Positions 1 to 64,000 of a stretch of DNA of 64,000 nucleotides are shown piece after piece. The position numbers and the translations under genes are program-made. The DNA comes from Sulfurovum sp. TSL6. GTDB taxonomy: Bacteria; Campylobacterota; Campylobacteria; Campylobacterales; Sulfurovaceae. A model generated the notes under the pieces. The model had not been told where the DNA came from and did not search any database. It saw nothing but the letters and a program-made list of their open reading frames with translations. How positions within the stretch are numbered: position 1 is the first letter of the stretch; every line of letters begins with the position of its first letter. Location of the stretch: the NCBI RefSeq assembly GCF_019972115.1, contig NZ_BPFJ01000002.1:434001-498000 (forward strand). Direction: 5' to 3'.

Positions 1-285
1 GATAGGACCTTGTTTGATCTTAAATGTATTGTTAGAAGGATCATAGATCTCAGTACCTATGATGTCAGAAGGAAGGAGGTCGGGGGTGAACTGTACACGT
101 TTAAAGTCCAGTCCAAGTGTCTTTGCCAAAGCATTGACTGCAGTCGTTTTTGCAAGTCCGGGAACACCCTCTAGCAGGATATGCCCGCGACAAAGTAAAC
201 CTGCCAAAAGCCCTTCGATCATTTTATCTTGTCCGACAAGCACTTTAGAAATTTCTGTTTTGATGTTTTCTATGGTTTGACTCAA
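1..285 (-). CDS. MoxR-family AAA+ ATPase (5' part only)
   Basis: This is the N-terminal 95 codons of a MoxR-type ATPase; the rest lies beyond the left edge. The start is a TTG at 283-285, preceded on the minus strand by AGGAG at normal spacing; no ATG fits. The protein opens with the family's VLVGQD motif (about residues 16-21) and a Walker A variant GVPGLAKT (about 40-47). The FTPDLLPSDIIGTEIYD stretch is typical of MoxR proteins. MoxR ATPases act as chaperones that mature or insert metal cofactors, or assemble envelope complexes, usually together with neighbouring DUF58/VWA genes. Those partners would be to the left and cannot be seen, so the substrate is unknown. Confidence 0.9.
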   Translation of the reverse strand, partial: MSQTIENIKTEISKVLVGQDKMIEGLLAGLLCRGHILLEGVPGLAKTTAVNALAKTLGLDFKRVQFTPDLLPSDIIGTEIYDPSNNTFKIKQGPI

Positions 286-357
286 GTTACTCTCCTACAT
301 ATTGATGTGAAAAGTATACTTTTGTGAGGTTAATTGAAGGTTAATATCTGAGAAACC

Positions 358-3327
358 TTACTTCAAATACCCCATGGCTGTAGCGATAATGTCATCATCA
401 TCTTTACTGCGTGACTTGAGTACCACTCTCTCTTTAGTTTCATCCATGAATTCGATAAAGACATTTTCACCATACGAAGAGACTTTGGAGATACCTTTTT
501 CTCTTGCCAAGACCTTCATCACAATGACATCAATGAACTGTCTGGTGATCACATCCAGCTTTCCAAATCGGTCTGCTATCTCGGCTTCTATCTCATACAC
601 TTCTCCTGTACTTTCGCAAAGTGAGAGACGTCGGTAGAGTTCCAAACGCAACCTGTCTTCTTCGATCAGCTCTTCATTCAGGTACGCATCAATGGAGAGT
701 TTCATATCGATATTCTGTGCCACTTCCTTGTCTTGTCCGGAAAGTTCTTTAATGGCATCTTCAAGCATACGCAAGTAGAGTGAATATCCTATCTGTTTGA
801 TATGTCCCGACTGTGCTTCACCGATGATATTTCCTCCACCCCGTATCTCAAGGTCATGAAAGGCAAGTACTGCACCGCTTCCTAGATCTGAATGTGACTC
901 CAATGCAAGCAGACGACGTTTTGCATTGTCTGTAAGACGTTCCTTATCTGTGACCATGAAGTAGCAGTATCCCTCTTTAGCTCCACGTCCTACACGCCCA
1001 CGAAGCTGATGCAAGTCAGCGATACCGAAATTATCCGCACCATCAACGATCATCGTGTTAGCATGAGGCATATGGATCCCAGACTCTACGATCGAAGTAG
1101 AGAGCAGTACATCATACTCTCCCTCTCCAAAAAGCATCATCTCATCTTCAGTCTCTTTTGCTGAGATCTTAGAGTGAAGCACTGCGATACGTAGTTTAGG
1201 AAGTATCTCAAGCAATTGCTTCTTTTTCTCTTCTATCCCTGCAATAGAGTTAAAGACATAAAATATCTGTCCACCACGCCGCATCTCACGAAGTATCGCT
1301 TCTTTGATCACTTTATCATCATAACTCTTCACAAACGTACGTACCCCTTGTCGCTCAGTCGGAGGGGTAAGTATTTCAGAAAAAGACTTGACTTCAGACA
1401 TGGCAAGATTCAAAGATCTTGGGATCGGAGTGGCTGACATACTGAGAAGATGTACATCAATAGCTATCTCTTTGAGTGCCTCTTTCTGTTTCACACCAAA
1501 TTTATGTTCTTCATCGATAATGACAAGTGCCAGGTTTTTAAACTTCGCTTTGAGTAACGCATGGGTTCCCACAACCACATCAATCGTCCCTTCTTGCAAG
1601 CCTTTCAGTGTGGCATTCTTCTCTTTGGTTGTAGAAAACCTGTCCAGCTTGGCTACTTTGATATCATGTCCGGAAAAACGCTCCTTAAGGCTTTTGTAAT
1701 GCTGTGAACTCAGCAGAGTCGTAGGGGCGATCATCATGGCCTGATAACCATTTTTTACCGCTACGAACATCCCGTTCATTGCTACCTCTGTTTTTCCGAA
1801 TCCTACATCTGCAGAAAGCAGTCTGTCCATCATCCGGCCCGAACTCATATCAGCCAACATATCGTTGATGGCTCGTTCCTGGTCTTCGGTATGTACAAAA
1901 CCGGCCTCAGACATAAAGATAGCATGCTCTTCCATGTCGATTTTGAGTTTGATACCTTTTTTCAAATGACGTTGTGCCGAGAGGTTAATGATCTGTGAAG
2001 CGATCGCAAAAAGCTTCTCTTTGACTTTTTCTTTGAGCTTTTTAAAGCTGGCTTTCCCCAGCTTGTCAAGTATCGGTAATACACCGCCTTCAGCTACATA
2101 ACGATCTACCACTTCAAGGTTCGAGACGGGGATGAGCAACGCATCTTCATTTTGATAATGCATCACTACAAATTCACTGGTAGCTCCCAATACATCACGT
2201 TTTTCTATCCCTTTAAAGATACCTACACCGTAATTCTCATGCACCACATAGTCACCGGGCTTCAGTTCATCGAGTATGATCGTCGCTTTTTTGACCTTTT
2301 TTCGTTTAATGGGTTTGTTGAGTGAAAGAATGAGTTTATCTGCACCCAAAAGATTGACGATCCCCTCCTGGTAGACAAACTCTATATTTTCAAACGAGTC
2401 TAGTTCAGATCCACGTACGATACTCTCATTTTTTGCAATGATCGTGATCTTTTTATCTTTATGGGATTCAAGTAATTTATTGGGATGTACTGCTTCGAGA
2501 TCACGGTATTTATGCCCTTCTGGAATAGCCGGCAGTACAAATGACTCTCGTGGGACAAGCGGTTCATCCAGCTCATACACTTCTTTCAGTTCATCATCCA
2601 AAGCAGATGCCCATACTCCGTCAAACAGTGTTAGAGCGCTCTCTCCCAGATCATCCAGGTGCCATAATCCCAATGAATCTATGTCTTTTACAAAGGTATC
2701 ATAACTGCTTCGTTCAGTTCTGTTTCTCAGTGCTTCATGCTGGGTTTTATTTAGTGCCAAAAATGCCGGTCTAAAGGTCAAAGATTCCAACTCATCGCTT
2801 GAACGTTTCTGCGTACCTTCATCATAGTACTGGATGGCCTCTACCTCTTCATCAAACAAAGAGATACGGTAAGGTTTCGTGGCATCGATCGGATAGATAT
2901 CTATGATATCCCCGCGAAAAGAGACTTCTCCATGGCTGGCAGCAATGTCCGTAAAATGGTATCCCCACTGATACAGGGTATCTTTGAGTTCCGACAGGTC
3001 CAGGGTATCGCCAAATTCTATGGACCTGCTATCAAACAGTTCAGCTTTGGGGAAAGGAATAAGCAGCGTGCGCAGCGGTGAGATAAGTATCTTTCTCTTT
3101 GTACTTTTATAGAAAGAAGCTAACTGTATGAACAGCTCATGTATCTCTTCATCATAGGTACGCAGGTCTTCCCCTACGCTTACACGAAGATCTGGCAGAA
3201 TAAACGTATCAAATCCAAGTAAAACAGCTATATCCCGTATCTGAACTGCTTCTTTATCATCTTTACAGATAAGCAGTTTTTCTTCTTGTAACGCTTCTAA
3301 GTATTCGTAAATATTACTTTGGTACAT
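358..3327 (-). CDS. mfd: Transcription-repair coupling factor Mfd
   Basis: Mfd removes RNA polymerase stalled at DNA damage and recruits UvrA. The 989-residue protein has a UvrB-like N-terminal region, then a CarD/RID polymerase-interaction domain from about residue 353 (DELKPGDYVVHENYGVGIFKG). The motor follows, with Walker A GFGKT near 510, a DEEH box near 605, SATPIPR, and the GRVGRG motif VI. A C-terminal TRCF domain ends it. It is shorter than the E. coli protein (1148) but normal for Campylobacterota. Its start overlaps the end of folC by 14 bp, so it is last in the leuS-lptE-folC-mfd run and probably translationally coupled. Confidence 0.97.
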   Translation of the reverse strand: MYQSNIYEYLEALQEEKLLICKDDKEAVQIRDIAVLLGFDTFILPDLRVSVGEDLRTYDEEIHELFIQLASFYKSTKRKILISPLRTLLIPFPKAELFDSRSIEFGDTLDLSELKDTLYQWGYHFTDIAASHGEVSFRGDIIDIYPIDATKPYRISLFDEEVEAIQYYDEGTQKRSSDELESLTFRPAFLALNKTQHEALRNRTERSSYDTFVKDIDSLGLWHLDDLGESALTLFDGVWASALDDELKEVYELDEPLVPRESFVLPAIPEGHKYRDLEAVHPNKLLESHKDKKITIIAKNESIVRGSELDSFENIEFVYQEGIVNLLGADKLILSLNKPIKRKKVKKATIILDELKPGDYVVHENYGVGIFKGIEKRDVLGATSEFVVMHYQNEDALLIPVSNLEVVDRYVAEGGVLPILDKLGKASFKKLKEKVKEKLFAIASQIINLSAQRHLKKGIKLKIDMEEHAIFMSEAGFVHTEDQERAINDMLADMSSGRMMDRLLSADVGFGKTEVAMNGMFVAVKNGYQAMMIAPTTLLSSQHYKSLKERFSGHDIKVAKLDRFSTTKEKNATLKGLQEGTIDVVVGTHALLKAKFKNLALVIIDEEHKFGVKQKEALKEIAIDVHLLSMSATPIPRSLNLAMSEVKSFSEILTPPTERQGVRTFVKSYDDKVIKEAILREMRRGGQIFYVFNSIAGIEEKKKQLLEILPKLRIAVLHSKISAKETEDEMMLFGEGEYDVLLSTSIVESGIHMPHANTMIVDGADNFGIADLHQLRGRVGRGAKEGYCYFMVTDKERLTDNAKRRLLALESHSDLGSGAVLAFHDLEIRGGGNIIGEAQSGHIKQIGYSLYLRMLEDAIKELSGQDKEVAQNIDMKLSIDAYLNEELIEEDRLRLELYRRLSLCESTGEVYEIEAEIADRFGKLDVITRQFIDVIVMKVLAREKGISKVSSYGENVFIEFMDETKERVVLKSRSKDDDDIIATAMGYLK

Positions 3328-4480
3328 CTCTCTTCTTTTGCATCTTATTTAAAAATTCTTCTACGACATAAAATGACCCAAATACCAGGTAATGTTCATT
3401 TTTGTCTATCTTACCGTCAAAGTAGCTATAGTTGATACCTACTTTTTTGATTGCTTGTTCTATCTCACTTAAAGTGGTCGCTCTTTGTGAATGTATGGGG
3501 ATGATCTCTATACGTTTGACTTTAGGTTTAAGTGTTTGTAACACGGCTTCATAATCTTTGTCATCAAGACTGTTATAGATAAGGACCACCTTTTGATCCA
3601 ATGCTTTTTCTATGGCTTTTGCAGCTAAAGGATTATGTCCCACATCAATACGGATATTTTTTGTTAAGGGATAGAAACGTCCAAAGAGTTCCAAAGTGCG
3701 TAGATCATCTATCTGATAAGAGAGTTCCAAGATATCCAAAGCCTGCAGTGCCACTGAAGCATTCTCTACCAGATAATTTCCCCAGGATTTCTCTTTGGCA
3801 ATCACTTCCAGTTCACTCATCACCTGGCTTAAGGTTTTATGGATGTAGAGTCTTGCATCCTTCTCCTTCGCTATCTTTTCAGCGACAGTGAATACCTCAT
3901 CATACACTTGTGGCGCCAGCAACACTTGTTTTTGAATACTTCGTATTTTCGTACCGGCTATTGCCTCAATACTTTCACCCAAAAAGGCCTGATGGTCGAT
4001 GCCTATAGGCGTAATCACAGAAAGTGCTTTGTCACATACATTGGTAGCATCAAATTCTCCACCCAACCCTGCTTCCAAAACCATAAGATCACAATTTTCA
4101 AAGACCACAAAAGCCAACAGTGTCGTATATTCAAAGTAACTCAAACTTTCACTCAACTCCTTACCCAGGATGATAAAAAGTCTTTGATGTGCTTCTTCAA
4201 GTACTTCATCTGTACCGTCACTGCCATTGATCCAAATACGTTCATTGAACTTTAAAATATGCGGGGAAGAGAAGTGTCCTACCTTGAGACCACTTTTATA
4301 AGCTAAATGTGCGATCATACGACCCGTTGAACCTTTACCATTGGTTCCTACGATATGGACCGTTCTGGGGTGTTTAATATGCGGTTTCAATAGACCATAA
4401 GCCAAATGTACTCGCTTATGGTCTATCTCTTTATAGTACAGAGGTTTATTTTGAAGAAATGTATCAAAAGAGTCCATCAT
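3314..4480 (-). CDS. folC: Folylpolyglutamate synthase / dihydrofolate synthase FolC
   Basis: FolC adds glutamate to dihydropteroate and to folates, completing folate synthesis and retaining the cofactor in the cell. The 388-residue protein shows the Mur-ligase-type ATP loop TNGKGST near residues 45-51, the folate-binding HFSSPHILKFNERI segment, the ...GLGGEFDATN motif, and a late conserved DVGHNPLA. It overlaps lptE by 4 bp on one side and mfd on the other, so it is inside a tightly packed operon. The length is a little short of the usual 420, as is common in this phylum. Whether it is mono- or bifunctional cannot be told from sequence alone. Confidence 0.94.
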   Translation of the reverse strand: MMDSFDTFLQNKPLYYKEIDHKRVHLAYGLLKPHIKHPRTVHIVGTNGKGSTGRMIAHLAYKSGLKVGHFSSPHILKFNERIWINGSDGTDEVLEEAHQRLFIILGKELSESLSYFEYTTLLAFVVFENCDLMVLEAGLGGEFDATNVCDKALSVITPIGIDHQAFLGESIEAIAGTKIRSIQKQVLLAPQVYDEVFTVAEKIAKEKDARLYIHKTLSQVMSELEVIAKEKSWGNYLVENASVALQALDILELSYQIDDLRTLELFGRFYPLTKNIRIDVGHNPLAAKAIEKALDQKVVLIYNSLDDKDYEAVLQTLKPKVKRIEIIPIHSQRATTLSEIEQAIKKVGINYSYFDGKIDKNEHYLVFGSFYVVEEFLNKMQKKRDVPK

Positions 4481-4992
4481 TTCGTTTCTTTTAACATCCC
4501 TTTAGCACTGACGTAAGCCAAGAATTCATCCAATGCTTTTCCCAATCCTATACGTATAGCTTCCGTTCTCAGTGCAGAAGAGGTAAGAGAACTTTCTTGA
4601 ATCTCTGAGTCTACTATGCTCGAGATCGTTTTACTTACTTTACCTTCTTTAGTGACCATATCAAATTTTACTCTGGTATTTGCACGGTATCGGGTGACAT
4701 AACCCTCTTTGTATGAGAGTGGTGTGAACGTACTTCCTGCATAAGAGAGCCGGATTTGGCTTTCTGCCTGTGCTTTGGAAACCACACGTCCTTTAAATCG
4801 TGTGTAAACCAAACGGCTCATCTCATCTTTAATAAAAGGTGCATTTTCAGGTTCTGCTCGATCAACAATGACTTCCACATACACCGTATCGGAAAAAACA
4901 TTTTGGATCATATGAGAAGAGGGTTTATATCCGCACGCACTGACAAGTAAGACCATACTGACACTCATCCAAAATTTTACAATAGTACGCAT
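4477..4992 (-). CDS. lptE: LPS-assembly lipoprotein LptE
   Basis: A lipoprotein of 171 residues with a clear type II signal peptide: the lipobox VSAC puts the acylated cysteine at residue 20. The body matches the LptE/RlpB pattern: small, beta-rich, with GYKPSSH directly after the lipid anchor and a C-terminal helix (LGKALDEFLAYV). LptE plugs the LptD barrel that delivers lipopolysaccharide to the outer leaflet. The assignment leans on context as much as on sequence, since LptE is poorly conserved: in Campylobacterota this small lipoprotein gene lies between leuS and folC, exactly as here. It overlaps folC by 4 bp. Confidence 0.85.
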   Translation of the reverse strand: MRTIVKFWMSVSMVLLVSACGYKPSSHMIQNVFSDTVYVEVIVDRAEPENAPFIKDEMSRLVYTRFKGRVVSKAQAESQIRLSYAGSTFTPLSYKEGYVTRYRANTRVKFDMVTKEGKVSKTISSIVDSEIQESSLTSSALRTEAIRIGLGKALDEFLAYVSAKGMLKETK

Positions 4993-5015
4993 ACATCCCC
5001 CTCTTTTTATGTTTT

Positions 5016-7457
5016 TTAGCTCGGTTTTACCGCTAAATTCACCAATTTATTTGGCACAACGATCTCTTTAACGACACTCATACCCTCAAGCCATTTTGCT
5101 CCGGCTTCTTTTGCTGCAACTAAGATCTCATCCTGTGTAGCGGAAGGACTTACTTCTATCTCCGTACGTTTTTTACCACCTATCATGACGACATACAAAA
5201 CACTATCCTGCACAAAAACTTCTTCTTTCACTTCAAGAACAGCCTGTAGGTTTTTACGCTCAAACAATACTTCACTAAGTTCTGTCGTGACATGAGGAAT
5301 AATCGGTTCAAGAAGGTTGAGCATAATGTACATACCTTCAGTCCACACAGCCCCATCATCTTGTTTATCCAATGCATTCAGTGCTTCCATACATGCTGCA
5401 ATAAGCGTATTGAAGGCAAATGTCTTCTCATAAACATCTGAAGATTTTTGCAGTGCTTCATAGACTTTTACACGTGCAAGTTTAGATTCTTTACTCAATG
5501 TTCCCTGATCGATCTCAGGCAGACTGTTTTGTGTGACTTTCTCTTTTCTGTCATAGAGTTTTTTGATAAATCTAAATGCACCCTCTACGGCCGAGTCATT
5601 CCACTCAAGCTCTTTTGCCGGCGGTGCAGCAAAAAGAGTGAAGAGTCTGGCCGTATCTGCACCATACTTCTCTACCAGTGCATCCGGGTCTACCGTATTT
5701 CCTTTAGACTTACTCATCTTCGCACCATCCATCAGTACCATCCCCTGGGTCAAGAGGTTCTCAAACGGTTCATTGACATCATGGTAACCAAGATCACGAA
5801 GTACTTTTGTAAAAAAACGAGCATACAACAAGTGTAAAATGGCATGCTCGATCCCACCGATATATTGATCTACTCCCAACCAATAATTGGCTTCTTCTTT
5901 GTCAATACCTACTTCATTCCACTTCTTAGGATTGGTCGCATAACGGAACTGGTACCAGCTTGACTGTACAAAGGTATCGAGTGTATCTGTCTCACGAATA
6001 GCTTCTTCTCCACACTTCGGACAAGCACAGTGTTTCCATGTAGGATGGTTTTCAAGCGGGTTTCCTTCCCCAGTGATCTCAACATCTTCAGGCAGTGCAA
6101 TAGGAAGGTTTTCTATCTTTTCAGGGACAAGTCCACAACTTTTACAATGCACAAATGGTATCGGTGCACCCCAGTAACGCTGGCGGCTTACACCCCAGTT
6201 TCTGAGTTTGAAGTTTGTCGTGCCTTTCCCGAATCCCGCCTCTTCGAACATCGCAATGATCTTAGCCTTAGCCTCGTAATTGCCTAACCCTGTAAAAGCT
6301 GCAGAATCAACCAGTTCTCCTTCAAGCGTATAAGGAAGCTCTTCCCCACCACTGATCACTCTTTTGACAGGAAGATCATACTTGCTTGCAAACTCAAAGT
6401 CTCTCTCGTCATGTGCAGGTACCGCCATGACCGCTCCGCCGCCATAAGAAGCCAGTACAAAGTTCGCTGTCCATACCGGTATCTCTTCCCCTGTAAGAGG
6501 ATGGATCACAGTAATACCAAGAGGATACCCCTCTTTATCTGCCTGTGCTCTTTCACGCTCTGTCATATTGGCTATATCAGTGATCTTTTGAGCTACCCCA
6601 TCATCAAGTAGATCATGGTCAATCAGATACTTCGTGATAGGATGTTCCGCTGCAAGCGCAGAGTATGTGACACCATAGATCGTATCCGGACGTGTAGTAA
6701 ACACACTGTATATATCAAAATTTCCACCCAGTTTCTTTTGACTCTCAGCACTGAGTTCAAACTCAAATTCAAGTCCCTGAGATTTACCGATCCAGTTACT
6801 TTGCATCGTTAGTACCTGTGAAGGCCATTTTCCTTCAAGCTCTTTTAAGTCCTCAAGCAGGTCATCCGCGTACTTGATAATATCCAGGTAATACCCCGGC
6901 ATCTCTTTGAGCTGTACTTCATTGTCACAACGCCAACAACACCCTTCTTCGACCTGTTCATTTGCCAATACCGTATGACAATCTTCACACCAGTTTACCG
7001 TTGTAGACTCACGGTAAAGCAGTTTCTCTTCGAACATTTTAATGATAAACTCTTGTTCCCACTTCGTATAGAGTGTATCACAGGTAGCAAACTCACGTGT
7101 TTTAGAAAATGAAAGTCCCAGTGTATTGAGCTCTTTTCTCATATAATCAATATTCGAATAGGTCCATTCTTTAGGATGACGACCGTGTTTGATCGCAGCA
7201 TTCTCAGCAGGCATACCAAACGCATCCCAGCCGATAGGATGGAGTACATTAAAATCTTGTTTTCTGTAGTAACGTGCAAAAGCATCACCTATAGCATAAT
7301 TACGTACATGTCCCATGTGCAAACGTCCACTTGGAAAAGGGAACATACTCAAGATATATTTTTTCTTTCTGTTTAAGGCATCATCCGGTTCAAAAGCCTT
7401 CTCATCATCCCATCTGTTTTGCCATTTGGCTTCAATCTCACTTGGATTGTAACTCAT
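5016..7457 (-). CDS. leuS: Leucyl-tRNA synthetase
   Basis: LeuS charges tRNA-Leu with leucine. The class I signatures are present: the HIGH equivalent HMGH near residue 48 in the context [14 protein letters not shown], and the KMSKS loop ([14 protein letters not shown]) near 580. Between them lie a zinc-knuckle-like CEDCHTV...CCWRC segment and the CP1 editing domain (TTRPDTIYG, then the [11 protein letters not shown] segment). The reading frame is open to 7472, but the first ATG has no ribosome site. The ATG at 7455-7457 (protein starting [13 protein letters not shown]) has a GCGAG just upstream and fits the usual N terminus, giving 813 residues. It heads the leuS-lptE-folC-mfd operon. Confidence 0.96.
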
Positions 7458-7724
7458 AGTTTCTCGCTTCATTGTTGTGATTATTTAAGTAAGGAGATTA
7501 TATCCAATATGGGGTTAGAGATGAATTGAAAGGGATATATATGCTATCATCTGCATACTCTATCTGATTAGTGGAATATTTTCTATAGCACATCTAACAT
7601 CCAGGCTTAGGTAACATAGTGTTATCACTTTTTTCTACTGAATTTCATCTTCATATTTAGTTGTTTTATACCAATCAAAAGTAAAATTTAAATACAATAA
7701 TAGCAATAAAACCAAGGAGTTTGT
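7458..7724. other. Divergent leuS/dnaX promoter region
   Basis: An AT-rich intergenic stretch of about 267 bp between two diverging genes. No open reading frame or T-box-like element stands out on the leuS side. A short imperfect palindrome (GTAACA-TAG-TGTTAT, 7611-7625) could be a regulator site. On the dnaX side TACAAT near 7693 is a possible -10 box, and AAGGAG at 7714-7719 is the ribosome site for dnaX. Confidence 0.4.
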
Positions 7725-9563
7725 TTGTCTTTAGCCTTAGCAAGAAAATACCGTCCTGCAACTTTCGATGACCTCATCGGACAAGAGTCAGTTTCACAAA
7801 CACTCTCACTAGCACTTGAGGGTAACAGACTCTCACATGCCTATCTTTTTTCGGGACTTAGAGGGAGTGGAAAAACATCTACCGCCCGTATCTTTGCCAA
7901 AGCATTACTCTGTGAAAAAGGTGCGACTTCTCATCCTTGCGGTACTTGTACCCATTGTGTGATGGCAAGTGAAAGCAGCCATATGGATATTATCGAAATG
8001 GATGCTGCTTCCAACCGTGGTATCGACGACATCAAAGATCTCATAGAACATACAAAATACAAACCAAGCTCTGCACGTTATAAGATCTTTATCATCGATG
8101 AAGTACATATGCTTACGAATCAAGCGTTTAATGCCTTGCTTAAAACACTTGAAGAGCCACCTGACTTTGTGAAGTTCATACTGGCAACGACAGATCCGTT
8201 AAAACTGCCTGCTACTATCCTTTCACGTACACAGCATTTTAGGTTCAAAAAAATTCCTCAAAATCTTGTACTGATGCACTTAGAACACATCTTGGATCTT
8301 GAGAACATAGAGTATGAAAGAGATGCTTTGGACATCATCGCACGTTCAGGTGCAGGGAGTCTGAGAGATTCACTTACGTTGATGGATCAAGCCATTGTCT
8401 ACTCTAAGAACTTTGTCGATGTGAATACTGTTACAGGGATGCTTGGTATCATTGAACCCAGTCATTTGGAAACATTGCTCTCTGACATCATGGCCAAAGA
8501 CACGACAAAAGTGTTAGCCTTTATCAAAATGGCAGCAGATTATGAGGCAGAAATGATACTGGATGAACTCACACTCTATCTTAAAGAGTTGCTTCTCAAT
8601 GCAAAAGGAAAGTTCAGTCCTATGATCATAGAGCGTTTCTTTAGGGTGATCGCCGAATCTAAAAGCTTACTCTCTCTTGGAAGTGATAGTGGATTCGTAC
8701 TCTCCCTTACACTCTTTAAAATGATGGAATCTTTAGAGATAAAAGATATAGATACCATGATACGTGGCTTGGAACAGGAACTCAAAGGGGTTGAAGTGTC
8801 TGAAATAATGGTGACCACTCCCTCACCTGACCAAGCTGCACCCTCTGAAGTCATCACGATCACTGAAGAGGAGATCGTATCCACTCTTCCTAAAACTACA
8901 GCACCTAAAGCAGAACCTGTCCCAGAGGAGAAAGCACCTGAAGCGTTACCTGAGATGACAGAAAAACCAGTCATACACAATGAGCCTACCCCTCCTATAG
9001 AAGAAGAAAAAGCACCTGTCTATGTACAACCGGTTACCCAACCAGAAGTCACACAACCCTCTGCACCAGCCATCAATCCGCATCAAAAAACATTTGATGC
9101 TCTGGTAAAAAAACTTTATGACAGGGATTATGATCTAGGTGTTTGTTTTGAACGTAATATTTCCTTTGAAAACTTTGAAGATCATAAACTTACATGGGCT
9201 TCTATGGCAGAAGGTGAAGATAAAAAAATGCTCATCACCCATTGGGGACTTATCAAGATGTTCGTGAAAGATATTTTTGGTTTTGAAACCCAAATTATCA
9301 ATATCCCTAAAAAAAAAGTTAATACAGCACCCATAGAGGAAAAAGCGGAAGAGCCGAAAAAAGAGATCCCTGCACATCAGGATGCAGATGCCGCTTCCAT
9401 GATAGAAGATATCGAAATGAAAAGTTCTTGCATCGCCCCGGAAGCCGGAGAAACTGAAGCAGCCAAAGAGAAAGACCCTTCCACTCTGCTTGAAGAACCT
9501 ATGATCAAAGAAGCTATCGCTCTATTTGACCCCAAAAAAGTACGGATCAAGCGTAATAGTTAA
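7725..9563 (+). CDS. dnaX: DNA polymerase III subunits tau/gamma (clamp loader)
   Basis: DnaX is the clamp-loader ATPase. The start is TTG at 7725 with AAGGAG five bases upstream. Seen in order: Walker A GLRGSGKT (residues 44-51), zinc module cysteines C63, C72, C75 and C78, and the Walker B/DEVH box at 125-128. Next come sensor 1 (LATTDPLKLP), a clamp-loader collar, and a Pro/Glu-rich linker (about 375-445). A folded C-terminal region (about 447-525) and a charged tail ending FDPKKVRIKRNS follow. An unbroken run of nine A at 9309-9317 (codons 529-531) is followed by stops in both other frames, so slippage would give a shorter product. It is transcribed away from leuS. Confidence 0.96.
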   Translation: MSLALARKYRPATFDDLIGQESVSQTLSLALEGNRLSHAYLFSGLRGSGKTSTARIFAKALLCEKGATSHPCGTCTHCVMASESSHMDIIEMDAASNRGIDDIKDLIEHTKYKPSSARYKIFIIDEVHMLTNQAFNALLKTLEEPPDFVKFILATTDPLKLPATILSRTQHFRFKKIPQNLVLMHLEHILDLENIEYERDALDIIARSGAGSLRDSLTLMDQAIVYSKNFVDVNTVTGMLGIIEPSHLETLLSDIMAKDTTKVLAFIKMAADYEAEMILDELTLYLKELLLNAKGKFSPMIIERFFRVIAESKSLLSLGSDSGFVLSLTLFKMMESLEIKDIDTMIRGLEQELKGVEVSEIMVTTPSPDQAAPSEVITITEEEIVSTLPKTTAPKAEPVPEEKAPEALPEMTEKPVIHNEPTPPIEEEKAPVYVQPVTQPEVTQPSAPAINPHQKTFDALVKKLYDRDYDLGVCFERNISFENFEDHKLTWASMAEGEDKKMLITHWGLIKMFVKDIFGFETQIINIPKKKVNTAPIEEKAEEPKKEIPAHQDADAASMIEDIEMKSSCIAPEAGETEAAKEKDPSTLLEEPMIKEAIALFDPKKVRIKRNS

Positions 9564-9581
9564 GGAGAAAACCTCTCTCCT
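9563..9581. terminator. Possible weak hairpin between convergent dnaX and ymdB
   Basis: A 6-bp inverted repeat (AGGAGA / TCTCCT with a 7-base loop) covers the dnaX stop and reaches the ymdB stop. It lies where a shared terminator is expected, but no T-run follows on either strand, so the call is tentative. Confidence 0.3.
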
Positions 9582-10393
9582 CAGGTATCCATCCATGCCT
9601 TTGTCACTATTTTAGGTTTATCATCATAGATCTTTATCTTCTCCGCACTTATACAACGCCCGTCATCATCCAATTCAAACACAACCATTTGAAGCAGCGC
9701 TTTACACTCATCAGGTACATTGAAATGTCCTCCAATACCTGTAAGCACCCGTTTAATAGGTACATCTGAACCCATCCCTATCACACCGTCTCGGCAACCG
9801 GTCAAACCTACATCTGTCACATAACAGCAGCCATCATGTATCTGTAGATCATCGGTAGCCACATGGGTATGTGTACCCAGTATCGCAGATACATCATCTT
9901 TGAGCATATGCAAAATGACCTGTTTCTCTGAACTTGCTTCAGCATGCATATCAAGAATGATGTGTTTAAATCCTTGTGCTTTTAATTTCTCTACCTCTTC
10001 AACGATCATGGTAAATGGATTATCAGCCAGGGGCATCGTATAATGTCCCATAAGATTTAAGATCGCTGTTTTATGTCCTAAGAGGGTGGTTTCATAGATA
10101 CCTTTTCCAGGTGTAGATTTTGGGTAGTTCATAGGACGTATAAGAGGATAAGTGTCAAAGAGGTTTAGGATCTCTTTTTTATCAAAACTGTGGTTTCCAC
10201 CCGTCATCATGTCGATGTCGTAACCCAGTAGTTCTATACAGTTTTTTTCTGTTAACCCGAAGCCATGACTTGCATTTTCGTAGTTTGCTATCATGAAATC
10301 TACAAAATGCTCTTGTCTGAGACGTTTTAAATGGCGCTTGATCATCAAACGCCCTGGTTTACCTACAATATCACCGATAAACCCTATTTTCAA
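9581..10393 (-). CDS. YmdB-family metallophosphoesterase
   Basis: A 270-residue calcineurin-like phosphoesterase of the TIGR00282/YmdB family. Metal-binding motifs are all visible: GDIVGKPGR at residues 7-15, NYENASHG, GNHSFDKKE near 67, MHAEASSEK, and GTHTHVATDD. YmdB of Bacillus hydrolyses 2',3'-cyclic nucleotides and affects biofilm and motility decisions; the role in this phylum is not established. The start is TTG (10391-10393) with AGGAT upstream; no ATG precedes the conserved MKIGFIGD-like N terminus. It sits 9 bp after fabH in the same direction, so it is probably the last gene of the plsX-fabH run. Confidence 0.9.
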   Translation of the reverse strand: MKIGFIGDIVGKPGRLMIKRHLKRLRQEHFVDFMIANYENASHGFGLTEKNCIELLGYDIDMMTGGNHSFDKKEILNLFDTYPLIRPMNYPKSTPGKGIYETTLLGHKTAILNLMGHYTMPLADNPFTMIVEEVEKLKAQGFKHIILDMHAEASSEKQVILHMLKDDVSAILGTHTHVATDDLQIHDGCCYVTDVGLTGCRDGVIGMGSDVPIKRVLTGIGGHFNVPDECKALLQMVVFELDDDGRCISAEKIKIYDDKPKIVTKAWMDT

Positions 10394-10402
10394 ATTGATA
10401 TC

Positions 10403-11425
10403 CTATTTGTTGTTTGCTTTTCCGGCAAATGGGAGTAATGCACTTGCCCACGTCAATCCGCCACCGAAAGTATCAAGCAACATAAGATCTCCTGTCTGTA
10501 GTCTTCCAGATTCCCAAATATCATTCAATGCCATAGGAATCGAAGCAGCTGATGTATTTCCATATTTACCTACCGTTAGAACCACTTGTTCTTCTCTCAT
10601 TTTCAAAGCATCACCTACTGCTTTAATAATACGGTAATTTGCTTGATGCGGGACAAAGTGCGGGATATCATCCGCATTGATCTCATTCTTCGCCAATATC
10701 TCTTTGACATCTTTTGTCAACGTTTTAACGGCCAATTTAAAGGTTTCATTTCCCTTCATTTGTACAAAATTAAGCCCTTGATCAATGACTTCCTGACTTG
10801 CAGGGTGTATAGCACCAGGCGCAGGTGTGACCAAAAAGTCTGCATACGATCCATCTGCACTAGCATGGATATCAATAAATGCTTCATCTTTATTTGATGT
10901 AGCAGAGATCACCGCAGCGCCTGCCCCATCTCCAAACAAGATACATGTACTTCTGTCTGTATAATCGACAACAGAAGAAAACTTTTCAGCACCAACGACC
11001 AGTACATTTTTCTTCATACCAGACTCTATAAACGCTTTCGCGATAGTAAGCAGATAGACAAAACCGCTGCATGCCGCAGAAATATCAAACGCCTGCACAT
11101 CTCTGATACCGATCTTATCTGAAATGATACATGCAGTTGAAGGCATATTAAAGTAATCTGGAGTCACTGTTGCACAAAGTACTAGATCGATATCCTCTTT
11201 TGCTAAACCGGAACGCTCTATTGCCTTTTCACATGCTTTAGCAGCCATATCACTTGTATATTCATCGTCTGCAGCTATATGACGCTCTGTAATACCTGTA
11301 CGCTTCACAATCCATTCATCTGTAGTATCTACCATCTTCTCAAGATCCGCATTAGACAAAATCTTTTCAGGTACATACGCACCTATAGATCTAAATGAAG
11401 CATATACTGGTTTTGTTTGTGACAT
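10403..11425 (-). CDS. fabH: Beta-ketoacyl-ACP synthase III
   Basis: FabH condenses acetyl-CoA with malonyl-ACP to start fatty acid synthesis. The triad is visible: Cys119 in ISAACSGF, His in VPHQANYRI, and Asn in [12 protein letters not shown]. The N terminus carries the usual [11 protein letters not shown] segment, and the C terminus has FGGGLTWAS. At 340 residues it is slightly longer than E. coli FabH (317). ATG at 11425 is preceded by AAGGAT. plsX lies upstream in the same direction; the plsX-fabH pair is one of the commonest lipid gene arrangements and links phospholipid and fatty acid initiation. Confidence 0.97.
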
Positions 11426-11557
11426 GGTTATCCTTAAGCCATAAATTAATTGCCTTATTTTACCATAATTTTCTATGGAGCATTCTAAAATACAATGAGA
11501 AGTGTGTTGATTATTTAAAGTGGTATACTATTACCACGGATACCGTGGTAACAAGGA

Positions 11558-12547
11558 TTATCTATCGTTTGAAAGTAGTTCTTCTATTGTCGTATTCACA
11601 TCAGATTCTGTATATCTAAGCGCTTGAAAAATAGCATTTTTAATCGCTTTTGCATTTGAGCTACCATGACTGATAATAGCACAGCCATTGATACCCAGAA
11701 GTGGTGCTCCACCATATTCTGCATAGTCAACTTGCTTTTTCATATTTCCAAACACTTTTCTTTTCATCATCAATGCACCGATCTTTGCCGGTAATGATTT
11801 TCGAATATGTTGTCTCATCAATGTAAAGATAGTGGATACCACACCTTCACTTGTCTTCAGTAAAATATTACCTGTAAACCCATCACAGACAACGACATTC
11901 ACGTTACCGTTAAAGATGTCTCTACCTTCAACATTACCCACAAAACCATCTAAACCTTGTAGCAGTTTAAAGGCTGCTTTCGTCAAAGTATTACCCTTAG
12001 AATCTTCAGACCCATTAGATAAAAGCCCTACTTTAGGAGAGGCTATACCTAAGATCTGTTGCGCATATGCTTCACCCATCGCACCAAACTCATAAAGGTT
12101 TTGAGGTGTACAGTCTGTTACTGCACCTACGTCCAGTACTAATGTCTTAGTCGTTACAACACTTGGCATCAATGTAGCAAGCGCAGGCTTAGAGATATGC
12201 GGTAAACGTCCTATTCGCAATGTAGCCAATGTCATGGTTGCACCACTGTGGCCCGCTGAAACTACAGCAGAGGCTTCTTTTTCACGTACAAGTTCCACCG
12301 CTTTGTAAATAGATGAATCTTTACGCTTAAGTGCATCCGTCGCCTGATCGCTCATAGATATCACATCATTCGCTTCAACAATTTCAACTTTGTCTGCATA
12401 ATATGGGGGGAGGAAAGAGCGTATCTCTTCTGTATTACCTACTAAAATAGGAAGGAATTTTTCAGATTCCAGTGCTTGAACCACACCTTCTATAATAGGC
12501 TCAGGACCGAAGTCCCCGCCCATAGCGTCAATCGCAATCTTTATCAT
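11558..12547 (-). CDS. plsX: Phosphate acyltransferase PlsX
   Basis: PlsX makes acyl-phosphate from acyl-ACP for glycerolipid synthesis. The family N terminus [12 protein letters not shown] is intact, followed by [21 protein letters not shown]-like and [12 protein letters not shown] motifs. The frame is open to a TTG at 12550, but the adjacent ATG at 12545-12547 is the more likely start; it gives 329 residues. It follows rpmF by 5 bp and precedes fabH, giving the classic DUF177-rpmF-plsX-fabH string that couples a ribosomal protein with lipid synthesis. Confidence 0.96.
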
Positions 12548-12552
12548 CAAGA

Positions 12553-12714
12553 TTATGCTTTGGTTGTTTTGTACTCACCGGTAGTCATGTTCATGTGGTG
12601 AGGCATTCTCCATGTTCCATCTGCATCTTTAACTGGCATTGGTAATGTCAATTTGTAATGTGTTCTTCTTTTCGCTGCTCTTGTGTGACTCACACGTCTT
12701 TTAGGTACTGCCAT
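12553..12714 (-). CDS. rpmF: 50S ribosomal protein L32
   Basis: A 53-codon gene. It encodes a very basic protein starting [17 protein letters not shown], the standard L32 N terminus, and ending in a [10 protein letters not shown] tail. ATG at 12712-12714 is preceded on the minus strand by AAGGAC. The zinc cysteines found in some L32 proteins are absent, so it is the zinc-free form. Its position between the DUF177 gene and plsX is the usual one in bacteria and confirms the call. Confidence 0.96.
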
Positions 12715-12739
12715 TTTATGTCCTTTATTACAATTTTAT

Positions 12740-13114
12740 TTAATATTCTACTTCAAAATCTTCATCACTATTGGCACACTTGTCACAATAGTTATAAGCA
12801 TTTTTAAATGTATTTATTTCGCTCTGTAGTATGTACGAAATATCTATTTCGCCATCTAAAAACTCAATTATATCTAAATCATCTTTATCTTCGGATACTA
12901 TATCGCTCAGTCTAAGTTGTAGTTTATTGTCCACGTCATAGTTATATGTGTCTCCACATCTATCACAGTCCAACTCAATACTACCGCTCATGTGTGCATC
13001 TAAAGTTACTTGATGATAACCACTCTTCTTTAAAGTTCCTTCCAGCTTCACACCCTCTGAACTCAGTTCAATGGGTTTCGCTGTAGAACCAATTTTGTCA
13101 AAAACTATTTTCAT
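12740..13114 (-). CDS. DUF177 / YceD-family protein
   Basis: A 124-residue acidic protein of the DUF177 family, which is found next to rpmF across bacteria and is linked to 23S rRNA metabolism in some species. Two CxxC pairs are visible, CDRC near the middle and CDKC near the C terminus, suggesting a metal site. The open frame runs back to 13315, but those 67 extra codons lie inside ndk and have no family character. The ATG at 13112-13114, 10 bp after the ndk stop, starts the conserved MKIVFDKIG segment. The ribosome site is weak. Confidence 0.9.
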   Translation of the reverse strand: MKIVFDKIGSTAKPIELSSEGVKLEGTLKKSGYHQVTLDAHMSGSIELDCDRCGDTYNYDVDNKLQLRLSDIVSEDKDDLDIIEFLDGEIDISYILQSEINTFKNAYNYCDKCANSDEDFEVEY

Positions 13115-13124
13115 AGTTTTTTGC

Positions 13125-13538
13125 TTAATGAATTTCTCTCTGTGCAAAAAAGAAGTTAATTTCATTGATTGCATTTTCAACAGAGTCACTTCCGTGTACT
13201 GCATTTGCATCGATGCTGTCAGCAAAGTCTGCTCTGATCGTACCAGGCTCAGCTTCTGCAGGGTTCGTAGCGCCCATAAGCTCTCTGTTCTTAGCCATTG
13301 CATTTTCACCTTCAAGTACTGTTACAACCACAGGTCCTGAGATCATGAAGTCTACAAGGTCTTTAAAGAAAGGTCTTTCAGAGTGGATAGCATAAAATGC
13401 TTCTGCATCTACACGAGAAAGTCTTGTTTTTTTCGTTGCTGCGATTCTAAGGCCTGCTGCTTCAAATCTTGCAAGAATCTGTCCTACAACATTTTTAGCT
13501 ACTGCATCTGGTTTGATGATTGATAATGTTTGTTCCAT
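13125..13538 (-). CDS. ndk: Nucleoside diphosphate kinase
   Basis: Ndk balances nucleoside triphosphate pools through a phosphohistidine. The active-site His115 is in the signature NAVHGSDS; the N terminus [13 protein letters not shown] is typical, and the [12 protein letters not shown] segment before the active site is intact. Length, 137 residues, is normal. ATG is preceded by AGGAAT. It starts the ndk-DUF177-rpmF-plsX-fabH-ymdB string; the 163-bp gap before it, with a terminator of the upstream ferredoxin gene, suggests its own promoter. Confidence 0.97.
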
Positions 13539-13663
13539 ACTTATATTCCTAAGCGATTAATTTACTTCCAAATTACATTTACTGGAGAGTATTCGGCCGG
13601 AATTTTACCTAAAAAAGTATTAAAATAAGTTTAAGTTTTGAGAGAGTTAAGGGAGTATAAATT

Positions 13664-13685
13664 GAGACTACCAAGAGGTAGTCTC
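13664..13685 (-). terminator. Hairpin after the ferredoxin gene
   Basis: A perfect 9-bp stem (GAGACTACC / GGTAGTCTC) with a 4-base loop lies 17 bp beyond the ferredoxin stop. The T-tract after it on the minus strand is short (AATTTAT), so termination may be only partly efficient. Confidence 0.6.
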
Positions 13686-13701
13686 TTTAAAGTACTAAAA
13701 A

Positions 13702-14064
13702 TTAGTCTTCTACAACATTTTTATGCGCTGCTCTATCTTCCAATGAAATATCATCTCTCATTGGCATTTCAGCATCTGGATTTTCCATAACGTAATCTAG
13801 ACCATCAATATAGTTTCCACCATTGAAGTACTCTTTATGCTCAGCAGTGAATGGCATATCCCAAGTAATACAACCTTCAGTTGGACATGCTTCAGCACAT
13901 GCTGGAGAGTCGAAGTGATCTACACACTCAACACATTTGTCAGGATATACATAGTAGTACTCCTCACCCGTTGGATTATCATCCTCATCTACAATTGCTT
14001 CTACTGGACATTCGTCAATACAAGCTGCACAGTTTATACATGTGTCACCAATAATTACTGCCAT
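13702..14064 (-). CDS. 2[4Fe-4S] ferredoxin, long-insert type
   Basis: A 120-residue electron carrier. The first cluster motif is C9-x2-C12-x2-C15-x3-C19-P. The second is spread out, CVEC...DSPACAEACP, with eight residues between cysteines 2 and 3, the mark of the long-insert bacterial ferredoxins. An acidic C-terminal extension of about 45 residues follows. Ferredoxins of this kind serve pyruvate and 2-oxoglutarate:ferredoxin oxidoreductases in Campylobacterota and probably the reverse TCA cycle in Sulfurovum-like species; the partner here is inferred. AAGGAAT precedes the ATG. It appears to be transcribed alone, with a hairpin downstream. Confidence 0.93.
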   Translation of the reverse strand: MAVIIGDTCINCAACIDECPVEAIVDEDDNPTGEEYYYVYPDKCVECVDHFDSPACAEACPTEGCITWDMPFTAEHKEYFNGGNYIDGLDYVMENPDAEMPMRDDISLEDRAAHKNVVED

Positions 14065-14184
14065 TTTTATTCCTTTTTATTAATATAGAAATTACTATAG
14101 CTAAAGATATTTAAAAAAAGTTTAAACCCTTTAGATAATTTGTTAAAGTGCACAAAAAGGTACAATTCATTACACTATTCTAAA

Positions 14185-15342
14185 CTAGATATTTAAATAT
14201 CTTTTTATATCCTCTACTCTATCTGTCTTCTCCCAGCTGAAACCTTCTTCTTCTCTTCCGAAGTGACCATAAGCTGCTGTCCTGCGGTAGATAGGTTTAA
14301 GCAGATCCAGCGCATCCATGATACCTTTAGGTGTAAGATCGAAAAGTGATTCCACACAAGCAGTGATCTTCGATTCATCCACCGTTGCCGTACCATGTGT
14401 ATCTACATAGATAGAGATCGGTTTAACGACACCGATCGCATACGCTATTTGCAGTGTTGCTTTATCACATACGCCTGCAGCTACAAGGTTTTTTGCTACG
14501 TATCTTGCCGCATAGGCAGCAGAACGATCCACTTTTGTAGGATCTTTACCCGAGAAAGCTCCTCCACCATGAGGGCAAGAACCCCCATAGGTGTCTACGA
14601 TGATCTTTCTACCTGTAAGTCCGGCATCCCCTTGAGGACCGCCGATCACAAAACGTCCCGTAGGATTGATATGGTAGACAATATCATCAGACATCAACTC
14701 TGCCGGTATGACTGCTTTGATCACTTCTTCAAGTACCGCTTTTTGTACCTGCTCAAGTGTTACTTCGGGATGATGCTGTGTTGAGACAACGATAGTGTCT
14801 ATAGCAACCGGTTTGCCATCTACATACTTCACTGAAACCTGTGCTTTCCCGTCGGGTCGTAAAAACGGGACAGTACCATTTTTACGAACCTCTGCCAGTT
14901 TAGCTGTGATCTTATGTGCAAGTGAGATAGGCAAAGGCATAAGCTCTTTGGTCTCATTACAGGCATATCCGAACATCAATCCCTGGTCGCCCGCACCGAT
15001 CTCACCAGAAGCTTGGTCCACACCTTGATTGATATCCGGGCTCTGTTCCCCTATACCATTGAGCACTCCTGCAGACCTATAGTCAAAACCATAACTTGCA
15101 TCCGTGTACCCTATCTCTCTTACCACCTCTCTTGCAATCTCTTGCATCGGTGCATACGCTACTGTTTTTAGTTCTCCTGCAATAACACAAAAACCATTAC
15201 TCAATAACGTCTCACAAGCCACTCTGGCCTGTGGATCTTTTTCGATGATATAATCAAGTATAGCATCTGAGATCTGATCAGCCATTTTATCTGGATGACC
15301 CTCGGTTACCGATTCACTTGTAAAAATGTATTCGTTAGCCAT
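14185..15342 (-). CDS. metK: S-adenosylmethionine synthetase
   Basis: MetK makes SAM from methionine and ATP. Signatures visible: [15 protein letters not shown] at the N terminus, the [12 protein letters not shown] loop near residue 120, and the phosphate-binding [13 protein letters not shown] and [16 protein letters not shown] motifs. The protein has 385 residues, full length. AAAGGA precedes the ATG. I looked upstream for a SAM riboswitch and see none; control is not evident from sequence. Confidence 0.97.
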
Positions 15343-15532
15343 TTTTTTCCTTTAATGTATTTCTCTCACTTCTGCTCTACAGAGCAATGTCGATAAATCA
15401 CTCCATGATTTTGCTGAAGTTTCGCCATTCGGCTCAGAGAATTTTGAAATATTTGTTCACTGTCACTGAACTTGATAAAACACCTAAAAAGGTACTTTAT
15501 CAAATACAGAGTTCATGTAGAAGAAACCTCCT
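15343..15532. other. Intergenic region with a compound hairpin, dxs to metK
   Basis: About 190 bp between dxs and metK, both minus strand. A strong inverted repeat, TTGATAAA (15472-15479) with TTTATCAA (15496-15503) and an inner ACCT/AGGT pair, could end dxs transcription, though no T-run follows. GTTCA/TGAAC arms lie next to it. The metK promoter should be in the remainder. Confidence 0.4.
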
Positions 15533-17338
15533 CTACACGATTCTTTTTGCCAATTGCTCAGGCAGTATCCCCAAGGACTCTTCTACCAACTTGGTATTGC
15601 CATGTGTGATAAATGCATCACTATACTCGAATGTGGTTAGCTCTATATCTTTGATCTTCTTTTGGCTTAAAAATTCTAAGATCGCTGAACCTACCCCACC
15701 CTGTGCTGCAGAATCTGAAAAAACAAACCATTTTTTGTACTGAGTACTTAAAGTCACAAGCATCTCTTCATCCAATGGCTTTACAAAACGCAGATCCAAC
15801 ACTGCAGGGTTTGCTTCAACAAGTTCAGCCACTTTTTGGGCGCGTCCGACACCATTACCATATCCGATAAAGAGTATCTCTTCCCCCTCTTTGAGTAAAA
15901 CAGACTTCCCTAACTCATAGGCCGGACTATCTGTGTTTTCTGCCAAGAATGCCCCTCTAGGGTATCTAAAAGCACAAGGATGGTCATACTCTTTGGCAAA
16001 TCTCATACAGAGTTTCATCGTTGTTTCATTGTAGGGTGCAAGCAGTGTCATATTGGGTATGCTTCTTAAATAAGAAATATCAAAAGCACCCTGGTGTGTC
16101 TCTCCATCTTCTCCTACAATACCTGCTCTGTCCAATGCAAAAGCGACACCTAGATCCATAAGTGCTATATCATGGATGACTTGATCATATCCGCGCTGTA
16201 AGAATGTCGAGTAGATCGTACAGAAGGGTTTAAACCCTTCTTTTGCCAATGGACCCATGGAAGTCACAGCATGCTGCTCTGCTATGGCAACATCCCAAAA
16301 ACGCTCAGGGTATTTTTCAATGGCAGCACTTAAGCCCGTACCGCTCGGCATTGCAGCCGTCACCCCCACTACTTTGTCATCTTCATCTGCAAGTTCTACT
16401 AGGGTATCAGAAAAAATAGCTGTTGCAGCTTTAGCACAACCGGCCTTTTTAGGCGCTTCACCTGTTTTTAGATCAAAAGCACTAACCCCATGCCAATGTT
16501 CTTTGGTCCCTTCAGCTATCTCATAGCCTTTTCCTTTTGTGGTTTGCGCATGGATGATCACTGGTTTATGCAATGCTTTAGCGACTTCCATCGTCTCTAC
16601 TAAAGATTCAATATCGTGTCCGTCCACAGGTCCGATGTATTCTATTCCCATCTCTTCGAACAAAATACCCGGTGTGATAAGTTTGAAAGACTCTTCAAAC
16701 CGTTTTGCCATATAGGTTGCACCCTCAGGCAAATGATCAAGAACTTTTTCTACTTTTCCCTTGAACTTCTGATAAAATGAACCGGCCATCGTTTGAGAAA
16801 GCAGTTTACTGATGGCACCTATGGGTTTAGCGATACTCATCTCATTGTCATTCAGAATGATCACTACAGGGTATTTTCTGTCACCCAGTTCGTTCAGAGC
16901 CTCATATACCATTCCCGCAGACATACTTCCATCACCGATGAAGGCAACAGGTATTCTCTCCTCACCTTTCAGTTCTATGGCTTTGGCTGCACCTACCGCA
17001 AGTGAGATAGAGGTCGAACTGTGACCAGCCACATAATAATCATATTTGGATTCTTTGGGTTTCGTATATCCGCAGATACCTCCAAACTGACGTAAAGAAT
17101 CAAACCGGTCCCATCTGTCCGTCAAGAGCTTGTGTGCATAGGCCTGATGGCTCACATCAAAAATAAAAGGATCTTTCTCTACATCAAACACTTTGTGCAT
17201 CGCCACGATAAGATCTGTAGCACCCATGGTAGAACTCAGGTGTCCGCCATTTTTACTGACCGTATCCAATATCTTTTGTCTGATCTCTCCGGCTAAAGTA
17301 TTGAGTTCGTCTATAGAGTGTGTTTTTATATCTATCAT
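15533..17338 (-). CDS. dxs: 1-deoxy-D-xylulose-5-phosphate synthase
   Basis: Dxs condenses pyruvate and glyceraldehyde-3-phosphate, the first step of the MEP isoprenoid pathway, and also feeds thiamine and pyridoxal synthesis. The thiamine diphosphate motif is intact (GDGSMSAGM...NDNEMSIA), as are HLSSTMGA near the N terminus and the transketolase-type DRAGIVGEDGETHQG segment. At 601 residues it is near full length. AGGGAA precedes the ATG. The small gene at 17343-17555 and hisC are immediately upstream, with almost no space, so it may be the end of that operon. Confidence 0.97.
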   Translation of the reverse strand: MIDIKTHSIDELNTLAGEIRQKILDTVSKNGGHLSSTMGATDLIVAMHKVFDVEKDPFIFDVSHQAYAHKLLTDRWDRFDSLRQFGGICGYTKPKESKYDYYVAGHSSTSISLAVGAAKAIELKGEERIPVAFIGDGSMSAGMVYEALNELGDRKYPVVIILNDNEMSIAKPIGAISKLLSQTMAGSFYQKFKGKVEKVLDHLPEGATYMAKRFEESFKLITPGILFEEMGIEYIGPVDGHDIESLVETMEVAKALHKPVIIHAQTTKGKGYEIAEGTKEHWHGVSAFDLKTGEAPKKAGCAKAATAIFSDTLVELADEDDKVVGVTAAMPSGTGLSAAIEKYPERFWDVAIAEQHAVTSMGPLAKEGFKPFCTIYSTFLQRGYDQVIHDIALMDLGVAFALDRAGIVGEDGETHQGAFDISYLRSIPNMTLLAPYNETTMKLCMRFAKEYDHPCAFRYPRGAFLAENTDSPAYELGKSVLLKEGEEILFIGYGNGVGRAQKVAELVEANPAVLDLRFVKPLDEEMLVTLSTQYKKWFVFSDSAAQGGVGSAILEFLSQKKIKDIELTTFEYSDAFITHGNTKLVEESLGILPEQLAKRIV

Positions 17339-17342
17339 CTTT

Positions 17343-17555
17343 TTATTTCCCTAGCAAATAGGCACTTAGCAGTTTTTTTGTGAAAACGATCTGAGCATCA
17401 TCATACGCCAAACCTAGATCATCTGCTAAATTTTTGAGTTCTTTTTTCGTTATTTTGTTCATCATACTGTGCTGGACTTTATGTTGGGTAAAATCATCCA
17501 AAATAAAAGGTTTTACCTCTACTTCCTCTGCTTTGACTACTTCAACTTTTTTCAA
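17343..17555 (-). CDS. Small conserved-looking hypothetical protein
   Basis: A 70-residue protein I do not recognise. It opens with a charged [14 protein letters not shown] segment and continues as a mainly helical, lysine-rich region with no signal peptide or membrane segment. It overlaps the hisC stop by 4 bp (ATGA) and ends 4 bp before dxs. This packing argues that it is real and translated with its neighbours. No enzymatic motif is visible. Confidence 0.7.
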
Positions 17556-18646
17556 GCTATCACTTCTAAAAAATGTTTAAAGAAAACATCATTTTGTTTT
17601 GCAGTTCCTATAGTGATCCTCATGGCATTCAACCCATAAGAGGCAAGGTTCCGTATGATGACACCGCGTTTAAGCAGTGCATCTGCTATCTTTGTTGAAT
17701 CCATATTTTCATCAAACAGATACGTGATAAAATTGGTATAACTCTCTATATATTCAAATCCTTGTTCCTCTGCAAAAGCCTCATACCGTTTGATCTGCTC
17801 TTGGTGAAGCGCAATGGATTCTTTCACAAAACTGTCATCTTTGCATGCCTCTATGGCCACGGCCAAAGAGAGCGTAGAGATGTTAAATGGCGGTCTCATT
17901 TTATGGAGTTCTTTGATCAGTTCAGCCTGTGCGATACCATACCCTACACGCATACCACCCAAACCATGTGCTTTGGAAAATGTACCCAGATAGATGACAT
18001 TTTCATAACCTAAAAGATCATTGGGTGTGATCGCGTATTTTTCATCTTTGGCTGCAGCATACTCCATATAGGCACCATCTACCACTACCAGCGTATCCTC
18101 ATCTACTGCATTGATGATCTTTAAGACCTCTTCTTTACTTGTGGCATCTCCTGTAGGATTATTCGGTGTACAAAGGTAAATGATCTTTGGTCTGTGCATA
18201 CGGTATGCTTCCATAAACTCATCATACTTATGTTCATAACTGGCTGTACGAAGGATCTTTGCCCCCATCTGTTTTGCATAGATCTCATACATGGCAAATG
18301 TCACCGCAGACATCAATACTGAAGAATTTTCATCCAACAGTGCACGAGAAATAAACTCTATCACTTGGTCAGAACCCGCACCTATGATGATATTGTCATC
18401 TTGGACATTAAACTTGCTGCTCAATGCAGCCTTAAGTTCGAACATACTGTCATCAGGGTAAAGATGCGCAATGTCAGCATTAGATCTGATCACTTTGGCG
18501 ATGGCAGGGTTTGTACCTATCGGGTTTTCATTTGAAGCGAGTTTCACCACATCTTTGGCTGCAATACCAAATTCACGTACCACAAGCTCTATAGGTTTAC
18601 CCGCTTCATACGTTTGAATGTTCTCTAATACTTTGTTAAATCTCAT
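17552..18646 (-). CDS. hisC: Histidinol-phosphate aminotransferase
   Basis: HisC is a PLP-dependent transaminase of histidine synthesis and in many bacteria also serves aromatic amino acids. The class II aminotransferase features are clear: LASNENPIG near residue 38, PNNPTGDAT near 165, and the PLP lysine in [16 protein letters not shown]. Length is normal at 364 residues. pheA lies directly upstream; the hisC-pheA pairing, known from Campylobacter, suggests this enzyme may also act on phenylpyruvate or arogenate-type substrates, which is inference. Confidence 0.94.
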
Positions 18647-18673
18647 AATTATCTTTCTTCCTCACTGCTTACT

Positions 18674-19732
18674 TTAAATATCGTCTATCTCTTTCACATA
18701 GGAACCTAATATTTTGATCTCATCTTTATGTTTTTCCAAAATAGGTTTGATATGTGTATCATTTTGATGTCCATGAAACTCTATAAAAAAGATTGACTTA
18801 CCCTCTACGATATGTGACTTGATCTTTGTCAAATTCACATGTGCTTCTTCAAAATCATTAAGAAAGTTTACCAATGAACCCGGTTTATTAGAAAGTCTTA
18901 CAAGCAAAGAGGTTTTATCGTTCCCAGAAGCTGCATTTTCAAAGTCAGAGATAATAAAAAATCGTGTTTTATTATTCGTATCATCTTCTACGTTATTGAA
19001 ACGTATAGGCAGGTTATTTAACTTTGCTGCCACTGCAGGACATAGTGCTGCTGCAGTTTCATCTTTGAGAGCAAGCTTTGCCGCTTTCACTGTGGATTCC
19101 ACAGGGATATGTTCTATTTCATCCAGTCCCAGGTCTTGTAAAAACTTACGGCACTGTCCAAACGCGATGTCTTTAGAGTAAATTTTTGTAAGCTTTGTGA
19201 TATCATCACTGACTGTAGCAAATGCCAAATGCACATCTATGCATACTTCAGCGATAATTTTAAGATCGTACTCATCCAGACAATTAATGGTGTCCGATAC
19301 AATACCGTTAGAAGAGTTTTCTATCGGGATGACACCAAATTTGGCTGTACCTTTTTTGACTTCACGAAAAATACCCGGTATAGAACTAATAGACAAGTAT
19401 GCACTCATAGCGCCAAATTTACTCTCAGCAGCCTGATGCGTAAAACTTGCTTCAGGTCCTAAGTAGGCGATACCTTCAGGTAGTTCAAGATTTCTGGCTA
19501 CGGCAAACATCTCCAAAAAAAGTGCATCTATCGCAGCATCCGTAAGTTTACCCTTATTTTGACTTTTCAAACGATTGAGAATAGATTGTTCACGTTCAGG
19601 ACGGTAGATAGGTGCTCCTGTAGTATTTTTAAGTTCACCTACCTGGTGTACCAGTTCCATACGTTCATTGTAGAGTTTTAACAATGTATCATCAATGTTG
19701 TCTATCTTTTCTCTTAACTCATCCAAAGTCAT
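18674..19732 (-). CDS. pheA: Chorismate mutase / prephenate dehydratase
   Basis: A bifunctional enzyme that makes phenylpyruvate from chorismate. The N-terminal 90 residues are an AroQ chorismate mutase (LDELREKIDNIDD, YRPEREQSIL). The prephenate dehydratase domain follows (AYLGPEASFTHQAA, VIPIENSSNGIV), then an ACT regulatory domain with NKPGSL, the usual phenylalanine sensor. The frame is open to 19747, but the second ATG (19730-19732) has AAGGG eight bases upstream and is the better start, giving 352 residues. It lies 7 bp after lysA, in the lysA-pheA-hisC string. Confidence 0.95.
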   Translation of the reverse strand: MTLDELREKIDNIDDTLLKLYNERMELVHQVGELKNTTGAPIYRPEREQSILNRLKSQNKGKLTDAAIDALFLEMFAVARNLELPEGIAYLGPEASFTHQAAESKFGAMSAYLSISSIPGIFREVKKGTAKFGVIPIENSSNGIVSDTINCLDEYDLKIIAEVCIDVHLAFATVSDDITKLTKIYSKDIAFGQCRKFLQDLGLDEIEHIPVESTVKAAKLALKDETAAALCPAVAAKLNNLPIRFNNVEDDTNNKTRFFIISDFENAASGNDKTSLLVRLSNKPGSLVNFLNDFEEAHVNLTKIKSHIVEGKSIFFIEFHGHQNDTHIKPILEKHKDEIKILGSYVKEIDDI

Positions 19733-19754
19733 CTGCTTACCCTTCATTTTTGCT

Positions 19755-20966
19755 TTACTTTTCTAAATACTCAAGCTCCAAACGTACCTGATCCTCATAC
19801 GTTTCACGCTTACGAATCAGCCTGTCTTTTCCACCTTCAAGTGCTACTTCTGCAGCTTTTGCACGTGTATTGTAGTTGCTTGCCATCGTAAACCCGTAGG
19901 CACCAGCAGAGTGGACCACGATAAGATCATTATGTTCCAAAGGCGGAAGCGGTACATTTTTACCGAAAAAATCACCACTTTCACATACTGGTCCCACTAC
20001 ATCTGCCGGTGTATTTTCACCCTCTTTGAGTACCGCTTCAATCTTATGATATGCATTATACAGGCTTGGACGGATAAGGTCATTCATCCCACCGTCCACA
20101 ATGACAAAACGTTTCCCGTCATTTATTTTTTCATAGAGCACCTTGGTAAAAAATGCCCCTGCATTGGCTACCATATAACGCCCTGGTTCACAAAGCAGTG
20201 TCACATCAAGCCCTTTGGTTGCATCAAATATCGCTTGGGTATATGCCTCTGCAGGAATCGTAACTTCATCATCATACACTACTCCGATACCCCCACCCAC
20301 ATCAAAGAACTTAATATCGATCTTGATCGCTTTAAGTGAACGGACCAGGTCTGCTACGATACCGCATGCTTCACGTATAGGTTCAATATTTGTAAGCTGA
20401 GAACCTATATGGAAATGGATACCTACAGGATTTAAAAACTCCGATTTATTGGCATAAATATACATACGTTTTGCCATATCTATCTCTACACCAAATTTAT
20501 TTTCATGCAATCCTGTTGAAATATAGGGGTGTGTTTGTGGATCGATATTAGGATTCACACGGATAGAAATACGTGCTTCTTTACCCAGTTCTTTAGCCAC
20601 CATCTCTACACGTTTCATCTCCGCTTCACTCTCTAAGTTAAGCAGTAAAATATCTTGTTCCAGTGCTTCACGTATCTCATCATCACGTTTTCCTACACCA
20701 GAAAAAATGATCTTATATTTATCGACCCCTGCAGTCAGTGCACGTTTGACTTCACCGATACTCACACAGTCAGCGCCAGCACCAAGCTTAGCCAAGTGTG
20801 CAATAACAGAAAGGTTCGAGTTTGCTTTTACTGCATAATTGATGAGTGATTTTTTACCTGCAAAAGCATCTTTAAGTGTGGTATATCTATTTTCAATATA
20901 ATCAAAATCATACATATACAAAGGCGTACCATATTTGTTTGCCAATGCTTTATAATCAATATTCAT
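19755..20966 (-). CDS. lysA: Diaminopimelate decarboxylase
   Basis: LysA converts meso-diaminopimelate to lysine. It is a fold-type III PLP enzyme of 403 residues. The PLP lysine is K47 in YAVKANSN; the glycine-rich phosphate site FFDVGGGIGV and the active-site CESGDFF motif near residue 345 are intact. AGGATAG precedes the ATG. It sits between the LptG-like gene and pheA; the same order is known from Campylobacter jejuni. Confidence 0.97.
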   Translation of the reverse strand: MNIDYKALANKYGTPLYMYDFDYIENRYTTLKDAFAGKKSLINYAVKANSNLSVIAHLAKLGAGADCVSIGEVKRALTAGVDKYKIIFSGVGKRDDEIREALEQDILLLNLESEAEMKRVEMVAKELGKEARISIRVNPNIDPQTHPYISTGLHENKFGVEIDMAKRMYIYANKSEFLNPVGIHFHIGSQLTNIEPIREACGIVADLVRSLKAIKIDIKFFDVGGGIGVVYDDEVTIPAEAYTQAIFDATKGLDVTLLCEPGRYMVANAGAFFTKVLYEKINDGKRFVIVDGGMNDLIRPSLYNAYHKIEAVLKEGENTPADVVGPVCESGDFFGKNVPLPPLEHNDLIVVHSAGAYGFTMASNYNTRAKAAEVALEGGKDRLIRKRETYEDQVRLELEYLEK

Positions 20967-21060
20967 TTATACTATCCTATATGCTCAATACCTTGAGTCA
21001 ATTTTAGGGTGATTTTATCTAAAAGTTGATTAAAAGGTACATTTAACGTACTGTAGGGGA

Positions 21061-22143
21061 TTATACAAGGCTTCTTTCATCTGTAAAATAGACATGAATG
21101 GCATAGGTCCACAAAAGAATAACAGGCAATACCGCTGTCAATTCTGGAAGCAAAACACCGTTTGCCCCCATTTGACTTAAACCAAACAATATACCCCAAA
21201 TGACAAATGTTGCAGCCAAAGAGAGTGCGATCACCCCACCCATATTCATCATTCTGGCATGAAAAGGGAGTTTGAAAAATAAAATAAGCAATAAGGCTAG
21301 TGAAAAAAGTGGTACGACCACTTTGTCATACAAGGCTGCCCTGATCTTATCTGAACTCAGATTTTGTTTATTGAGTAACTCCCATGTCGTATAGGCATCT
21401 ACTATATTCAATGCTTTACCCTCATAAAGTGACTCTATGATCTTAGGTTTATAGCCCTCTAATGTTTCTATACGCTCTTTATGTTCTATGGCATATCTTT
21501 TCAATTCGCCATTTTCATAAATATGTGTTTTCAATGTTGCATCATGCGCAGTCCATATTTCACCGTCAAATGTTGCTACAGGCGCATTGATCGTATACCG
21601 TACCTGATACCCTTCTACTTTGAAAATCGTAATATCTTCTATCTTTTTTTCTATAGGATCAAGCTTGGTGATATAAACAAAGGTATCATTGTATTTGAAA
21701 AAAAGTTCATTCACATTATAGGTACCCCGCCTATTTTCTAGAAGAAATTCTGCTTTGTCTTTTGCATAAGAAAACTCTGTGGTATGCAAGGTTAAAAAAA
21801 TGATATATGTCAAAGATCCTACTGCGAATAATGGTACAAAAAGTCTTTTTTTGTCATATCCAAAGGCATGCAGCGCTCCCATCGTGTTATTTTTGATCAG
21901 TGAGAGCTTCGTCATGATCAGCGCAAAAACAATGGCCAATGGGTATAGTAAGCCCAGTGCTTCCTGCCACATGTAAAAGATGTAAAGTATTTTATAGTTT
22001 GAAGCAACATCAAGCTTCTGTAAATGTTGAAAATAATCAATCGCAGCAAAAGCAAAAGAGAGACCGAATAATATCGACAATAGATTTTTACTATAGAGTT
22101 TGACTAAATATCTAAAGTGCAATGAAGGGTTAAACAGACTCAT
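21061..22143 (-). CDS. LptF/LptG-family permease
   Basis: A 360-residue inner-membrane protein with three N-terminal membrane segments (about residues 16-35, 55-80, 100-120), a periplasmic beta-jellyroll domain (about 125-265) and three C-terminal segments. This is the YjgP/YjgQ topology of LptF/LptG, which with LptB drives LPS across the envelope. The VKLYSKNLLSILFG opening and the late NMGGVIALSLAATF segment fit LptG better than LptF, and the gene's place beside pth and rplY is that of the LptG gene in Campylobacter. It overlaps pth by 4 bp. Confidence 0.88.
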   Translation of the reverse strand: MSLFNPSLHFRYLVKLYSKNLLSILFGLSFAFAAIDYFQHLQKLDVASNYKILYIFYMWQEALGLLYPLAIVFALIMTKLSLIKNNTMGALHAFGYDKKRLFVPLFAVGSLTYIIFLTLHTTEFSYAKDKAEFLLENRRGTYNVNELFFKYNDTFVYITKLDPIEKKIEDITIFKVEGYQVRYTINAPVATFDGEIWTAHDATLKTHIYENGELKRYAIEHKERIETLEGYKPKIIESLYEGKALNIVDAYTTWELLNKQNLSSDKIRAALYDKVVVPLFSLALLLILFFKLPFHARMMNMGGVIALSLAATFVIWGILFGLSQMGANGVLLPELTAVLPVILLWTYAIHVYFTDERSLV

Positions 22144-22712
22144 AGACTTAAGCCTTCTATGGACTTCAAACTGTACTTTGACTTCACTTCATTAAGTTCC
22201 TCTTGGGATAACACTTTACAAGCCTCAGCTACATGGGATATCAAACGCTCTAACATTAGATTTTCCTCTTGGGAAAAGTCATGCAAGACATAATCTGATA
22301 CCTGTGACTTATGTTCTGGCTTACCGACACCTACTCTCACACGTAAATACTCTTTTGTGATATGTGTATCAAGAGACTTAAGTCCATTGTGACCACCATG
22401 GCCTCCACCTCTTTTAAAACGTACCGCACCAAAAGGGAGGTCAATATCATCATGGATCACAATAATATCTTCAAGTTCTACTTTAAAAAAATGTTTCACA
22501 GGCTGTACAGACTTACCTGAAAGATTCATGAATGTGGTAGGTTTTAAAAAAAGTGAATTGGCAGCGCGATAAAGCTTGCCCTGAAAAGAAGTTTTGGATA
22601 TATCTCTGGCATTAAAGTCATTGACAAGCTTATCAATGACTTTAAAACCGATATTGTGTCGTGTATTTTCGTATTGTGATCCCGGATTACCTAGACCTAC
22701 GAAAAGTATCAC
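22140..22712 (-). CDS. pth: Peptidyl-tRNA hydrolase
   Basis: Pth frees tRNA from stalled peptidyl-tRNA. The catalytic His19 is in NTRHNIGF, with GLGNPGSQY just before it; the FLKPTTFMNLSG and HDDIDLPFG motifs and the glycine-rich GGGHGGHNGLKS are complete. At 190 residues it is a normal single-domain enzyme. It follows rplY by 21 bp and overlaps the LptG-like gene. rplY-pth is a common pairing of translation genes. Confidence 0.97.
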   Translation of the reverse strand: MILFVGLGNPGSQYENTRHNIGFKVIDKLVNDFNARDISKTSFQGKLYRAANSLFLKPTTFMNLSGKSVQPVKHFFKVELEDIIVIHDDIDLPFGAVRFKRGGGHGGHNGLKSLDTHITKEYLRVRVGVGKPEHKSQVSDYVLHDFSQEENLMLERLISHVAEACKVLSQEELNEVKSKYSLKSIEGLSL

Positions 22713-22733
22713 GACTGTGCTTTCATACTGCTA

Positions 22734-23270
22734 TTATTTAGCTTTGATCACACCACAGATAGCAACATCTGGTCTGTCCATCATTTTACAGTTTGCAGGT
22801 ACTTCAACATCTCTTACAAGAATTGAATCATCTCTGTTCAATGGTTCAACATCAAGATCAAATTTTGCTGGCATATCTTCGATAGCGCCTCTTACTTTTA
22901 ATCTCTTTTTAGACATCACAAGTACACCTTTGTTTTTAAGACCAACTGGTGTCCCGTGAGTAATTACCGGTACAAGGAAGTTTGTTACTTGACCTGGTAC
23001 TGCTACTCTTAGGTCTACGTGAGTTACATCACCGTTTACTGGGTGTAGTTGATACTCTTGAATAAATACATTGATCTCTTTATCGCCAACTTTCACTGGG
23101 AATGCAAGTGTCTCTTTGTTTCTTACTGTTCTTGCGAATTCTCCACGTTTAAATGCAGCGTTGATATTTTCAACACCATTTGCATAAATGTTTGCGATTA
23201 GATAACCATCTCTTTTAAGCTGCTTTGCATTACGCTTACCGATACTCTCTCTAACGATACCTTCTAACAT
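22734..23270 (-). CDS. rplY: 50S ribosomal protein L25 / general stress protein Ctc
   Basis: The 178-residue protein is the two-domain, Ctc-type L25: an N-terminal 5S rRNA-binding barrel (about 1-92) and a C-terminal TL5-type beta domain. The opening MLEGIVRESIGK and the FIQEYQLHPVNGDVTHVDL signature mark the family. AAAGGAC precedes the ATG. It is the first gene of the rplY-pth-lptG string. Confidence 0.95.
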   Translation of the reverse strand: MLEGIVRESIGKRNAKQLKRDGYLIANIYANGVENINAAFKRGEFARTVRNKETLAFPVKVGDKEINVFIQEYQLHPVNGDVTHVDLRVAVPGQVTNFLVPVITHGTPVGLKNKGVLVMSKKRLKVRGAIEDMPAKFDLDVEPLNRDDSILVRDVEVPANCKMMDRPDVAICGVIKAK

Positions 23271-23362
23271 ATTTGTCCTTTGTTACTTGTGTATAATTTT
23301 TTTACTCAATCAATTGCTTCATCTAGTAAAATAGACGCGAATTATACCCAGTTTGTATTAAA

Positions 23363-24502
23363 TTATTCTTCATCATCCTTAAACCCAAAGACTTCGAGCT
23401 CTTTTTTCTGGGCCTGCTCATCAACGATCGCACCTTTTCCAACCCCTTGCATTTTAAGTTTCATATCTGCAGGATTGGTTGCATATTCAAGTGCGATCTC
23501 TTCTGTGATCTCTCCTCTACGTAAAATATCTAAAAGTGCCTGGTCAAAAGTCTGCGTACCGTAGATCTCTTTCCCTTCAAAAAGAGCATCAGGGATCTCT
23601 GCATCTCTGTTTTCAGCGATGAGTTGCTCGATCCTTGCCGTTTTTTTAAGGATTTCAATCCCTGCAACCCTTCCTCCACGCTTCGTAGGAATAAGTCTTT
23701 GTGAAATAACACCTTCAAGTACCGAAGCAAGAGACATACGAATACGGTTTTGTTCTTCATTACCGAACATACCGACAATTCTGTCTATCGTCTCTTTCGC
23801 GTCCAGTGTATGCAGTGTTGAAAAAACAAGGTGTCCCGTATTAGCTGCGTGAAGCGCGATATCGATCGTCTCCAAGTCCCTCATCTCCCCTACAAGTATG
23901 ATATCCGGATCTTCCCTCAGTGCTGCTCTTAGTGCATCGGAAAAAGAGTGTGCATCCGGACCTATACCTCTTTGGTTTATCAGACATCCTCTATCTTTGT
24001 GTACAAACTCTATAGGGTCTTCGACCGTAATGATATGTTTTTTCGATTCCCTGTTGATCTTGTCTAAGATAGCTGCAAGCGTCGTTGATTTACCAGAACC
24101 GGTCACTCCGGTTACAAGCACAAGGCCTCTTTGTATCTGTGTAAATGTTTTGATCACCGGTGGTAGATTGAGTTCATCCAGTGTCAATATCTTTACTGGA
24201 ATAATACGGAAAACCGCGCTCAAACCATCCATTTGAAAAAAGAAGTTTACACGAAATCTATTTTCATCTCCCAATACATAGGAAAAATCCAGGTTTCTAT
24301 CTGTTTGTAGTTTCTCATATTGATCTGCAGTCGTGATTTCCTGAGCCAACTTGTCCATCATCTCTGCACTCAGCTCATCTTTACCCAATACCTTTAGTAC
24401 ACCATGTACACGTACCCTGACTTGTGAACCAGCTTTAAGATGAAGGTCACTCCCGCTATTGCTGATCATGCTTCTAAGGTAGAGCTTGAGTTTTTCTTCC
24501 AT
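23363..24502 (-). CDS. pilT: Type IV pilus retraction ATPase PilT
   Basis: A 379-residue hexameric AAA ATPase of the PilT branch. Visible: the ASDLHLKAG-like N-terminal motif (SGSDLHLKAGS), Walker A GVTGSGKSTT near residue 125, the Asp box, Walker B (LREDPDIILVGEMRD), and the His box (FSTLHTLDAKETIDR). A C-terminal extension has charged residues. PilT powers pilus retraction and twitching. No pilin or pilB is near, so it is a stand-alone gene as in many genomes. Pilus use is often tied to c-di-GMP, which matters because of the riboswitches elsewhere in this window. AAAGGG precedes the ATG. Confidence 0.95.
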   Translation of the reverse strand: MEEKLKLYLRSMISNSGSDLHLKAGSQVRVRVHGVLKVLGKDELSAEMMDKLAQEITTADQYEKLQTDRNLDFSYVLGDENRFRVNFFFQMDGLSAVFRIIPVKILTLDELNLPPVIKTFTQIQRGLVLVTGVTGSGKSTTLAAILDKINRESKKHIITVEDPIEFVHKDRGCLINQRGIGPDAHSFSDALRAALREDPDIILVGEMRDLETIDIALHAANTGHLVFSTLHTLDAKETIDRIVGMFGNEEQNRIRMSLASVLEGVISQRLIPTKRGGRVAGIEILKKTARIEQLIAENRDAEIPDALFEGKEIYGTQTFDQALLDILRRGEITEEIALEYATNPADMKLKMQGVGKGAIVDEQAQKKELEVFGFKDDEE

Positions 24503-24525
24503 TGATTATCCCTTTGAGATGTGAT

Positions 24526-25521
24526 TTATTTTAAACTGTCAAGCATCTCTTGGAATGCTTTTTCAAATGCTTCAAGTCCCTCTTTTAAGAGTTGGCTATA
24601 CACTTCATCCATATCAAAACCGTTATCAGCCAATTTTGTGAAATAGCCGTTGACTTCACTCTCTTCCAACGGGAATTTAGGTGCCGGTGCTTTTTTAGCG
24701 ATGAATGCTTCTATCGTTGCAAGCGGTGCAGTATTGACCGTGTGCGGTGCAAGCAATTCTCTCATATAGTAATCCGCTGGAAGGTCATCACCTTTAACAC
24801 CTGTACTTGCAAAAAGTGTACGTACACTTGGTGTATGGTTTGCTTCGATAAGATTATAGATTTTTGCCGCATTATAGATACCGGTTTTTGAAACAGAGAG
24901 TCCCTCTTTTTCCAGATCAGCATCCAGTAATCTGTCAAAACGGCTTACAAAGACAGAGATCACCGCCTCTGCTCTCAACCCACCATCTTTTTCAAAACAA
25001 TCTAAGCCTTTTTTCATCGCCTTCAAGGCTTTTTGCGTCTGTTTAGGTGAGAAGATGAGTGTTGCATTGACTGAGATACCTGTACTTAGAAGTTGTGTCA
25101 TAGCATCATATCCTGCTTCTGTGGCAGGTACTTTTACCATCACATTGGGCTCACCGATAGCCTCAAAAAGTCTTTTACCTTCGGCAACCGTACCTTCTGT
25201 ATCGTTTGAAAGGAAAGGGTCGACCTCTATAGAGATATACCCATCGTTCCCTTCATCATATAAAGGTCTTAAGGCCTGTGCAGCTGTACGAATATCTTCG
25301 ATAGCCAGTGCCTCATACTTCTCTTTGGGGCTTTTGCCTGAAAGAGAAGCCAGCTGCTCTTTATAGGCAGGAGAAGTGGTAATCGCAGAAGCAAAAATAG
25401 ACGGATTACTCGTAGCACCATTAATGATACCTTTTTCAATCAATGCAGAAAAATCATTTTTAAGAAAATCCCTTTCTACAAAATCCAACCATAATGAGAA
25501 CCCTATATCTCTATTAACCAT
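24526..25521 (-). CDS. tal: Transaldolase
   Basis: Tal moves a dihydroxyacetone unit between sugar phosphates in the non-oxidative pentose phosphate pathway. Schiff-base Lys130 is in VMVKVPATEAGYDA, preceded by TSNPSIF near residue 38; ISVNATLIFS and the VFVSRFDRLLD segment complete the family pattern of the longer Tal subgroup. The frame is open back to 25614 inside aat, but the ATG at 25519-25521 (MVNRDIGFSLW) has GGGAG upstream and an 8-bp overlap with the aat stop. That gives 331 residues. Confidence 0.95.
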   Translation of the reverse strand: MVNRDIGFSLWLDFVERDFLKNDFSALIEKGIINGATSNPSIFASAITTSPAYKEQLASLSGKSPKEKYEALAIEDIRTAAQALRPLYDEGNDGYISIEVDPFLSNDTEGTVAEGKRLFEAIGEPNVMVKVPATEAGYDAMTQLLSTGISVNATLIFSPKQTQKALKAMKKGLDCFEKDGGLRAEAVISVFVSRFDRLLDADLEKEGLSVSKTGIYNAAKIYNLIEANHTPSVRTLFASTGVKGDDLPADYYMRELLAPHTVNTAPLATIEAFIAKKAPAPKFPLEESEVNGYFTKLADNGFDMDEVYSQLLKEGLEAFEKAFQEMLDSLK

Positions 25522-26248
25522 CTTTGTACTCCCACGTAAAATGCTGCCATGAACCAAGATCAGTAGGTTTTTCAAGCGTCTCTTCCAGTGCATCAAGAAA
25601 GATATCTCTCTCAACCACCTCAGCGCCTAAACCTATCATATGATCTGTTTTCATCTGACAATCTATAAAATCATAGCCTCTCCTGCCTAAAACATCACTT
25701 AGTGCTTTGAAAGCGACCTTGGATGCATCTGCAACCAAAGAGAACATCGATTCACCAAAAAACGCTTTCCCCAGAGCAATGCCATAAAGTCCGCCTACAA
25801 GTTTTCCCTCTTTATAAACTTCCACACTATGTGCAAACCCCTCTTCATGCAAGCGTATATAGGCTTCCTCTATATCACTAACGATCCAAGTGCTCTCCTG
25901 ACCTTCTCTATAGACGGTTGCACATTGTTTGATGACATCGGTAAACCTTTCATCAAAAGTGACAGTGAATTTTCCGGAACGCAATACCCTTCTAAATGAT
26001 TTACGTACTTTAAACTTTTCAGGATACAGTAGAAGGCGTGGGTTAGGTGACCACCAGAGTATAGGATCACCTTGACTGTACCAGGGAAATATCCCTTTTT
26101 TGTATGCGGCGATCAATCGCTGCGGTGAGAGATCCCCTCCATAGGCAAGAAGACCTTCATCTGAAGCTGAACGAGGATCGGGAAACGCCGTAGAATCCTT
26201 ACGTAGCGGAGGGATAAAATAGTCATCCTCCTCAAACTCAGACGCCAA
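25514..26248 (-). CDS. aat: Leucyl/phenylalanyl-tRNA-protein transferase
   Basis: Aat adds Leu or Phe from tRNA to proteins with N-terminal Arg or Lys, marking them for ClpS/ClpAP. The 244-residue protein has the family core: FPDPRSASDEGLLAYGGDLS, AYKKGIFPWY, WWSPNPR and the later FFGESMFS. It lies just downstream of clpA and clpS, so the marking enzyme, the adaptor and the unfoldase are probably made from one transcript. It overlaps tal by 8 bp. Confidence 0.96.
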   Translation of the reverse strand: MASEFEEDDYFIPPLRKDSTAFPDPRSASDEGLLAYGGDLSPQRLIAAYKKGIFPWYSQGDPILWWSPNPRLLLYPEKFKVRKSFRRVLRSGKFTVTFDERFTDVIKQCATVYREGQESTWIVSDIEEAYIRLHEEGFAHSVEVYKEGKLVGGLYGIALGKAFFGESMFSLVADASKVAFKALSDVLGRRGYDFIDCQMKTDHMIGLGAEVVERDIFLDALEETLEKPTDLGSWQHFTWEYKDG

Positions 26249-26283
26249 CTATATATCCTTTGCTCTTGGTCAGTGTATGTAAC

Positions 26284-28473
26284 TTATTTACTGTCAAATG
26301 AAAAATCTAATTTCTCATTTTTATAGCTTACTTTGACTGAACCGCCTTTTTTAAGTTTTCCAAAAAGTATCTCATCGGTCAGTGCTTCTTTGACCTTGGC
26401 ATCTATCACACGTGCAATGTGTCTGGCACCATAACGTTCATCGTACCCCTCCTTGGCCAAATACTCTTTGGCTTTTTTACCCAAGGTCACTTTGACTTTT
26501 TTAGGTTTAAGCAAGAGGTTCAATTTATCTAACTCTTTATCGACGATAGTCACAAGTGCATCCAGTCCGAGTGCATTAAATTCGATGGTAGCACTGAGAC
26601 GGTTTCTAAATTCAGGAGAGAAGAAAGCTGCCAGTGCTTTATCTGTTTTGACAGAAGTATCTTTATTGAAGCCCATGACATTGGCTTCTTTGGTACCGAT
26701 GTTCGAGGTCATGATAAGTATTACATTTTTAAAATCAGAGACCACCCCGTTGTTATCTGTCAACTTCGCACCATCCATCACCTGAAGGAGAATGTTCATG
26801 ATATCAGGGTGTGCTTTTTCAACCTCATCAAGAAGCAAGACCGTATGCGGATGTTTTTTGATCATTTCGGTCAACAATCCGCCTTGCTCATACCCTACAT
26901 ATCCTGGAGGCGCACCGACCAAACGGCTGATGGTATGTGCTTCCATGTATTCACTCATATCCAATCTTTCAAAATGCACATGCATGGTTTTGGCAAGCTG
27001 TGTGGCAAGTTCCGTTTTACCCACACCTGTAGGTCCTACGAACAAAAAACTTCCTATAGGTCTGTTAGGTGCATTCAGCCCGGCATACGAACGCTTAATA
27101 GCTGTTGCTAAGGCAGTGATCGCTTCATCCTGTCCGATGATATGTGATGCCAGATCTTTTTCCAATGATTGAAGTTTTTTTGTATCGTCCGTACCTATGA
27201 CCGTTGAAGGAAGTTTCATGATCTTTGCTACACTCTCTTCAATGTCTTTAGGCTTGACCGTTACACCCTCTTCTCCTCTTAGCATAAAGTGTGCACCGAC
27301 CTCATCGATGATATCCATCGCTTTATCCGGCAGGAATCTGTCATGCAGATACTTTACAGAAAGGTCGATAGCCGACTGTAGTGACGCGTCCGTAAATGTG
27401 ATGTTATGATAGTCTTCGTATTTATGTTTGATACCTTTTAGGATCGTCATCGTATCTTCAAGACTCGGTTCTTCCACATCTACTTTGGCAAATCTACGGC
27501 TGAGTGCCTTGTCTTTGTCAAAAAAGTTTCTGAACTCTGCATAGGTCGTTGCACCGATACACTTCAGGTCACCACGTGCAAGTGCAGGTTTCAGTAAGTT
27601 GGATGCATCCATACTTCCACCGGTTGTTGCCCCTGCTCCTACCATGGTATGGATCTCATCGATAAACAAAATGGCATCTTTTTCTACGGTCAGTTCCTTG
27701 ATGATACCTTTGAGACGTTTTTCAAAATCACCTCTGTATTTTGTACCTGCAACCAATCCACCCATATCTAAAGCAAATACTTTTGCGTTTTTAAGTATTT
27801 CGGGTACATCACCTTCAGAGATCTTCAGTGCTAAACCTTCAGCAATGGCTGTTTTCCCCACTCCTGGTTCACCCACAAGCAGAGGATTGTTCTTCTTACG
27901 TCTACAGAGTGTCTGCATCACACGTTCTATTTCATCTATACGGCCTACTACCGGGTCTATTTTGCCTGTTTTAGCCAAGGATACAAGCTCCACGGTAAAC
28001 TGCTCTAAAAGTGTCTCTCCCTCTTTTTTCTCTACTGTACCACCTTTTACTTTATCATAACGATGTGATATCACTTCAAGTACATCTACACGGGCTATAC
28101 CCTCTTTTTTCATGAGGTACACCGCATAGGAGTGTTCTTGCATAAAGATTGCTGCTATCATATCACCGATACTGGCTTCTGTTCTCCCTGAACTGTGGAT
28201 ATGTGTCATCATGTCATTGATAGCACGGGACAGTGCCACAGTCTCAAAAGGTTCAACCGCCTCTTTCAGTGAAGGAATGGTCTTGGTAATGTGCTCGGCA
28301 ATACCTGATTCCAATCTCTTAAGATCTGCATCAAGTATAGAAAGTATCTCTTGACCTGCTGCACTTTTCACTATCGACAGGAATACATGCTCTACGGTTA
28401 AATATTCATGTCTGTTCTCTTTAGCATATCCTACAGCTGCTTTAAATACGTCATTCAGTGCAATACTAATCAT
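26284..28473 (-). CDS. clpA: ATP-dependent Clp protease unfoldase ClpA
   Basis: ClpA unfolds substrates for ClpP. The N domain (about 1-140) is followed by two AAA+ modules: Walker A GEPGVGKT near 205 with DEIHTMVGAG, and Walker A VGPTGVGKTEL near 480 with LLLDEVEKAH. There is no ClpB-type middle domain. The open frame begins at 28515 inside clpS, but the ATG at 28471-28473, one base after the clpS stop and preceded by GAGGAT, starts the conserved MISIALNDVF; this gives 729 residues. A ClpP-binding IGL-type loop is probable but not checked residue by residue. Confidence 0.97.
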   Translation of the reverse strand: MISIALNDVFKAAVGYAKENRHEYLTVEHVFLSIVKSAAGQEILSILDADLKRLESGIAEHITKTIPSLKEAVEPFETVALSRAINDMMTHIHSSGRTEASIGDMIAAIFMQEHSYAVYLMKKEGIARVDVLEVISHRYDKVKGGTVEKKEGETLLEQFTVELVSLAKTGKIDPVVGRIDEIERVMQTLCRRKKNNPLLVGEPGVGKTAIAEGLALKISEGDVPEILKNAKVFALDMGGLVAGTKYRGDFEKRLKGIIKELTVEKDAILFIDEIHTMVGAGATTGGSMDASNLLKPALARGDLKCIGATTYAEFRNFFDKDKALSRRFAKVDVEEPSLEDTMTILKGIKHKYEDYHNITFTDASLQSAIDLSVKYLHDRFLPDKAMDIIDEVGAHFMLRGEEGVTVKPKDIEESVAKIMKLPSTVIGTDDTKKLQSLEKDLASHIIGQDEAITALATAIKRSYAGLNAPNRPIGSFLFVGPTGVGKTELATQLAKTMHVHFERLDMSEYMEAHTISRLVGAPPGYVGYEQGGLLTEMIKKHPHTVLLLDEVEKAHPDIMNILLQVMDGAKLTDNNGVVSDFKNVILIMTSNIGTKEANVMGFNKDTSVKTDKALAAFFSPEFRNRLSATIEFNALGLDALVTIVDKELDKLNLLLKPKKVKVTLGKKAKEYLAKEGYDERYGARHIARVIDAKVKEALTDEILFGKLKKGGSVKVSYKNEKLDFSFDSK

Positions 28474-28474
28474 C

Positions 28475-28774
28475 TTAACTATCCTCTTCAATGGTTGCGA
28501 GTAATGGAAACTCATTTTGTTTGGCCTGTTGCTTGACCTGCTGTGCTTTGGTTTGTGCTATTTCAAAGCTGTATACACCACATACGGCTTTATCTTTTTC
28601 ATGTATCTGCAACATGATCTGTTCTGCTTGGTCATGTGTCTTATGGAAAATCCCCATGAGTATTTCCACGACAAAGTCCATACTCGTATAATCATCATTA
28701 TGCAGTAACACTTTAAACATTTGTGGTTCGTGTAACTCTAAATCTAGCTCTAACTCTTCTTCAAACTTTGGCAT
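28475..28774 (-). CDS. clpS: ClpS adaptor protein
   Basis: A 99-residue adaptor that binds N-degron residues and hands substrates to ClpA. The core is unmistakable: VLLHNDDYTSMDFVVEIL holds the NDD substrate-binding motif, followed by the HEKDKAVCGVYSFEIAQTK segment. A flexible acidic N terminus of about 17 residues precedes it. GAGGAT lies upstream of ATG. It is first in the clpS-clpA-aat-tal run and diverges from bioD across only 57 bp. Confidence 0.97.
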   Translation of the reverse strand: MPKFEEELELDLELHEPQMFKVLLHNDDYTSMDFVVEILMGIFHKTHDQAEQIMLQIHEKDKAVCGVYSFEIAQTKAQQVKQQAKQNEFPLLATIEEDS

Positions 28775-28831
28775 ATTATGTTAAAATCCTCATAAATTAT
28801 TCTATGACTATTATACAAAAAAAATGGAGAA

Positions 28832-29470
28832 ATGCAAGTGCGATCACTTTTTATCACTGCTACAGGTACAAACATTGGCAAAACACATACCACAGTTCAA
28901 CTCATTGAAGCTTTTGCCGCCAAAGGTTTGTCTGTGGGTGTATTTAAACCTATCGAAACAGGTGTAAGTACCTTACCCCATGATGCTAGTTTACTCTTAA
29001 AAGTTTGCCAAAAGGTAAACAAGAACTTTAAAAATCTCAATCCAGAAGATATCACAGCATATACTTTTCCTCTTCCAGCAGCCCCTTTTTGTGCAGATAT
29101 ACATCAAGAAATAGTCCTTGAGAAGATCATCAAAAAGTACCACGAACTCTCACAGCTTTGTGACATACTTCTGGTTGAAGGTGCCGGTGGTCTTTTGGTC
29201 CCTGTAACAAAAGATTTTATGATGATCGATCTGGCTAAAAAACTAAAAGCCAAAGTGCTTTTGGTCACACCCAGCAGATTAGGATGCATCAATGATACTT
29301 TACTCTCCATGGAAGCCCTAAATTCTCGTAATATGGGGTTTGAATGGTGTGTAAACCTCTTTGAAGACAAAGAGAGTTTTTCTGAAGTCACACAGCCTTT
29401 TTATGATGAAGTCTTCCCTGATTGGTGGAGTGTTGAAGCAGGAATACAAAGGTTTATTAGCACCTATTAG
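28832..29470 (+). CDS. bioD: Dethiobiotin synthetase
   Basis: BioD closes the ureido ring in biotin synthesis. P-loop TATGTNIGKT lies at residues 9-18, followed by KPIETG and LLVEGAGGLLVP, all family hallmarks. The 212-residue length is normal. The ATG at 28832 is very close to the GGAG box; a GTG at 28838 sits eight bases from it and may be the true start, which would remove two residues. No other biotin gene is in the window. It may be cotranscribed with pyrB, 34 bp on. Confidence 0.93.
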   Translation: MQVRSLFITATGTNIGKTHTTVQLIEAFAAKGLSVGVFKPIETGVSTLPHDASLLLKVCQKVNKNFKNLNPEDITAYTFPLPAAPFCADIHQEIVLEKIIKKYHELSQLCDILLVEGAGGLLVPVTKDFMMIDLAKKLKAKVLLVTPSRLGCINDTLLSMEALNSRNMGFEWCVNLFEDKESFSEVTQPFYDEVFPDWWSVEAGIQRFISTY

Positions 29471-29504
29471 CTATAATTACAAAATTTCATCCACAAGGCT
29501 GACT

Positions 29505-30383
29505 ATGCAACATTTGGTAGATACCACGAACTTATCTGACACACAAATACAACAACTACTTCATGACGCTAAAACCTTTAAAGCTCAATCCCCTTCTCAA
29601 CTGCTTAGAGATAAACTGCTCATTACCCTTTTCTTCGAAGCCTCGACACGTACACGCAGTTCTTTTGAAGTAGCAGCTAAAAGACTGGGTGCGGCTGTTG
29701 TGCACCTTGATCCGGGTAAAAGTTCTACTAAAAAAGGGGAATCACTCGAAGACACCTTTGCAAACCTTTGTGCGATGGAACCAGATGGGGTCATCATCCG
29801 TCACTCTGAAAATGAAGCTCCGGGTCTCTTAGCTGATATGCAGATGACTTCCGTCATTAACGCTGGAGCAGGCAACTACGCACACCCTACTCAAGCACTC
29901 CTTGACCTCTTTACAATGGTCGAACATTTTAATGGTAACATTCAAGGTAAGACCATTGCCATTGTAGGTGATATTGTAAGTTCACGTGTGGCGAGTTCTG
30001 GTATTCGTCTGCTTACACGTATGGGGATGAATGTCATTTTGGTTGCACCCAAACCATTTATGCCCAAGAGTGATCTGCCTCAATATGAAAAACTTGAAGA
30101 TGTCCTGGACAAAGTGGATGTCATTATGTCTCTACGAGCACAGTTGGAACGTCATGCTTCTCCTATCTTTGATGATTATGAGGAGTATGCGAAACACTAC
30201 TGTATCAACCATGATCGTTTAGGGGATAGAGATATCCTGGTACTTCATCCCGGTCCGGTCATGAGAAACATAGATATTTCTGATGAGATGCTTGAAGATG
30301 AACGGTGTAAAGTGCTTGAACAGGTCAAAAATGGTGTTTATATGCGTATGGCTATTTTGAAATTATTGCTTCTAGACTCTTAG
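29505..30383 (+). CDS. pyrB: Aspartate carbamoyltransferase catalytic chain
   Basis: PyrB makes carbamoyl-aspartate in pyrimidine synthesis. The carbamoyl-phosphate site FFEASTRTRSSFE, the STKKGES loop, HPTQALLDL and LHPGPVMRN mark ATCase rather than ornithine transcarbamylase. The frame is open back into bioD at 29361, but the ATG at 29505 has AAGG at proper distance and begins the family-like MQHLVDTTNLS; this gives 292 residues. No pyrI is next to it, as usual in this phylum. Confidence 0.96.
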   Translation: MQHLVDTTNLSDTQIQQLLHDAKTFKAQSPSQLLRDKLLITLFFEASTRTRSSFEVAAKRLGAAVVHLDPGKSSTKKGESLEDTFANLCAMEPDGVIIRHSENEAPGLLADMQMTSVINAGAGNYAHPTQALLDLFTMVEHFNGNIQGKTIAIVGDIVSSRVASSGIRLLTRMGMNVILVAPKPFMPKSDLPQYEKLEDVLDKVDVIMSLRAQLERHASPIFDDYEEYAKHYCINHDRLGDRDILVLHPGPVMRNIDISDEMLEDERCKVLEQVKNGVYMRMAILKLLLLDS

Positions 30384-30537
30384 GTTGGATATTGGATTGT
30401 CACTGAGCACTGAGTGTGCCATTATGAAAGCGTGCATATTGCGAAGCACACGCTGTAATAATGTAGCACACTTGCGAAGTGACGCTTTTTTGCCTACTTT
30501 TTTCTAAAAAAAGTAGAGATAGAAGTAAGGGTATAAA
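30384..30537 (+). repeat. Intergenic hairpin and repeat cluster after pyrB
   Basis: Three stem-loops fill this 154-bp gap. Stem 1 is AGCGTG/CACGCT (30429-30454). Stem 2 is CACTT-GCG-AAGTG (30469-30481), followed closely by six T (30486-30491), which fits a rho-independent terminator for pyrB. Stem 3 is a 10-bp CTACTTTTTT/AAAAAAGTAG (30494-30516). The first two share the core TTGCGAAG (30440-30447 and 30472-30479), so they look like two copies of one repeat unit. The pabB ribosome site lies at the end. Confidence 0.6.
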
Positions 30538-31512
30538 ATGATTTGGCTTAGCAAAGAAAATGGTTTTGAAGAGATAAACAAACTCTCAAAATCACGTACC
30601 CCTTTTCTTTTTATCATCTCTTTTGATGGTGAAAAAATCTTTGCAAAACCACTCAATGAGTTAGATGATGACATTTACTATAAACTGGAAGATTGGCGTA
30701 ACTATCCTGTACAAAAACGTACCAAAGCATTTACTTTCTCCAAGTCTCCTGTGGATTTCGTCACCTACAAAAAAACACTCGATAAAGTACTCGAAGAGAT
30801 ACGTTCTGGTAATACCTATCTGCTCAACCTTACATTCAGAACACCCATAGAAAGTTCTTTCACCCTTAAAGAGATCTTCACCTATGCCAGAGCCAAGTTT
30901 AAACTCTATTTTAAAGATCAATTTATCTGTTTCTCTCCAGAACGTTTTGTGGAGATAGAAGAGAATACCATATCCACCTATCCCATGAAGGGAACTATAG
31001 ATGCTGACCTTCCTCATGCCCAAGAGAGCATTTTAGCCGATACAAAAGAGATGGCAGAGCATATCATGATCGTCGATCTTATGCGTAATGACTTGGGGAT
31101 CATAGGTTCAGAGATCAAAGTTGAGAAGTTTCGTTATATAGAGAAGATCAAAGCAGGTAAAAAAGACCTACTTCAGGTCAGTTCCAAGATCACAGCAACG
31201 CTTCCTACTGACTGGAGAGATCACTTAGGTACACTTCTCAGCAAAATACTTCCCGCAGGATCCATCTCCGGGACACCTAAAAAGAGTACGGTCAATATCA
31301 TCAAGCAGATAGAGAATTTTGACAGAGGATTTTATACCGGGATCTTTGGTGTTTTTGATGGAGAATCCTTACGCTCCGGAGTGATGATACGTTTCATTGA
31401 AAAAGAAAATGACAAGCTTTTTTACAAAAGTGGTGGAGGCATTACCATAGATTCCAATGCCAAAAGTGAATATGATGAGCTGATAGATAAGATCTATTTG
31501 CCATTACAGTAA
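30538..31512 (+). CDS. pabB: Aminodeoxychorismate synthase component I
   Basis: A chorismate-binding enzyme of 324 residues. The C-terminal MST-fold motifs are clear: SGNTYLLNLTFRTPI, the TYPMKGTID segment, EHIMIVDLMRNDLG, and the catalytic-region GSISGTPK followed by RGFYTGIFG. The N-terminal domain is much shortened relative to E. coli PabB (453). Among family members the PMKGT motif and size favour PabB, which makes 4-amino-4-deoxychorismate for folate, over TrpE. No lyase (PabC) domain is fused. The amide-transferring partner PabA is not in the window. Confidence 0.9.
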   Translation: MIWLSKENGFEEINKLSKSRTPFLFIISFDGEKIFAKPLNELDDDIYYKLEDWRNYPVQKRTKAFTFSKSPVDFVTYKKTLDKVLEEIRSGNTYLLNLTFRTPIESSFTLKEIFTYARAKFKLYFKDQFICFSPERFVEIEENTISTYPMKGTIDADLPHAQESILADTKEMAEHIMIVDLMRNDLGIIGSEIKVEKFRYIEKIKAGKKDLLQVSSKITATLPTDWRDHLGTLLSKILPAGSISGTPKKSTVNIIKQIENFDRGFYTGIFGVFDGESLRSGVMIRFIEKENDKLFYKSGGGITIDSNAKSEYDELIDKIYLPLQ

Positions 31513-31610
31513 AAACCTGCTTGATGTTTCTTACTTGAGAGTTTCAACCGCTGTTTGCAATTTTCTCAAAAATTTTGTACACTGTTTTATCAAATTATAC
31601 GAGGTATATC

Positions 31611-31856
31611 ATGTCTAAAATTTTTTCAGGCATTCTCTTCTCTTTTTTTTTACTTCTTCAAAATAGTGCCCTGGCCGATGAAAATGAAACCAATAGTACC
31701 CAAACAGAAAGCATCCAGGAACAGCAGGAAGTAAAAGAAACAGCCCAAGTACAAGAGCCGAAAGAAGAACTTTCAGAAGCACAAAAAGAAGCCATCGCTG
31801 CTGAAGAGGCAGAGTTGCGTGAAGCAGGAATGGAGCCAGAGCCTCTGGCGGAATAA
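31611..31856 (+). CDS. Small secreted Glu/Gln-rich protein
   Basis: An 81-residue protein that I do not recognise by family. It has a signal peptide (hydrophobic core about residues 6-18, likely cut after ALA at residue 23). The rest is a low-complexity, acidic region rich in Glu, Gln and Ala with no cysteine. GAGG lies ahead of the ATG at 31611; the open frame extends 12 codons further up but without a ribosome site. It converges on the next gene with only a 2-bp gap. Confidence 0.7.
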   Translation: MSKIFSGILFSFFLLLQNSALADENETNSTQTESIQEQQEVKETAQVQEPKEELSEAQKEAIAAEEAELREAGMEPEPLAE

Positions 31857-31858
31857 AA

Positions 31859-32470
31859 CTAACGACATCCTCTTGCTTGCCTGTGCATCCATACATAGTC
31901 TGGATCATCCTTCACTTTGGAGAAAAACAGTTCTCCCGAATCTCTCCACGGATCAATGATGATACCCTCTTCTATATTTCCACCTTTGGCTACCACCACC
32001 AAAGCATTATGTTCAAAAAAGTATTCTCCCACATTTGCACCCATTAAATGGAACTCAAAAGAAGCATAGTGCTTCTGAGACAAATAGATATATAAAGCAT
32101 CACTCCAATGGTAACAAAGTCCTTTTTTTCGTATACCCATGGTCACTAAAAAATTGTGAAACTGAGGAGGAGACGTCATTTCAAACTCTTTTGTCAATTG
32201 TGCTGTTTTATGAAAAATATCGTTGGAAAGCTGCATCGCTTCACTTTGAGGTATCGTACTGTCCATGGACTGAAAAAGCTGTGAAAGTTCTCTCATTTTA
32301 GTTTGTGATACCGAAGGTGCAGTTACCATACACCCTACCAATAAAAAACTGATCAATAAAAATTTGCTAACATCTATCCAACGAAAATAAATATTTAAAA
32401 AGCGACTAGTCGTTTGAGCTTTCTGCTGAAGCAAACGTAGTGTTAACGTAGTAAAATGGGCTTTGCTCAT
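31859..32470 (-). CDS. Lipoprotein with a Cys-His-Asp pattern (possible papain-fold)
   Basis: A 203-residue protein with a lipobox LVGC that places the lipid cysteine at 47. The N-terminal lead before it is unusually long and basic, yet AAAAGGAACG sits right before this ATG and no later start exists. The C-terminal half has KGLCYHWSDAL, then EHNALVVVA, then GIIIDPWRDSGE: a Cys, His, Asp order typical of transglutaminase/papain-like folds. No family name can be given from sight alone, so function is inferred only as a surface-attached hydrolase or a degenerate relative. Confidence 0.7.
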   Translation of the reverse strand: MSKAHFTTLTLRLLQQKAQTTSRFLNIYFRWIDVSKFLLISFLLVGCMVTAPSVSQTKMRELSQLFQSMDSTIPQSEAMQLSNDIFHKTAQLTKEFEMTSPPQFHNFLVTMGIRKKGLCYHWSDALYIYLSQKHYASFEFHLMGANVGEYFFEHNALVVVAKGGNIEEGIIIDPWRDSGELFFSKVKDDPDYVWMHRQARGCR

Positions 32471-32493
32471 TTTACGTTCCTTTTAGTAGTAGT

Positions 32494-33183
32494 TTAAAAG
32501 AGTATCTGCGCATAATGATCAGGAAGATAGGAGACAATAACCAAAATGAGCAAGACCATTGCACTGCTATACTCCCATATCCATTTTGGATCTTTTGAGA
32601 GTGCAAATCCGCCTACAAAACCTACGATAAGCCCCCCAATATGTGCACTGACATCAATGGAAGGGATAGAAAAACCTATGACAAGGTTGATCGCAATGAT
32701 GATACTAAAGTCTTTCATGAATGCTTTGGTATGTGTAGCTATCTTTTCTCTATGTGCCAGAAAAAACCCTGCCAATGCACCAAAAACGCCAAAGATAGCA
32801 CCAGATGCCCCTACACCTACAGAGACTGGGTGTATATACAAAGAGACAAGTCCGCCAATGATCCCAGAAAAGAAGTAAATGCTCAGGTAAGACTTTGTGT
32901 CAAAGTACATCTCTGCACCACGGCCTACGAGATAAAGAGAGAACATATTCATCAGAAGGTGGGTCATACCACCATGCAAGAACATGGCGGTCAGTAGCCT
33001 CCACCACTCACCTTTAAGCACAGTCAATGGACCAAACAGTGCACCCATATCCACAAGGATCTGCATGTCCATATCACTAAGGCTTTGGCTCAACAGTGCA
33101 GAAAAAAGATAGACGACACTGCTGGATGCTATCAGTATATAGGTAAGCGTATAACGCTGGATGTCAGCCTTCATAGATAGCAT
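32494..33183 (-). CDS. Rhomboid-family intramembrane serine protease
   Basis: A 229-residue polytopic membrane protein. The catalytic serine is in GVGASGAIFG and the histidine in VSAHIGGLIVG, the dyad of rhomboid proteases; WWRLLTAMFLHGG and HLLMNMFSLY on helix 2 supply the other conserved residues. About six to seven membrane helices are visible. Substrates cannot be predicted. The frame opens 20 bp inside the next gene; M4 (33172-33174) is an equally possible start, as neither has a clear ribosome site. Confidence 0.92.
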   Translation of the reverse strand: MLSMKADIQRYTLTYILIASSSVVYLFSALLSQSLSDMDMQILVDMGALFGPLTVLKGEWWRLLTAMFLHGGMTHLLMNMFSLYLVGRGAEMYFDTKSYLSIYFFSGIIGGLVSLYIHPVSVGVGASGAIFGVFGALAGFFLAHREKIATHTKAFMKDFSIIIAINLVIGFSIPSIDVSAHIGGLIVGFVGGFALSKDPKWIWEYSSAMVLLILVIVSYLPDHYAQILF

Positions 33184-33550
33184 CTGCGAAGATCACACCA
33201 TCCACACCACCTCTGGCTATTTTACTGATCTCTTTTTCACTATGGATAAGCACTAGTATACGTGTATCAAAAAGGTACTCGTTCGCTATAGGCTGGATCA
33301 TCAAAGCATGATCTTCTTCACAAATGATATATTTCGCGCCTAAAGCATTTGCAAACAGTGCATCCTCCAAATTATTTGCAACTACCGCAAAAGGTATATT
33401 GTTTTCTTGACAATGTACTGCATAGGCATGAGAATCCACTAAAGGTTCAAGTAAAATGATATCATCCGCTTGACTCTTCTCAATACATTCGATAGAAAAA
33501 ACTTTAAAAAAATGATTACTTTTTATCCATGGGTGTCCAATAATTATCAT
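33164..33550 (-). CDS. Hypothetical protein, alpha/beta type
   Basis: A 128-residue soluble protein I do not recognise. It alternates hydrophobic strands and helices (IIIGHPWI, DIILLEPLV, PFAVVANN, AKYIICEE, RILVLIHS, GVDGVIFAD), like a half barrel or Rossmann-like fold. No catalytic motif is obvious. AAAGGA precedes the ATG. It overlaps the rhomboid gene by 20 bp and follows the small PP0621-like gene, so it belongs to the rsmG downstream group. Confidence 0.7.
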   Translation of the reverse strand: MIIIGHPWIKSNHFFKVFSIECIEKSQADDIILLEPLVDSHAYAVHCQENNIPFAVVANNLEDALFANALGAKYIICEEDHALMIQPIANEYLFDTRILVLIHSEKEISKIARGGVDGVIFADAIYEG

Positions 33551-33568
33551 CTATATTCCTTTATATTT

Positions 33569-33781
33569 TTAGGGTGTGCATTCTCTAGAACAGTAATACT
33601 TACCGCCTACAATGATACTCTCTTTCACAGTCACATAGGTATGACATGTTTCACATTCTACAAGTGTATCATCATCCAGTTTTTTCTCATGTGGGCTTTT
33701 CCCAAATGTCGGAAATTTTCCGCCAAAAAATTTGTAGATAAGCACACCGGCAATAGCAAAAATAAGTAGTTTTAATATCAT
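33569..33781 (-). CDS. PP0621-family small membrane protein
   Basis: A 70-residue protein with one N-terminal membrane helix (about 2-18), a basic Gly/Phe-rich linker, and a small zinc-ribbon-like C terminus with CETCHTYV and YYCSREC. This pattern fits the PP0621 family of unknown function. It overlaps the rsmG stop by 4 bp (ATGA), which supports expression with rsmG. Confidence 0.82.
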
Positions 33782-34368
33782 TCTTCAGTCTTTATATAGA
33801 GGTAATTTCGTTGATTTTTTTGTACTATATCATATCTTAGCTGATGTTGTACATCTTCTATCTCATCAAATACACGAGACCCTTTGTAAAAAAGATATTC
33901 CGTATGTGCATCACTGATCTTGGAGGTCAGATCCAAAAGAAGTTTTGTATTGGTCACGGCACGTGAACTGATAAGATCAAACGCATCATGCTCGACTGTT
34001 TCGACTCTCTTTGCTTCTACACTGACATTGGGAAGTTCCAAGTCTATCGATGCATACTTTAAAAAAGAGACACGTTTTTTAAGCGGCTCGGCAAGGACCA
34101 CTTGGGTATCGGGTAAGGCAATGGCGAGTACAAGACCGGGAAAGCCAGCACCGGTTCCTACATCTAACAGTGTTTTTGGTTTTTCTATAAAGGTCAAAGG
34201 ATACAGTGAATCCACGATGTTCACATAGATCGCATCTATGGTTTTAGCCCCTGTAAGATTATGGATCTGGTTCCACTCATTCAAAAGCGAAGCAAAGCGC
34301 TCCAACTTTACGATGATCCCACTTGACAGTATGATCCCTTCTTTATCTAAATGTTGCGATAAATTCAA
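33778..34368 (-). CDS. rsmG: 16S rRNA (guanine-527-N7) methyltransferase
   Basis: RsmG (GidB) modifies G527 of 16S rRNA; its loss gives low-level streptomycin resistance in other bacteria. The SAM-binding [13 protein letters not shown] is intact, with [12 protein letters not shown] following and SSRAV near residue 133. At 196 residues it is a normal length. The start is TTG (34366-34368), overlapping the stop of the PqqD-like gene as TTGA, with GAGGTGAA ahead. So rsmG is now coupled to the end of the accessory block. Confidence 0.95.
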
Positions 34369-34649
34369 TTTTCTTTCACCTCTACCAAACCCCTCTCAAC
34401 CAATTTTTCTATAAAATCAGAAAGATCTTTTTCCAATACCTCTTCTTCCACATCATACTGTTCTAACATCGTATTAAAAACCTCTTGCAAAGTACCATAC
34501 TCCTGCATAGTCTGCCAGATAGCTGTACCCACTTCATCAAGCCCGAAGTAGTTTTCACTTTCCATATCCAACAATACCATTTCCCCATCTACTTCTTGTG
34601 CGAAAACTGTATCTGCAAATGTTATTTTTTGATTGAGGTTCATTGTCAT
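34365..34649 (-). CDS. PqqD-family peptide-binding protein
   Basis: A 94-residue protein with the PqqD fold signature: [24 protein letters not shown], then a helical part with [18 protein letters not shown]. PqqD-like domains bind leader peptides of ribosomally made, modified peptides, or act as chaperones next to HprK-like kinases. Here the HprK-like gene is 15 bp upstream and a small Tat peptide is in the same block, so peptide binding is a fair inference. It overlaps rsmG by 4 bp. M1 and M3 are both possible starts; neither has a strong ribosome site. Confidence 0.86.
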
Positions 34650-34663
34650 TCTTTTTTAGTGGG

Positions 34664-34669
34664 ATTATA
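34664..34669 (-). promoter_or_regulatory. Possible -10 box for the pqqD-like gene and rsmG
   Basis: A perfect TATAAT on the minus strand overlaps the stop of the HprK-like gene, 15 bp before the PqqD-like start. It could let pqqD-like and rsmG be transcribed without the riboswitch-led upstream genes. No convincing -35 box was found. Confidence 0.4.
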
Positions 34670-35567
34670 GCATGATTTGATGTGCAACGATCTTTTCATA
34701 AACTTCAGGCAATCTCTTCAAGTCATGAGGATAATGAACCTCATATACAGGAATCTTCTTTGCCATCTCAGTAAAAAACAAGAACCGTTCTTGTTTCATA
34801 AATTCACACATAATAAAAATGCTATAGTGTAATGCTTTGAACTTATTTATGCCTTTAAGCTCTACTATCTCCACTTCTGCATAAAGCTCACTCTTTGCCA
34901 ACACATAGATGGCGTGCAAAGGTTTAGGTTCAACTGCAAAGTTTTTTACAGGATAACCAAGTGTTTCTACTTCTCTATAAGGTCTATGAAAAGGGTATGA
35001 AGCAATAGCATAATATGTATTTCCGCGCTTTTCTATGGCCAAAGAGTCATCTGAGAGCAGTGTATGCCCTTTTTGGATAAAATAATCTGTCAATGTAGAT
35101 TTCCCACCAAAAGAGAAGGCGGAGAAAAGTACCGGTTTTCCTTTTATCTCAACCGCACCTACATGTAAGATACGATACTTTCTCTGAAGTTCCAAAACCA
35201 TGGGGAAAAAAGTATGGTAGATCCAAAAACGAAGTCTTTGAGGTGTATAGTTTGCACTTTTACTATAAATGATCTTTTGATCTGTTGCATCCCAGATCAA
35301 CGTAACAACACCTTTAATCTCGAATGCCCAAGTAAAATCTTCATCTGCCTCTTCAAAAGGATCAATACTATAATATCGTGTCTCCTGACCTGACATAGGG
35401 AACCATTCTGTTTTAAAAGTAAAGTCTTTTAAAAGCGAAGGTTTGGAAGATTCTATGACGCGTATCATTTTATTTCCAGGATAATATGAAGGATCGGAGG
35501 GAAAAGAGAGAAACTCTTTTTGCAAAATAGGTTCACTCTGAAAATCAAAACTGTGACCGAAAATCAT
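34665..35567 (-). CDS. HPr-kinase-related protein
   Basis: A 300-residue protein whose C-terminal half resembles HPr kinase/phosphorylase. A P-loop SAFSFGGKST lies at residues 149-158 (first glycine replaced), followed by LLSDDSLAIEK, the metal-binding DD at 173-174. Such HprK-like proteins pair with PqqD-like proteins in the HPr-rel-A type systems and in lasso peptide clusters, where their exact substrates are mostly unknown. The N-terminal 130 residues carry no motif I know. Directly downstream is the PqqD-like gene; upstream are the lipoprotein, FG-GAP and Tat-peptide genes. AAAGG precedes the ATG. Confidence 0.85.
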   Translation of the reverse strand: MIFGHSFDFQSEPILQKEFLSFPSDPSYYPGNKMIRVIESSKPSLLKDFTFKTEWFPMSGQETRYYSIDPFEEADEDFTWAFEIKGVVTLIWDATDQKIIYSKSANYTPQRLRFWIYHTFFPMVLELQRKYRILHVGAVEIKGKPVLFSAFSFGGKSTLTDYFIQKGHTLLSDDSLAIEKRGNTYYAIASYPFHRPYREVETLGYPVKNFAVEPKPLHAIYVLAKSELYAEVEIVELKGINKFKALHYSIFIMCEFMKQERFLFFTEMAKKIPVYEVHYPHDLKRLPEVYEKIVAHQIML

Positions 35568-35664
35568 CAGAAACCTTTCTCCTCAAGATTATAACAATAT
35601 TTTTTGATAATTGCTTCTAGTTAAACCTGATCCATTCATTTTCCTACAAACAGAGGAGAAAAAA

Positions 35665-36417
35665 CTATTTGGGAGGCAAGCCAAATTTGCTGTTTGATAC
35701 ACTCTCGGTATTTACAGCTGTTCTTTTAAATGACATTGGTGTAGCTGTTATTGAAGTGTTTAATGGTGCATTATAATCTGCCTCTATTACGCTGCCTAAC
35801 ACCCATTTAAACGTTCTAATATGCATTCCATTCATACTTATCTCTGCATTGTTCAGTTCAGAAACACTATACGCGACTTTATTGTCCAAATCTATAAGTG
35901 TCAGCTCTTCTAACCTTTCATCTGTATGGTTTAGCTTCTCACTATAACGAGTGCTTCCGTCAACAATAGTGGATTCGACCGTGTATATTCCTTCCAATGT
36001 GATCATAATAGCCTCATCTTTCAAGTCGATATTCTTATTCATATTTTTAACCTGAAATATCCAACTATCACCATCCTCTTTGACACTATGGTAATCACTA
36101 AAATAATCACCATTATCACTGCCCCATTCATTTTGTGGGAAGACAACTTCAAGTATTGCCGTATCTGTACCCATCCCGATAATATCATGAGGATCTTTTT
36201 CGTCACTGCTTTCATGCAATTGCCCGAATACGCCCGCTGTCTTATGTTCGATAATCGTTTGTGTATCCGGGTTAACCGCACTCACTGTCGTACGTGCATA
36301 CCACTGTGCCAATGATACACTTTCACTGTTACTGTTGTTATTATTACCACAGCCAATAATACCTATTAACGCAAATATTACACCTGAGAAGATTAGTTTC
36401 TTTTTTATTTTCATCAT
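35665..36417 (-). CDS. Lipoprotein of unknown function
   Basis: A 250-residue protein with a type II signal peptide; the lipobox IIGC sets the cysteine at residue 23, followed by an Asn/Ser-rich tether. The rest is beta-rich with no recognised domain. It ends in KFGLPPK. A strong GGAGGAG precedes ATG-ATG at 36417. It lies 12 bp after the FG-GAP gene in the same block. The asparagine-rich tether suggests an outer-surface or periplasmic role; function is unknown. Confidence 0.75.
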   Translation of the reverse strand: MMKIKKKLIFSGVIFALIGIIGCGNNNNSNSESVSLAQWYARTTVSAVNPDTQTIIEHKTAGVFGQLHESSDEKDPHDIIGMGTDTAILEVVFPQNEWGSDNGDYFSDYHSVKEDGDSWIFQVKNMNKNIDLKDEAIMITLEGIYTVESTIVDGSTRYSEKLNHTDERLEELTLIDLDNKVAYSVSELNNAEISMNGMHIRTFKWVLGSVIEADYNAPLNTSITATPMSFKRTAVNTESVSNSKFGLPPK

Positions 36418-36429
36418 GCTTGTCTCCTC

Positions 36430-38274
36430 CTATTTCTCTAAAGGTATCAATAGTTTGTTACCTATCAGTGCATTATTGAGTATCTTAATCCAAAACCCTT
36501 CATTCACAGAGATTGTTTTAGTACCTACACCTGGAGTGACAGTCACTGCTGTGTATGGTTGTCCACTAGTACTTGAACTGTCATAAACATACGCTGTACT
36601 ATCCATAAGCCCTAATGTTTCAGCCTCTGATAAAGAGATATTCACATCAGATACAACATCAGATACAAGGTATTGTACATTTGTCCATTCAAACGAGCGT
36701 GCAAAAGGATTCCCTATCATTACTTTAGCCCAAGATCCAAGGCCAGTAAGGTTCTGATCTGCCATTGGCAATGCAACGGCATATGTCCCTGCTACTATAT
36801 CTGGGTTAGGGACAATCGCAGTATTAAGATCCGTTCTTGTTGAACTGGCAGTACTGTCCACTTTCCATGTTCTGTTGGCATCGGCAATGATCCAGTAGCT
36901 TTTTCCCTGTACTATCGGACTAGTTTCATCCAACTTAATATAATCAGCCGATTTACCGCTATAGTTACTAGCATTCTGCTCATAGACTACCCAGTTAGTA
37001 TCATACGTTCCCAGGCCATCATCACCAAAAATGGTTCCAACTGTCTGACCGGAGATCTTACAAGGGATGCTTACCATTGCCCACTCGTTCTCTACCAATG
37101 CTCCTCCATACCCACATGGCATCTCATACATTCGTGCTTGATCACTCCCTGCTTCACTTACGAACAGAAAATTCTGTGACAAAGAGATATCTTCAGCGAA
37201 TTCAGTAGATACAGTGCCAGTTGGGTTAATTTGCAGAGAATAGCTGTTAAAAGAGTTAACTATTGAAGGGTAAACATTGATGAAACTTCCTTTTGTTGCT
37301 ATGGCACTGACATTACTGTTGATAGAAACATCACCACCCCCTGTTCCGTCCACATCTAAATCCTTGTACCAAACATCTCCAAGATGATAGCCATGTGTTC
37401 TTAAATTACCTGCTATAATAGCATAAGGGTCTTTGTGATCAACCTGTATCCCCAACGCTTCGTTAGCAACGGCACCATAGAGAGATCCTGTCTGTGTTAT
37501 ACTTGGCACAGAATTGTTATACTCGTACATAAAACCTGCCCCGTTATCGATCAAGCCTCCTTGATCATATCCAGGTGCTCCGATTACAATATCCGTACCA
37601 TCCCCAGCTATAGCACTACCAAATAGACTGCCGGATTGATCTCCCTCGATTGTTATTGTTTCTGGTAAGCCATTAGCAAAATCCTGTGGCTTCTCATACA
37701 AATACACTTTACCTACATCAGCCCCAGCAGTTCCATCATGTCGTGGAGCCCCGACCATTAAGAAACCACTTTGAATATTCACGGCTGTTCCAAAACCAGA
37801 GAAGGCTTGTGCATCACTTGCCACAACATGCTCAATTAACGGTTCCCAAGAGTCCTTGGCACTGTCATATGCATAGACACTAAAGGCACCTATATCCTTA
37901 TTTGGTCCATCATTATAATCTTCAAGTCCAACCACCAATTCCTCACCGGAAAGAGTGATGGCAGCCCCAAATCCCTTATTCCCATTACAATTACCATTTG
38001 CTGCACCGACTGTAGAATGATAATTCCATGTCATAGTAGTATAATCAAGTCGGTACATCGTAACATAGCAGGTACCAGCAATCCCCGCCTCATAGGCTCC
38101 GACTGCCCCCCATTCACCATCCATAGAAACTGATTGCCCGCCATTAGTCGTGAGAGTCTGTTCAGTGTATGCAACTTCAGCGTGCGCAAATGATGCTAGT
38201 CCAATCATTACAGACAATAGGACTGCCTTCATTACGTTGAAATTTCCCTTATTCATTGCTATTACCTTTACCAT
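36430..38274 (-). CDS. Secreted FG-GAP/beta-propeller surface protein
   Basis: A 614-residue exported protein. A signal peptide ends near AHA at residue 32. The next 350 residues hold repeats with FG-GAP/integrin-alpha traits: GFGAAI...LVVGLEDYND, GFGTAVN...LMVGAPRHD and LFGSAIA...IVIGAPGYD. A C-terminal region (about 400-600) with repeated W-V-Y and GFWIKI pieces is like those of other Campylobacterota surface proteins. Such propellers bind ligands or calcium. It overlaps the Tat-peptide gene by 7 bp; GGAG serves the first ATG, and M7 is an alternative. Confidence 0.83.
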   Translation of the reverse strand: MVKVIAMNKGNFNVMKAVLLSVMIGLASFAHAEVAYTEQTLTTNGGQSVSMDGEWGAVGAYEAGIAGTCYVTMYRLDYTTMTWNYHSTVGAANGNCNGNKGFGAAITLSGEELVVGLEDYNDGPNKDIGAFSVYAYDSAKDSWEPLIEHVVASDAQAFSGFGTAVNIQSGFLMVGAPRHDGTAGADVGKVYLYEKPQDFANGLPETITIEGDQSGSLFGSAIAGDGTDIVIGAPGYDQGGLIDNGAGFMYEYNNSVPSITQTGSLYGAVANEALGIQVDHKDPYAIIAGNLRTHGYHLGDVWYKDLDVDGTGGGDVSINSNVSAIATKGSFINVYPSIVNSFNSYSLQINPTGTVSTEFAEDISLSQNFLFVSEAGSDQARMYEMPCGYGGALVENEWAMVSIPCKISGQTVGTIFGDDGLGTYDTNWVVYEQNASNYSGKSADYIKLDETSPIVQGKSYWIIADANRTWKVDSTASSTRTDLNTAIVPNPDIVAGTYAVALPMADQNLTGLGSWAKVMIGNPFARSFEWTNVQYLVSDVVSDVNISLSEAETLGLMDSTAYVYDSSSTSGQPYTAVTVTPGVGTKTISVNEGFWIKILNNALIGNKLLIPLEK

Positions 38275-38462
38275 TGTTGTTCTCCACTATCGGCAGGAGC
38301 ACTTGGTGGTGTTCCAAAAGCTTTAGCACTATTTGGCCTTGCCAACTGTCCTAACACTATAAGTGAAGGCGCTGCATAAACTGTCTTCTTCAAAAAAATT
38401 CGACGCTTTTTTTGCATCTCATCTTTTTTATCTGTATGTTTTTCTTTTGGATTCAAAGCCAT
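38268..38462 (-). CDS. Small Tat-signal peptide (candidate secreted peptide)
   Basis: A 64-residue protein: a lysine-rich lead (1-19), the twin-arginine motif RRIFLKK from residue 20, a weakly hydrophobic stretch (about 28-40) and a likely signal peptidase site after SAKA at 48. Cleavage would release only 16 residues, FGTPPSAPADSGEQQW. It is first in the block that includes PqqD-like and HprK-like genes and is preceded by a GEMM-like riboswitch and a GGGG ribosome site. It could be a peptide precursor handled by the PqqD-like protein, or merely a small Tat substrate with a cofactor-loaded partner; the sequence does not decide. Confidence 0.8.
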   Translation of the reverse strand: MALNPKEKHTDKKDEMQKKRRIFLKKTVYAAPSLIVLGQLARPNSAKAFGTPPSAPADSGEQQW

Positions 38463-38503
38463 ATATGATTACCCCTTTTTTACATTACACAATAGTATAT
38501 ATG

Positions 38504-38603
38504 ATGTACTAGGTAACCTGGCGATCTTCTCATTTGTTATAGAGCTATAACATCAAAGACCCATGGCTTTCTGACCCTGCCTCACAACAGGTGTAGCATT
38601 TAT
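38504..38603 (-). ncRNA. GEMM-like (cyclic-di-GMP-I type) riboswitch
   Basis: On the minus strand, 40 bp before the Tat-peptide gene. P2 is CCTGTT-GTGA-GGCAGG, a paired stem with a GNRA tetraloop at the place where GEMM-I RNAs have one. The core GTCAGAAAGCCATGGGTCTT follows, then an AT-rich P3 loop, then AAGATCGCCAGGTTACC closing the fold. This matches the GEMM layout (GGGACGCAAAGCC...GCCGGGUUGCC) with some changes in the GACGC part. Two sister copies lie at 59678 and 59823. Downstream TAGTA/TACTA arms could form a switching hairpin that competes with P1. Ligand is inferred; c-di-GMP and 3',3'-cGAMP variants exist. Confidence 0.75.
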
Positions 38604-38819
38604 CTTGTTTCACTATAAAAAAATTATAACTTGTATTAATATGATAACTCAATATTCGAAAAAACGTAACATAATTGTTATACTTTTTCATTCTTATAGC
38701 AGATAATGACTCTTTTTGATACAAAAAGAATCATTTGTTAAATATATTTTAAGAAAAATTTAAACCTAAGTTATGAATTTTTCCAAAGTGCTGTCGATTC
38801 ATGTCAAACTTTGCAGAGA
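38604..38819. other. AT-rich intergenic region between riboswitch and ribA end
   Basis: Besides the promoter above, this stretch holds a symmetric inverted repeat at 38706-38734 (ATGA-x-TCTTTTTG / CAAAAAGA-x-TCAT, 3-base loop). It lies after ribA but has no T-run, so it may be a protein-binding site or a weak terminator. No reading frame is seen. Confidence 0.45.
38623..38628 (-). promoter_or_regulatory. -10 box ahead of the riboswitch
   Basis: Perfect TATAAT on the minus strand in the context AGTTATAATTTTTT, placing a transcript start near 38616, about 13 bases before the riboswitch. The second riboswitch locus has the same arrangement at 59925-59930. Confidence 0.6.
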
Positions 38820-39401
38820 TTAAAGCAGATGTCCCATCTGGTCTTTTTTGACTTGAAGATAACCCTCGTTGTGAGGATTAGGCGTGATTTGGATAGGAAG
38901 GCGTTCTATGATCTCAATGTCACCCAAGCTCTCTATTTTTTTAGGGTTGTTGGTAAGCAGTTTTAGTTTTTGAATGCCAAAATGATGTAAAATGAATTCA
39001 ACCACTTCATAGGTACGTTCATCCGCTCTGAAACCAAGTTGATGATTTGCTTCTACAGTGTTAAAGCCTGCATCCTGCAATGCATAGGCATTGACTTTGT
39101 TTAACAGGCCGATGTTACGTCCTTCTTGACGATGGTAAATGATCATTCCACCCTCTTTTGCGATCAGTTCCAGTGCATATTGAAGTTGTTCTCCACAATC
39201 ACACTTCACTGAACCAAGCGCATCACCAGTCAGACATTCAGAATGTACACGGACGATGGGTTCATCTGACATATCTTCTGTAAAAATGGCCAAATGTTCT
39301 TTGCCTTCACCATTTTTTGTACCTTCTTTAAACGCCTGTATTTTAAATACACCGTATTTGGTTGGTAAAGTAGCGATTTGTGATATATCAATAGTATTCA
39401 T
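38820..39401 (-). CDS. ribA: GTP cyclohydrolase II
   Basis: RibA opens GTP to start riboflavin synthesis. The zinc site RVHSECLTGDALGSVKCDCG and the active-site RQEGRNIGLLNK are complete. The frame is open to 39500, but the N-terminal 33 codons are intergenic; ATG at 39399-39401 begins a normal 193-residue monofunctional RibA. No ribosome site is visible, and a perfect TATAAT ends just 6 bases before the ATG, so the mRNA may be leaderless. It diverges from hemB. In Campylobacter ribA is beside rsmG; here five accessory genes separate them. Confidence 0.94.
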   Translation of the reverse strand: MNTIDISQIATLPTKYGVFKIQAFKEGTKNGEGKEHLAIFTEDMSDEPIVRVHSECLTGDALGSVKCDCGEQLQYALELIAKEGGMIIYHRQEGRNIGLLNKVNAYALQDAGFNTVEANHQLGFRADERTYEVVEFILHHFGIQKLKLLTNNPKKIESLGDIEIIERLPIQITPNPHNEGYLQVKKDQMGHLL

Positions 39402-39407
39402 GATGAG

Positions 39408-39413
39408 ATTATA
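39408..39413 (-). promoter_or_regulatory. ribA -10 box, leaderless layout
   Basis: TATAAT on the minus strand, then CTCATC, then ATG. With usual -10 geometry the transcript would start at or within a base of the A of ATG. The same 6-base spacing and near-identical spacer (CTCGTC) occur before alr. Confidence 0.6.
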
Positions 39414-39490
39414 CTTTAAGAATGAACAATTAATAATTAATAATCCATAATTAGTGTAAAATACTTCAAAAGATATCGTAAGGTTAGTAT

Positions 39491-40462
39491 ATGTTCGCAC
39501 GTTTTAGAAGAAAAAGAATCAATCCGGTCCTCAGAGACCTCCTCCAAGAGACACACCTCTCTGTCAATGATTTCATCTATCCCCTTTTTGCAAAAAGTGG
39601 GTCAGGCATTAAAGAAGAGGTAAACTCTATGCCTGGTGTTTTTCAAATGAGCATTGATGAGATAGTCAAAGAGTGTGATGTACTGAAAGAACTTGGTATC
39701 TACTCCATCATCCTTTTTGGTATCCCAGATACGAAAGACTCTGTAGGATCTGATGCGATGTGTGAGCATGGGATCATCGCTCAAACAGTACGTGAAGTCA
39801 AAGCTGCACACCCTGACATGTTTGTGGTTACAGATCTTTGTTTCTGCGAATACACTGACCATGGGCACTGCGGTGTCATCGACCCGGTACTCCACACGGT
39901 TGACAATGACATTACACTTGACAACTTGGCTGCACAAGCCGTAGTACATGCCAAGGCAGGTGTTGACATGATAGCACCTTCAGGCATGATGGACGGGATG
40001 ATCACTGCCATACGTAACGGACTGGATGAAGCAGGATTTGTCAACCTTCCTGTCATGTCTTACTCCACCAAATTTGCCTCAGCTTATTATGGTCCTTTCC
40101 GTGATGTGGCTGAGTCCAGTCCGAGTTTTGGAGACAGAAGATCTTACCAGATGAACCCAGCTAACAGAAATGAAGCGATACAAGAGAGTATAGAAGATGA
40201 AAAAGAGGGAGCAGACATCCTGATGGTCAAACCTGCACTTGCCTATCTTGATGTGGTAAGAGATGTGAAGAATAACACATCGCTTCCACTTGCCGTCTAC
40301 AATGTGTCTGGTGAATACTCTATGCTCAAAATGGCAGCCAAAGCGGGTGTGATAGACTATGACAAGGTGATGATGGAAACACTCTTGGGATTTAAACGTG
40401 CGGGTGCAGATATCATCATCACCTACCATGCAAAAGAAGCAGCGATCCTTTTAAACAAATAA
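39491..40462 (+). CDS. hemB: Delta-aminolevulinic acid dehydratase (porphobilinogen synthase)
   Basis: HemB joins two aminolevulinate molecules into porphobilinogen in heme synthesis. The metal-binding loop VTDLCFCEYTDHGHCG has the zinc-type cysteines; the Schiff-base lysines fall in SYSTKFASAYYGPFRD and in LMVKPALAYLD. Length is 323, normal. AAGG precedes ATG with TAAAAT at 39457-39462 as a possible -10 box. With hemN nearby, this region carries two heme genes. Confidence 0.97.
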   Translation: MFARFRRKRINPVLRDLLQETHLSVNDFIYPLFAKSGSGIKEEVNSMPGVFQMSIDEIVKECDVLKELGIYSIILFGIPDTKDSVGSDAMCEHGIIAQTVREVKAAHPDMFVVTDLCFCEYTDHGHCGVIDPVLHTVDNDITLDNLAAQAVVHAKAGVDMIAPSGMMDGMITAIRNGLDEAGFVNLPVMSYSTKFASAYYGPFRDVAESSPSFGDRRSYQMNPANRNEAIQESIEDEKEGADILMVKPALAYLDVVRDVKNNTSLPLAVYNVSGEYSMLKMAAKAGVIDYDKVMMETLLGFKRAGADIIITYHAKEAAILLNK

Positions 40463-40603
40463 CCCATTTACTCCCTGTACTTAGCTCAAAAGTGCAGGTT
40501 TCTACAACTTTCAACCCTTTTATGGTAGAATAATCTCTTTTAAATTTTCAACCCCCGACTATTTATCAAAATAAACAAGGTTGAAAGACACGAGGATACA
40601 GTG
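40463..40603. other. hemB-argF intergenic region with inverted repeat
   Basis: Nine-base arms CTTTCAACC (40508-40516) and GGTTGAAAG (40579-40587) face each other across the gap, and a third TTTTCAACCC copy lies between. Their position just before argF could mean an operator or a long-range hairpin. Nothing else is recognisable. Confidence 0.35.
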
Positions 40604-41542
40604 ATGAGACACTTTTTGACACTCAAAGATTTTACGAAAGACGAAATCTTGGAGATGATAACATTAGCACAGAAGATAAAAGCACAGACAAAGCAGCGCA
40701 AGTTCGTACCTTACATGGAACACCAGACACTCGGGATGATCTTTGAAAAAAGTTCTACCCGTACACGTGTGAGCTTTGAAACAGGTATCTACCAACTTGG
40801 CGGTGTGGGACTGTTCCTCTCTTCTAATGACATACAGCTAGGACGCGGTGAGCCGATGAAAGATACGGCTCGTGTGATCAGCCGTATGGTCGATATGGTG
40901 ATGATACGTACCTTTGAACAGTCAAAACTTGAAGAGTTCGCGAACTTCTCTAAAGTGCCTGTGATCAATGGTTTGACGGATGCTTACCATCCTGTGCAGC
41001 TTATGACTGACTATCTCACAATGATAGAACATGGTAAAGAGAAGGATCCTGTGGTTGCGTATGTCGGTGATGGAAACAATATGACACACTCCTGGCTGAT
41101 GCTTGCAGCTAAACTTGGTTTTGAACTGAGAGTGGCTACACCTCAAGGGTATGAGTGTGATGAAGCGATTGTCAATGAGGCGCTTGAAATAGCCAAAGAG
41201 AGCGGTGCGAAGATCACTTTTGGTAACGACCCTAAAGAGGCAGTCAAAGATTGTGATGTCGTCACTACAGATACTTGGGTCTCTATGGGACAAGAAGATG
41301 AAAAAGAAGAACGTGTGCGTGTATTTAACGGCTATATGGTAGATGAAGCGATGATGTCTTTAGCGAAGCCTGATGCCATCTTCTTACACTGCTTACCTGC
41401 ATACAGAGGCTATGAAGTGAGTGAAGAGACTTTTGAAAAACATGAAGAAGTCATCTTTAGTGAAGCCGAGAACAGACTACACGCACAAAAAGGTATCATG
41501 GTGTGGTTAGATGCACATCGTAATGAGGAATCGCCTAAATGA
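40604..41542 (+). CDS. argF: Ornithine carbamoyltransferase
   Basis: ArgF converts ornithine to citrulline. The carbamoyl-phosphate motif [23 protein letters not shown], the ornithine loop [11 protein letters not shown], and the catalytic [10 protein letters not shown] are all intact. ATG at 40604 lies eight bases from GAGG; a GTG just before it (40601) is an alternative. It overlaps hemN by 4 bp, so the two are cotranslated, as in Campylobacter relatives. The 312-residue length is standard. Confidence 0.97.
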
Positions 41543-42906
41543 GCGATATAGATTTCGAAAAGTTCAGCAAATACTCCAAGCCAGGACCAAGATACACCTC
41601 TTACCCTACAGCCTTAGAGTTCAGTGATAACTTCAAATATGATGATTATATTCACTATCTGGAAAACGCAAAAGAGAAACTCTCACTCTATGTACACTTG
41701 CCTTTCTGTAGATCAGCATGTTATTTTTGTGGATGTAATGTGGTGTTTACTTCCAAAGAGAAAAAACTCTCTGCTTACATAGAGTACTTAAAAAAAGAGG
41801 TAGATCTTTTAGCACAACACATCGATACATCCCGTGAAGTGATACAGTTTCACTTTGGCGGGGGTACACCGACATACTACAAAGCCTTTGAACTGGATGA
41901 GATCGTTACCTATATCAAATCGAAGTTTCCTAACTGGAGTCAAGAAGCTGAGATCAGTTGTGAGATAGACCCTCGTTTTTTTAACGAAGACCAAATGAAA
42001 GTCTTCCAGAAACACGGTTTTAACCGTATAAGTTTTGGTGTACAGGACCTTGATGAAAAAGTACAAAAAGAGATCCATCGTATACAACCTTTGGAACTCA
42101 CGCAAGCAGCTGTAGATCTGGCGAGAAAGTATGGAGTAACCTCTATTAACACTGACTTTATCTATGGTTTACCCTATCAAACACTAGAAACATTTAAAAA
42201 AACACTTGAACTCTCTACACAACTCGATCCCGACAGAGTCGCTGTCTTTAACTATGCACATGTCCCTTGGCTCATGAAAACACAGCGCAAGTTTGATGAA
42301 ACTACACTGCCAACACCGGACGTAAAACTGCAGATCTTCCAATACACTATTGACTTTTTTGAAAGTAATGGATATAAAATGGTAGGTATGGACCATTTTG
42401 CCAAACCCGAAGATGAACTTTTTGGGGCTATCGAAAAAGGTGAACTCCACCGGAATTTTCAAGGCTACACGACAAAAGGCGGTGCGAACCTTGTAGGTAT
42501 CGGTCTTACCAGTATTGGTGAAGGTGAGCGCTATTATGCGCAGAACACCAAAGACATGAAAGTCTATGAAGCTGCACTTGATGCAGGAAAACTGCCTTTT
42601 GAACGAGGGGTCAATCTGAGTGATGATGACTACCTTCGTAAAGCGGTGATCATGGAGCTTATGGCAAACTTTTCCATAGATATGAAAAGAGTCAATGCTG
42701 AGTATCATATAGATTTTAAAACATACTTTGCCGATGCATTAGAGGCCTTGCAAGAGTTTGTAGAGGCTGACTTGGTTACCATTACAGAGGATAAAATAAC
42801 CGTAAGCACCACTGGTACCCTGCTGATACGAAATATAGCAATGCCGTTTGATGCCTATATGAAAAAGTATGCACAAAGCAAGAAAAGCTTTTCGAAAACG
42901 GTATAA
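41539..42906 (+). CDS. hemN: Oxygen-independent coproporphyrinogen III oxidase
   Basis: A radical SAM enzyme of heme synthesis. The cluster motif C57-xxx-C61-xx-C64-x-C66 is the true HemN form with the extra cysteine that separates it from Hem[11 protein letters not shown] at the N terminus and HFGGGTPTY after the cluster are further marks, and the C-terminal HemN domain is present. Length is 455. Needing no oxygen, it suits micro- or anaerobic growth. It overlaps argF by 4 bp and leads into the GlpC-like gene. Confidence 0.97.
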
Positions 42907-42941
42907 TATCCCATTATATAAAGAGGAAATAGTAAAAAACA

Positions 42942-44246
42942 ATGAGTAAAAAATTAGAAGATATTTTTAACTTTACCGATACCAGTGAAGCCTGTATCAA
43001 ATGTGGAAAATGCATCCCAGTATGTACCATCCACCAAGTAAACCCGGATGAAACAACTTCTCCTCGTGGGTTCATTGACCTTTTAGGTGCCTATCAAAAA
43101 GGCGATCTGGAACTAGATAAAAATGCCAAAGATATTTTCGAATCTTGTTTCTTGTGTACCAACTGTGTCGATGTCTGTCCTAACTCATTGGCTACGGATA
43201 TGATCATCGAAGAAGTGCGTGCCGATATCGCGGATAAGTTCGGTATAGCATGGTTCAAACGCGGATTTTTCTACCTGCTTCGCCACCGTAAGATCATGGA
43301 CCTGGTCATGAAACTTGGCTTCATGTTCAAAACCTGTGCATTGTCTGTAGATGAAAAAGGCAGAGGTCTTAGAGCAAGATTTTCCCTCCCTATGGTAAAA
43401 AAAGGCAGACTGCTTCCATCATTGGCAAAAACAAGCTTTTTAAATAGTCATCCTGAAGAGATACCTGCACCGCTGCAAGAGAAGAAAAACCCTCGTGTAG
43501 CGATCTTCATTGGATGTCTTGCCAACTATAACTATACAGATATCGGCGAGAGTTTGGTAGAAATACTGAAACAATTGAATATTGATGTGTTCATCCCTAA
43601 AAAACAACTCTGTTGCGGTGCGCCAGCCTACTTTACAGGAGATGTTGATTCTGTAGAGTTTATGACCAAAAAAAATATCGAATACTTTGAGGGTTTTATG
43701 GATGAGTGTGATGCGATGTTAATCCCTGAAGCAACCTGTTCAGCGATGGTAAAACATGATTGGCAGGTCTTCTTTGAAAATCATGATATGCCTGAATGGA
43801 AAGAACGTGCAGAAAAAGTAGCCCAGAAGATCCACATGGCAACGGCATGGCTCTATAACAATACCGACCTGGTTAAATTACTGGCAGAAAAGGGTAAAAA
43901 GTTTGATGACGTCGTCACGTATCATGACCCTTGTCATGCGAGGAAAGTACAGGGTATCTGGGAAGAACCTCGGAACCTACTTGCGCAAAACTATCCGATG
44001 AAAGAGATGAGTGATCCGAACCGCTGTTGTGGATTTGGTGGGGTAACGATGCAAACAGAGAAGTTCCATCTTGCAGAAGCTGCAGGAAAACCTAAAGCAG
44101 CCATGATCGATGATACAAAAGCCAAATATGTAAGTGCAGAATGTAGTGCTTGTCGTGTACAACTGAGTGAAGCGATGAACAACGCAGAGGTAGAGACTAT
44201 CTTTAAAAATCCTTTAGAGCTTATAGCTGAGGCTCTTAAGGATTAA
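42942..44246 (+). CDS. GlpC/HdrD-like Fe-S protein with two CCG domains
   Basis: A 434-residue electron-transfer subunit. Two 4Fe-4S motifs open it (C18-xx-C21-xx-C24-xxx-C28, and ESCFLCTNCVDVCP), followed by two cysteine-rich CCG domains: CGAPAYFTGD in the first, and CHARKVQG...RCCGFGG plus the ECSACR end in the second. This is the layout of GlpC, glycolate oxidase GlcF and HdrD subunits, which pass electrons from an oxidoreductase to quinone or a disulfide. No partner flavoprotein is adjacent, so its substrate is open. It is next to hemN, as in relatives. Confidence 0.9.
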   Translation: MSKKLEDIFNFTDTSEACIKCGKCIPVCTIHQVNPDETTSPRGFIDLLGAYQKGDLELDKNAKDIFESCFLCTNCVDVCPNSLATDMIIEEVRADIADKFGIAWFKRGFFYLLRHRKIMDLVMKLGFMFKTCALSVDEKGRGLRARFSLPMVKKGRLLPSLAKTSFLNSHPEEIPAPLQEKKNPRVAIFIGCLANYNYTDIGESLVEILKQLNIDVFIPKKQLCCGAPAYFTGDVDSVEFMTKKNIEYFEGFMDECDAMLIPEATCSAMVKHDWQVFFENHDMPEWKERAEKVAQKIHMATAWLYNNTDLVKLLAEKGKKFDDVVTYHDPCHARKVQGIWEEPRNLLAQNYPMKEMSDPNRCCGFGGVTMQTEKFHLAEAAGKPKAAMIDDTKAKYVSAECSACRVQLSEAMNNAEVETIFKNPLELIAEALKD

Positions 44247-45487
44247 CCAAATCGGCAGGCATCTCCTGCCTTGATAACAAAGATATTATATCCATCTATA
44301 TATTTATACTCCAATCCACAACCTAATTTTTCCAAAATATTATGAACAATATAAAGTCCCAAACCAAAACCTGAACTTCTTTTTTCTCCCTGGGAAAAGG
44401 GTTCTACATAATAAGAGAGCGGATGTTGCAGTTTTTCACCCTTAGAACTGATCTCCAAACCATCCCCTACCGATTTAATTGTCACGTGTTTATCTTTGCT
44501 ATATTTTATCCCATTGTCTAGCAGGTTCTTAATAGCTAGGGAGAGTAGTTTGATATCTGTAGCTAAAGCGATATTTTTCACATCGACAGTAATGTTATCT
44601 TTAGGCATCATCAAAAGTTCTTGACTTCTTCGTATGATTTCATCAAGCATGACATACTCATATGTAGGTTCAAAACTTTGCGTCGTCACCCTCTCTATCT
44701 CTGCAAGTTCCGAGATCAGTTCATTCATCCGTTCAAAGGCACGTACAAGTATCTTTTTACTTGCTTCATCTTCCATCATTTCAACAACGATACGCCCTTT
44801 GGTAATAGGCGTTTTAAGCTCATGCATCAAGTTACGCATAAAAAGGTTTTTAGAGGTACTCAAAGCATTGATATGCACAATAGCATCATCAAAACTTTTT
44901 GCAATTTTACCTATCTCATCATCATAGAGATAGGTAATGCGTGTCTGCATATCCCCCTGGGCAAATCTTTGTATCTGTTTATGTAATTTTTTTAAAGGAT
45001 AAAGTTTTCTTAAAACCGCCAAATAGAGTATAAAAAGTACAGCAATAAGAAAAACACCCAAGGCGACAGCGATCTCGAAATAATAATTCTCTGGCCTGTC
45101 ATCTTCTAACAAAAGATTGTGTTGCATACGTTGTACATAGATATAATGTTCATCTTCTACTCTAAAAACCCTCACTTGTCCAACAGAAGAGCCTCCGGTA
45201 AACACTGTTTCACCCTCTGTTTCGATCTGCTTTTTAATCTCTATGGCCTTCTTCTGAGACAGTGGTTTTACACGTAAGTCTTTATAGAGTGAATCCAAGT
45301 CTTCTTTTCCTGGATTGAGCTGTAATTTTGAGAGAAAAGTAATGGAGATAAGTTGATAGTGTTTATACTCTTCGATCTTATGTCGGTCTTTATCCCAGGA
45401 AAGAAAAAGTAAAAAAGTAGCGATCAAAATCAAAATTGCTACGGAGAAAAGAATATGTATAAAGGTGGTTACGGATAAGTTTTTCAT
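44243..45487 (-). CDS. ArsS-type sensor histidine kinase
   Basis: A 414-residue membrane kinase: TM1 about 8-29, a periplasmic sensor of about 115 residues, TM2 about 150-168, HAMP, then the dimerisation domain with MHELKTPITKG. The ATPase domain has NLLDNGIKYSKD and GFGLGLYIVHNIL. The short C terminus and the sequence style match the Campylobacterota ArsS group; H. pylori ArsS senses acid. The signal here is unknown. It overlaps its response regulator by 4 bp and converges with the GlpC-like gene. Confidence 0.93.
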   Translation of the reverse strand: MKNLSVTTFIHILFSVAILILIATFLLFLSWDKDRHKIEEYKHYQLISITFLSKLQLNPGKEDLDSLYKDLRVKPLSQKKAIEIKKQIETEGETVFTGGSSVGQVRVFRVEDEHYIYVQRMQHNLLLEDDRPENYYFEIAVALGVFLIAVLFILYLAVLRKLYPLKKLHKQIQRFAQGDMQTRITYLYDDEIGKIAKSFDDAIVHINALSTSKNLFMRNLMHELKTPITKGRIVVEMMEDEASKKILVRAFERMNELISELAEIERVTTQSFEPTYEYVMLDEIIRRSQELLMMPKDNITVDVKNIALATDIKLLSLAIKNLLDNGIKYSKDKHVTIKSVGDGLEISSKGEKLQHPLSYYVEPFSQGEKRSSGFGLGLYIVHNILEKLGCGLEYKYIDGYNIFVIKAGDACRFG

Positions 45488-46164
45488 ACTCTATCAGTTA
45501 AAAGGTATCCTACACCACGAATCGGTTTAATGTAAATGTTATCAGGATCTATTTTCGCGATTTTCTGTCGTATCCGTGAAATGATCACATCAATATTTTT
45601 AATAGAACTGTCATCATCAATATGTTCACTTTCATATAAAAGCTGTTCTCTTGAGACAGAGCCGTTCTTGTGCTGTAAGAGCATACCCAAGATATCATAC
45701 TCTGCAGCAGTGAGTTCTAATGACTTCCCTTTGAAGCGGATCTCTCTGGCGTTAGGGTCTGCAACAAAAAGTGCTTCTGCTTCCTGTACTTTTTCCTCTA
45801 CACTGTGTGTACGTCTTAAAATCGTTTTGATACGTGTCACAAGTTCTCTAGGATCATAAGGTTTTGGCATATAATCATCTGCACCACGTTCCATACCGAT
45901 CACCTTATCGGTAATATCATCTCTTGCTGAAGAGATGATAATAGGAATATTGGTCAGATCACGTATTTTAGGGATCACTTCCAACCCATCCATACCCGGC
46001 AAGGTCAAATCTAAAATGATCAGATCAAATTCATGCTGTGTTAAAAGTGAAAGTCCTATATAAGGGTCTTCAGCACCTATCACTTCCATATCATATTTTG
46101 TAAGGTAATTTGTTAAGATGAGTGCTAATTCCGGATCATCTTCTATAATGAGTATTTTTATAAT
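45484..46164 (-). CDS. OmpR-type response regulator with a non-standard start
   Basis: The full protein (226 residues) has receiver motifs IIEDD, LILDLTLPGMDG, IISSARDD and KPYDP, then a winged helix ending IRGVGYLL. It pairs with the downstream kinase as an ArsR-like regulator. The first ATG (46089) would cut off strand 1 and the acidic pocket. Between the in-frame stop at 46192-46194 and that ATG there is no ATG, GTG or TTG. ATT at 46162-46164 (or ATC next to it) lies at good distance from AAGGA in AAGGAAG (46170-46176) and begins IIKILIIEDDPEL. So an AUU or AUC start is inferred; a sequencing error is the alternative. Confidence 0.85.
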   Translation of the reverse strand: MIKILIIEDDPELALILTNYLTKYDMEVIGAEDPYIGLSLLTQHEFDLIILDLTLPGMDGLEVIPKIRDLTNIPIIISSARDDITDKVIGMERGADDYMPKPYDPRELVTRIKTILRRTHSVEEKVQEAEALFVADPNAREIRFKGKSLELTAAEYDILGMLLQHKNGSVSREQLLYESEHIDDDSSIKNIDVIISRIRQKIAKIDPDNIYIKPIRGVGYLLTDRV

Positions 46165-46183
46165 GATGTCTTCCTTATGTAAC

Positions 46184-47227
46184 TTACGTGATCAGTTTAC
46201 TTTGTTCTTTATGATTATAATCTATATATACTTTAGTAATCGCAATCAAAAATGAAGTAATCGCCGGTCCCAATATCATTCCCCAAAAGCCGTACGTACT
46301 CATCCCTGCGATAATAGAGAAAAATATAACAATCTCATTGATCTCGATCGTACTTTTCAATAGATCTACTTTGATCACTTTGATAATCACCGGTTTAATG
46401 AGCGTATCGGCGATGATAGAAATAACAACAATAGAATAACTCGCAATAAAAATGGCCGTGTTCGCATCCATATTTGACCAAGAATACAATACCACGGGTA
46501 TCCAGACAACAGCCCCTCCAATGACAGGTATCAATGATGCAAAACCATAGATCACACCAAAAAGCAGTCCATTAAATCCGAAGTAACTCACCATGACCCC
46601 AAATAGGAAACCTTCAAAAATGGCTGTCACAACGATCGAATAAAAAACCACTTCCATCGTAGAAGATACTTCATGTATCATCTTGGCACTTTTCATTCTG
46701 CTCACAGGCATGAGTGCACGTATCAGATCAAAAAAGCCTTCCCCATAGAAGTTGATGATAAAATAAAAAACAAGTACAAGAATCATATTCTTCACAAACC
46801 CAAGACCCGCACTTCCGGCTGTTGTCATGTAAGAGGTTGACTCTTGGATATACCCTGCGATCCTTTCATCACTCAAACCTATCTGACTCCACTCTTTTAC
46901 ATAGGGTATCTTTTGTGTAAAGGTTTGAACGACCGAGGTAACCTCATTGATGGTTTCAACATCAAGTTGTGCGATATACCCTACCCCTGTGGTTGCCATA
47001 TAAATGATAGGTGCAAATAGTATCAAGATCAATAGTGAAGAAGTAAAAATAGCACTCAACTTTCTGGAATTAAAATATTTGATCAATTTTTTTGTCAGGT
47101 TGTACGTTGCCATAGTAAGCAACATCGCCACTACAATAGAGAGTAAAAAGGGTTTGTAGATACTATAGGCACCCATCAGTGAAAGTACAAAAAGTATAGT
47201 GATCGTGATACTTTTATTCGTTATCAA
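46184..47227 (-). CDS. AI-2E-family transporter (putative permease)
   Basis: A 347-residue membrane protein of the AI-2E/PerM family with about seven to eight helices: paired N-terminal helices, a soluble segment (about 75-135), then [23 protein letters not shown] and [10 protein letters not shown] near the end. Family members are linked to quorum-signal export or to Na+/Li+ exchange; the substrate here is not known. The start is TTG at 47225-47227, with AAGGAC upstream inside ruvB, giving a 14-bp overlap with ruvB. The regulator gene follows. Confidence 0.9.
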
Positions 47228-48227
47228 AAAGTCCGTCCTTCATTCCACCAAGCTTAAAATGTTCATAACTCTTTTGTGTGGCTATACGGCCACGTGCTGT
47301 TCTTTCTATATAGCCGTTTGCTATCAGATAAGGTTCCAGGACATCTTCGATCGTACCTTCGTCTTCACTCAGTGCTGCACCTATGGTACTGAGTCCCATG
47401 GGTTTGTTTTTTGCAGAGACAAGCAATTCTAAAAGTTGTATATCCTGTTCATCGAAACCTAAATTATTGACACCCAGTTCATCTAAAGCATATTGGGCTC
47501 TTTGTAACGTCACTTCTTCTTCATTCGCCACTTCAGAGAAGTCTCTAACACGTTTAAGCAAACGAAGTGCAATACGCGGTGTACCCCTACTTCTGCGTGC
47601 TATCTCCGTCGCCGCATGTTCTTGCGCTGGTTTTTCCAATTTCTGAGCAGCTTGCGCAACGATACGGGCCAACTCAACAGGGGTATAGAACTGCATACGG
47701 AAATGCATACCAAAACGCTCTCTAAGAGGGTTGGAAAGCATCCCTGCTCTTGTTGTTGCCCCTATCAGAGTAAAACGCGGCAAGTCTATCTTTACCGTTT
47801 GTGCAGCAGGTCCGGAACCTATAATAATATCCAAACGGAAATCTTCCATAGCCGGGTAGAGTATCTCTTCTATAGCCGGAGACATACGATGTATCTCATC
47901 GATAAACAGAATATCACCCTCTTCGATATTGGTAAGCAGTGCCGCTAAGTCTCCCGCTTTTTCGATCATCGGTGCAGCGGTCGTTTTGATATTGGCTCCC
48001 ATCTCTGTAGAGATAATATTTGCAATGGTCGTCTTTCCCAGACCGGGAGGTCCAAAAAAGAGAATGTGATCTAATGCTTCTTCTCTTTTTTTACTTGCTT
48101 CTATAAAAACTTTTAAATTCTTTTTAATTTTCTCTTGACCGATATACTCATCCCATGAACTAGGGCGAAGTGTTGCTTCATAAGAGACCTCTTCATCAAA
48201 ACGTTCTATTTCAACCATACGTTCCAT
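47214..48227 (-). CDS. ruvB: Holliday junction helicase RuvB
   Basis: RuvB is the hexameric motor that migrates Holliday junctions with RuvA. Walker [12 protein letters not shown] near residue 62, Walker [11 protein letters not shown], sensor [18 protein letters not shown], and the C-terminal winged helix with [12 protein letters not shown] are intact in a 337-residue protein. It lies 3 bp after the BON-domain lipoprotein gene and overlaps the AI-2E permease. ruvA is not nearby, as usual in this phylum. Confidence 0.97.
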
Positions 48228-48230
48228 TTA

Positions 48231-48524
48231 TTACTGTACCACCAATCGATTGACTACTATACCCGAACCTTCTACGGAACGTGCCACAGAACCTGCCAAA
48301 AATTTCTGTTTTTGTGTCTGTACCGCACCAGATAAAATGTTTTTACCATTTCGTGTATCAACTTTGATATCTGTATGACGCAATGCCTGTGTTGCTGCCA
48401 GTTTATCTTTGATGTCAGAAGCAGAACCTATGCTCGCTACTGGTCTGTGTACCGATCTATTGTCACTACACCCATTCAAGCATAATCCTGCAACCATCCC
48501 CATAGCAAATAAACTTTTAGTCAT
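48231..48524 (-). CDS. Small BON-domain-like lipoprotein
   Basis: A 97-residue protein. A type II signal peptide ends LCLNGCS, placing the lipid cysteine at residue 19 from this ATG. The body, with DIKVDTRNGKNILSGAVQTQ and GIVVNRLVVQ, follows the BON pattern (beta-alpha-beta, a phospholipid-binding or envelope-stability domain). The frame is open to a TTG at 48539 that overlaps the panB stop, but the ATG at 48522-48524 gives a more normal signal peptide. It is packed between panB and ruvB. Confidence 0.78.
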   Translation of the reverse strand: MTKSLFAMGMVAGLCLNGCSDNRSVHRPVASIGSASDIKDKLAATQALRHTDIKVDTRNGKNILSGAVQTQKQKFLAGSVARSVEGSGIVVNRLVVQ

Positions 48525-48535
48525 TTTTTGCTTTC

Positions 48536-49348
48536 TCAATAGGTATATTCATCACTGGGGAATTCTCTTGCTTTAACTTCATTACGATAGGCTTCAAGTC
48601 CTTCACGTACCTGTTTTGCTCCATCAAAATACTGCTTGACAAACTTCGGTTTAAAGGCTTCAAAGAATCCGAACATATCACTCCAGACGAGTACCTGTCC
48701 ATCGGTAACATTCCCTGCCCCTATACCTATGGTCGGTACAGAGACTGCTTCGGTAATCGCTTTGGCTGCTTCTTCTTTCACCCCTTCAACTACGATGGCA
48801 AATGCACCGGCTGCTTCGATCGCTTTGGCATCTTCAACCAATCTATCGATGTCAGCCTGGTCTTTCCCTCGTATTTTATAGCCACCCTCACTGCGTATAA
48901 ACTGTGGCATGAGCCCTATATGCCCAAGTACTGCGATAGAGTTTTGTGTCAAAGCTTCAACAATAGGTGCTCTCTCTTTACCGCCTTCTACCTTTACTGC
49001 TTGTGCACTGGTCTCCCGGTATACCCTTGTTGCATTTTTGACTGCAACTTCAGGCGACGTGTAAGTCCCAAAAGGCATATCCATTACGATCACAGGTAAC
49101 GTTGCACCATTGCATACCGCTTGTGTATGGTAGATCATCTGATCCATGGTTGCAGACAGTGTATCTTCTTTTCCCAGAAAACTCATATTAAGACTGTCAC
49201 CGACAAGTATCATCTCCACTTCACCATCAAAGATCTGTGCAAACAGTGCATCATAGGCTGTCACCATCGTAATAGGTTCAACACCTTTCATCTTTGCAAG
49301 GGTCGTTAAAGTAACTTTTTTTTCTATTTTTGGGGTATGAATACTCAT
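48536..49348 (-). CDS. panB: 3-methyl-2-oxobutanoate hydroxymethyltransferase
   Basis: PanB makes ketopantoate, the first pantothenate step. Metal and substrate motifs VTAYDALFAQIFD, LVGDSLNMSFLG, PVIVMDMPFGTY and KVEGG are all visible, plus the catalytic Glu in VVEGVKEEAA. Length is 270. It diverges from trpA and begins the panB-BON-ruvB-AI2E-regulator-kinase string of closely spaced minus-strand genes. Confidence 0.96.
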   Translation of the reverse strand: MSIHTPKIEKKVTLTTLAKMKGVEPITMVTAYDALFAQIFDGEVEMILVGDSLNMSFLGKEDTLSATMDQMIYHTQAVCNGATLPVIVMDMPFGTYTSPEVAVKNATRVYRETSAQAVKVEGGKERAPIVEALTQNSIAVLGHIGLMPQFIRSEGGYKIRGKDQADIDRLVEDAKAIEAAGAFAIVVEGVKEEAAKAITEAVSVPTIGIGAGNVTDGQVLVWSDMFGFFEAFKPKFVKQYFDGAKQVREGLEAYRNEVKAREFPSDEYTY

Positions 49349-49425
49349 TGTCTTCCTACATAGTTAAGTATTTCCTACACGTCTTTGCTTTTCCTTGCTT
49401 AGAACGCTTCGGTTTAGACACTAAA

Positions 49426-49445
49426 GAGAAGAAACTCTTCTTCTC
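49426..49445. other. Perfect 8-bp hairpin in the panB/trpA gap
   Basis: GAGAAGAA / TTCTTCTC around a 4-base loop, upstream of the trpA promoter and of panB. There is no T-run, and no tryptophan leader peptide is seen, so it is not a classical attenuator. A binding site for a regulator is possible. Confidence 0.4.
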
Positions 49446-49477
49446 ATCTCAATGTGTCTCATTTTATCTAAAAAATG

Positions 49478-49483
49478 TATAAT
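49478..49483 (+). promoter_or_regulatory. trpA -10 box
   Basis: Perfect TATAAT in the context TGTATAATAAC, giving a predicted transcript start near 49490 and a leader of about 33 bases before the TTG start at 49523. An in-frame ATG at 49475 would overlap this box and is not used as the start here. Confidence 0.6.
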
Positions 49484-49522
49484 AACAAAAATATATTACA
49501 TATTGTCATAAAAGAGTTCACA

Positions 49523-50263
49523 TTGAAAAATTTAGTTGCCTATATTACCACCGGTTTCCCTTCATTGGAGTTTACCGTTGATGCCGCTTTGGCTTTAGCA
49601 GAAGCAGGTGTTGATACCCTTGAACTGGGTATGCCTTTTTCAGATCCTGTTGCAGATGGTCCCGTCATCGAAAAGGCCAACCTGAAAGCCTTGGAAAACG
49701 GTTTTAAACTTGACCATCTGTTTGAAGTGTCCGCGAAGATAACTCCCCATATAGATACTTTATGGATGGGATACTTCAATCCTTTTTACCACAAAGGATT
49801 GGAGACTTTCATCACTGAAGCAAACAAAGCCGGTGTAAACGGTTTCATCATTCCGGATCTTCCTTTAGAAGAAGCAAAGCCCTATAAACCAGCCATAGAA
49901 GCTGCGGGGTTGGCCCTTATAGATTTCATTGCGCCTACAGACTCCAAAGCACGTATCGAGCAGATAGTGACTGATGCAAAAAAATTCATCTACCTTGTAG
50001 CGTATGCAGGTATTACCGGTTCTGGACAAAGTGAAGATCTACAACCGATCATCACAGATATCAAAGCGTTTACAGATACACCAGTCTATGTAGGTTTCGG
50101 GGTAAATGAACATACTGCCAAAGAGAAAGCCAAAGGTGTAGATGGGGTTATCGTAGGTTCTGCTTTTGTCAAGGTCCTATTGGATGAGCATTTGAGTAAT
50201 AGTCAAAAGATCACGAAGATCTCTGCTATTGCCAGAGAAATAAAAGAAAAAATAAATAGCTAA
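49523..50263 (+). CDS. trpA: Tryptophan synthase alpha chain
   Basis: TrpA splits indole-3-glycerol phosphate and passes indole to TrpB. The TIM-barrel signature ELGMPFSDPVADGPVI with catalytic Glu and Asp is intact; GFIIPDLPLEEA and the phosphate-binding VGFGV/GVIVGSA ends match. The start is TTG at 49523 (protein LKNLVAYITTGFPS, 246 residues). The longer frame from 49475 begins before the likely transcript start. It is separated from any other trp gene here; a 34-codon gene follows 11 bp later. Confidence 0.94.
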   Translation: MKNLVAYITTGFPSLEFTVDAALALAEAGVDTLELGMPFSDPVADGPVIEKANLKALENGFKLDHLFEVSAKITPHIDTLWMGYFNPFYHKGLETFITEANKAGVNGFIIPDLPLEEAKPYKPAIEAAGLALIDFIAPTDSKARIEQIVTDAKKFIYLVAYAGITGSGQSEDLQPIITDIKAFTDTPVYVGFGVNEHTAKEKAKGVDGVIVGSAFVKVLLDEHLSNSQKITKISAIAREIKEKINS

Positions 50264-50274
50264 ATAAGGAGAAT

Positions 50275-50379
50275 ATGATGGATGAAGGTATCAAAATCGG
50301 TCTCATTCTGCTCATTGCATCTATTATTGTCGTAGGCGGCGGATATTACTATATGACCAAAAAGCTCCCAAAAGAATAA
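50275..50379 (+). CDS. Tiny single-helix membrane protein
   Basis: A 34-codon open frame with AAGGAG directly ahead of ATG-ATG, 11 bp after trpA. The protein has one hydrophobic helix (about residues 8-23, GLILLIASIIVVGGG) then a basic tail, like small respiratory-complex or assembly subunits. The strong ribosome site and clean helix suggest it is real, but the function is unknown. Confidence 0.6.
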   Translation: MMDEGIKIGLILLIASIIVVGGGYYYMTKKLPKE

Positions 50380-50416
50380 TACTTCTACCCATAAAAGTGT
50401 ATTAAATAATTTCGAG

Positions 50417-50422
50417 TATAAT
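50417..50422 (+). promoter_or_regulatory. lgt -10 box
   Basis: TATAAT 30 bases before the lgt ATG, with a predicted leader of about 23 bases that includes the AAGGG ribosome site. It lies beyond the small membrane gene, so lgt and the two activase-type genes probably form a separate transcription unit. Confidence 0.55.
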
Positions 50423-50451
50423 ACTCTTAATTACAAAAAGGGTTATACTCT

Positions 50452-51264
50452 ATGGAACATTTTATCTGGAACGTCAATCCCAATATATTGCAATTAGGTC
50501 CTTTGCAGCTTCGTTGGTACGGTCTGCTCTTTGTGGGTTCATTTTTTCTTGGGCTCATGATCCTCACCAAGATATATAAACGTGAAGGCAAAGATCCGGC
50601 TGTGCTTGACAGTATGCTCATCTATATCATGGTAGGTGCGGTACTGGGTTCACGTTTGGTCCATTGTTTCTTCTATGAACCGGACTTTTATCTTTCTCAT
50701 CCCCTGGAAATCCTCAAAGTATGGAAAGGCGGACTTGCAAGTCATGGAGGACTTGCGGGTGTACTGATCGCGCTTTATCTCTTTTCAAAACGTTACCATA
50801 CACCCTACATGTGGTTACTTTCACGTGTAGCCATCCCTGGTGCGCTTACTGCGGCCTTTGTACGTTTTGGTAACCTTTTCAATTCTGAAATACTGGGACT
50901 TCCGAGTGATAAACCCTGGGCCATTATCTTTGCACGTGTAGATATGGTCCCTAGACACCCGGTACAACTTTATGAAGCATTTTCCTACCTCATCATCTTA
51001 GGACTTTTAATTGCTATCTACCGAAAAGTAACACCTGCTTTTGCAACCAAAATACTCCCTGGTGTCTTTTTGGTCGCAGTCTTTACTGCGCGTTTCTTTT
51101 TGGAATATACCAAAACCAGGCAGGCAGCCTACACAACAGATCTTCCTTTTACTACAGGACAGATGTTAAGCATACCTTATATAATATTGGGTATCTTATG
51201 GATCATATGGGCATTTAAAAGTACGTCTAAGGATAAAAAACATGACAAAGCCTCTCATAGCTAA
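50452..51264 (+). CDS. lgt: Prolipoprotein diacylglyceryl transferase
   Basis: Lgt adds diacylglycerol to the lipobox cysteine of prolipoproteins, so it serves the several lipoproteins in this window. The 270-residue protein has seven membrane segments, the key GGLASHGGLAGVL motif and the RFGNLFNSEILG signature. PVQLYEA follows before the last helices. AAGGG precedes the ATG. It overlaps the large activase gene by 23 bp. Confidence 0.96.
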   Translation: MEHFIWNVNPNILQLGPLQLRWYGLLFVGSFFLGLMILTKIYKREGKDPAVLDSMLIYIMVGAVLGSRLVHCFFYEPDFYLSHPLEILKVWKGGLASHGGLAGVLIALYLFSKRYHTPYMWLLSRVAIPGALTAAFVRFGNLFNSEILGLPSDKPWAIIFARVDMVPRHPVQLYEAFSYLIILGLLIAIYRKVTPAFATKILPGVFLVAVFTARFFLEYTKTRQAAYTTDLPFTTGQMLSIPYIILGILWIIWAFKSTSKDKKHDKASHS

Positions 51265-54200
51265 ATATGCACTCGGTATTGACATCGGTTCAACTACCGT
51301 TAAATATGTAGTATGTGATGAACACTTTAACATACTCCAAAAAGCCTATACTCCCCACGATACAAAACAAGCCCCGACACTTTTAAGACTCCTTCAGGAA
51401 CTCTCTCTTACACACCCCGATATCTATAACAATATAGACAAAGTCTACATCACCGGTTCAGGAGCCACCCGTATAGCGCCAACGATCAATGCACGTTTTG
51501 TACAAGAGGTGAATGCGGTTGTCCTAGCTGTAGAACATCTCCATCCTGATGTAAGAGCTGTTGTCGAACTGGGTGGACAGGATGCCAAGATCATGCACTT
51601 TAAAGTCAGTGAGGATGGTAAAAAGTCTGTCCTTAGCTCTATGAATGACAAGTGTGCCTCAGGTACAGGTGCAACGATCGAGAAATGTACGATGAAAGTT
51701 GGCATGGAAAATGATGAAGTGCAAAAACTCACCTTTGAAACGGATAAACTTCACCATGTCGCAGCAAAATGCGGGGTCTTTGCGGAAACAGACATTGTGA
51801 ACCTCGTCAAAACCTCTGTACCTTCGCATGAGATCATGAACTCACTTGCCGATGCCATCGTTATGCAAAACCTCACTGTACTGACACGTGGGAATACCCT
51901 GATGCCTAAAGTCTTACTTCTTGGAGGTCCCAACACTTACCTACCCTTTTTGCAAGAGTGTTGGCGTATGCGTATCAGTGAACTTTGGGATGAACGTGGT
52001 ATAAAGTATGACAAAGAGAAAATCAATGAACTCATCATCGTACCTGACAATGCCCAGTATTATGCTGCTTTAGGGGCTGTGATCTTTGGTGAAGGCGAAG
52101 CGAACAATGATAAACCTTTTACGGGTCTTATACAGCTTAAGACCCTGGTTGACACAGGAGGTGTGACACAAAATGAGAATGATGACACCCCTCTCATTTC
52201 CAGCCCTGAAGAATTACAAACCTTTAAAGAGAAGTACACTATCAAAGCGTTCACACCTCCTGTACTTACAGAAAAAACCACCTGCTTCTTAGGTATAGAT
52301 GGTGGTTCTACCTCTTCTAAAGCTGTCTTATGTGATGAAAAAGGAGAACTGCTCTTAAAGGTCTATCAACTCTCCAAAGGGAATCCCATCGAAGATACCC
52401 TAGAGTTGCTACAGAAAATACAGGCACAAGATTCTCATCACTTCTATGACATTCGAGGTTTAGGTGTGACCGGTTACGCAGCTGAAGTACTTGGCGGTGC
52501 ACTCAATGCAGATGCCAATATCATCGAGACCATCGCACACATGAAAAGTGCCCAAAAAGCCTTTGGAGAAGATATCAATGTCATCTGTGATATCGGAGGA
52601 CAGGATATCAAAGTGCTTTTTATGGAAAACGGCATGATGAAGAACTTCCGTCTCTCCAACCAATGCTCTGCAGGTAACGGGACCCTACTTCAAAGTATGG
52701 CAAAACAGTTTGGTGTCCCTGTAGAAAACTATGCAGAAACAGCCTTTACAGCCAAGAAAGCGCCACTATTCAACTATGGTTGTGCGGTCTTCCTGGACAC
52801 AGACAGGGTCAACTTTCAAAAAGAGGGCTACAGTAAAGAAGAACTCTTTGCTGGTATTGCCAAAGTTTTGCCTAAAAATGTCTGGCAGTATGTTGTACAG
52901 GCACCTAACCTCGCTGCGTTTGGAGACCATTTTGTACTGCAAGGCGGTACACAATACAATCAAGCAGCGCTCAAAGCCCAAATAGACTATATCAAAGACA
53001 AAGTACCGCATGCAAGGGTAGATGTACACCCTCACCCGGGAGAAGCCGGTGCCTATGGTGCAGCTTTAGAGGCTAAAGATCTAGTCGAGCAAAGAGGGTA
53101 TGCAACCTTTGTCGGCATGGAAGAAGCGTTACAGATGACCTACACTTCCAGAACCGATGAAAGTACGCGTTGTCACTTTTGCAGTATCAACTGTTCTCGT
53201 ACCTTTATAGACACACAAACACCTTCATCTGACACTGTACGCTACATCGCAGGGTTCTCCTGTGAAGAGGGTACCGTGGAGTCACATGAAGCACTTAAAC
53301 TACTCAAAGAAAGCAGAAAAGAGTTACAACAAAACACTCCTAACCTTGTCAAAAAAGAGTCGATGTCGCTCTTTGCACCTACCTATGATCTGGAGACAAA
53401 ACCTACCGCTTCCACACAGATCAAAGAGCAACAGGTCAAAGTAACACTGGGCGGCTGGGGACCTACATTAAGAAAAGAGGTCAGCAGAAATTTTTCAGAG
53501 AGCAGCCAAGAGAGTAAAAATTACAGAAAGAATCTGCAGATAGCCATACCCAAAGTACTGAACATTTACTCTCTGGCTCCTTTTTTACGTACCTATCTCG
53601 AAGCACTTGACCTTAGCCCTATGCACATACAGTTTTCAGGTTTTTCCAATGAAGACATGTTCTTGGAAGGAGCTAAATACGGTTCTGTAGACTCATGTTA
53701 CCCGGCCAAAGTAGCCCAGTCTCATGTCTATTCGCTGATGTACTCTAAAAAGTTTTCCAAAAAACACTTTGATCATCTTTGGTTTCCTGCAGTCACCCAT
53801 CTTCCCGGCTATCTCAAACATACGATGGGTCAAACTTCCTGTCCTATCATCTCTGGTACACCAAAAGTAGTCTACTCTGCATTCACAAAAGAGAAAAATC
53901 TCTTTGAAGAAAAAGGTATCGATTACGTAGAAGATGCACTTAATTTTGACAACCCCGACCTGCTGAAAAAACAGCTTTTTCAAACCTGGAAAGACAAACT
54001 CTGTATCACAGAGGATGAGAATAACTGGGCGGTTGAGCAGGCATGGAAAGCCTTGGATAAAAATGATGCCCAGATCATGCAGGAGGGACGCAGTATCCTG
54101 GATGAGGCGGTAGCCAAGGATGAGATCGTGATCTTGCTGCTGGGACGTCCCTACCATTCAGACCCGGGGCTCAACCATGAAGTCTTGGATGAATTTCAAT

Positions 54201-54643
54201 CCTTAGGGTTTAAAACACTATCCATGCGTGCCATTCCTAAAGATGAAGCGTACCTGATGCAGTATTTTAAAGAAGATGTGGACTTGGGTTATGTTGAATC
54301 GCCTTATGACATACGCGATGTATGGGCAGAGAATTTTTCAACCAATTCTGCACAGAAGGTCTGGGCAGCCAAGTTTGCAGCACGTCATCCTAATGTTGCC
54401 GTACTTGACCTTTCTAGTTTCAAATGTGGCCATGATGCACCCACCTACGCGATCATTGACAAAATATTAGGTGCAAGCCGTACACCACACTTGACCCTTC
54501 ATGACATCGATGCCAACAAACCCGGCGGATCGATCAAAATACGTGTGAAAACCTTTGCCTATACAATGGAACAGTATCAAAAAAGACTTTCACATCCACA
54601 ACAAACAACGTACAATACAAAACAAGAGGAGATGACAGTATGA
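51242..54643 (+). CDS. Acyl-CoA dehydratase activase, double ASKHA domain
   Basis: A 1133-residue protein related to the activators of 2-hydroxyacyl-CoA dehydratases (HgdC/BadF/BcrD group). Domain 1 has GIDIGSTTVKY, ELGGQDAKIM and the cluster loop NDKCASGTGATIEKC. Domain 2 has LGIDGGSTSSKAVL, DIGGQDIKVLF and NQCSAGNGTLLQ. A CHFCSINC segment and a DUF2229-like C terminus (from about 730) follow. Such proteins use ATP to push electrons from a [4Fe-4S] cluster into a dehydratase. Its AAGGAT ribosome site is inside lgt. The next gene looks like its dehydratase partner, overlapping by 4 bp. Many bacteria carry these as one longer protein. Confidence 0.9.
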   Translation: MTKPLIAKYALGIDIGSTTVKYVVCDEHFNILQKAYTPHDTKQAPTLLRLLQELSLTHPDIYNNIDKVYITGSGATRIAPTINARFVQEVNAVVLAVEHLHPDVRAVVELGGQDAKIMHFKVSEDGKKSVLSSMNDKCASGTGATIEKCTMKVGMENDEVQKLTFETDKLHHVAAKCGVFAETDIVNLVKTSVPSHEIMNSLADAIVMQNLTVLTRGNTLMPKVLLLGGPNTYLPFLQECWRMRISELWDERGIKYDKEKINELIIVPDNAQYYAALGAVIFGEGEANNDKPFTGLIQLKTLVDTGGVTQNENDDTPLISSPEELQTFKEKYTIKAFTPPVLTEKTTCFLGIDGGSTSSKAVLCDEKGELLLKVYQLSKGNPIEDTLELLQKIQAQDSHHFYDIRGLGVTGYAAEVLGGALNADANIIETIAHMKSAQKAFGEDINVICDIGGQDIKVLFMENGMMKNFRLSNQCSAGNGTLLQSMAKQFGVPVENYAETAFTAKKAPLFNYGCAVFLDTDRVNFQKEGYSKEELFAGIAKVLPKNVWQYVVQAPNLAAFGDHFVLQGGTQYNQAALKAQIDYIKDKVPHARVDVHPHPGEAGAYGAALEAKDLVEQRGYATFVGMEEALQMTYTSRTDESTRCHFCSINCSRTFIDTQTPSSDTVRYIAGFSCEEGTVESHEALKLLKESRKELQQNTPNLVKKESMSLFAPTYDLETKPTASTQIKEQQVKVTLGGWGPTLRKEVSRNFSESSQESKNYRKNLQIAIPKVLNIYSLAPFLRTYLEALDLSPMHIQFSGFSNEDMFLEGAKYGSVDSCYPAKVAQSHVYSLMYSKKFSKKHFDHLWFPAVTHLPGYLKHTMGQTSCPIISGTPKVVYSAFTKEKNLFEEKGIDYVEDALNFDNPDLLKKQLFQTWKDKLCITEDENNWAVEQAWKALDKNDAQIMQEGRSILDEAVAKDEIVILLLGRPYHSDPGLNHEVLDEFQSLGFKTLSMRAIPKDEAYLMQYFKEDVDLGYVESPYDIRDVWAENFSTNSAQKVWAAKFAARHPNVAVLDLSSFKCGHDAPTYAIIDKILGASRTPHLTLHDIDANKPGGSIKIRVKTFAYTMEQYQKRLSHPQQTTYNTKQEEMTV

Positions 54644-56160
54644 GTGAAATATGCAGCAGCATGAGACCTCCAGAGAGCAATGGTGATTTAACATTTATCA
54701 ATGCAACTCAAACACAATGGAGGGATGTACCGCAAGAAACGATCCAGTATGCACCCAAAGATGAAACGATCCTGCTTTCAGGCGGATTAACCATCCTGCA
54801 AGACCAACTCATACAGGCTGCCCTGCAGTCACTGGGTGAGAATTATATTTCTATCCCTAACCCCGATTTTGAATCCTTTCAGAAAGGGAAAGCCTATGGA
54901 AATAGGGGCCAGTGCAACCCTACCTATTTTACAGTCGGAAACCTCGTCAAATACTTACAAAAACTCCGTGATGAAAAAGGTCTCAGCAGTGAAGAGATCG
55001 TACGAAAATATGTCTACATCACTGCGGGCGGTTGCGGGCCTTGTCGGTTTGGTATGTATATCACCGAATATAAAAAAGCCTTAAGGGATGCAGGTTTTGA
55101 TGGATTGAGAATTACCTCTTTTGACCATGATAAAGGCATCTTCCAAGGAGATGAGATCGATGACGGGATTTTAAACTTTACCCCTACATTTTTCATCACA
55201 CTGACCAAATCTGTGATTATCGGTGATATTATGAACATCCTTGGCTATAAAATGCGTCCGTATGAAGTAGAAGCAGGAAGTGTTGATGCAGCCATGAAGA
55301 TCTGTGAAGATCTTGTCTCTGAAGCATTCTTAGAAAAAAAGAGTTTAATCAAAACATTATGGAAATGCCGAAGGGTTTTAGAAGAGGTCAAACTCGACCG
55401 TTTACAACCTAAAGCCAAGGTCATGGTCATGGGTGAATTTTGGGCGGCTATGACAGAGGGTGACGGAAACTACAACCTGCATAGATTTTTAGAATCCGAA
55501 GGCGCAGAGTGTATACCCCAGCCTATCATCAACCGTTTGCTTTTAAATCTTTGGGAAGCAGAACGTGCTTTACACAAAAAAGAACATTTGCAGGTTCAAG
55601 ATGCAAAAAAAGTAGACTTCTCTTCTGTGAAAACACGAGTGCTTATCAAGCTGGGCAAGGCAGCGATCAAAACCCATTTCGCCCTGTATGCAAAAGCCAT
55701 AGGTCTCCATGACTATGAGATACCTGATATGGATAAACTTGCCCGTTTAGGCCAAGAGTACTATACGCTTGACTGTGACGGGGGTGAAGGACATTTGGAA
55801 GTAGCACACCTGATCGAAAGTGTTAAAGAGAACATTTCACACCTTGTCATCTCCGTCAAACCTTTTGGATGTATGCCCTCTTCTTCAGTCTCTGATGGGG
55901 TACAGTCACTGGTCACAAGCCGTTTTCCTGAAGCCAATTTTCTTGCCATCGAAACATCAGGAGAAGGCGCAGCGAACTTTTATTCACGTGTACAGATGGC
56001 TCTGTTCAAAGCAAAACAATCGGCAAAAGAGGAATTTGAAAATTTAACACTGCCAGAAGAGATACCAGAGAAGATACATAACTATCTCTATCAGCCTAAA
56101 AGTGAACAGGCAGGTACGGCTTCACAATTGATATCAAGTTTAGAAGTAAGAAGGCTTTAG
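54640..56160 (+). CDS. 2-hydroxyacyl-CoA dehydratase-like (HgdB/D-type) protein
   Basis: A 506-residue protein that resembles the D/B subunit of 2-hydroxyacyl-CoA dehydratases and the C-terminal part of the large fused activases. Cysteine motifs that could hold a [4Fe-4S] cluster are seen in RGQCNPTYFTVGN, AGGCGPCRFGMY and KPFGCMPSS. A GDGNYN...FLE region and the SGEGAANFYSRVQ end follow. The 4-bp overlap with the activase gene means they are translated together. The substrate is unknown; no CoA-transferase or other fermentation gene is nearby, so an ordinary amino acid fermentation role is unlikely. Confidence 0.84.
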   Translation: MSEICSSMRPPESNGDLTFINATQTQWRDVPQETIQYAPKDETILLSGGLTILQDQLIQAALQSLGENYISIPNPDFESFQKGKAYGNRGQCNPTYFTVGNLVKYLQKLRDEKGLSSEEIVRKYVYITAGGCGPCRFGMYITEYKKALRDAGFDGLRITSFDHDKGIFQGDEIDDGILNFTPTFFITLTKSVIIGDIMNILGYKMRPYEVEAGSVDAAMKICEDLVSEAFLEKKSLIKTLWKCRRVLEEVKLDRLQPKAKVMVMGEFWAAMTEGDGNYNLHRFLESEGAECIPQPIINRLLLNLWEAERALHKKEHLQVQDAKKVDFSSVKTRVLIKLGKAAIKTHFALYAKAIGLHDYEIPDMDKLARLGQEYYTLDCDGGEGHLEVAHLIESVKENISHLVISVKPFGCMPSSSVSDGVQSLVTSRFPEANFLAIETSGEGAANFYSRVQMALFKAKQSAKEEFENLTLPEEIPEKIHNYLYQPKSEQAGTASQLISSLEVRRL

Positions 56161-57485
56161 CCCTCTTCTGTCTTGTGGATAATTTCAGCCAGTCCTTCTT
56201 CTTGCTCTTCATCGATATCCAGCTTTTCCACTACCCCTGCTTCAGGATCTGTAAAGACTGACATCTCCAACTCTTTTTCACTCTTAGCCACGACACAGGT
56301 CACGACAGCATCCCCTGTGACATTCACAGAAGTGCGTATCATGTCAAGCAGTCTGTCAACCCCCAGGATGAGCCCTATACCTTCTACAGGAAGTCCTACC
56401 TGCACAAAGACCATAGAAAGCATGATGAGCCCTACACCTGGTACCCCTGCTGTGCCTATGGAAGCCAGTACAGACATAAGTATCACTGTCAAATAGCCGC
56501 TTAATCCCAGTTCAACACCATATACATTGGCTATAAAAACAGTAGCAACCCCCTGCATAATGGCCGTACCGTCCATATTGATAGTGGCACCAAAAGGTAC
56601 AGTGAACGAAGCCACCGAGTTATCTACACCCATACGCTTAGTCACTGATCTTAGTGTCACCGGTATGGTAGCATTGGAACTTGCTGTAGAAAAGGCGAAT
56701 ACCTGTGCATCCCGTATCTTTTGTAAAAACATTTTAGGACTCAGACCGGAAAAAAGTTTGAGTAGGATCATCAGCGTGCCAAAAAGATGGAGTAACAATG
56801 CAGCCACAAGAACCAATACATACCCGGACAGGCTGATAAGAAGATCCAAACCGAGTTCTGAAATCGCTTTGGCAAGCAATGCAAACACAGCGATAGGTGC
56901 TACAGACATAATGATATTGACCATATGCATCATCGCTTCATTGAGCACTTCTACACCTTCTGCAATGTTTTGCGCTTTTTTCCCTACCATTAACAATGAG
57001 ATACCGAACAAAATAGAAAAAAAGATGATCTGCAGCATATTTCCAGAAGCAAAGGCATGGATGACATTGTCAGGGATAATGTTAATGAGTACTTCCGAAA
57101 GAGGCGGTGCCTCCTTGGCTGTAAAAGTCGTTGCAGTTGTACCATTTACACCGGAACCAGGAGCCACGATCATCGCGAAACCTATAGCAGTAGCGATAGC
57201 GATAGCCGTCGTTAGTATATAAAGTCCAAATGACTTTACCCCTACACTCCCCAGTTTCCGCACATCTCCTATACCCAATACACCTGAGATCAGTGAAAAG
57301 AAGACCAAAGGGACCACAAGCATTTTCAGTGCGGTAATGAACATCTTTCCTATGATGTAAAAAACGCCTCCAACCACATACTCCTGTATAAAGCTGCCTT
57401 CACTGTTCCAGGCACCCATATTGATCACCAGTCCTACGATGATCCCCAAGAGCATCGCCCATAGTACTTTTTGTGTAAGTGTCAT
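56157..57485 (-). CDS. Dicarboxylate/amino acid:cation symporter (DAACS)
   Basis: A 442-residue symporter of the GltP/DctA family. Eight membrane helices and two hairpin loops fit; the serine-rich FAFSTASSNATIPVTLR hairpin (HP1), PFGATINMDGTAI in TM7 and IGTAGVPGVGL (HP2) are the substrate and sodium-site motifs. The acidic C-terminal tail is about 50 residues. Substrate, glutamate/aspartate or C4-dicarboxylates, cannot be chosen by sight. It converges with the dehydratase-like gene and overlaps its stop by 4 bp. Confidence 0.94.
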   Translation of the reverse strand: MTLTQKVLWAMLLGIIVGLVINMGAWNSEGSFIQEYVVGGVFYIIGKMFITALKMLVVPLVFFSLISGVLGIGDVRKLGSVGVKSFGLYILTTAIAIATAIGFAMIVAPGSGVNGTTATTFTAKEAPPLSEVLINIIPDNVIHAFASGNMLQIIFFSILFGISLLMVGKKAQNIAEGVEVLNEAMMHMVNIIMSVAPIAVFALLAKAISELGLDLLISLSGYVLVLVAALLLHLFGTLMILLKLFSGLSPKMFLQKIRDAQVFAFSTASSNATIPVTLRSVTKRMGVDNSVASFTVPFGATINMDGTAIMQGVATVFIANVYGVELGLSGYLTVILMSVLASIGTAGVPGVGLIMLSMVFVQVGLPVEGIGLILGVDRLLDMIRTSVNVTGDAVVTCVVAKSEKELEMSVFTDPEAGVVEKLDIDEEQEEGLAEIIHKTEEG

Positions 57486-57654
57486 ATTACTTCTTCCCTT
57501 CTATTGTCTCTATTGTTAAAAGTTAGGTTATCTCATAAGTGTACTTGAATACTACAATCTTCTTTTCAACCCCAGATACATAAGCTGATGGCCTAAATCT
57601 AACTGTTCTATTGGTGGTTTGCATTATAACAAAATATAGTTTTTTCTGCCCCTA

Positions 57655-57683
57655 TTGACAAAGTAACCTAAATGTGTTAATAT
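57655..57683 (+). promoter_or_regulatory. Sigma-70 promoter of ssrA
   Basis: TTGACA (57655-57660), exactly 17 bases, then TAATAT (57678-57683). The predicted start is near 57690, leaving a short 5' leader to be removed from tmRNA by RNase P at 57702. Confidence 0.8.
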
Positions 57684-57701
57684 CCACCATCTTTCAGATA
57701 T

Positions 57702-58076
57702 GGGGATGACTTGGTTTCGACTGGAGTAGTCGGGGCTATGTGCATGTCGGACTGGGCAATTCCGTTACGCGGCCCACACGCGAATAAACGCAAACAATAC
57801 AGATTATCGTCCAGCTTACGCAGTAGCGTAAGTCATTAACCCCGCTAACGCGGAGGACTGCTTCGCCGGTGAGTGTCATCTTAACCGGATTTTGAAGTAT
57901 CACATCTGATGACTATGCTCCCTGGAAGCTATGCCAGGGTGTGAGAATTTTAGCTCGTCTTGTAAAGTTTTGAGTGTAGTACAAAGCAGGATTAAAATTA
58001 ACAACACTGACTAAGCATGTAGAGTCATGGTTCTATCTATTTTAGGACAGGGGTTCAATTCCCCTCATCTCCACCA
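57702..58076 (+). ncRNA. ssrA: tmRNA
   Basis: tmRNA rescues stalled ribosomes. The 5' end GGGGATG pairs with CATCTCC near the 3' end to form the acceptor stem, and the CCA tail is encoded (58074-58076). The GACTTGG...CGACTGG D-arm and GGGGTTCAATTCCCC T-arm are clear. The tag frame starts with GCA at 57790 and ends with TAA at 57829-57831, coding ANNTDYRPAYAVA, in the style of Campylobacterota tags (ANN..., PAYA). The 3' end (58050-58071) recurs at 59961-59982, so this gene may be an integration target. Confidence 0.97.
58050..58071 (+). other. Candidate attachment site within the ssrA 3' end
   Basis: This 22-base part of the ssrA T-arm and acceptor strand matches 59961-59982 at 21 of 22 positions. 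tmRNA 3' ends are common targets for tyrosine integrases. Confidence 0.5.
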
Positions 58077-58204
58077 AACTCCAATTTAATACAATCTAAT
58101 AAAATACAAATAACCCCCTTATTTACGAACATTAAATCATATATAGTCTAACTGTGTTAGATTATTATGTATAATTATTGGTACATTAAAAAAAGGAAGA
58201 AGAA

Positions 58205-58375
58205 ATGAACAATGAAAACAAAAATGAAGTAACGGTAGTAGATATAAAGATGCCATTCATGTCAATGGTTACGTTTATGGTAAAAGCAGCTCTTGCAGCA
58301 ATTCCAGCTATTTTCATTTTAATGGTTATTTTTACATTCTTTACGGCATTTTTAGGTAATATTGCTGGTCGTTAA
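58205..58375 (+). CDS. Small single-span membrane protein
   Basis: A 56-codon gene starting ATG at 58205 after AAGGAAGAAGA. The N terminus is charged (NNENKNEVTVVDIK), followed by one long hydrophobic span (about residues 24-51) ending in GNIAGR. The ribosome site and codon use look natural. No family name is recognised. It stands alone between ssrA and tRNA-Leu. Confidence 0.62.
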   Translation: MNNENKNEVTVVDIKMPFMSMVTFMVKAALAAIPAIFILMVIFTFFTAFLGNIAGR

Positions 58376-58637
58376 TGAGATAATCTTTTAGGCTTACTCA
58401 AGTTCCATACCTCCTATGCACCCTAAGGATTTGTTCTTTTAGAACTCCATCGGTAAGACTGATACAAACGCCATTAGTGCCTCCAATAGGAACATCTAAC
58501 TGTCGCAAAGAAGAAGTATACAATGACAGAACGCATAGATATGAGTGGAAAACTATCTGCAATACAAAATCATCAAACATCAAGAAGTCTCTAAAAGTAT
58601 GCTATTGAGGGGATTTTTTTGGATTGGTTAATTTAAG
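58376..58637. other. Intergenic region before tRNA-Leu
   Basis: About 260 bp with no gene that I accept. A 61-codon minus-strand frame at 58398-58583 has no ribosome site or family resemblance. The stretch might be a decayed coding piece left from an inserted element, but no integrase or transposase motif could be read in any frame. Confidence 0.4.
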
Positions 58638-58722
58638 TGGTGCGGATGAGAGGACTCGAACCTCCACGCCGTAAAGCACCAGATCCTAAGTCTGGCGTGT
58701 ATACCAATTTCACCACATCCGC
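58638..58722 (-). tRNA. tRNA-Leu (anticodon UAG)
   Basis: The acceptor stem GCGGATG pairs with CATCCGC; the CCA end is encoded at 58638-58640. The anticodon stem CCAGA/TCTGG surrounds the loop CTTAGGA, giving anticodon UAG, which reads CUN leucine codons. The long variable arm (TGCTTTACGGCGT) and GGTTCGAGTCC T-arm are those of a leucine tRNA. It lies within the segment bounded by the ssrA 3'-end repeats. Confidence 0.95.
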
Positions 58723-58932
58723 ATGTGATTATTACAATAAGAGAGTATTCATTTTAACTTCTCTGTCGAATAATACAAAAGTTTCACTTTTGATCAAATA
58801 AGTAAAAGTCAAAAATATCATTATGCTAATATGAAATATTTTACATTGGCCCTAAAGAACTACATTAGTGTTAATAAGACATTTTACATACTCTTAATAC
58901 TGAACTATTGTAATAGAAGGACACCTTGTTTT
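58723..58932. other. AT-rich intergenic region
   Basis: About 210 bp between tRNA-Leu and the outer-membrane gene. It should hold the tRNA promoter. A plus-strand frame (58831-59064) runs into the antisense of the beta-barrel gene and is not accepted. Confidence 0.4.
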
Positions 58933-59628
58933 TTAAAATTTGTAATTTACACCTATCATTACCACTGGATAGAATTTATAATCTTCTACATCATCAATAA
59001 TTTTTTGAGTTTCAATTACAAGGTTATTATTAATTTCATCTTCAATAGGAGTTCCAATGATTAATGGATTTAAATCAGCATTTAAATCTACTTTTGGTGA
59101 ACCTTGATACATAACACCTAGGTCAAAAGAAAATCCCCAACCTTTTTCATTAGAATTGTTTCCCCATCCAATACCAAGATATGGAGCAACATCATCAAAT
59201 TCAACGTGAGTATTTAATTTACCAACTTCAGAAGCAGTATATTTATCATTACCGATTGTTATTACTTCTGATCCAAAAGGAGTAGCACTACCATCAAATT
59301 CATTACCATTATAATAAACACCACCACTTACTCTAAATGTATTTTCAAATGGGAAATAATCTACTAGAAGACCAGCATTTTTAAAATCAATATTTCCATC
59401 ATAACTAACAGTATCAACATCTAAAGTATGGCTATACTGTAAGCCATTCACATTTACTCTAGCTGAAAAACTATCACTAATAGGAGTTGCTAAATTAATA
59501 CCTACACCTAATGTTCCTACTGTTATACCAGCATTGTAATTTGATTCACCAACAGAATCTGCAAAAGCTAAACCTCCACCCATTGTTACTAAACATGTAA
59601 CTAAAGTACCTTTAAAAAAAAATTTCAT
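58933..59628 (-). CDS. Outer-membrane beta-barrel protein under tandem riboswitch control
   Basis: A 231-residue exported protein. The signal peptide (hydrophobic about 8-22) is cut after AFA. The mature part is a run of alternating amphipathic strands ending in phenylalanine (VMIGVNYKF), the C-terminal mark of an outer-membrane barrel, probably 8-stranded and OmpW/OmpA-like. A short soluble insert with NPLIIGTPIEDEINNN lies near 190. ATG at 59626-59628 follows AAGGAAC; the longer frame to 59721 only reads through riboswitch RNA. Two GEMM-like RNAs precede it. It lies between the ssrA-type repeats. Confidence 0.85.
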   Translation of the reverse strand: MKFFFKGTLVTCLVTMGGGLAFADSVGESNYNAGITVGTLGVGINLATPISDSFSARVNVNGLQYSHTLDVDTVSYDGNIDFKNAGLLVDYFPFENTFRVSGGVYYNGNEFDGSATPFGSEVITIGNDKYTASEVGKLNTHVEFDDVAPYLGIGWGNNSNEKGWGFSFDLGVMYQGSPKVDLNADLNPLIIGTPIEDEINNNLVIETQKIIDDVEDYKFYPVVMIGVNYKF

Positions 59629-59677
59629 TATCTGTTCCTTTTGACATAAAAATAAAATAGTTGTGAAAAATGAATTA

Positions 59678-59757
59678 ACTAAATTTTGATAACCTGACAA
59701 TCTTAACAAGTTAAGATCCATGGCTTTCTATCCCTGCTTCACAACAAAATAAGTTTG
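59678..59757 (-). ncRNA. GEMM-like riboswitch, second copy of tandem pair
   Basis: Downstream copy of the pair, 50 bp ahead of the barrel gene. P2 carries GTGA as its tetraloop (TTGTT-GTGA-AGCAGG); the core GATAGAAAGCCATGGATCTT, P3 pair CTTAAC/GTTAAG and the closing GTCAGGTTATC follow. It has drifted more from the GEMM consensus than the upstream copy (GATAG for GACGC; TTATC for TTGCC). Downstream, minus-strand TTCACAAC (59660-59667) is exactly complementary to GTTGTGAA in P2 (59738-59745), with a T-rich tract after it, so a competing hairpin could act as the switch. Confidence 0.68.
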
Positions 59758-59822
59758 AATTAAATAAGATTTATATGGGATAGTAAGTAGTAAAGAGAGA
59801 ATGATACATAATACACTAGTAT

Positions 59823-59907
59823 TAGTATTTGGCAACCTGGCGATCTTAAGTTAAGACCCATGGCTTTCCGTCCCTGCTTCACAACAAGTTTGGCACAACA
59901 AATATAT
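59823..59907 (-). ncRNA. GEMM-like riboswitch, first copy of tandem pair
   Basis: The best of the three copies. P1 pairs TATTTG with CAAATA (59899-59904 and 59826-59831). P2 is CTTGTT-GTGA-AGCAGG with a GNRA loop. The core GGACGGAAAGCCATGGGTCT and the closing GCCAGGTTGCC lie within one or two bases of the GEMM-I consensus. A perfect TATAAT sits about 20 bases upstream. Tandem aptamers of this class occur in other bacteria and can sharpen the response. The ligand, c-di-GMP or a related dinucleotide, is inferred. Confidence 0.77.
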
Positions 59908-59924
59908 CTATTTAAATACAAGAA

Positions 59925-59930
59925 ATTATA
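59925..59930 (-). promoter_or_regulatory. -10 box for the tandem riboswitch transcript
   Basis: TATAAT on the minus strand in TGTTATAATTTC, similar in context to the box ahead of the other riboswitch locus (AGTTATAATTTT at 38623). The expected start near 59918 is just before P1 of the first aptamer. Confidence 0.6.
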
Positions 59931-59960
59931 ACAGAAAAAGTATATGATTATTTTTAAGAG

Positions 59961-59982
59961 GGGGTTCAATTTCCCTCATCTC
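59961..59982 (+). repeat. Imperfect copy of the ssrA 3' end (attachment-site-like)
   Basis: GGGGTTCAATTTCCCTCATC and the next two bases match ssrA 58050-58071 except at one position, and a CACCA follows after an 8-base insertion. The match covers both T-arm and the tmRNA-specific acceptor strand, so it is more than the general tRNA T-loop. It lies 17 bp from the alr stop. Confidence 0.6.
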
Positions 59983-59998
59983 AAACAATTCACCAAAT

Positions 59999-61003
59999 TT
60001 AAATCACTTCTTTTCGCAGTTCAGCAGATAACGCAGTCGTCATTTCATAAGAAATAGTCCCAAACTGTTTTGCAGCCGCTTGTGCATCACTCATCACACA
60101 CACTTCTTCTTTATCTGATTCAAGAGAGATAGAGTCCATAGAAACACGTCCTAGTATAGGTAAGCCCTCACTTGTTATATAAGGTTGAGCACTGTCTCCT
60201 CTGGACCATCCGTCACCATAACCCAGATCATAGGTAGATACCGTCATATCATGTGAAGCTATGAAGTCCCCTCCGTACCCTATGCGCTCTCCATCTTTTA
60301 ATATTTTAGTTGATATCTTTTTAGCATATAGTGACATTACAGGACGTAGTGTTACTTCATCAAAAAGGTGTGGCAGTTCACTATATCCGTACGCACCTAT
60401 GCCTACACGTACTAGATCTTCATCAAAACTTTTTGTTCTAAGAATAGCTGCTGTGTTATGCGAATGTACTCTTACATGCGTAAACCCAGCTTCTTTTACG
60501 CTTTCTTTCACACGCTCAAACTGTTTTTGCTGCCAAAAGAGTTCAGAGCTTAACTCATCTGCACTACGGTAGTGGGTCATCACACCTGTAAGTTCTAACC
60601 CTTGTGCTTTAATCAAAGTACAAGCTTCACCCAGCTCATCAAAGGCTATCCCGTTACGGTGCATTCCCGTATCTACTTTGAGTTCTACTTTTGCACCTTT
60701 TTGGGCTTCTTTGATATCTTCTAATGTATTGATAGTAAAAGAATAGACCTCATCTTTTATGATACTGTCACCCAATACCAGTATCGTTTCAAATAAAGAT
60801 CTGATCACTTCTGCTTCTGCCGTTTTTCGTACCACTGCATGTCTGATACCAAACTCTGATGCCAGTCTTCCCATCAGTTCCAGTCCGTGACCATAGGCAT
60901 TGTCTTTAAGGACAATTGCGATCTTTTCAACTGAGCCAGTTTTTAGTGCAATTTGGTTAAGATTATGATAGAAATTTTGTTTATTTATTTTAATAAATGC
61001 CAT
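59999..61003 (-). CDS. alr: Alanine racemase
   Basis: Alr supplies D-alanine for cell wall. PLP lysine K33 is in [10 protein letters not shown], the family signature; [24 protein letters not shown] and the second catalytic tyrosine region (IGYGGDFIA) are present. The frame is open to 61048, but the ATG at 61001-61003 begins the normal N terminus (334 residues). There is no ribosome site; TATAAT ends 6 bases before ATG, as at ribA. It diverges from aguA across 39 bp. Confidence 0.94.
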
Positions 61004-61009
61004 GACGAG

Positions 61010-61015
61010 ATTATA
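61010..61015 (-). promoter_or_regulatory. alr -10 box, leaderless layout
   Basis: TATAAT then CTCGTC then ATG on the minus strand. The 6-base gap puts the expected transcript start at the A of ATG. One base differs from the ribA spacer CTCATC. Confidence 0.6.
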
Positions 61016-61042
61016 CAATATAGATAATAAATAAGGGATACG

Positions 61043-62071
61043 ATGCAAAAAGATCTAAAAGTGGTGATGCCGGCAGAATGGGAAAAACAGCGTGCCGTAC
61101 TCTTGTCCTTTCCTCATGAAGAGACAGATTGGCATGATCCCCATAACGCAGCAGACCTGGAAGCGAGTCTCTCACCTTTTATACGTATCGCTCAAGCTAT
61201 CGCTTATGGAGAAGCCGTTTACATTATCTGTAAAAACAAAGAAAAAATTGCAAAGATGTTCTGTTCTACACGTAACATGACTTTCATAGAGATACCCACG
61301 AACGATACATGGATACGTGACTACGGCTACATCAGTATAAAAGAAAATCAGGAAGTGAAACTGCTTGACTTTACCTTTGATGGCTGGGGCGGTAAATTTG
61401 AAGCCTCTCTTGACAATGCTGTCAATACTGCTTTACATAAAAAAGGTTATCTTGGCACGACGCCCCTTGAACATATTGATTTTGTTCTTGAGGGAGGCTC
61501 GATAGAGAGTGATGGGGAAGGAACCATCCTCACGACTTCAGAATGCCTTTGCAACCCGAACAGAAACGGTGGACTGAGTAAACAAGAGAGCGAAGAGAAA
61601 CTGCATACCTATCTGGGTGCACAAAGAGTGTTATGGCTGGACCATGGATATCTTGCAGGCGATGATACAGACAGTCATATAGATACTTTGGCCAGGTTTG
61701 TCAACACAACGACCATCATGTATGTCAAGTGTGAAGATAAAGAAGATGAACATTACGAAGCACTACAGGAAATGGAAAAACAATTGAAAAGTTTTACCAC
61801 TTCAGAAGGCCAGCCTTATACGCTCGTTCCACTTCCCATGTGTGAAGCAAAATATAATGATGCACAAGAGAGACTGCCGGCAACCTATGCCAACTTTCTC
61901 ATTACCAATGATGCATTGATCTACCCTACCTATGAGGATAAAAATGATACAAAAGCAGGAGAGATCTTTAAAGAGGTTTTCCCAGATAAAGAGATCATTC
62001 CTGTGAATTGTTCAAAACTGATAGAACAGGGTGGGAGTCTACACTGTTCTACGATGCAGATAGCCTATTAA
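61043..62071 (+). CDS. aguA: Agmatine deiminase
   Basis: AguA turns agmatine into N-carbamoylputrescine. The PAD-type guanidine-hydrolase motifs are visible: [17 protein letters not shown] at the start, NDTWIRDYG near residue 90, [24 protein letters not shown], and the catalytic Cys335 in [10 protein letters not shown] close to the C terminus. Length is 342. AAGGGATACG precedes the ATG. aguB follows directly, making a two-gene putrescine route from arginine decarboxylation products. Confidence 0.96.
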
Positions 62072-62082
62072 AAAGGATTTTT

Positions 62083-62955
62083 ATGAAAACAGCACTGATT
62101 CAACAAGCCTACCATGGCAGTAAAGATAAAACCCTTCAAGTCACTACAGAGAAGATAAAAGAAGCTGCACAAAACGGTGCAGAACTTGTTGTCTTACAGG
62201 AACTGCATCAAACAGAGTACTTCTGTCAAAGTGAAGATACCAAATTTTTTGATTATGCGGCCCACTTTGATTCTGATGTAGTATTTTGGGGTAATATTGC
62301 CAAAGAGTACAATGTGGTTCTGGTCACGTCACTTTTTGAAAAACGGACAGCAGGCCTCTACCATAATACCGCCGTCGTCTTTGAAAAAGATGGGTCTGTC
62401 GCAGGAAAATACCGGAAGATGCATATCCCTGATGATCCAGGATTTTACGAGAAGTTCTACTTTACGCCAGGTGATCTTGGTTTTGAACCTATACAAACTT
62501 CTGTGGGGAAACTAGGTGTACTTGTCTGCTGGGACCAATGGTACCCTGAAGCTGCACGGGCTATGACACTCAAAGGGGCAGACATACTTATCTATCCTAC
62601 GGCTATAGGCTGGTTTGAAGCAGACAGTGAAGACGAAAAAGCAAGACAACTTGACAGCTGGATCACCATACAGCGTTCTCATGCCATTGCAAACGGATTA
62701 CCCGTACTAAGCTGTAACCGTGTAGGTTTTGAAGCCGATAGTGCCGGTGTGATGGCTGGTACGCGTTTTTGGGGGAACTCTTTTGTATGTGGCGCACAAG
62801 GAGAGATGCTTGTACATGCAGATGATAAGAGCGAAACCATACTTTATGCAGACATTGAACATGAGCGTACCAAAGAAGTACGTGATATCTGGCCGTTTTT
62901 ACGTGACAGACGTATAGAAGCGTATGAGTGTTTACTGAAAAGATATTGTGACTAA
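62083..62955 (+). CDS. aguB: N-carbamoylputrescine amidase
   Basis: AguB hydrolyses N-carbamoylputrescine to putrescine. It is a nitrilase-fold enzyme with the triad Glu40 (LQELHQ), Lys112 (YRKMHIPDDPGFYEK) and Cys149 (LVCWDQWYPEAARA). The open frame runs back to 62008 inside aguA, but ATG at 62083 has AAAGGAT ahead and gives 290 residues, the family norm. It follows aguA by 11 bp. Confidence 0.96.
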   Translation: MKTALIQQAYHGSKDKTLQVTTEKIKEAAQNGAELVVLQELHQTEYFCQSEDTKFFDYAAHFDSDVVFWGNIAKEYNVVLVTSLFEKRTAGLYHNTAVVFEKDGSVAGKYRKMHIPDDPGFYEKFYFTPGDLGFEPIQTSVGKLGVLVCWDQWYPEAARAMTLKGADILIYPTAIGWFEADSEDEKARQLDSWITIQRSHAIANGLPVLSCNRVGFEADSAGVMAGTRFWGNSFVCGAQGEMLVHADDKSETILYADIEHERTKEVRDIWPFLRDRRIEAYECLLKRYCD

Positions 62956-62974
62956 CGTATCATTTCCGATACGT
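62955..62974. terminator. Hairpin between convergent aguB and NUDIX genes
   Basis: ACGTATC / GATACGT, a perfect 7-bp stem with a 6-base loop, begins at the last base of the aguB stop. It can serve both directions, but T-runs are weak on each side. Confidence 0.45.
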
Positions 62975-62996
62975 ATTATAGAGGGTATTGTGAAGA

Positions 62997-63560
62997 TCAC
63001 TGCTTCTCGAACCACCACATAAAGGCGAACATGAGTCCTGGTGTTTTTGCGATACTTTCATCATAGAGAAGCTTCTTTGCTTCCTCTATGGGCAAATAGA
63101 CAACCTCTATCTGTTCATGGTCTACACCACCGCCTTCACTCACCTTCATACTCTCATCGAGTTCGGCAAAGTAGAGTGTCTGTTTACTTCCTGCGAAGCC
63201 TACTGAGGTATGAAAAGAAGTGATTCTCTCGATGTTTTGGAGTGGGATATCATATCCACACTCTTCTTCTACCTCTTCTTTTGCAATTTCTGCCAGAGAA
63301 AGTTCTTTATCCACGATACCCGCACACAGTTCTATTGTCATACCAATATCATTGTTCAAGTAGACCGCAGGACGGAACTGTCTCACCAAAACAAATGATC
63401 TTTTTTCTTTATGGTAAAGAAGAATGGCAACACTATCATGTGCTTCAACGATCTCCCATGATTTTTGAATACCTTCTTGTTCGTATGTCGCAAATGCTGT
63501 TGATATAAACTTGGCATTGACCAAAGGCTGAAGTTTAAAGTGCTTGATCCGTTTTTCCAT
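62997..63560 (-). CDS. NUDIX hydrolase, UDP-sugar diphosphatase (NUDT14-like)
   Basis: A 187-residue NUDIX protein of the ADP/UDP-sugar diphosphatase group (TIGR00052). The NUDIX box reads GIVDKELSLAEIAKEEVEEE then CGY: glycines and the metal-binding EE pair are kept, but the usual Glu7 and Arg15 are changed to Leu and Glu. Human UGPP (NUDT14) has a similar variant box, so nucleotide-sugar cleavage is a better guess than dNTP cleaning. SFHTSVGFAGSKQTLYFAEL follows. The start overlaps the M23 peptidase gene by 26 bp. Confidence 0.88.
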   Translation of the reverse strand: MEKRIKHFKLQPLVNAKFISTAFATYEQEGIQKSWEIVEAHDSVAILLYHKEKRSFVLVRQFRPAVYLNNDIGMTIELCAGIVDKELSLAEIAKEEVEEECGYDIPLQNIERITSFHTSVGFAGSKQTLYFAELDESMKVSEGGGVDHEQIEVVYLPIEEAKKLLYDESIAKTPGLMFAFMWWFEKQ

Positions 63561-64000
63561 CTTCTACTCTCATGCTTGTTTGTTCATATCCATCCCACAC
63601 AAAAGGGGTACTTTCTTCTTTGAGATATGCCAACATTCTTTCTTTCTTCTCTTTTGCATTCTTGATCACGACTTTTTTGTATTTTGTTGTGGACACATCC
63701 TTATATTTGGTAAATTTCTTTAAAACAGTATCTTTGATTGATGCCTTACGTAATACTCGCATTGGGTTTACCCATCTTCCATGTTTCTTCATTCCAAAAT
63801 GCAGATGGGGTCCTGTACTTCGTCCTGTACTCCCAACATACCCTATAATCTGACCTTTCTTCACGCGCTGTCCTCTTTTAACACGTATACGACTCTGATG
63901 TGCGTACAGTGATTCATATCCACCGGGATGTTTGATCTTTACGACTTTACCATACCCACCCAAGCGACCCGAAAAAGTAACTTTTCCAGAATTTACTGCA
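63535..64000 (-). CDS. M23-family (LytM-type) peptidase, C-terminal part
   Basis: Only the C-terminal 154 residues lie in the window; the frame stays open to the right edge, and the TTG at 63961-63963 is internal, not a start. Visible are GRLGGYGKVVKIKHPGGYESLYAH, RVKRGQRVKKGQIIGYVGSTGRSTGP and the zinc-binding HLHFG. An extended basic, lysine-rich tail of about 75 residues follows the domain. M23 peptidases cut peptidoglycan cross-links; in Campylobacterota relatives set helical cell shape (Csd/Pgp). The first metal ligands would be beyond the edge, so activity cannot be judged. Confidence 0.9.
   Translation of the reverse strand, partial: AVNSGKVTFSGRLGGYGKVVKIKHPGGYESLYAHQSRIRVKRGQRVKKGQIIGYVGSTGRSTGPHLHFGMKKHGRWVNPMRVLRKASIKDTVLKKFTKYKDVSTTKYKKVVIKNAKEKKERMLAYLKEESTPFVWDGYEQTSMRVEDGKTDQAL

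Follow-up and report, generated by a model that had tools for sequence, protein, structure and literature searches.

An AUU-type start codon retained on an OmpR-type response regulator gene in Sulfurovum and related Campylobacterales

Introduction

Among regulators with weak start codons, sigR of Streptomyces is translated from a GTC start that is repressed by IF3, and a canonical start overproduces the regulator (PMC5472188). AUU and AUA starts in S. aureus yield about 10% of the expression from AUG in poor medium, and the start of one such gene, ccpN, is retained as AUU, AUC or AUA (hereafter AUH) in B. subtilis as well (PMC13009471). Starts of the AUU type are extremely rare: a survey of start-codon evolution counted one switch to AUU among 61,358 ancestral AUG starts (PMC5622118).

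Here we follow up an original prediction, made from a 64-kb stretch of Sulfurovum DNA (the window, in which all positions are counted), that a response regulator gene lacks an ATG, GTG or TTG start. Among the titles and passages returned by a literature search covering non-canonical and AUU starts, Sulfurovum, Campylobacter, Arcobacter and HP0166, none reports an AUH start on this regulator, and a C. jejuni ribosome-profiling paper (PMC11955535) yielded no relevant passage on non-canonical starts.

Results

The regulator gene and its frame

The gene is followed downstream by a kinase gene whose ATG overlaps the regulator stop (ATGA; Table 1). Read from upstream of the first in-frame ATG, the protein matches the PF00072 receiver over positions 1-111 of 111, whereas the open reading frame from 46089 enters the domain only at position 24; the receiver N terminus is thus encoded upstream of that ATG, as had been proposed. 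A complete receiver together with a winged-helix output domain (PF00486, 1-77 of 77) places the protein in the OmpR family, and none of the best 25 NCBIfam models listed for it reached its cut-off. Calling it ArsR-like seems fair, given that the adjoining kinase belongs by sequence to the ArsS family (NF038389, 439 bits). Scanning the frame on the minus strand from the TGA at 46192-46194 to the ATG at 46087-46089 turned up no ATG, GTG or TTG, confirming that a standard start is lacking there. The codons that follow the AAGGAAG in this frame are ATC (46165-46167), ATT (46162-46164) and ATA (46159-46161). As judged from its sequence and that of its relatives, the gene is an OmpR-type response regulator with a non-standard AUU start.

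Table 1. Features of the regulator locus, in window positions.
Feature	Position	Strand	Basis
OmpR-type response regulator gene, from ATT start	45484..46164	minus	PF00072 receiver + PF00486 Trans_reg_C
ATT start codon, kept as AUH	46162..46164	minus	aligned orthologue codons
Shine-Dalgarno AAGGAAG	46170..46176	minus	AAGGA ends 7 nt before ATT
In-frame stop TGA, upstream of regulator	46192..46194	minus	ATG/GTG/TTG absent between TGA and ATT
First canonical in-frame codon ATG, unlikely alternative start	46087..46089	minus	Shine-Dalgarno match of at least 5 nt lacking; loses PF00072 positions 1-23
ArsS-family sensor histidine kinase	44243..45487	minus	NF038389 439 bits, cut-off 250
AI-2E family transporter, upstream neighbour	46184..47227	minus	PF01594

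Position of the start codon within Sulfurovum

Of 78 Sulfurovum genomes searched, 71 have the regulator orthologue. At E 1e-90 a close copy is absent from the other seven (G003, G006, G017, G024, G068, G071 and G079), three of which have a listed completeness of 90% or more. Orthologues were aligned on the K of KILIIEDD, which sets the start codon at position -2; one locus, a fragment that stops short of the regulator start (L110), was omitted. The comparison with relatives that had been proposed as a check gives ATT in 41/71 and ATC in 19/71 (60/71 between them), ATG in 11/71 and ATA in none of the 71. There is free variation at codons -3 and -4, and in 4/71 codon -4 is a stop that lies between the Shine-Dalgarno and the start, which places the start at codon -2; within the run of candidate codons, ATT is preferred over the neighbouring ATC because the ATG of relatives aligns with it. 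Conservation of the frame sets in at the ATT, with no constraint upstream of it, and changes over codons -1 to +22 are mostly synonymous.

The suspicion that a base error at 46162-46167, from sequencing or assembly, conceals an ATG can be set aside, its probability being practically nil: independent genomes carry the same kind of codon, with a non-AUG codon likewise present in 60/71 Sulfurovum genomes and in other families.

Separately, the Ile codon at +1 (46153-46155, following the first Lys) reads ATA in 67/67 Sulfurovum rows with Ile there (70 compared), against an ATA share of 22% among the Ile codons of the regulator gene; the codons for Ile at +4 and Asp at +6 are likewise unusually fixed.

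Shine-Dalgarno sequence and leader

The AAGGAAG had been described as well placed, and indeed its AAGGA ends at a spacing matched across relatives: in all 140 AUH loci that we read, 5 nt or more match the Shine-Dalgarno at a spacing of 5-7. The same criterion selects 11/24 orthologues with AUG at -2 and, as background, 33 of 1500 sampled in-frame positions within regulator genes. Pairing predicted against a generic 16S tail is, on average, weaker for AUH loci than for AUG orthologues (-5.85 vs -7.74 kcal/mol), so that the idea of a stronger Shine-Dalgarno compensating for the start codon is unsupported. What is conserved at AUH starts is the presence and spacing of the Shine-Dalgarno and not its strength. 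A search around the Sulfurovum regulator start revealed no conserved RNA structure; in f8, a second family of the order, there is a weak helix downstream of the start (-2.14 vs -0.22 for shuffled columns).

The Shine-Dalgarno also bears on whether translation begins instead further downstream, at the ATG at 46089 or some other canonical codon, with the upstream frame untranslated. An ATG does lie 26 codons into the frame in 71/71 Sulfurovum rows; yet none of the 60 Sulfurovum AUH rows has a Shine-Dalgarno of at least 5 nt at a spacing of 4-10 before it, the residue aligned to it is Ile in 26/30 f8 orthologues, and the first canonical codon falls at differing offsets between groups. Furthermore, the mostly synonymous changes over the intervening codons and the loss of receiver positions 1-23 argue against such a start. 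On these comparisons the short form from 46089, which had been named as an alternative product, is unlikely, and downstream initiation in general appears highly improbable.

The start codon beyond Sulfurovum

Orthologues were read from the rest of the Sulfurovaceae (78 loci out of 84 genomes with a match, 6 being omitted), from f8 (61 genomes drawn, 39 with a match in 15 of 20 genera; 30 loci read) and from further families. Of the 21 same-order families drawn on besides f1, regulator matches were read from 11 (f4, f5, f6, f8, f9, f10, f11, f18, f19, f20 and f22). L112, L113 and L117 were omitted as duplicates, being the same genes as L313, L292 and L315. Another 80 named loci overlap with the sampled genomes and served for names and a cross-check alone. 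Across Sulfurovaceae, f8 and ten further families, codon -2 is AUH at 140 of 192 orthologue loci: 60/71 in Sulfurovum, 48/78 in other Sulfurovaceae, 30/30 in f8, 1/2 in f22, 1/1 in f11 and 0/10 in the remaining families, where the ten loci, from eight families, start with ATG. By codon, the other Sulfurovaceae genera have ATT 28, ATC 9, ATA 11 and ATG 4 at -2, with 18/78 starting at an ATG one codon later and 8/78 at a canonical codon upstream in frame; f8 has ATA 16, ATT 8 and ATC 6; and G057 (f22) and G046 (f11) have ATT and G258 (f22) has ATG.

The first two bases of codon -2 are kept as AT in 164 of the 172 rows without an ATG at -1, and the remaining 8 have a canonical codon upstream. Codon -1 varies (Ile, Thr, Val, Arg, Asn) while -2 remains AUH, and at 128/140 AUH loci no canonical codon occurs between the in-frame stop and the start. 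The AUH start on the regulator is, by these aligned codons, kept across at least two Campylobacterales families. The Sulfurovaceae genus g25 has taken another route to a canonical start: its regulator is slightly extended at the N terminus, with an ATG or GTG lying 5-6 codons upstream (L254, L259, L273, L275, L277, L278 and L280).

A protein tree, built without the first residues and rooted by hand on a distant orthologue, gathers every AUH locus into a 182-tip clade (SH-aLRT 99), with G258 in another branch. The tree calls for no fewer than 12 switches between AUH and canonical states and, like other quick trees with long branches, deserves less trust. AUG arose several times within Sulfurovum. 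Some lineages have changed over to AUG, or now begin at a canonical codon that lies upstream or a single codon downstream. As the sequences stand, the simplest reading would be one old AUH origin followed by several reversions to AUG or shifts of the start.

Evolution of the third base

Conservation of AUH could also reflect a start that is nearly neutral, in which Shine-Dalgarno and context dominate, the scarcely read third base drifts among T, C, A and G, and regulatory role is nil. Third-base changes to or from G make up 7/20 at the Sulfurovum start, 0/7 in f8 and 0/3 in g32, beside fourfold-site ratios of 0.45, 0.19 and 0.22. On these counts G changes show no clear deficit relative to fourfold sites and do not demonstrate strong selection against AUG. 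This similarity and the several gains of AUG in Sulfurovum favour a near-neutral start. Against it, ATA occurs in 0/71 Sulfurovum starts while f8 and g23 mostly use ATA, the paralogue described below retains AUG in 30/30, and published reporters lose much of their expression at AUU and AUA (PMC13009471). A makes up 25% on average at Sulfurovum fourfold sites, and only one of the 37 such sites lacks it altogether; among the other Ile columns of the regulator in that genus, 1/17 likewise lacks ATA, so its absence at the start is unusual and not unique. The third base is thus not simply free, being without ATA in Sulfurovum and favouring it in f8 and g23. With G changes near the fourfold rate, we keep the near-neutral start as a rival that deserves attention and that we nevertheless consider rather unlikely.

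Control genes, initiator tRNA and gene neighbourhood

Among the genes compared, the AUH start seems particular to this one. The nearest paralogue (51% identical) starts with ATG in 30/30 loci read (72 genomes with a match). Fifty-one window ORFs have relatives in two or more of three other genomes; among them, a clear extension upstream of the first canonical codon is seen for the regulator only. A further two ORFs, 11561-12574 and 28808-29467, were flagged as AUH candidates; in these, 8 partly conserved residues precede a fitting ATG, and we read them as conserved upstream sequence and not as AUH starts.

The original prediction had likened the start to the autoregulated AUU of E. coli infC. 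The kind of start codon is indeed shared, but infC itself starts with TTG (UUG) in 30/30 Campylobacterales loci read (L055-L084; 54 genomes with a match), and for this reason the analogy does not transfer directly. The TTG of infC here, in place of the AUU, AUC or AUA of E. coli, Streptomyces or S. aureus, raises in its own right the question of how IF3 level is controlled.

A pattern search found two initiator-type anticodon arms in the genome, both of tRNA-Met with CAT, under an exact pattern that a divergent arm could escape. This speaks against a dedicated initiator tRNA whose different anticodon reads AUU or AUC, an explanation that we rate as even more remote than a downstream start.

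The AI-2E gene directly upstream of the regulator in 68/71 Sulfurovum loci might instead deliver ribosomes by frameshifting or by re-initiation, in which case the start codon would hardly matter. However, this gene is upstream in 13/75 other Sulfurovaceae and 0/30 f8 loci and is not upstream in most other AUH groups, and stops stand in all three frames near the start at most loci inspected, making this route very unlikely. On the downstream side, the ATGA overlap with the kinase is commoner at AUH loci in raw counts (90/140 vs 21/50, Fisher p 0.008); independent pairs (4 supported) give a median p of 1, and the link between AUH and overlap was dropped.

Discussion

Comparison across genomes shows the place of the start, its conservation (in Sulfurovaceae and f8, and in one member each of two more families), its Shine-Dalgarno and its rarity among neighbouring genes. 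The reading that we favour, at a probability of roughly four in five, is that a conserved, inefficient AUH start with a fixed Shine-Dalgarno, read by the ordinary initiator tRNA, holds the regulator low relative to its ArsS-family kinase. Under this scheme that tRNA would begin translation at AUU (in relatives, at AUC or AUA), with the Shine-Dalgarno at its fixed distance as guide, and we assume formyl-Met as the first residue even though the start codon reads Ile. Published cases suggest that AUH would initiate at a fraction of AUG efficiency, and such inefficiency would keep the response regulator scarce beside the neighbouring kinase. The low expression that had been predicted would fit known AUU starts. 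The same published cases suggest that regulator level may track initiation fidelity, through IF3 and growth state; dependence of this start on IF3 is what we infer by analogy.

The AUH start has probably persisted because it keeps the regulator scarce and its level adjustable. We would go further only tentatively, on balance doubting it somewhat, to suggest that in Campylobacterales the response regulator, and not infC, has carried a fidelity-sensitive AUH start since before the split of Sulfurovaceae and f8, tying the dose of the signalling system to initiation-factor balance or growth state. If true, this would amount to a translational set-point on a two-component system across the whole lineage. 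A regulator with an AUH start in at least two families is a natural case in which to ask why an inefficient start persists. Gene callers that accept only ATG, GTG or TTG would trim or miss the N terminus of its receiver domain.

The mechanism is already known, and the regulator would be a new and unusually deep instance of it. E. coli infC (AUU, with IF3 autoregulation) and pcnB (AUU) share with it an expression-limiting AUU start (PMC13009471, PMC5472188), yet belong to another gene class; IF3 control has been shown for infC there, and infC is UUG in the Campylobacterales loci read. The S. aureus genes ccpN (AUA), cvfC1 (AUU) and infC (AUA) resemble the Sulfurovum regulator in having a conserved AUH and a suitably spaced Shine-Dalgarno; theirs is extended, against some 5-7 nt for the regulator, and the expression of the S. 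aureus genes has been measured (PMC13009471). RcsD-Hpt of Yersinia pestis, a phosphorelay protein, also has an AUU start and a predicted ribosome-binding site, but that start lies inside a frameshifted rcsD and is not an ancestral gene start (PMC10191623). Helicobacter ArsRS (HP0166/HP0165; PMC2736386) likewise pairs a response regulator with an ArsS-family kinase; the likeness here is one of sequence, and the orthologues read in eight further families of the order have an ATG start.

The closest case is sigR of Streptomyces, in which a weak start on a regulator is followed by a coupled partner, the place taken here by the kinase (PMC5472188). Both have a conserved non-canonical start on a transcriptional regulator, a conserved ribosome-binding site and a translationally coupled partner gene. 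They differ in that sigR belongs to a sigma/anti-sigma pair, starts with GTC or GTT rather than AUH and has been followed in one genus (34 genomes; PMC5472188), whereas the present gene is a two-component regulator whose AUH start recurs in several families.

Follow-up and report, generated by a model that had tools for sequence, protein, structure and literature searches.

A tandem c-di-GMP-I leader precedes a barrel-like gene

The window analysed here, a stretch of 64,000 nt from Sulfurovum sp. TSL6, carries on its minus strand a barrel-like protein gene with a long leader (Table 1). In the direction of transcription the leader consists of a TATAAT hexamer, aptamer 1, a 63-nt spacer, aptamer 2 and a 56-nt stretch with AAGGAA, followed by the ATG of the barrel gene at 59628. 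The hexamer is a likely -10 element by its sequence and position only; a promoter scan returned no -35/-10 pair there. The initial annotation had placed two GEMM-like units in series between a TATAAT box and a barrel gene, and the search with the Rfam model RF01051 (c-di-GMP-I, or GEMM-I) bore this out, with matches for both copies above the gathering score of 35 bits: aptamer 1 reached 59.1 bits (E-value 5e-9) and aptamer 2 reached 38.3 bits (E-value 6e-4).

Table 1 Features of the tandem leader and its surroundings (positions in the window)
Feature	Position	Strand	Evidence
TATAAT, likely -10 element of the leader promoter	59925..59930	-	hexamer and position only
Aptamer 1, c-di-GMP-I (GEMM-I), intact	59828..59904	-	RF01051 59.1 bits; canonical fold; 0/57 deviations
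Spacer with A/U-rich hairpin (59828-59804 region), probable expression platform of aptamer 1	59765..59827	-	folding; homologous leaders
Aptamer 2, degraded c-di-GMP-I	59685..59764	-	RF01051 38.3 bits; compared with 21 homologous aptamers, lacks 14 nt and has 5 transitions
Deletion junction, single remaining TTGTTGTG copy	59740..59747	-	alignment of 11 tandem leaders
Expression platform of aptamer 2 (degraded), plus AAGGAA as the barrel gene's ribosome-binding site	59629..59684	-	alternative pairings partly lost
Barrel-like protein gene (231 aa, signal peptide), the controlled gene	58933..59628	-	ORF; PF13505 E 8e-5, below cut-off
1.87-kb ssrA-alr segment (tRNA-Leu, small ORF, barrel gene, tandem leader)	58078..59951		absent from the 2 nearest relatives
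Degraded copy of the ssrA 3' end (84%)	59952..59988	+	direct repeat with 58040-58077, flanking the 1.87-kb segment
Third c-di-GMP-I aptamer of the window	38509..38607	-	RF01051 50.4 bits

The third aptamer of the window lies 46 nt upstream of a short ORF whose product starts with a signal-peptide-like stretch; genes for a secreted FG-GAP-like protein and then a lipoprotein follow. The suggestion that all three copies serve envelope genes holds within the window (barrel; secreted FG-GAP-like protein and lipoprotein) but does not extend to all 17 RF01051 aptamers of the whole genome (2.25 Mb), which also stand before GGDEF, PAS and other genes. One of these aptamers (C2:597015-597112, minus strand) lies 41 nt 5' of a GGDEF-domain gene, where feedback on c-di-GMP synthesis is possible. 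Another (C2:351169-351255, minus strand) ends just 13 nt 5' of an ATG, with a GAGGAU motif adjoining the P1 3' strand, and P1 could directly mask the ribosome-binding site. Since the genome encodes 13 GGDEF domains, c-di-GMP is expected in this organism. Across the genus at least one c-di-GMP-I aptamer was found in 72 of 78 genomes, with a maximum of 21 per genome, indicating a large RNA-based c-di-GMP regulon; our literature search on riboswitches in Sulfurovum, Epsilonproteobacteria or Campylobacterota, which covered a limited collection of papers, found nothing relevant.

Aptamer 1 retains the sequence and fold features of the class

By its sequence aptamer 1 is an intact c-di-GMP-I aptamer, for which ligand binding is predicted. 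Its minimum-free-energy fold is the canonical P1/P2/P3 three-way junction, with a P1 of 6 bp (59904-59899 paired with 59831-59826), and the equivalents of the ligand-contacting G20, A47 and C92, taken from the Rfam alignment, from conserved columns and by direct reading, are G at 59894, A at 59867 and C at 59832. None of the 57 columns that show no variation across the 21 aligned aptamers apart from aptamer 2 (variable P3 loop excluded) deviates in aptamer 1, in agreement with its initial description as the unit closest to consensus, with a 6-bp P1. Its folding energy was no lower than that of shuffled sequences; what supports the assignment is the covariance-model score together with conservation. 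The gathering thresholds of the related families c-di-GMP-I-GGC (RF03167, 57.5 against 59 bits) and c-di-GMP-I-UAU (RF03168, 38.3 against 65.9 bits) were both missed.

The spacer that follows folds into a hairpin (-6.4 kcal/mol, z -1.9, with 9 of 200 shuffles folding at least equally well) that starts within the P1 3' strand of aptamer 1 and so overlaps P1. The region has a counterpart in the homologous tandem leaders described below, and the hairpin is the probable expression platform of aptamer 1; a scan of 59550-60100 for canonical intrinsic terminators that might serve as the platform found none.

Homologous leaders keep two intact aptamers

Ten further tandem leaders, with 74-78% identity to that of the window, were found in the same genome (C1:792079-792328) and in four related species (G003; two in G075; three each in G076 and G035). 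All ten keep two intact aptamers, each with its own platform in sequence, and cmscan gave 59-62 bits for their aptamers, with a single exception at 46. These ten and the window's leader form the alignment of 11 used below; a further tandem leader, from a genome (G109) that belongs to a different genus within the family, has two aptamers that both pass Rfam and was left out of it.

The other tandem leaders precede lipoprotein genes, except for three that stand before a secreted-protein gene. Among the seven lipoprotein genes DUF4382 was identified in the two tested against Pfam, and the rest were assigned by sequence resemblance; the secreted-protein gene had no Pfam match in the part tested, and its sequence resembles subtilisin-like proteases. 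The comparison with related genomes thus recovered the same pair of aptamers, intact, but never in front of a barrel homologue: none of the homologues of the barrel gene in 13 other genomes (31-52% identity) has an aptamer upstream, and the idea of an orthologous tandem leader at the same gene in relatives was dropped.

We also observed single-aptamer leaders (C1:799508-799675, L103, L104 and L105) that resemble the tandem type as far as the second aptamer's P1 5' strand, where L105 is shorter, and diverge from there on. Since the divergence lies inside the second aptamer, this leader type may have undergone repeated loss or gain of second aptamers.

A 14-nt deletion removes the core of aptamer 2

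In the intact leaders the second aptamer contains two TTGTTGTG repeats 14 nt apart. The second aptamers of the ten other leaders read TTTTGTTGTGCCAAAC(T/C)TG(T/C)TGTGAAGCA, with one single-base variant, whereas that of the window reads TTTTGTTGTGAAGCA: exactly 14 nt between the TTGTTGTG copies are gone and one copy remains. This loss is confined to aptamer 2 of the window. An exact match to the junction was found in the window only among 397 genomes of the phylum, and none was found in the GTDB contig collection, from which the window's own genome may be missing. The deletion takes out the ligand-contacting end of J1/2 and the 5' strand of P2, while P3 and the P1 strands are retained, and the remaining RNA folds without a three-way junction; neither J1/2, P2 nor the set of ligand-contact bases is intact. 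Moreover, aptamer 2 deviates at 16 of the 57 invariant columns (11 deleted and five transitions: C33T, G34A, G46A, C58T and C66T), compared with 0-2 in every aptamer other than the window's pair. C66 is the equivalent of C92 (59689), the base that pairs with c-di-GMP, and is U in aptamer 2. The loss of the binding-pocket core leads us to infer that aptamer 2 no longer binds c-di-GMP; its remaining hairpins could have a structural role. The second unit, first described as diverged, is indeed the degraded partner of the pair, though what sets it apart is not mere divergence but a specific deletion.

It is unlikely that both aptamers still bind c-di-GMP and act pseudo-cooperatively, the second being merely weaker. 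Tandem c-di-GMP-I doublets are common and should make the response steeper (PMC9481103), aptamer 2 can still form a P2-like UUUGUU/AGCAGG hairpin, and its score lies above the Rfam gathering score. That score is, however, accounted for by P3, the GUGA loop and the part of P2 that remain, while the deletion has removed the outer P2 pairs and the J1/2 strand that carries G20, what is left of the P2 5' strand draws on P1 bases, and four invariant positions besides C92 have changed.

We consider it very unlikely that an error in sequencing or assembly produced the deletion and masks two intact aptamers. A single assembly is available for the locus and the deletion sits between direct repeats, where assemblies can slip, but a slip would not explain five transitions at positions invariant in 21 homologues when the neighbouring aptamer 1 has none.

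Finally, we give almost no credence to aptamer 2 as a natural variant of altered specificity for c-di-AMP or cGAMP, making the tandem a two-input gate: the Rfam alignment does place A and U at the ligand-contact positions, the same pair as in the engineered Vc2 G20A/C92U, which reportedly binds c-di-AMP, and c-di-GMP only at about 4900 nM (PMC9049102), but it does so by filling the 14-nt gap with upstream spacer, so that the apparent A20 is spacer slid into register, and the variant reading would make the P1 and P2 5' strands overlap, G20 and C92 are kept in all other aptamers of the genome, no related leader has the A20/U92 state, and no DAC domain (DAC-type c-di-AMP synthase) was found in the genome. 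Altered specificity was accordingly rejected on the alignment with the intact homologous leaders and the lack of a DAC domain, and the apparent A20/U92 is judged an artefact of the deletion.

The barrel gene and the ssrA-alr segment

The protein encoded from ATG 59628 matches PF13505 (OMP_b-brl) at an E-value of 8e-5, below the curated cut-off. The conserved CCATGG of aptamer P3 yields an ATG at 59721 which, in the case of aptamer 2, shares the reading frame of the barrel gene (a 31-codon extension). This ATG is probably without meaning and was rejected as the start of a longer barrel ORF; the signal peptide and the ribosome-binding site fit ATG 59628.

The genes ssrA and alr are direct neighbours in G075 and G076, the two relatives that rank nearest when judged by alr identity. 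In the window 1.87 kb separates them, holding the barrel gene and its leader together with tRNA-Leu and a small ORF. A second, degraded version of the ssrA (tmRNA) 3' end lies on the alr side, 1.9 kb from ssrA; the hairpin that it contains was considered as an alr terminator and rejected as part of the ssrA copy. By its sequence the segment looks like an integration scar at ssrA, although no integrase was seen there. Given this, and since the same place in G035 and G028 holds other genes (another barrel-like gene and a lipoprotein-like gene), a gain in the window and a loss in G075/G076 are both possible. Whether by gain or by loss, the combination of this leader with a barrel gene has been seen only in this species so far. 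The small ORF of the segment (58206-58376, plus strand) would encode about 56 aa with a hydrophobic middle and has a plausible ribosome-binding site.

A probable change from two-sensor to single-input control

The leader of the window very probably belongs to a shared tandem c-di-GMP-I type in which aptamer 2 has here been destroyed by the 14-nt deletion and substitutions, leaving single-input control. Its ancestor would have had two intact aptamers with a short platform behind each, and such a pair, sensing one ligand, would have given a steeper response.

How the second module might have worked is suggested by the seven intact lipoprotein leaders. Their P1 3' strand (CAAAAUGAA) can pair with UUCUUUUG just 3' of it (7-8 of 8 pairs per sequence) and J1/2 (GUUGUGC) can pair with GUGCAAC (7 of 7 pairs in each); across these seven similar sequences the variation lies on one side of the pairings only. 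When P1 was forced to form, the freed stretch paired with the ribosome-binding site and the predicted accessibility of that site dropped in most intact leaders, suggesting that the intact second module is a translational OFF switch. In this model, computed by RNAfold without ligand or tertiary energies, P1 would form in the presence of c-di-GMP and release an anti-Shine-Dalgarno stretch to cover the ribosome-binding site; without ligand that stretch would be held by the P1 3' strand.

The alternative pairings, kept in the seven intact leaders, are partly lost in the window, where forcing P1 costs 10.5 kcal/mol and leaves the accessibility of the ribosome-binding site almost unchanged; on these predictions the second module looks locked open. 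Unable to bind c-di-GMP, it would leave the ribosome-binding site open, and the barrel gene is most likely under the control of aptamer 1 alone. Of the two outcomes offered by the initial annotation, cooperative control or decay, the sequence supports decay; cooperation finds no support in the window because aptamer 2 lacks the ligand-contacting junction and one strand of P2. Cooperative control is likely the ancestral state, kept in the ten homologous leaders.

Discussion

The c-di-GMP-I class and its tandem doublets are well known (PMC9481103; PMC12452182). What this case adds is the clear decay of one tandem member with the molecular event still visible, along with a family of related leaders in which the question can be tested: the decayed copy and the intact homologous leaders form a natural comparison for the contribution of the second aptamer. 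The case also illustrates that, where an Rfam match above threshold shows altered contact bases, the cause can be a scar left by a deletion and not a new specificity. We raise, tentatively and as somewhat less probable than its opposite, the idea that tandem c-di-GMP leaders of the Sulfurovum-like group are portable cassettes, copied before new surface-protein genes and tuned by losing one aptamer; if so, the window would show the process under way, beside single-aptamer leaders such as that at C1:799508-799675.

Compared with known systems, aptamer 1 is like the RF01051 family in score, in its three-helix fold and in all three ligand-contact bases, whereas aptamer 2 is a damaged copy without J1/2 and the P2 5' strand. 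As in the tandem c-di-GMP-I riboswitches already described, of which 347 doublets and 12 triplets have been reported (PMC9481103), the triple tandem Bc3-5 of Bacillus thuringiensis among the known examples (PMC4759541), separate aptamers stand in series before one gene, and the ten homologous leaders fit this arrangement in sequence. The window differs in that pseudo-cooperative control takes two functional aptamers and its second is broken; with one aptamer predicted to be functional, the steep two-sensor response should be lost. Finally, in the Rfam alignment aptamer 2 shares its apparent A and U with the engineered Vc2 G20A/C92U and with natural cGAMP-type GEMM-I variants. A variant sensing c-di-AMP or cGAMP would need an intact pocket with A20 (and U92) and a ligand made by the cell; here the pocket is deleted and the DAC domain absent, and the A and U come from a deletion, not from substitution in an otherwise intact pocket.
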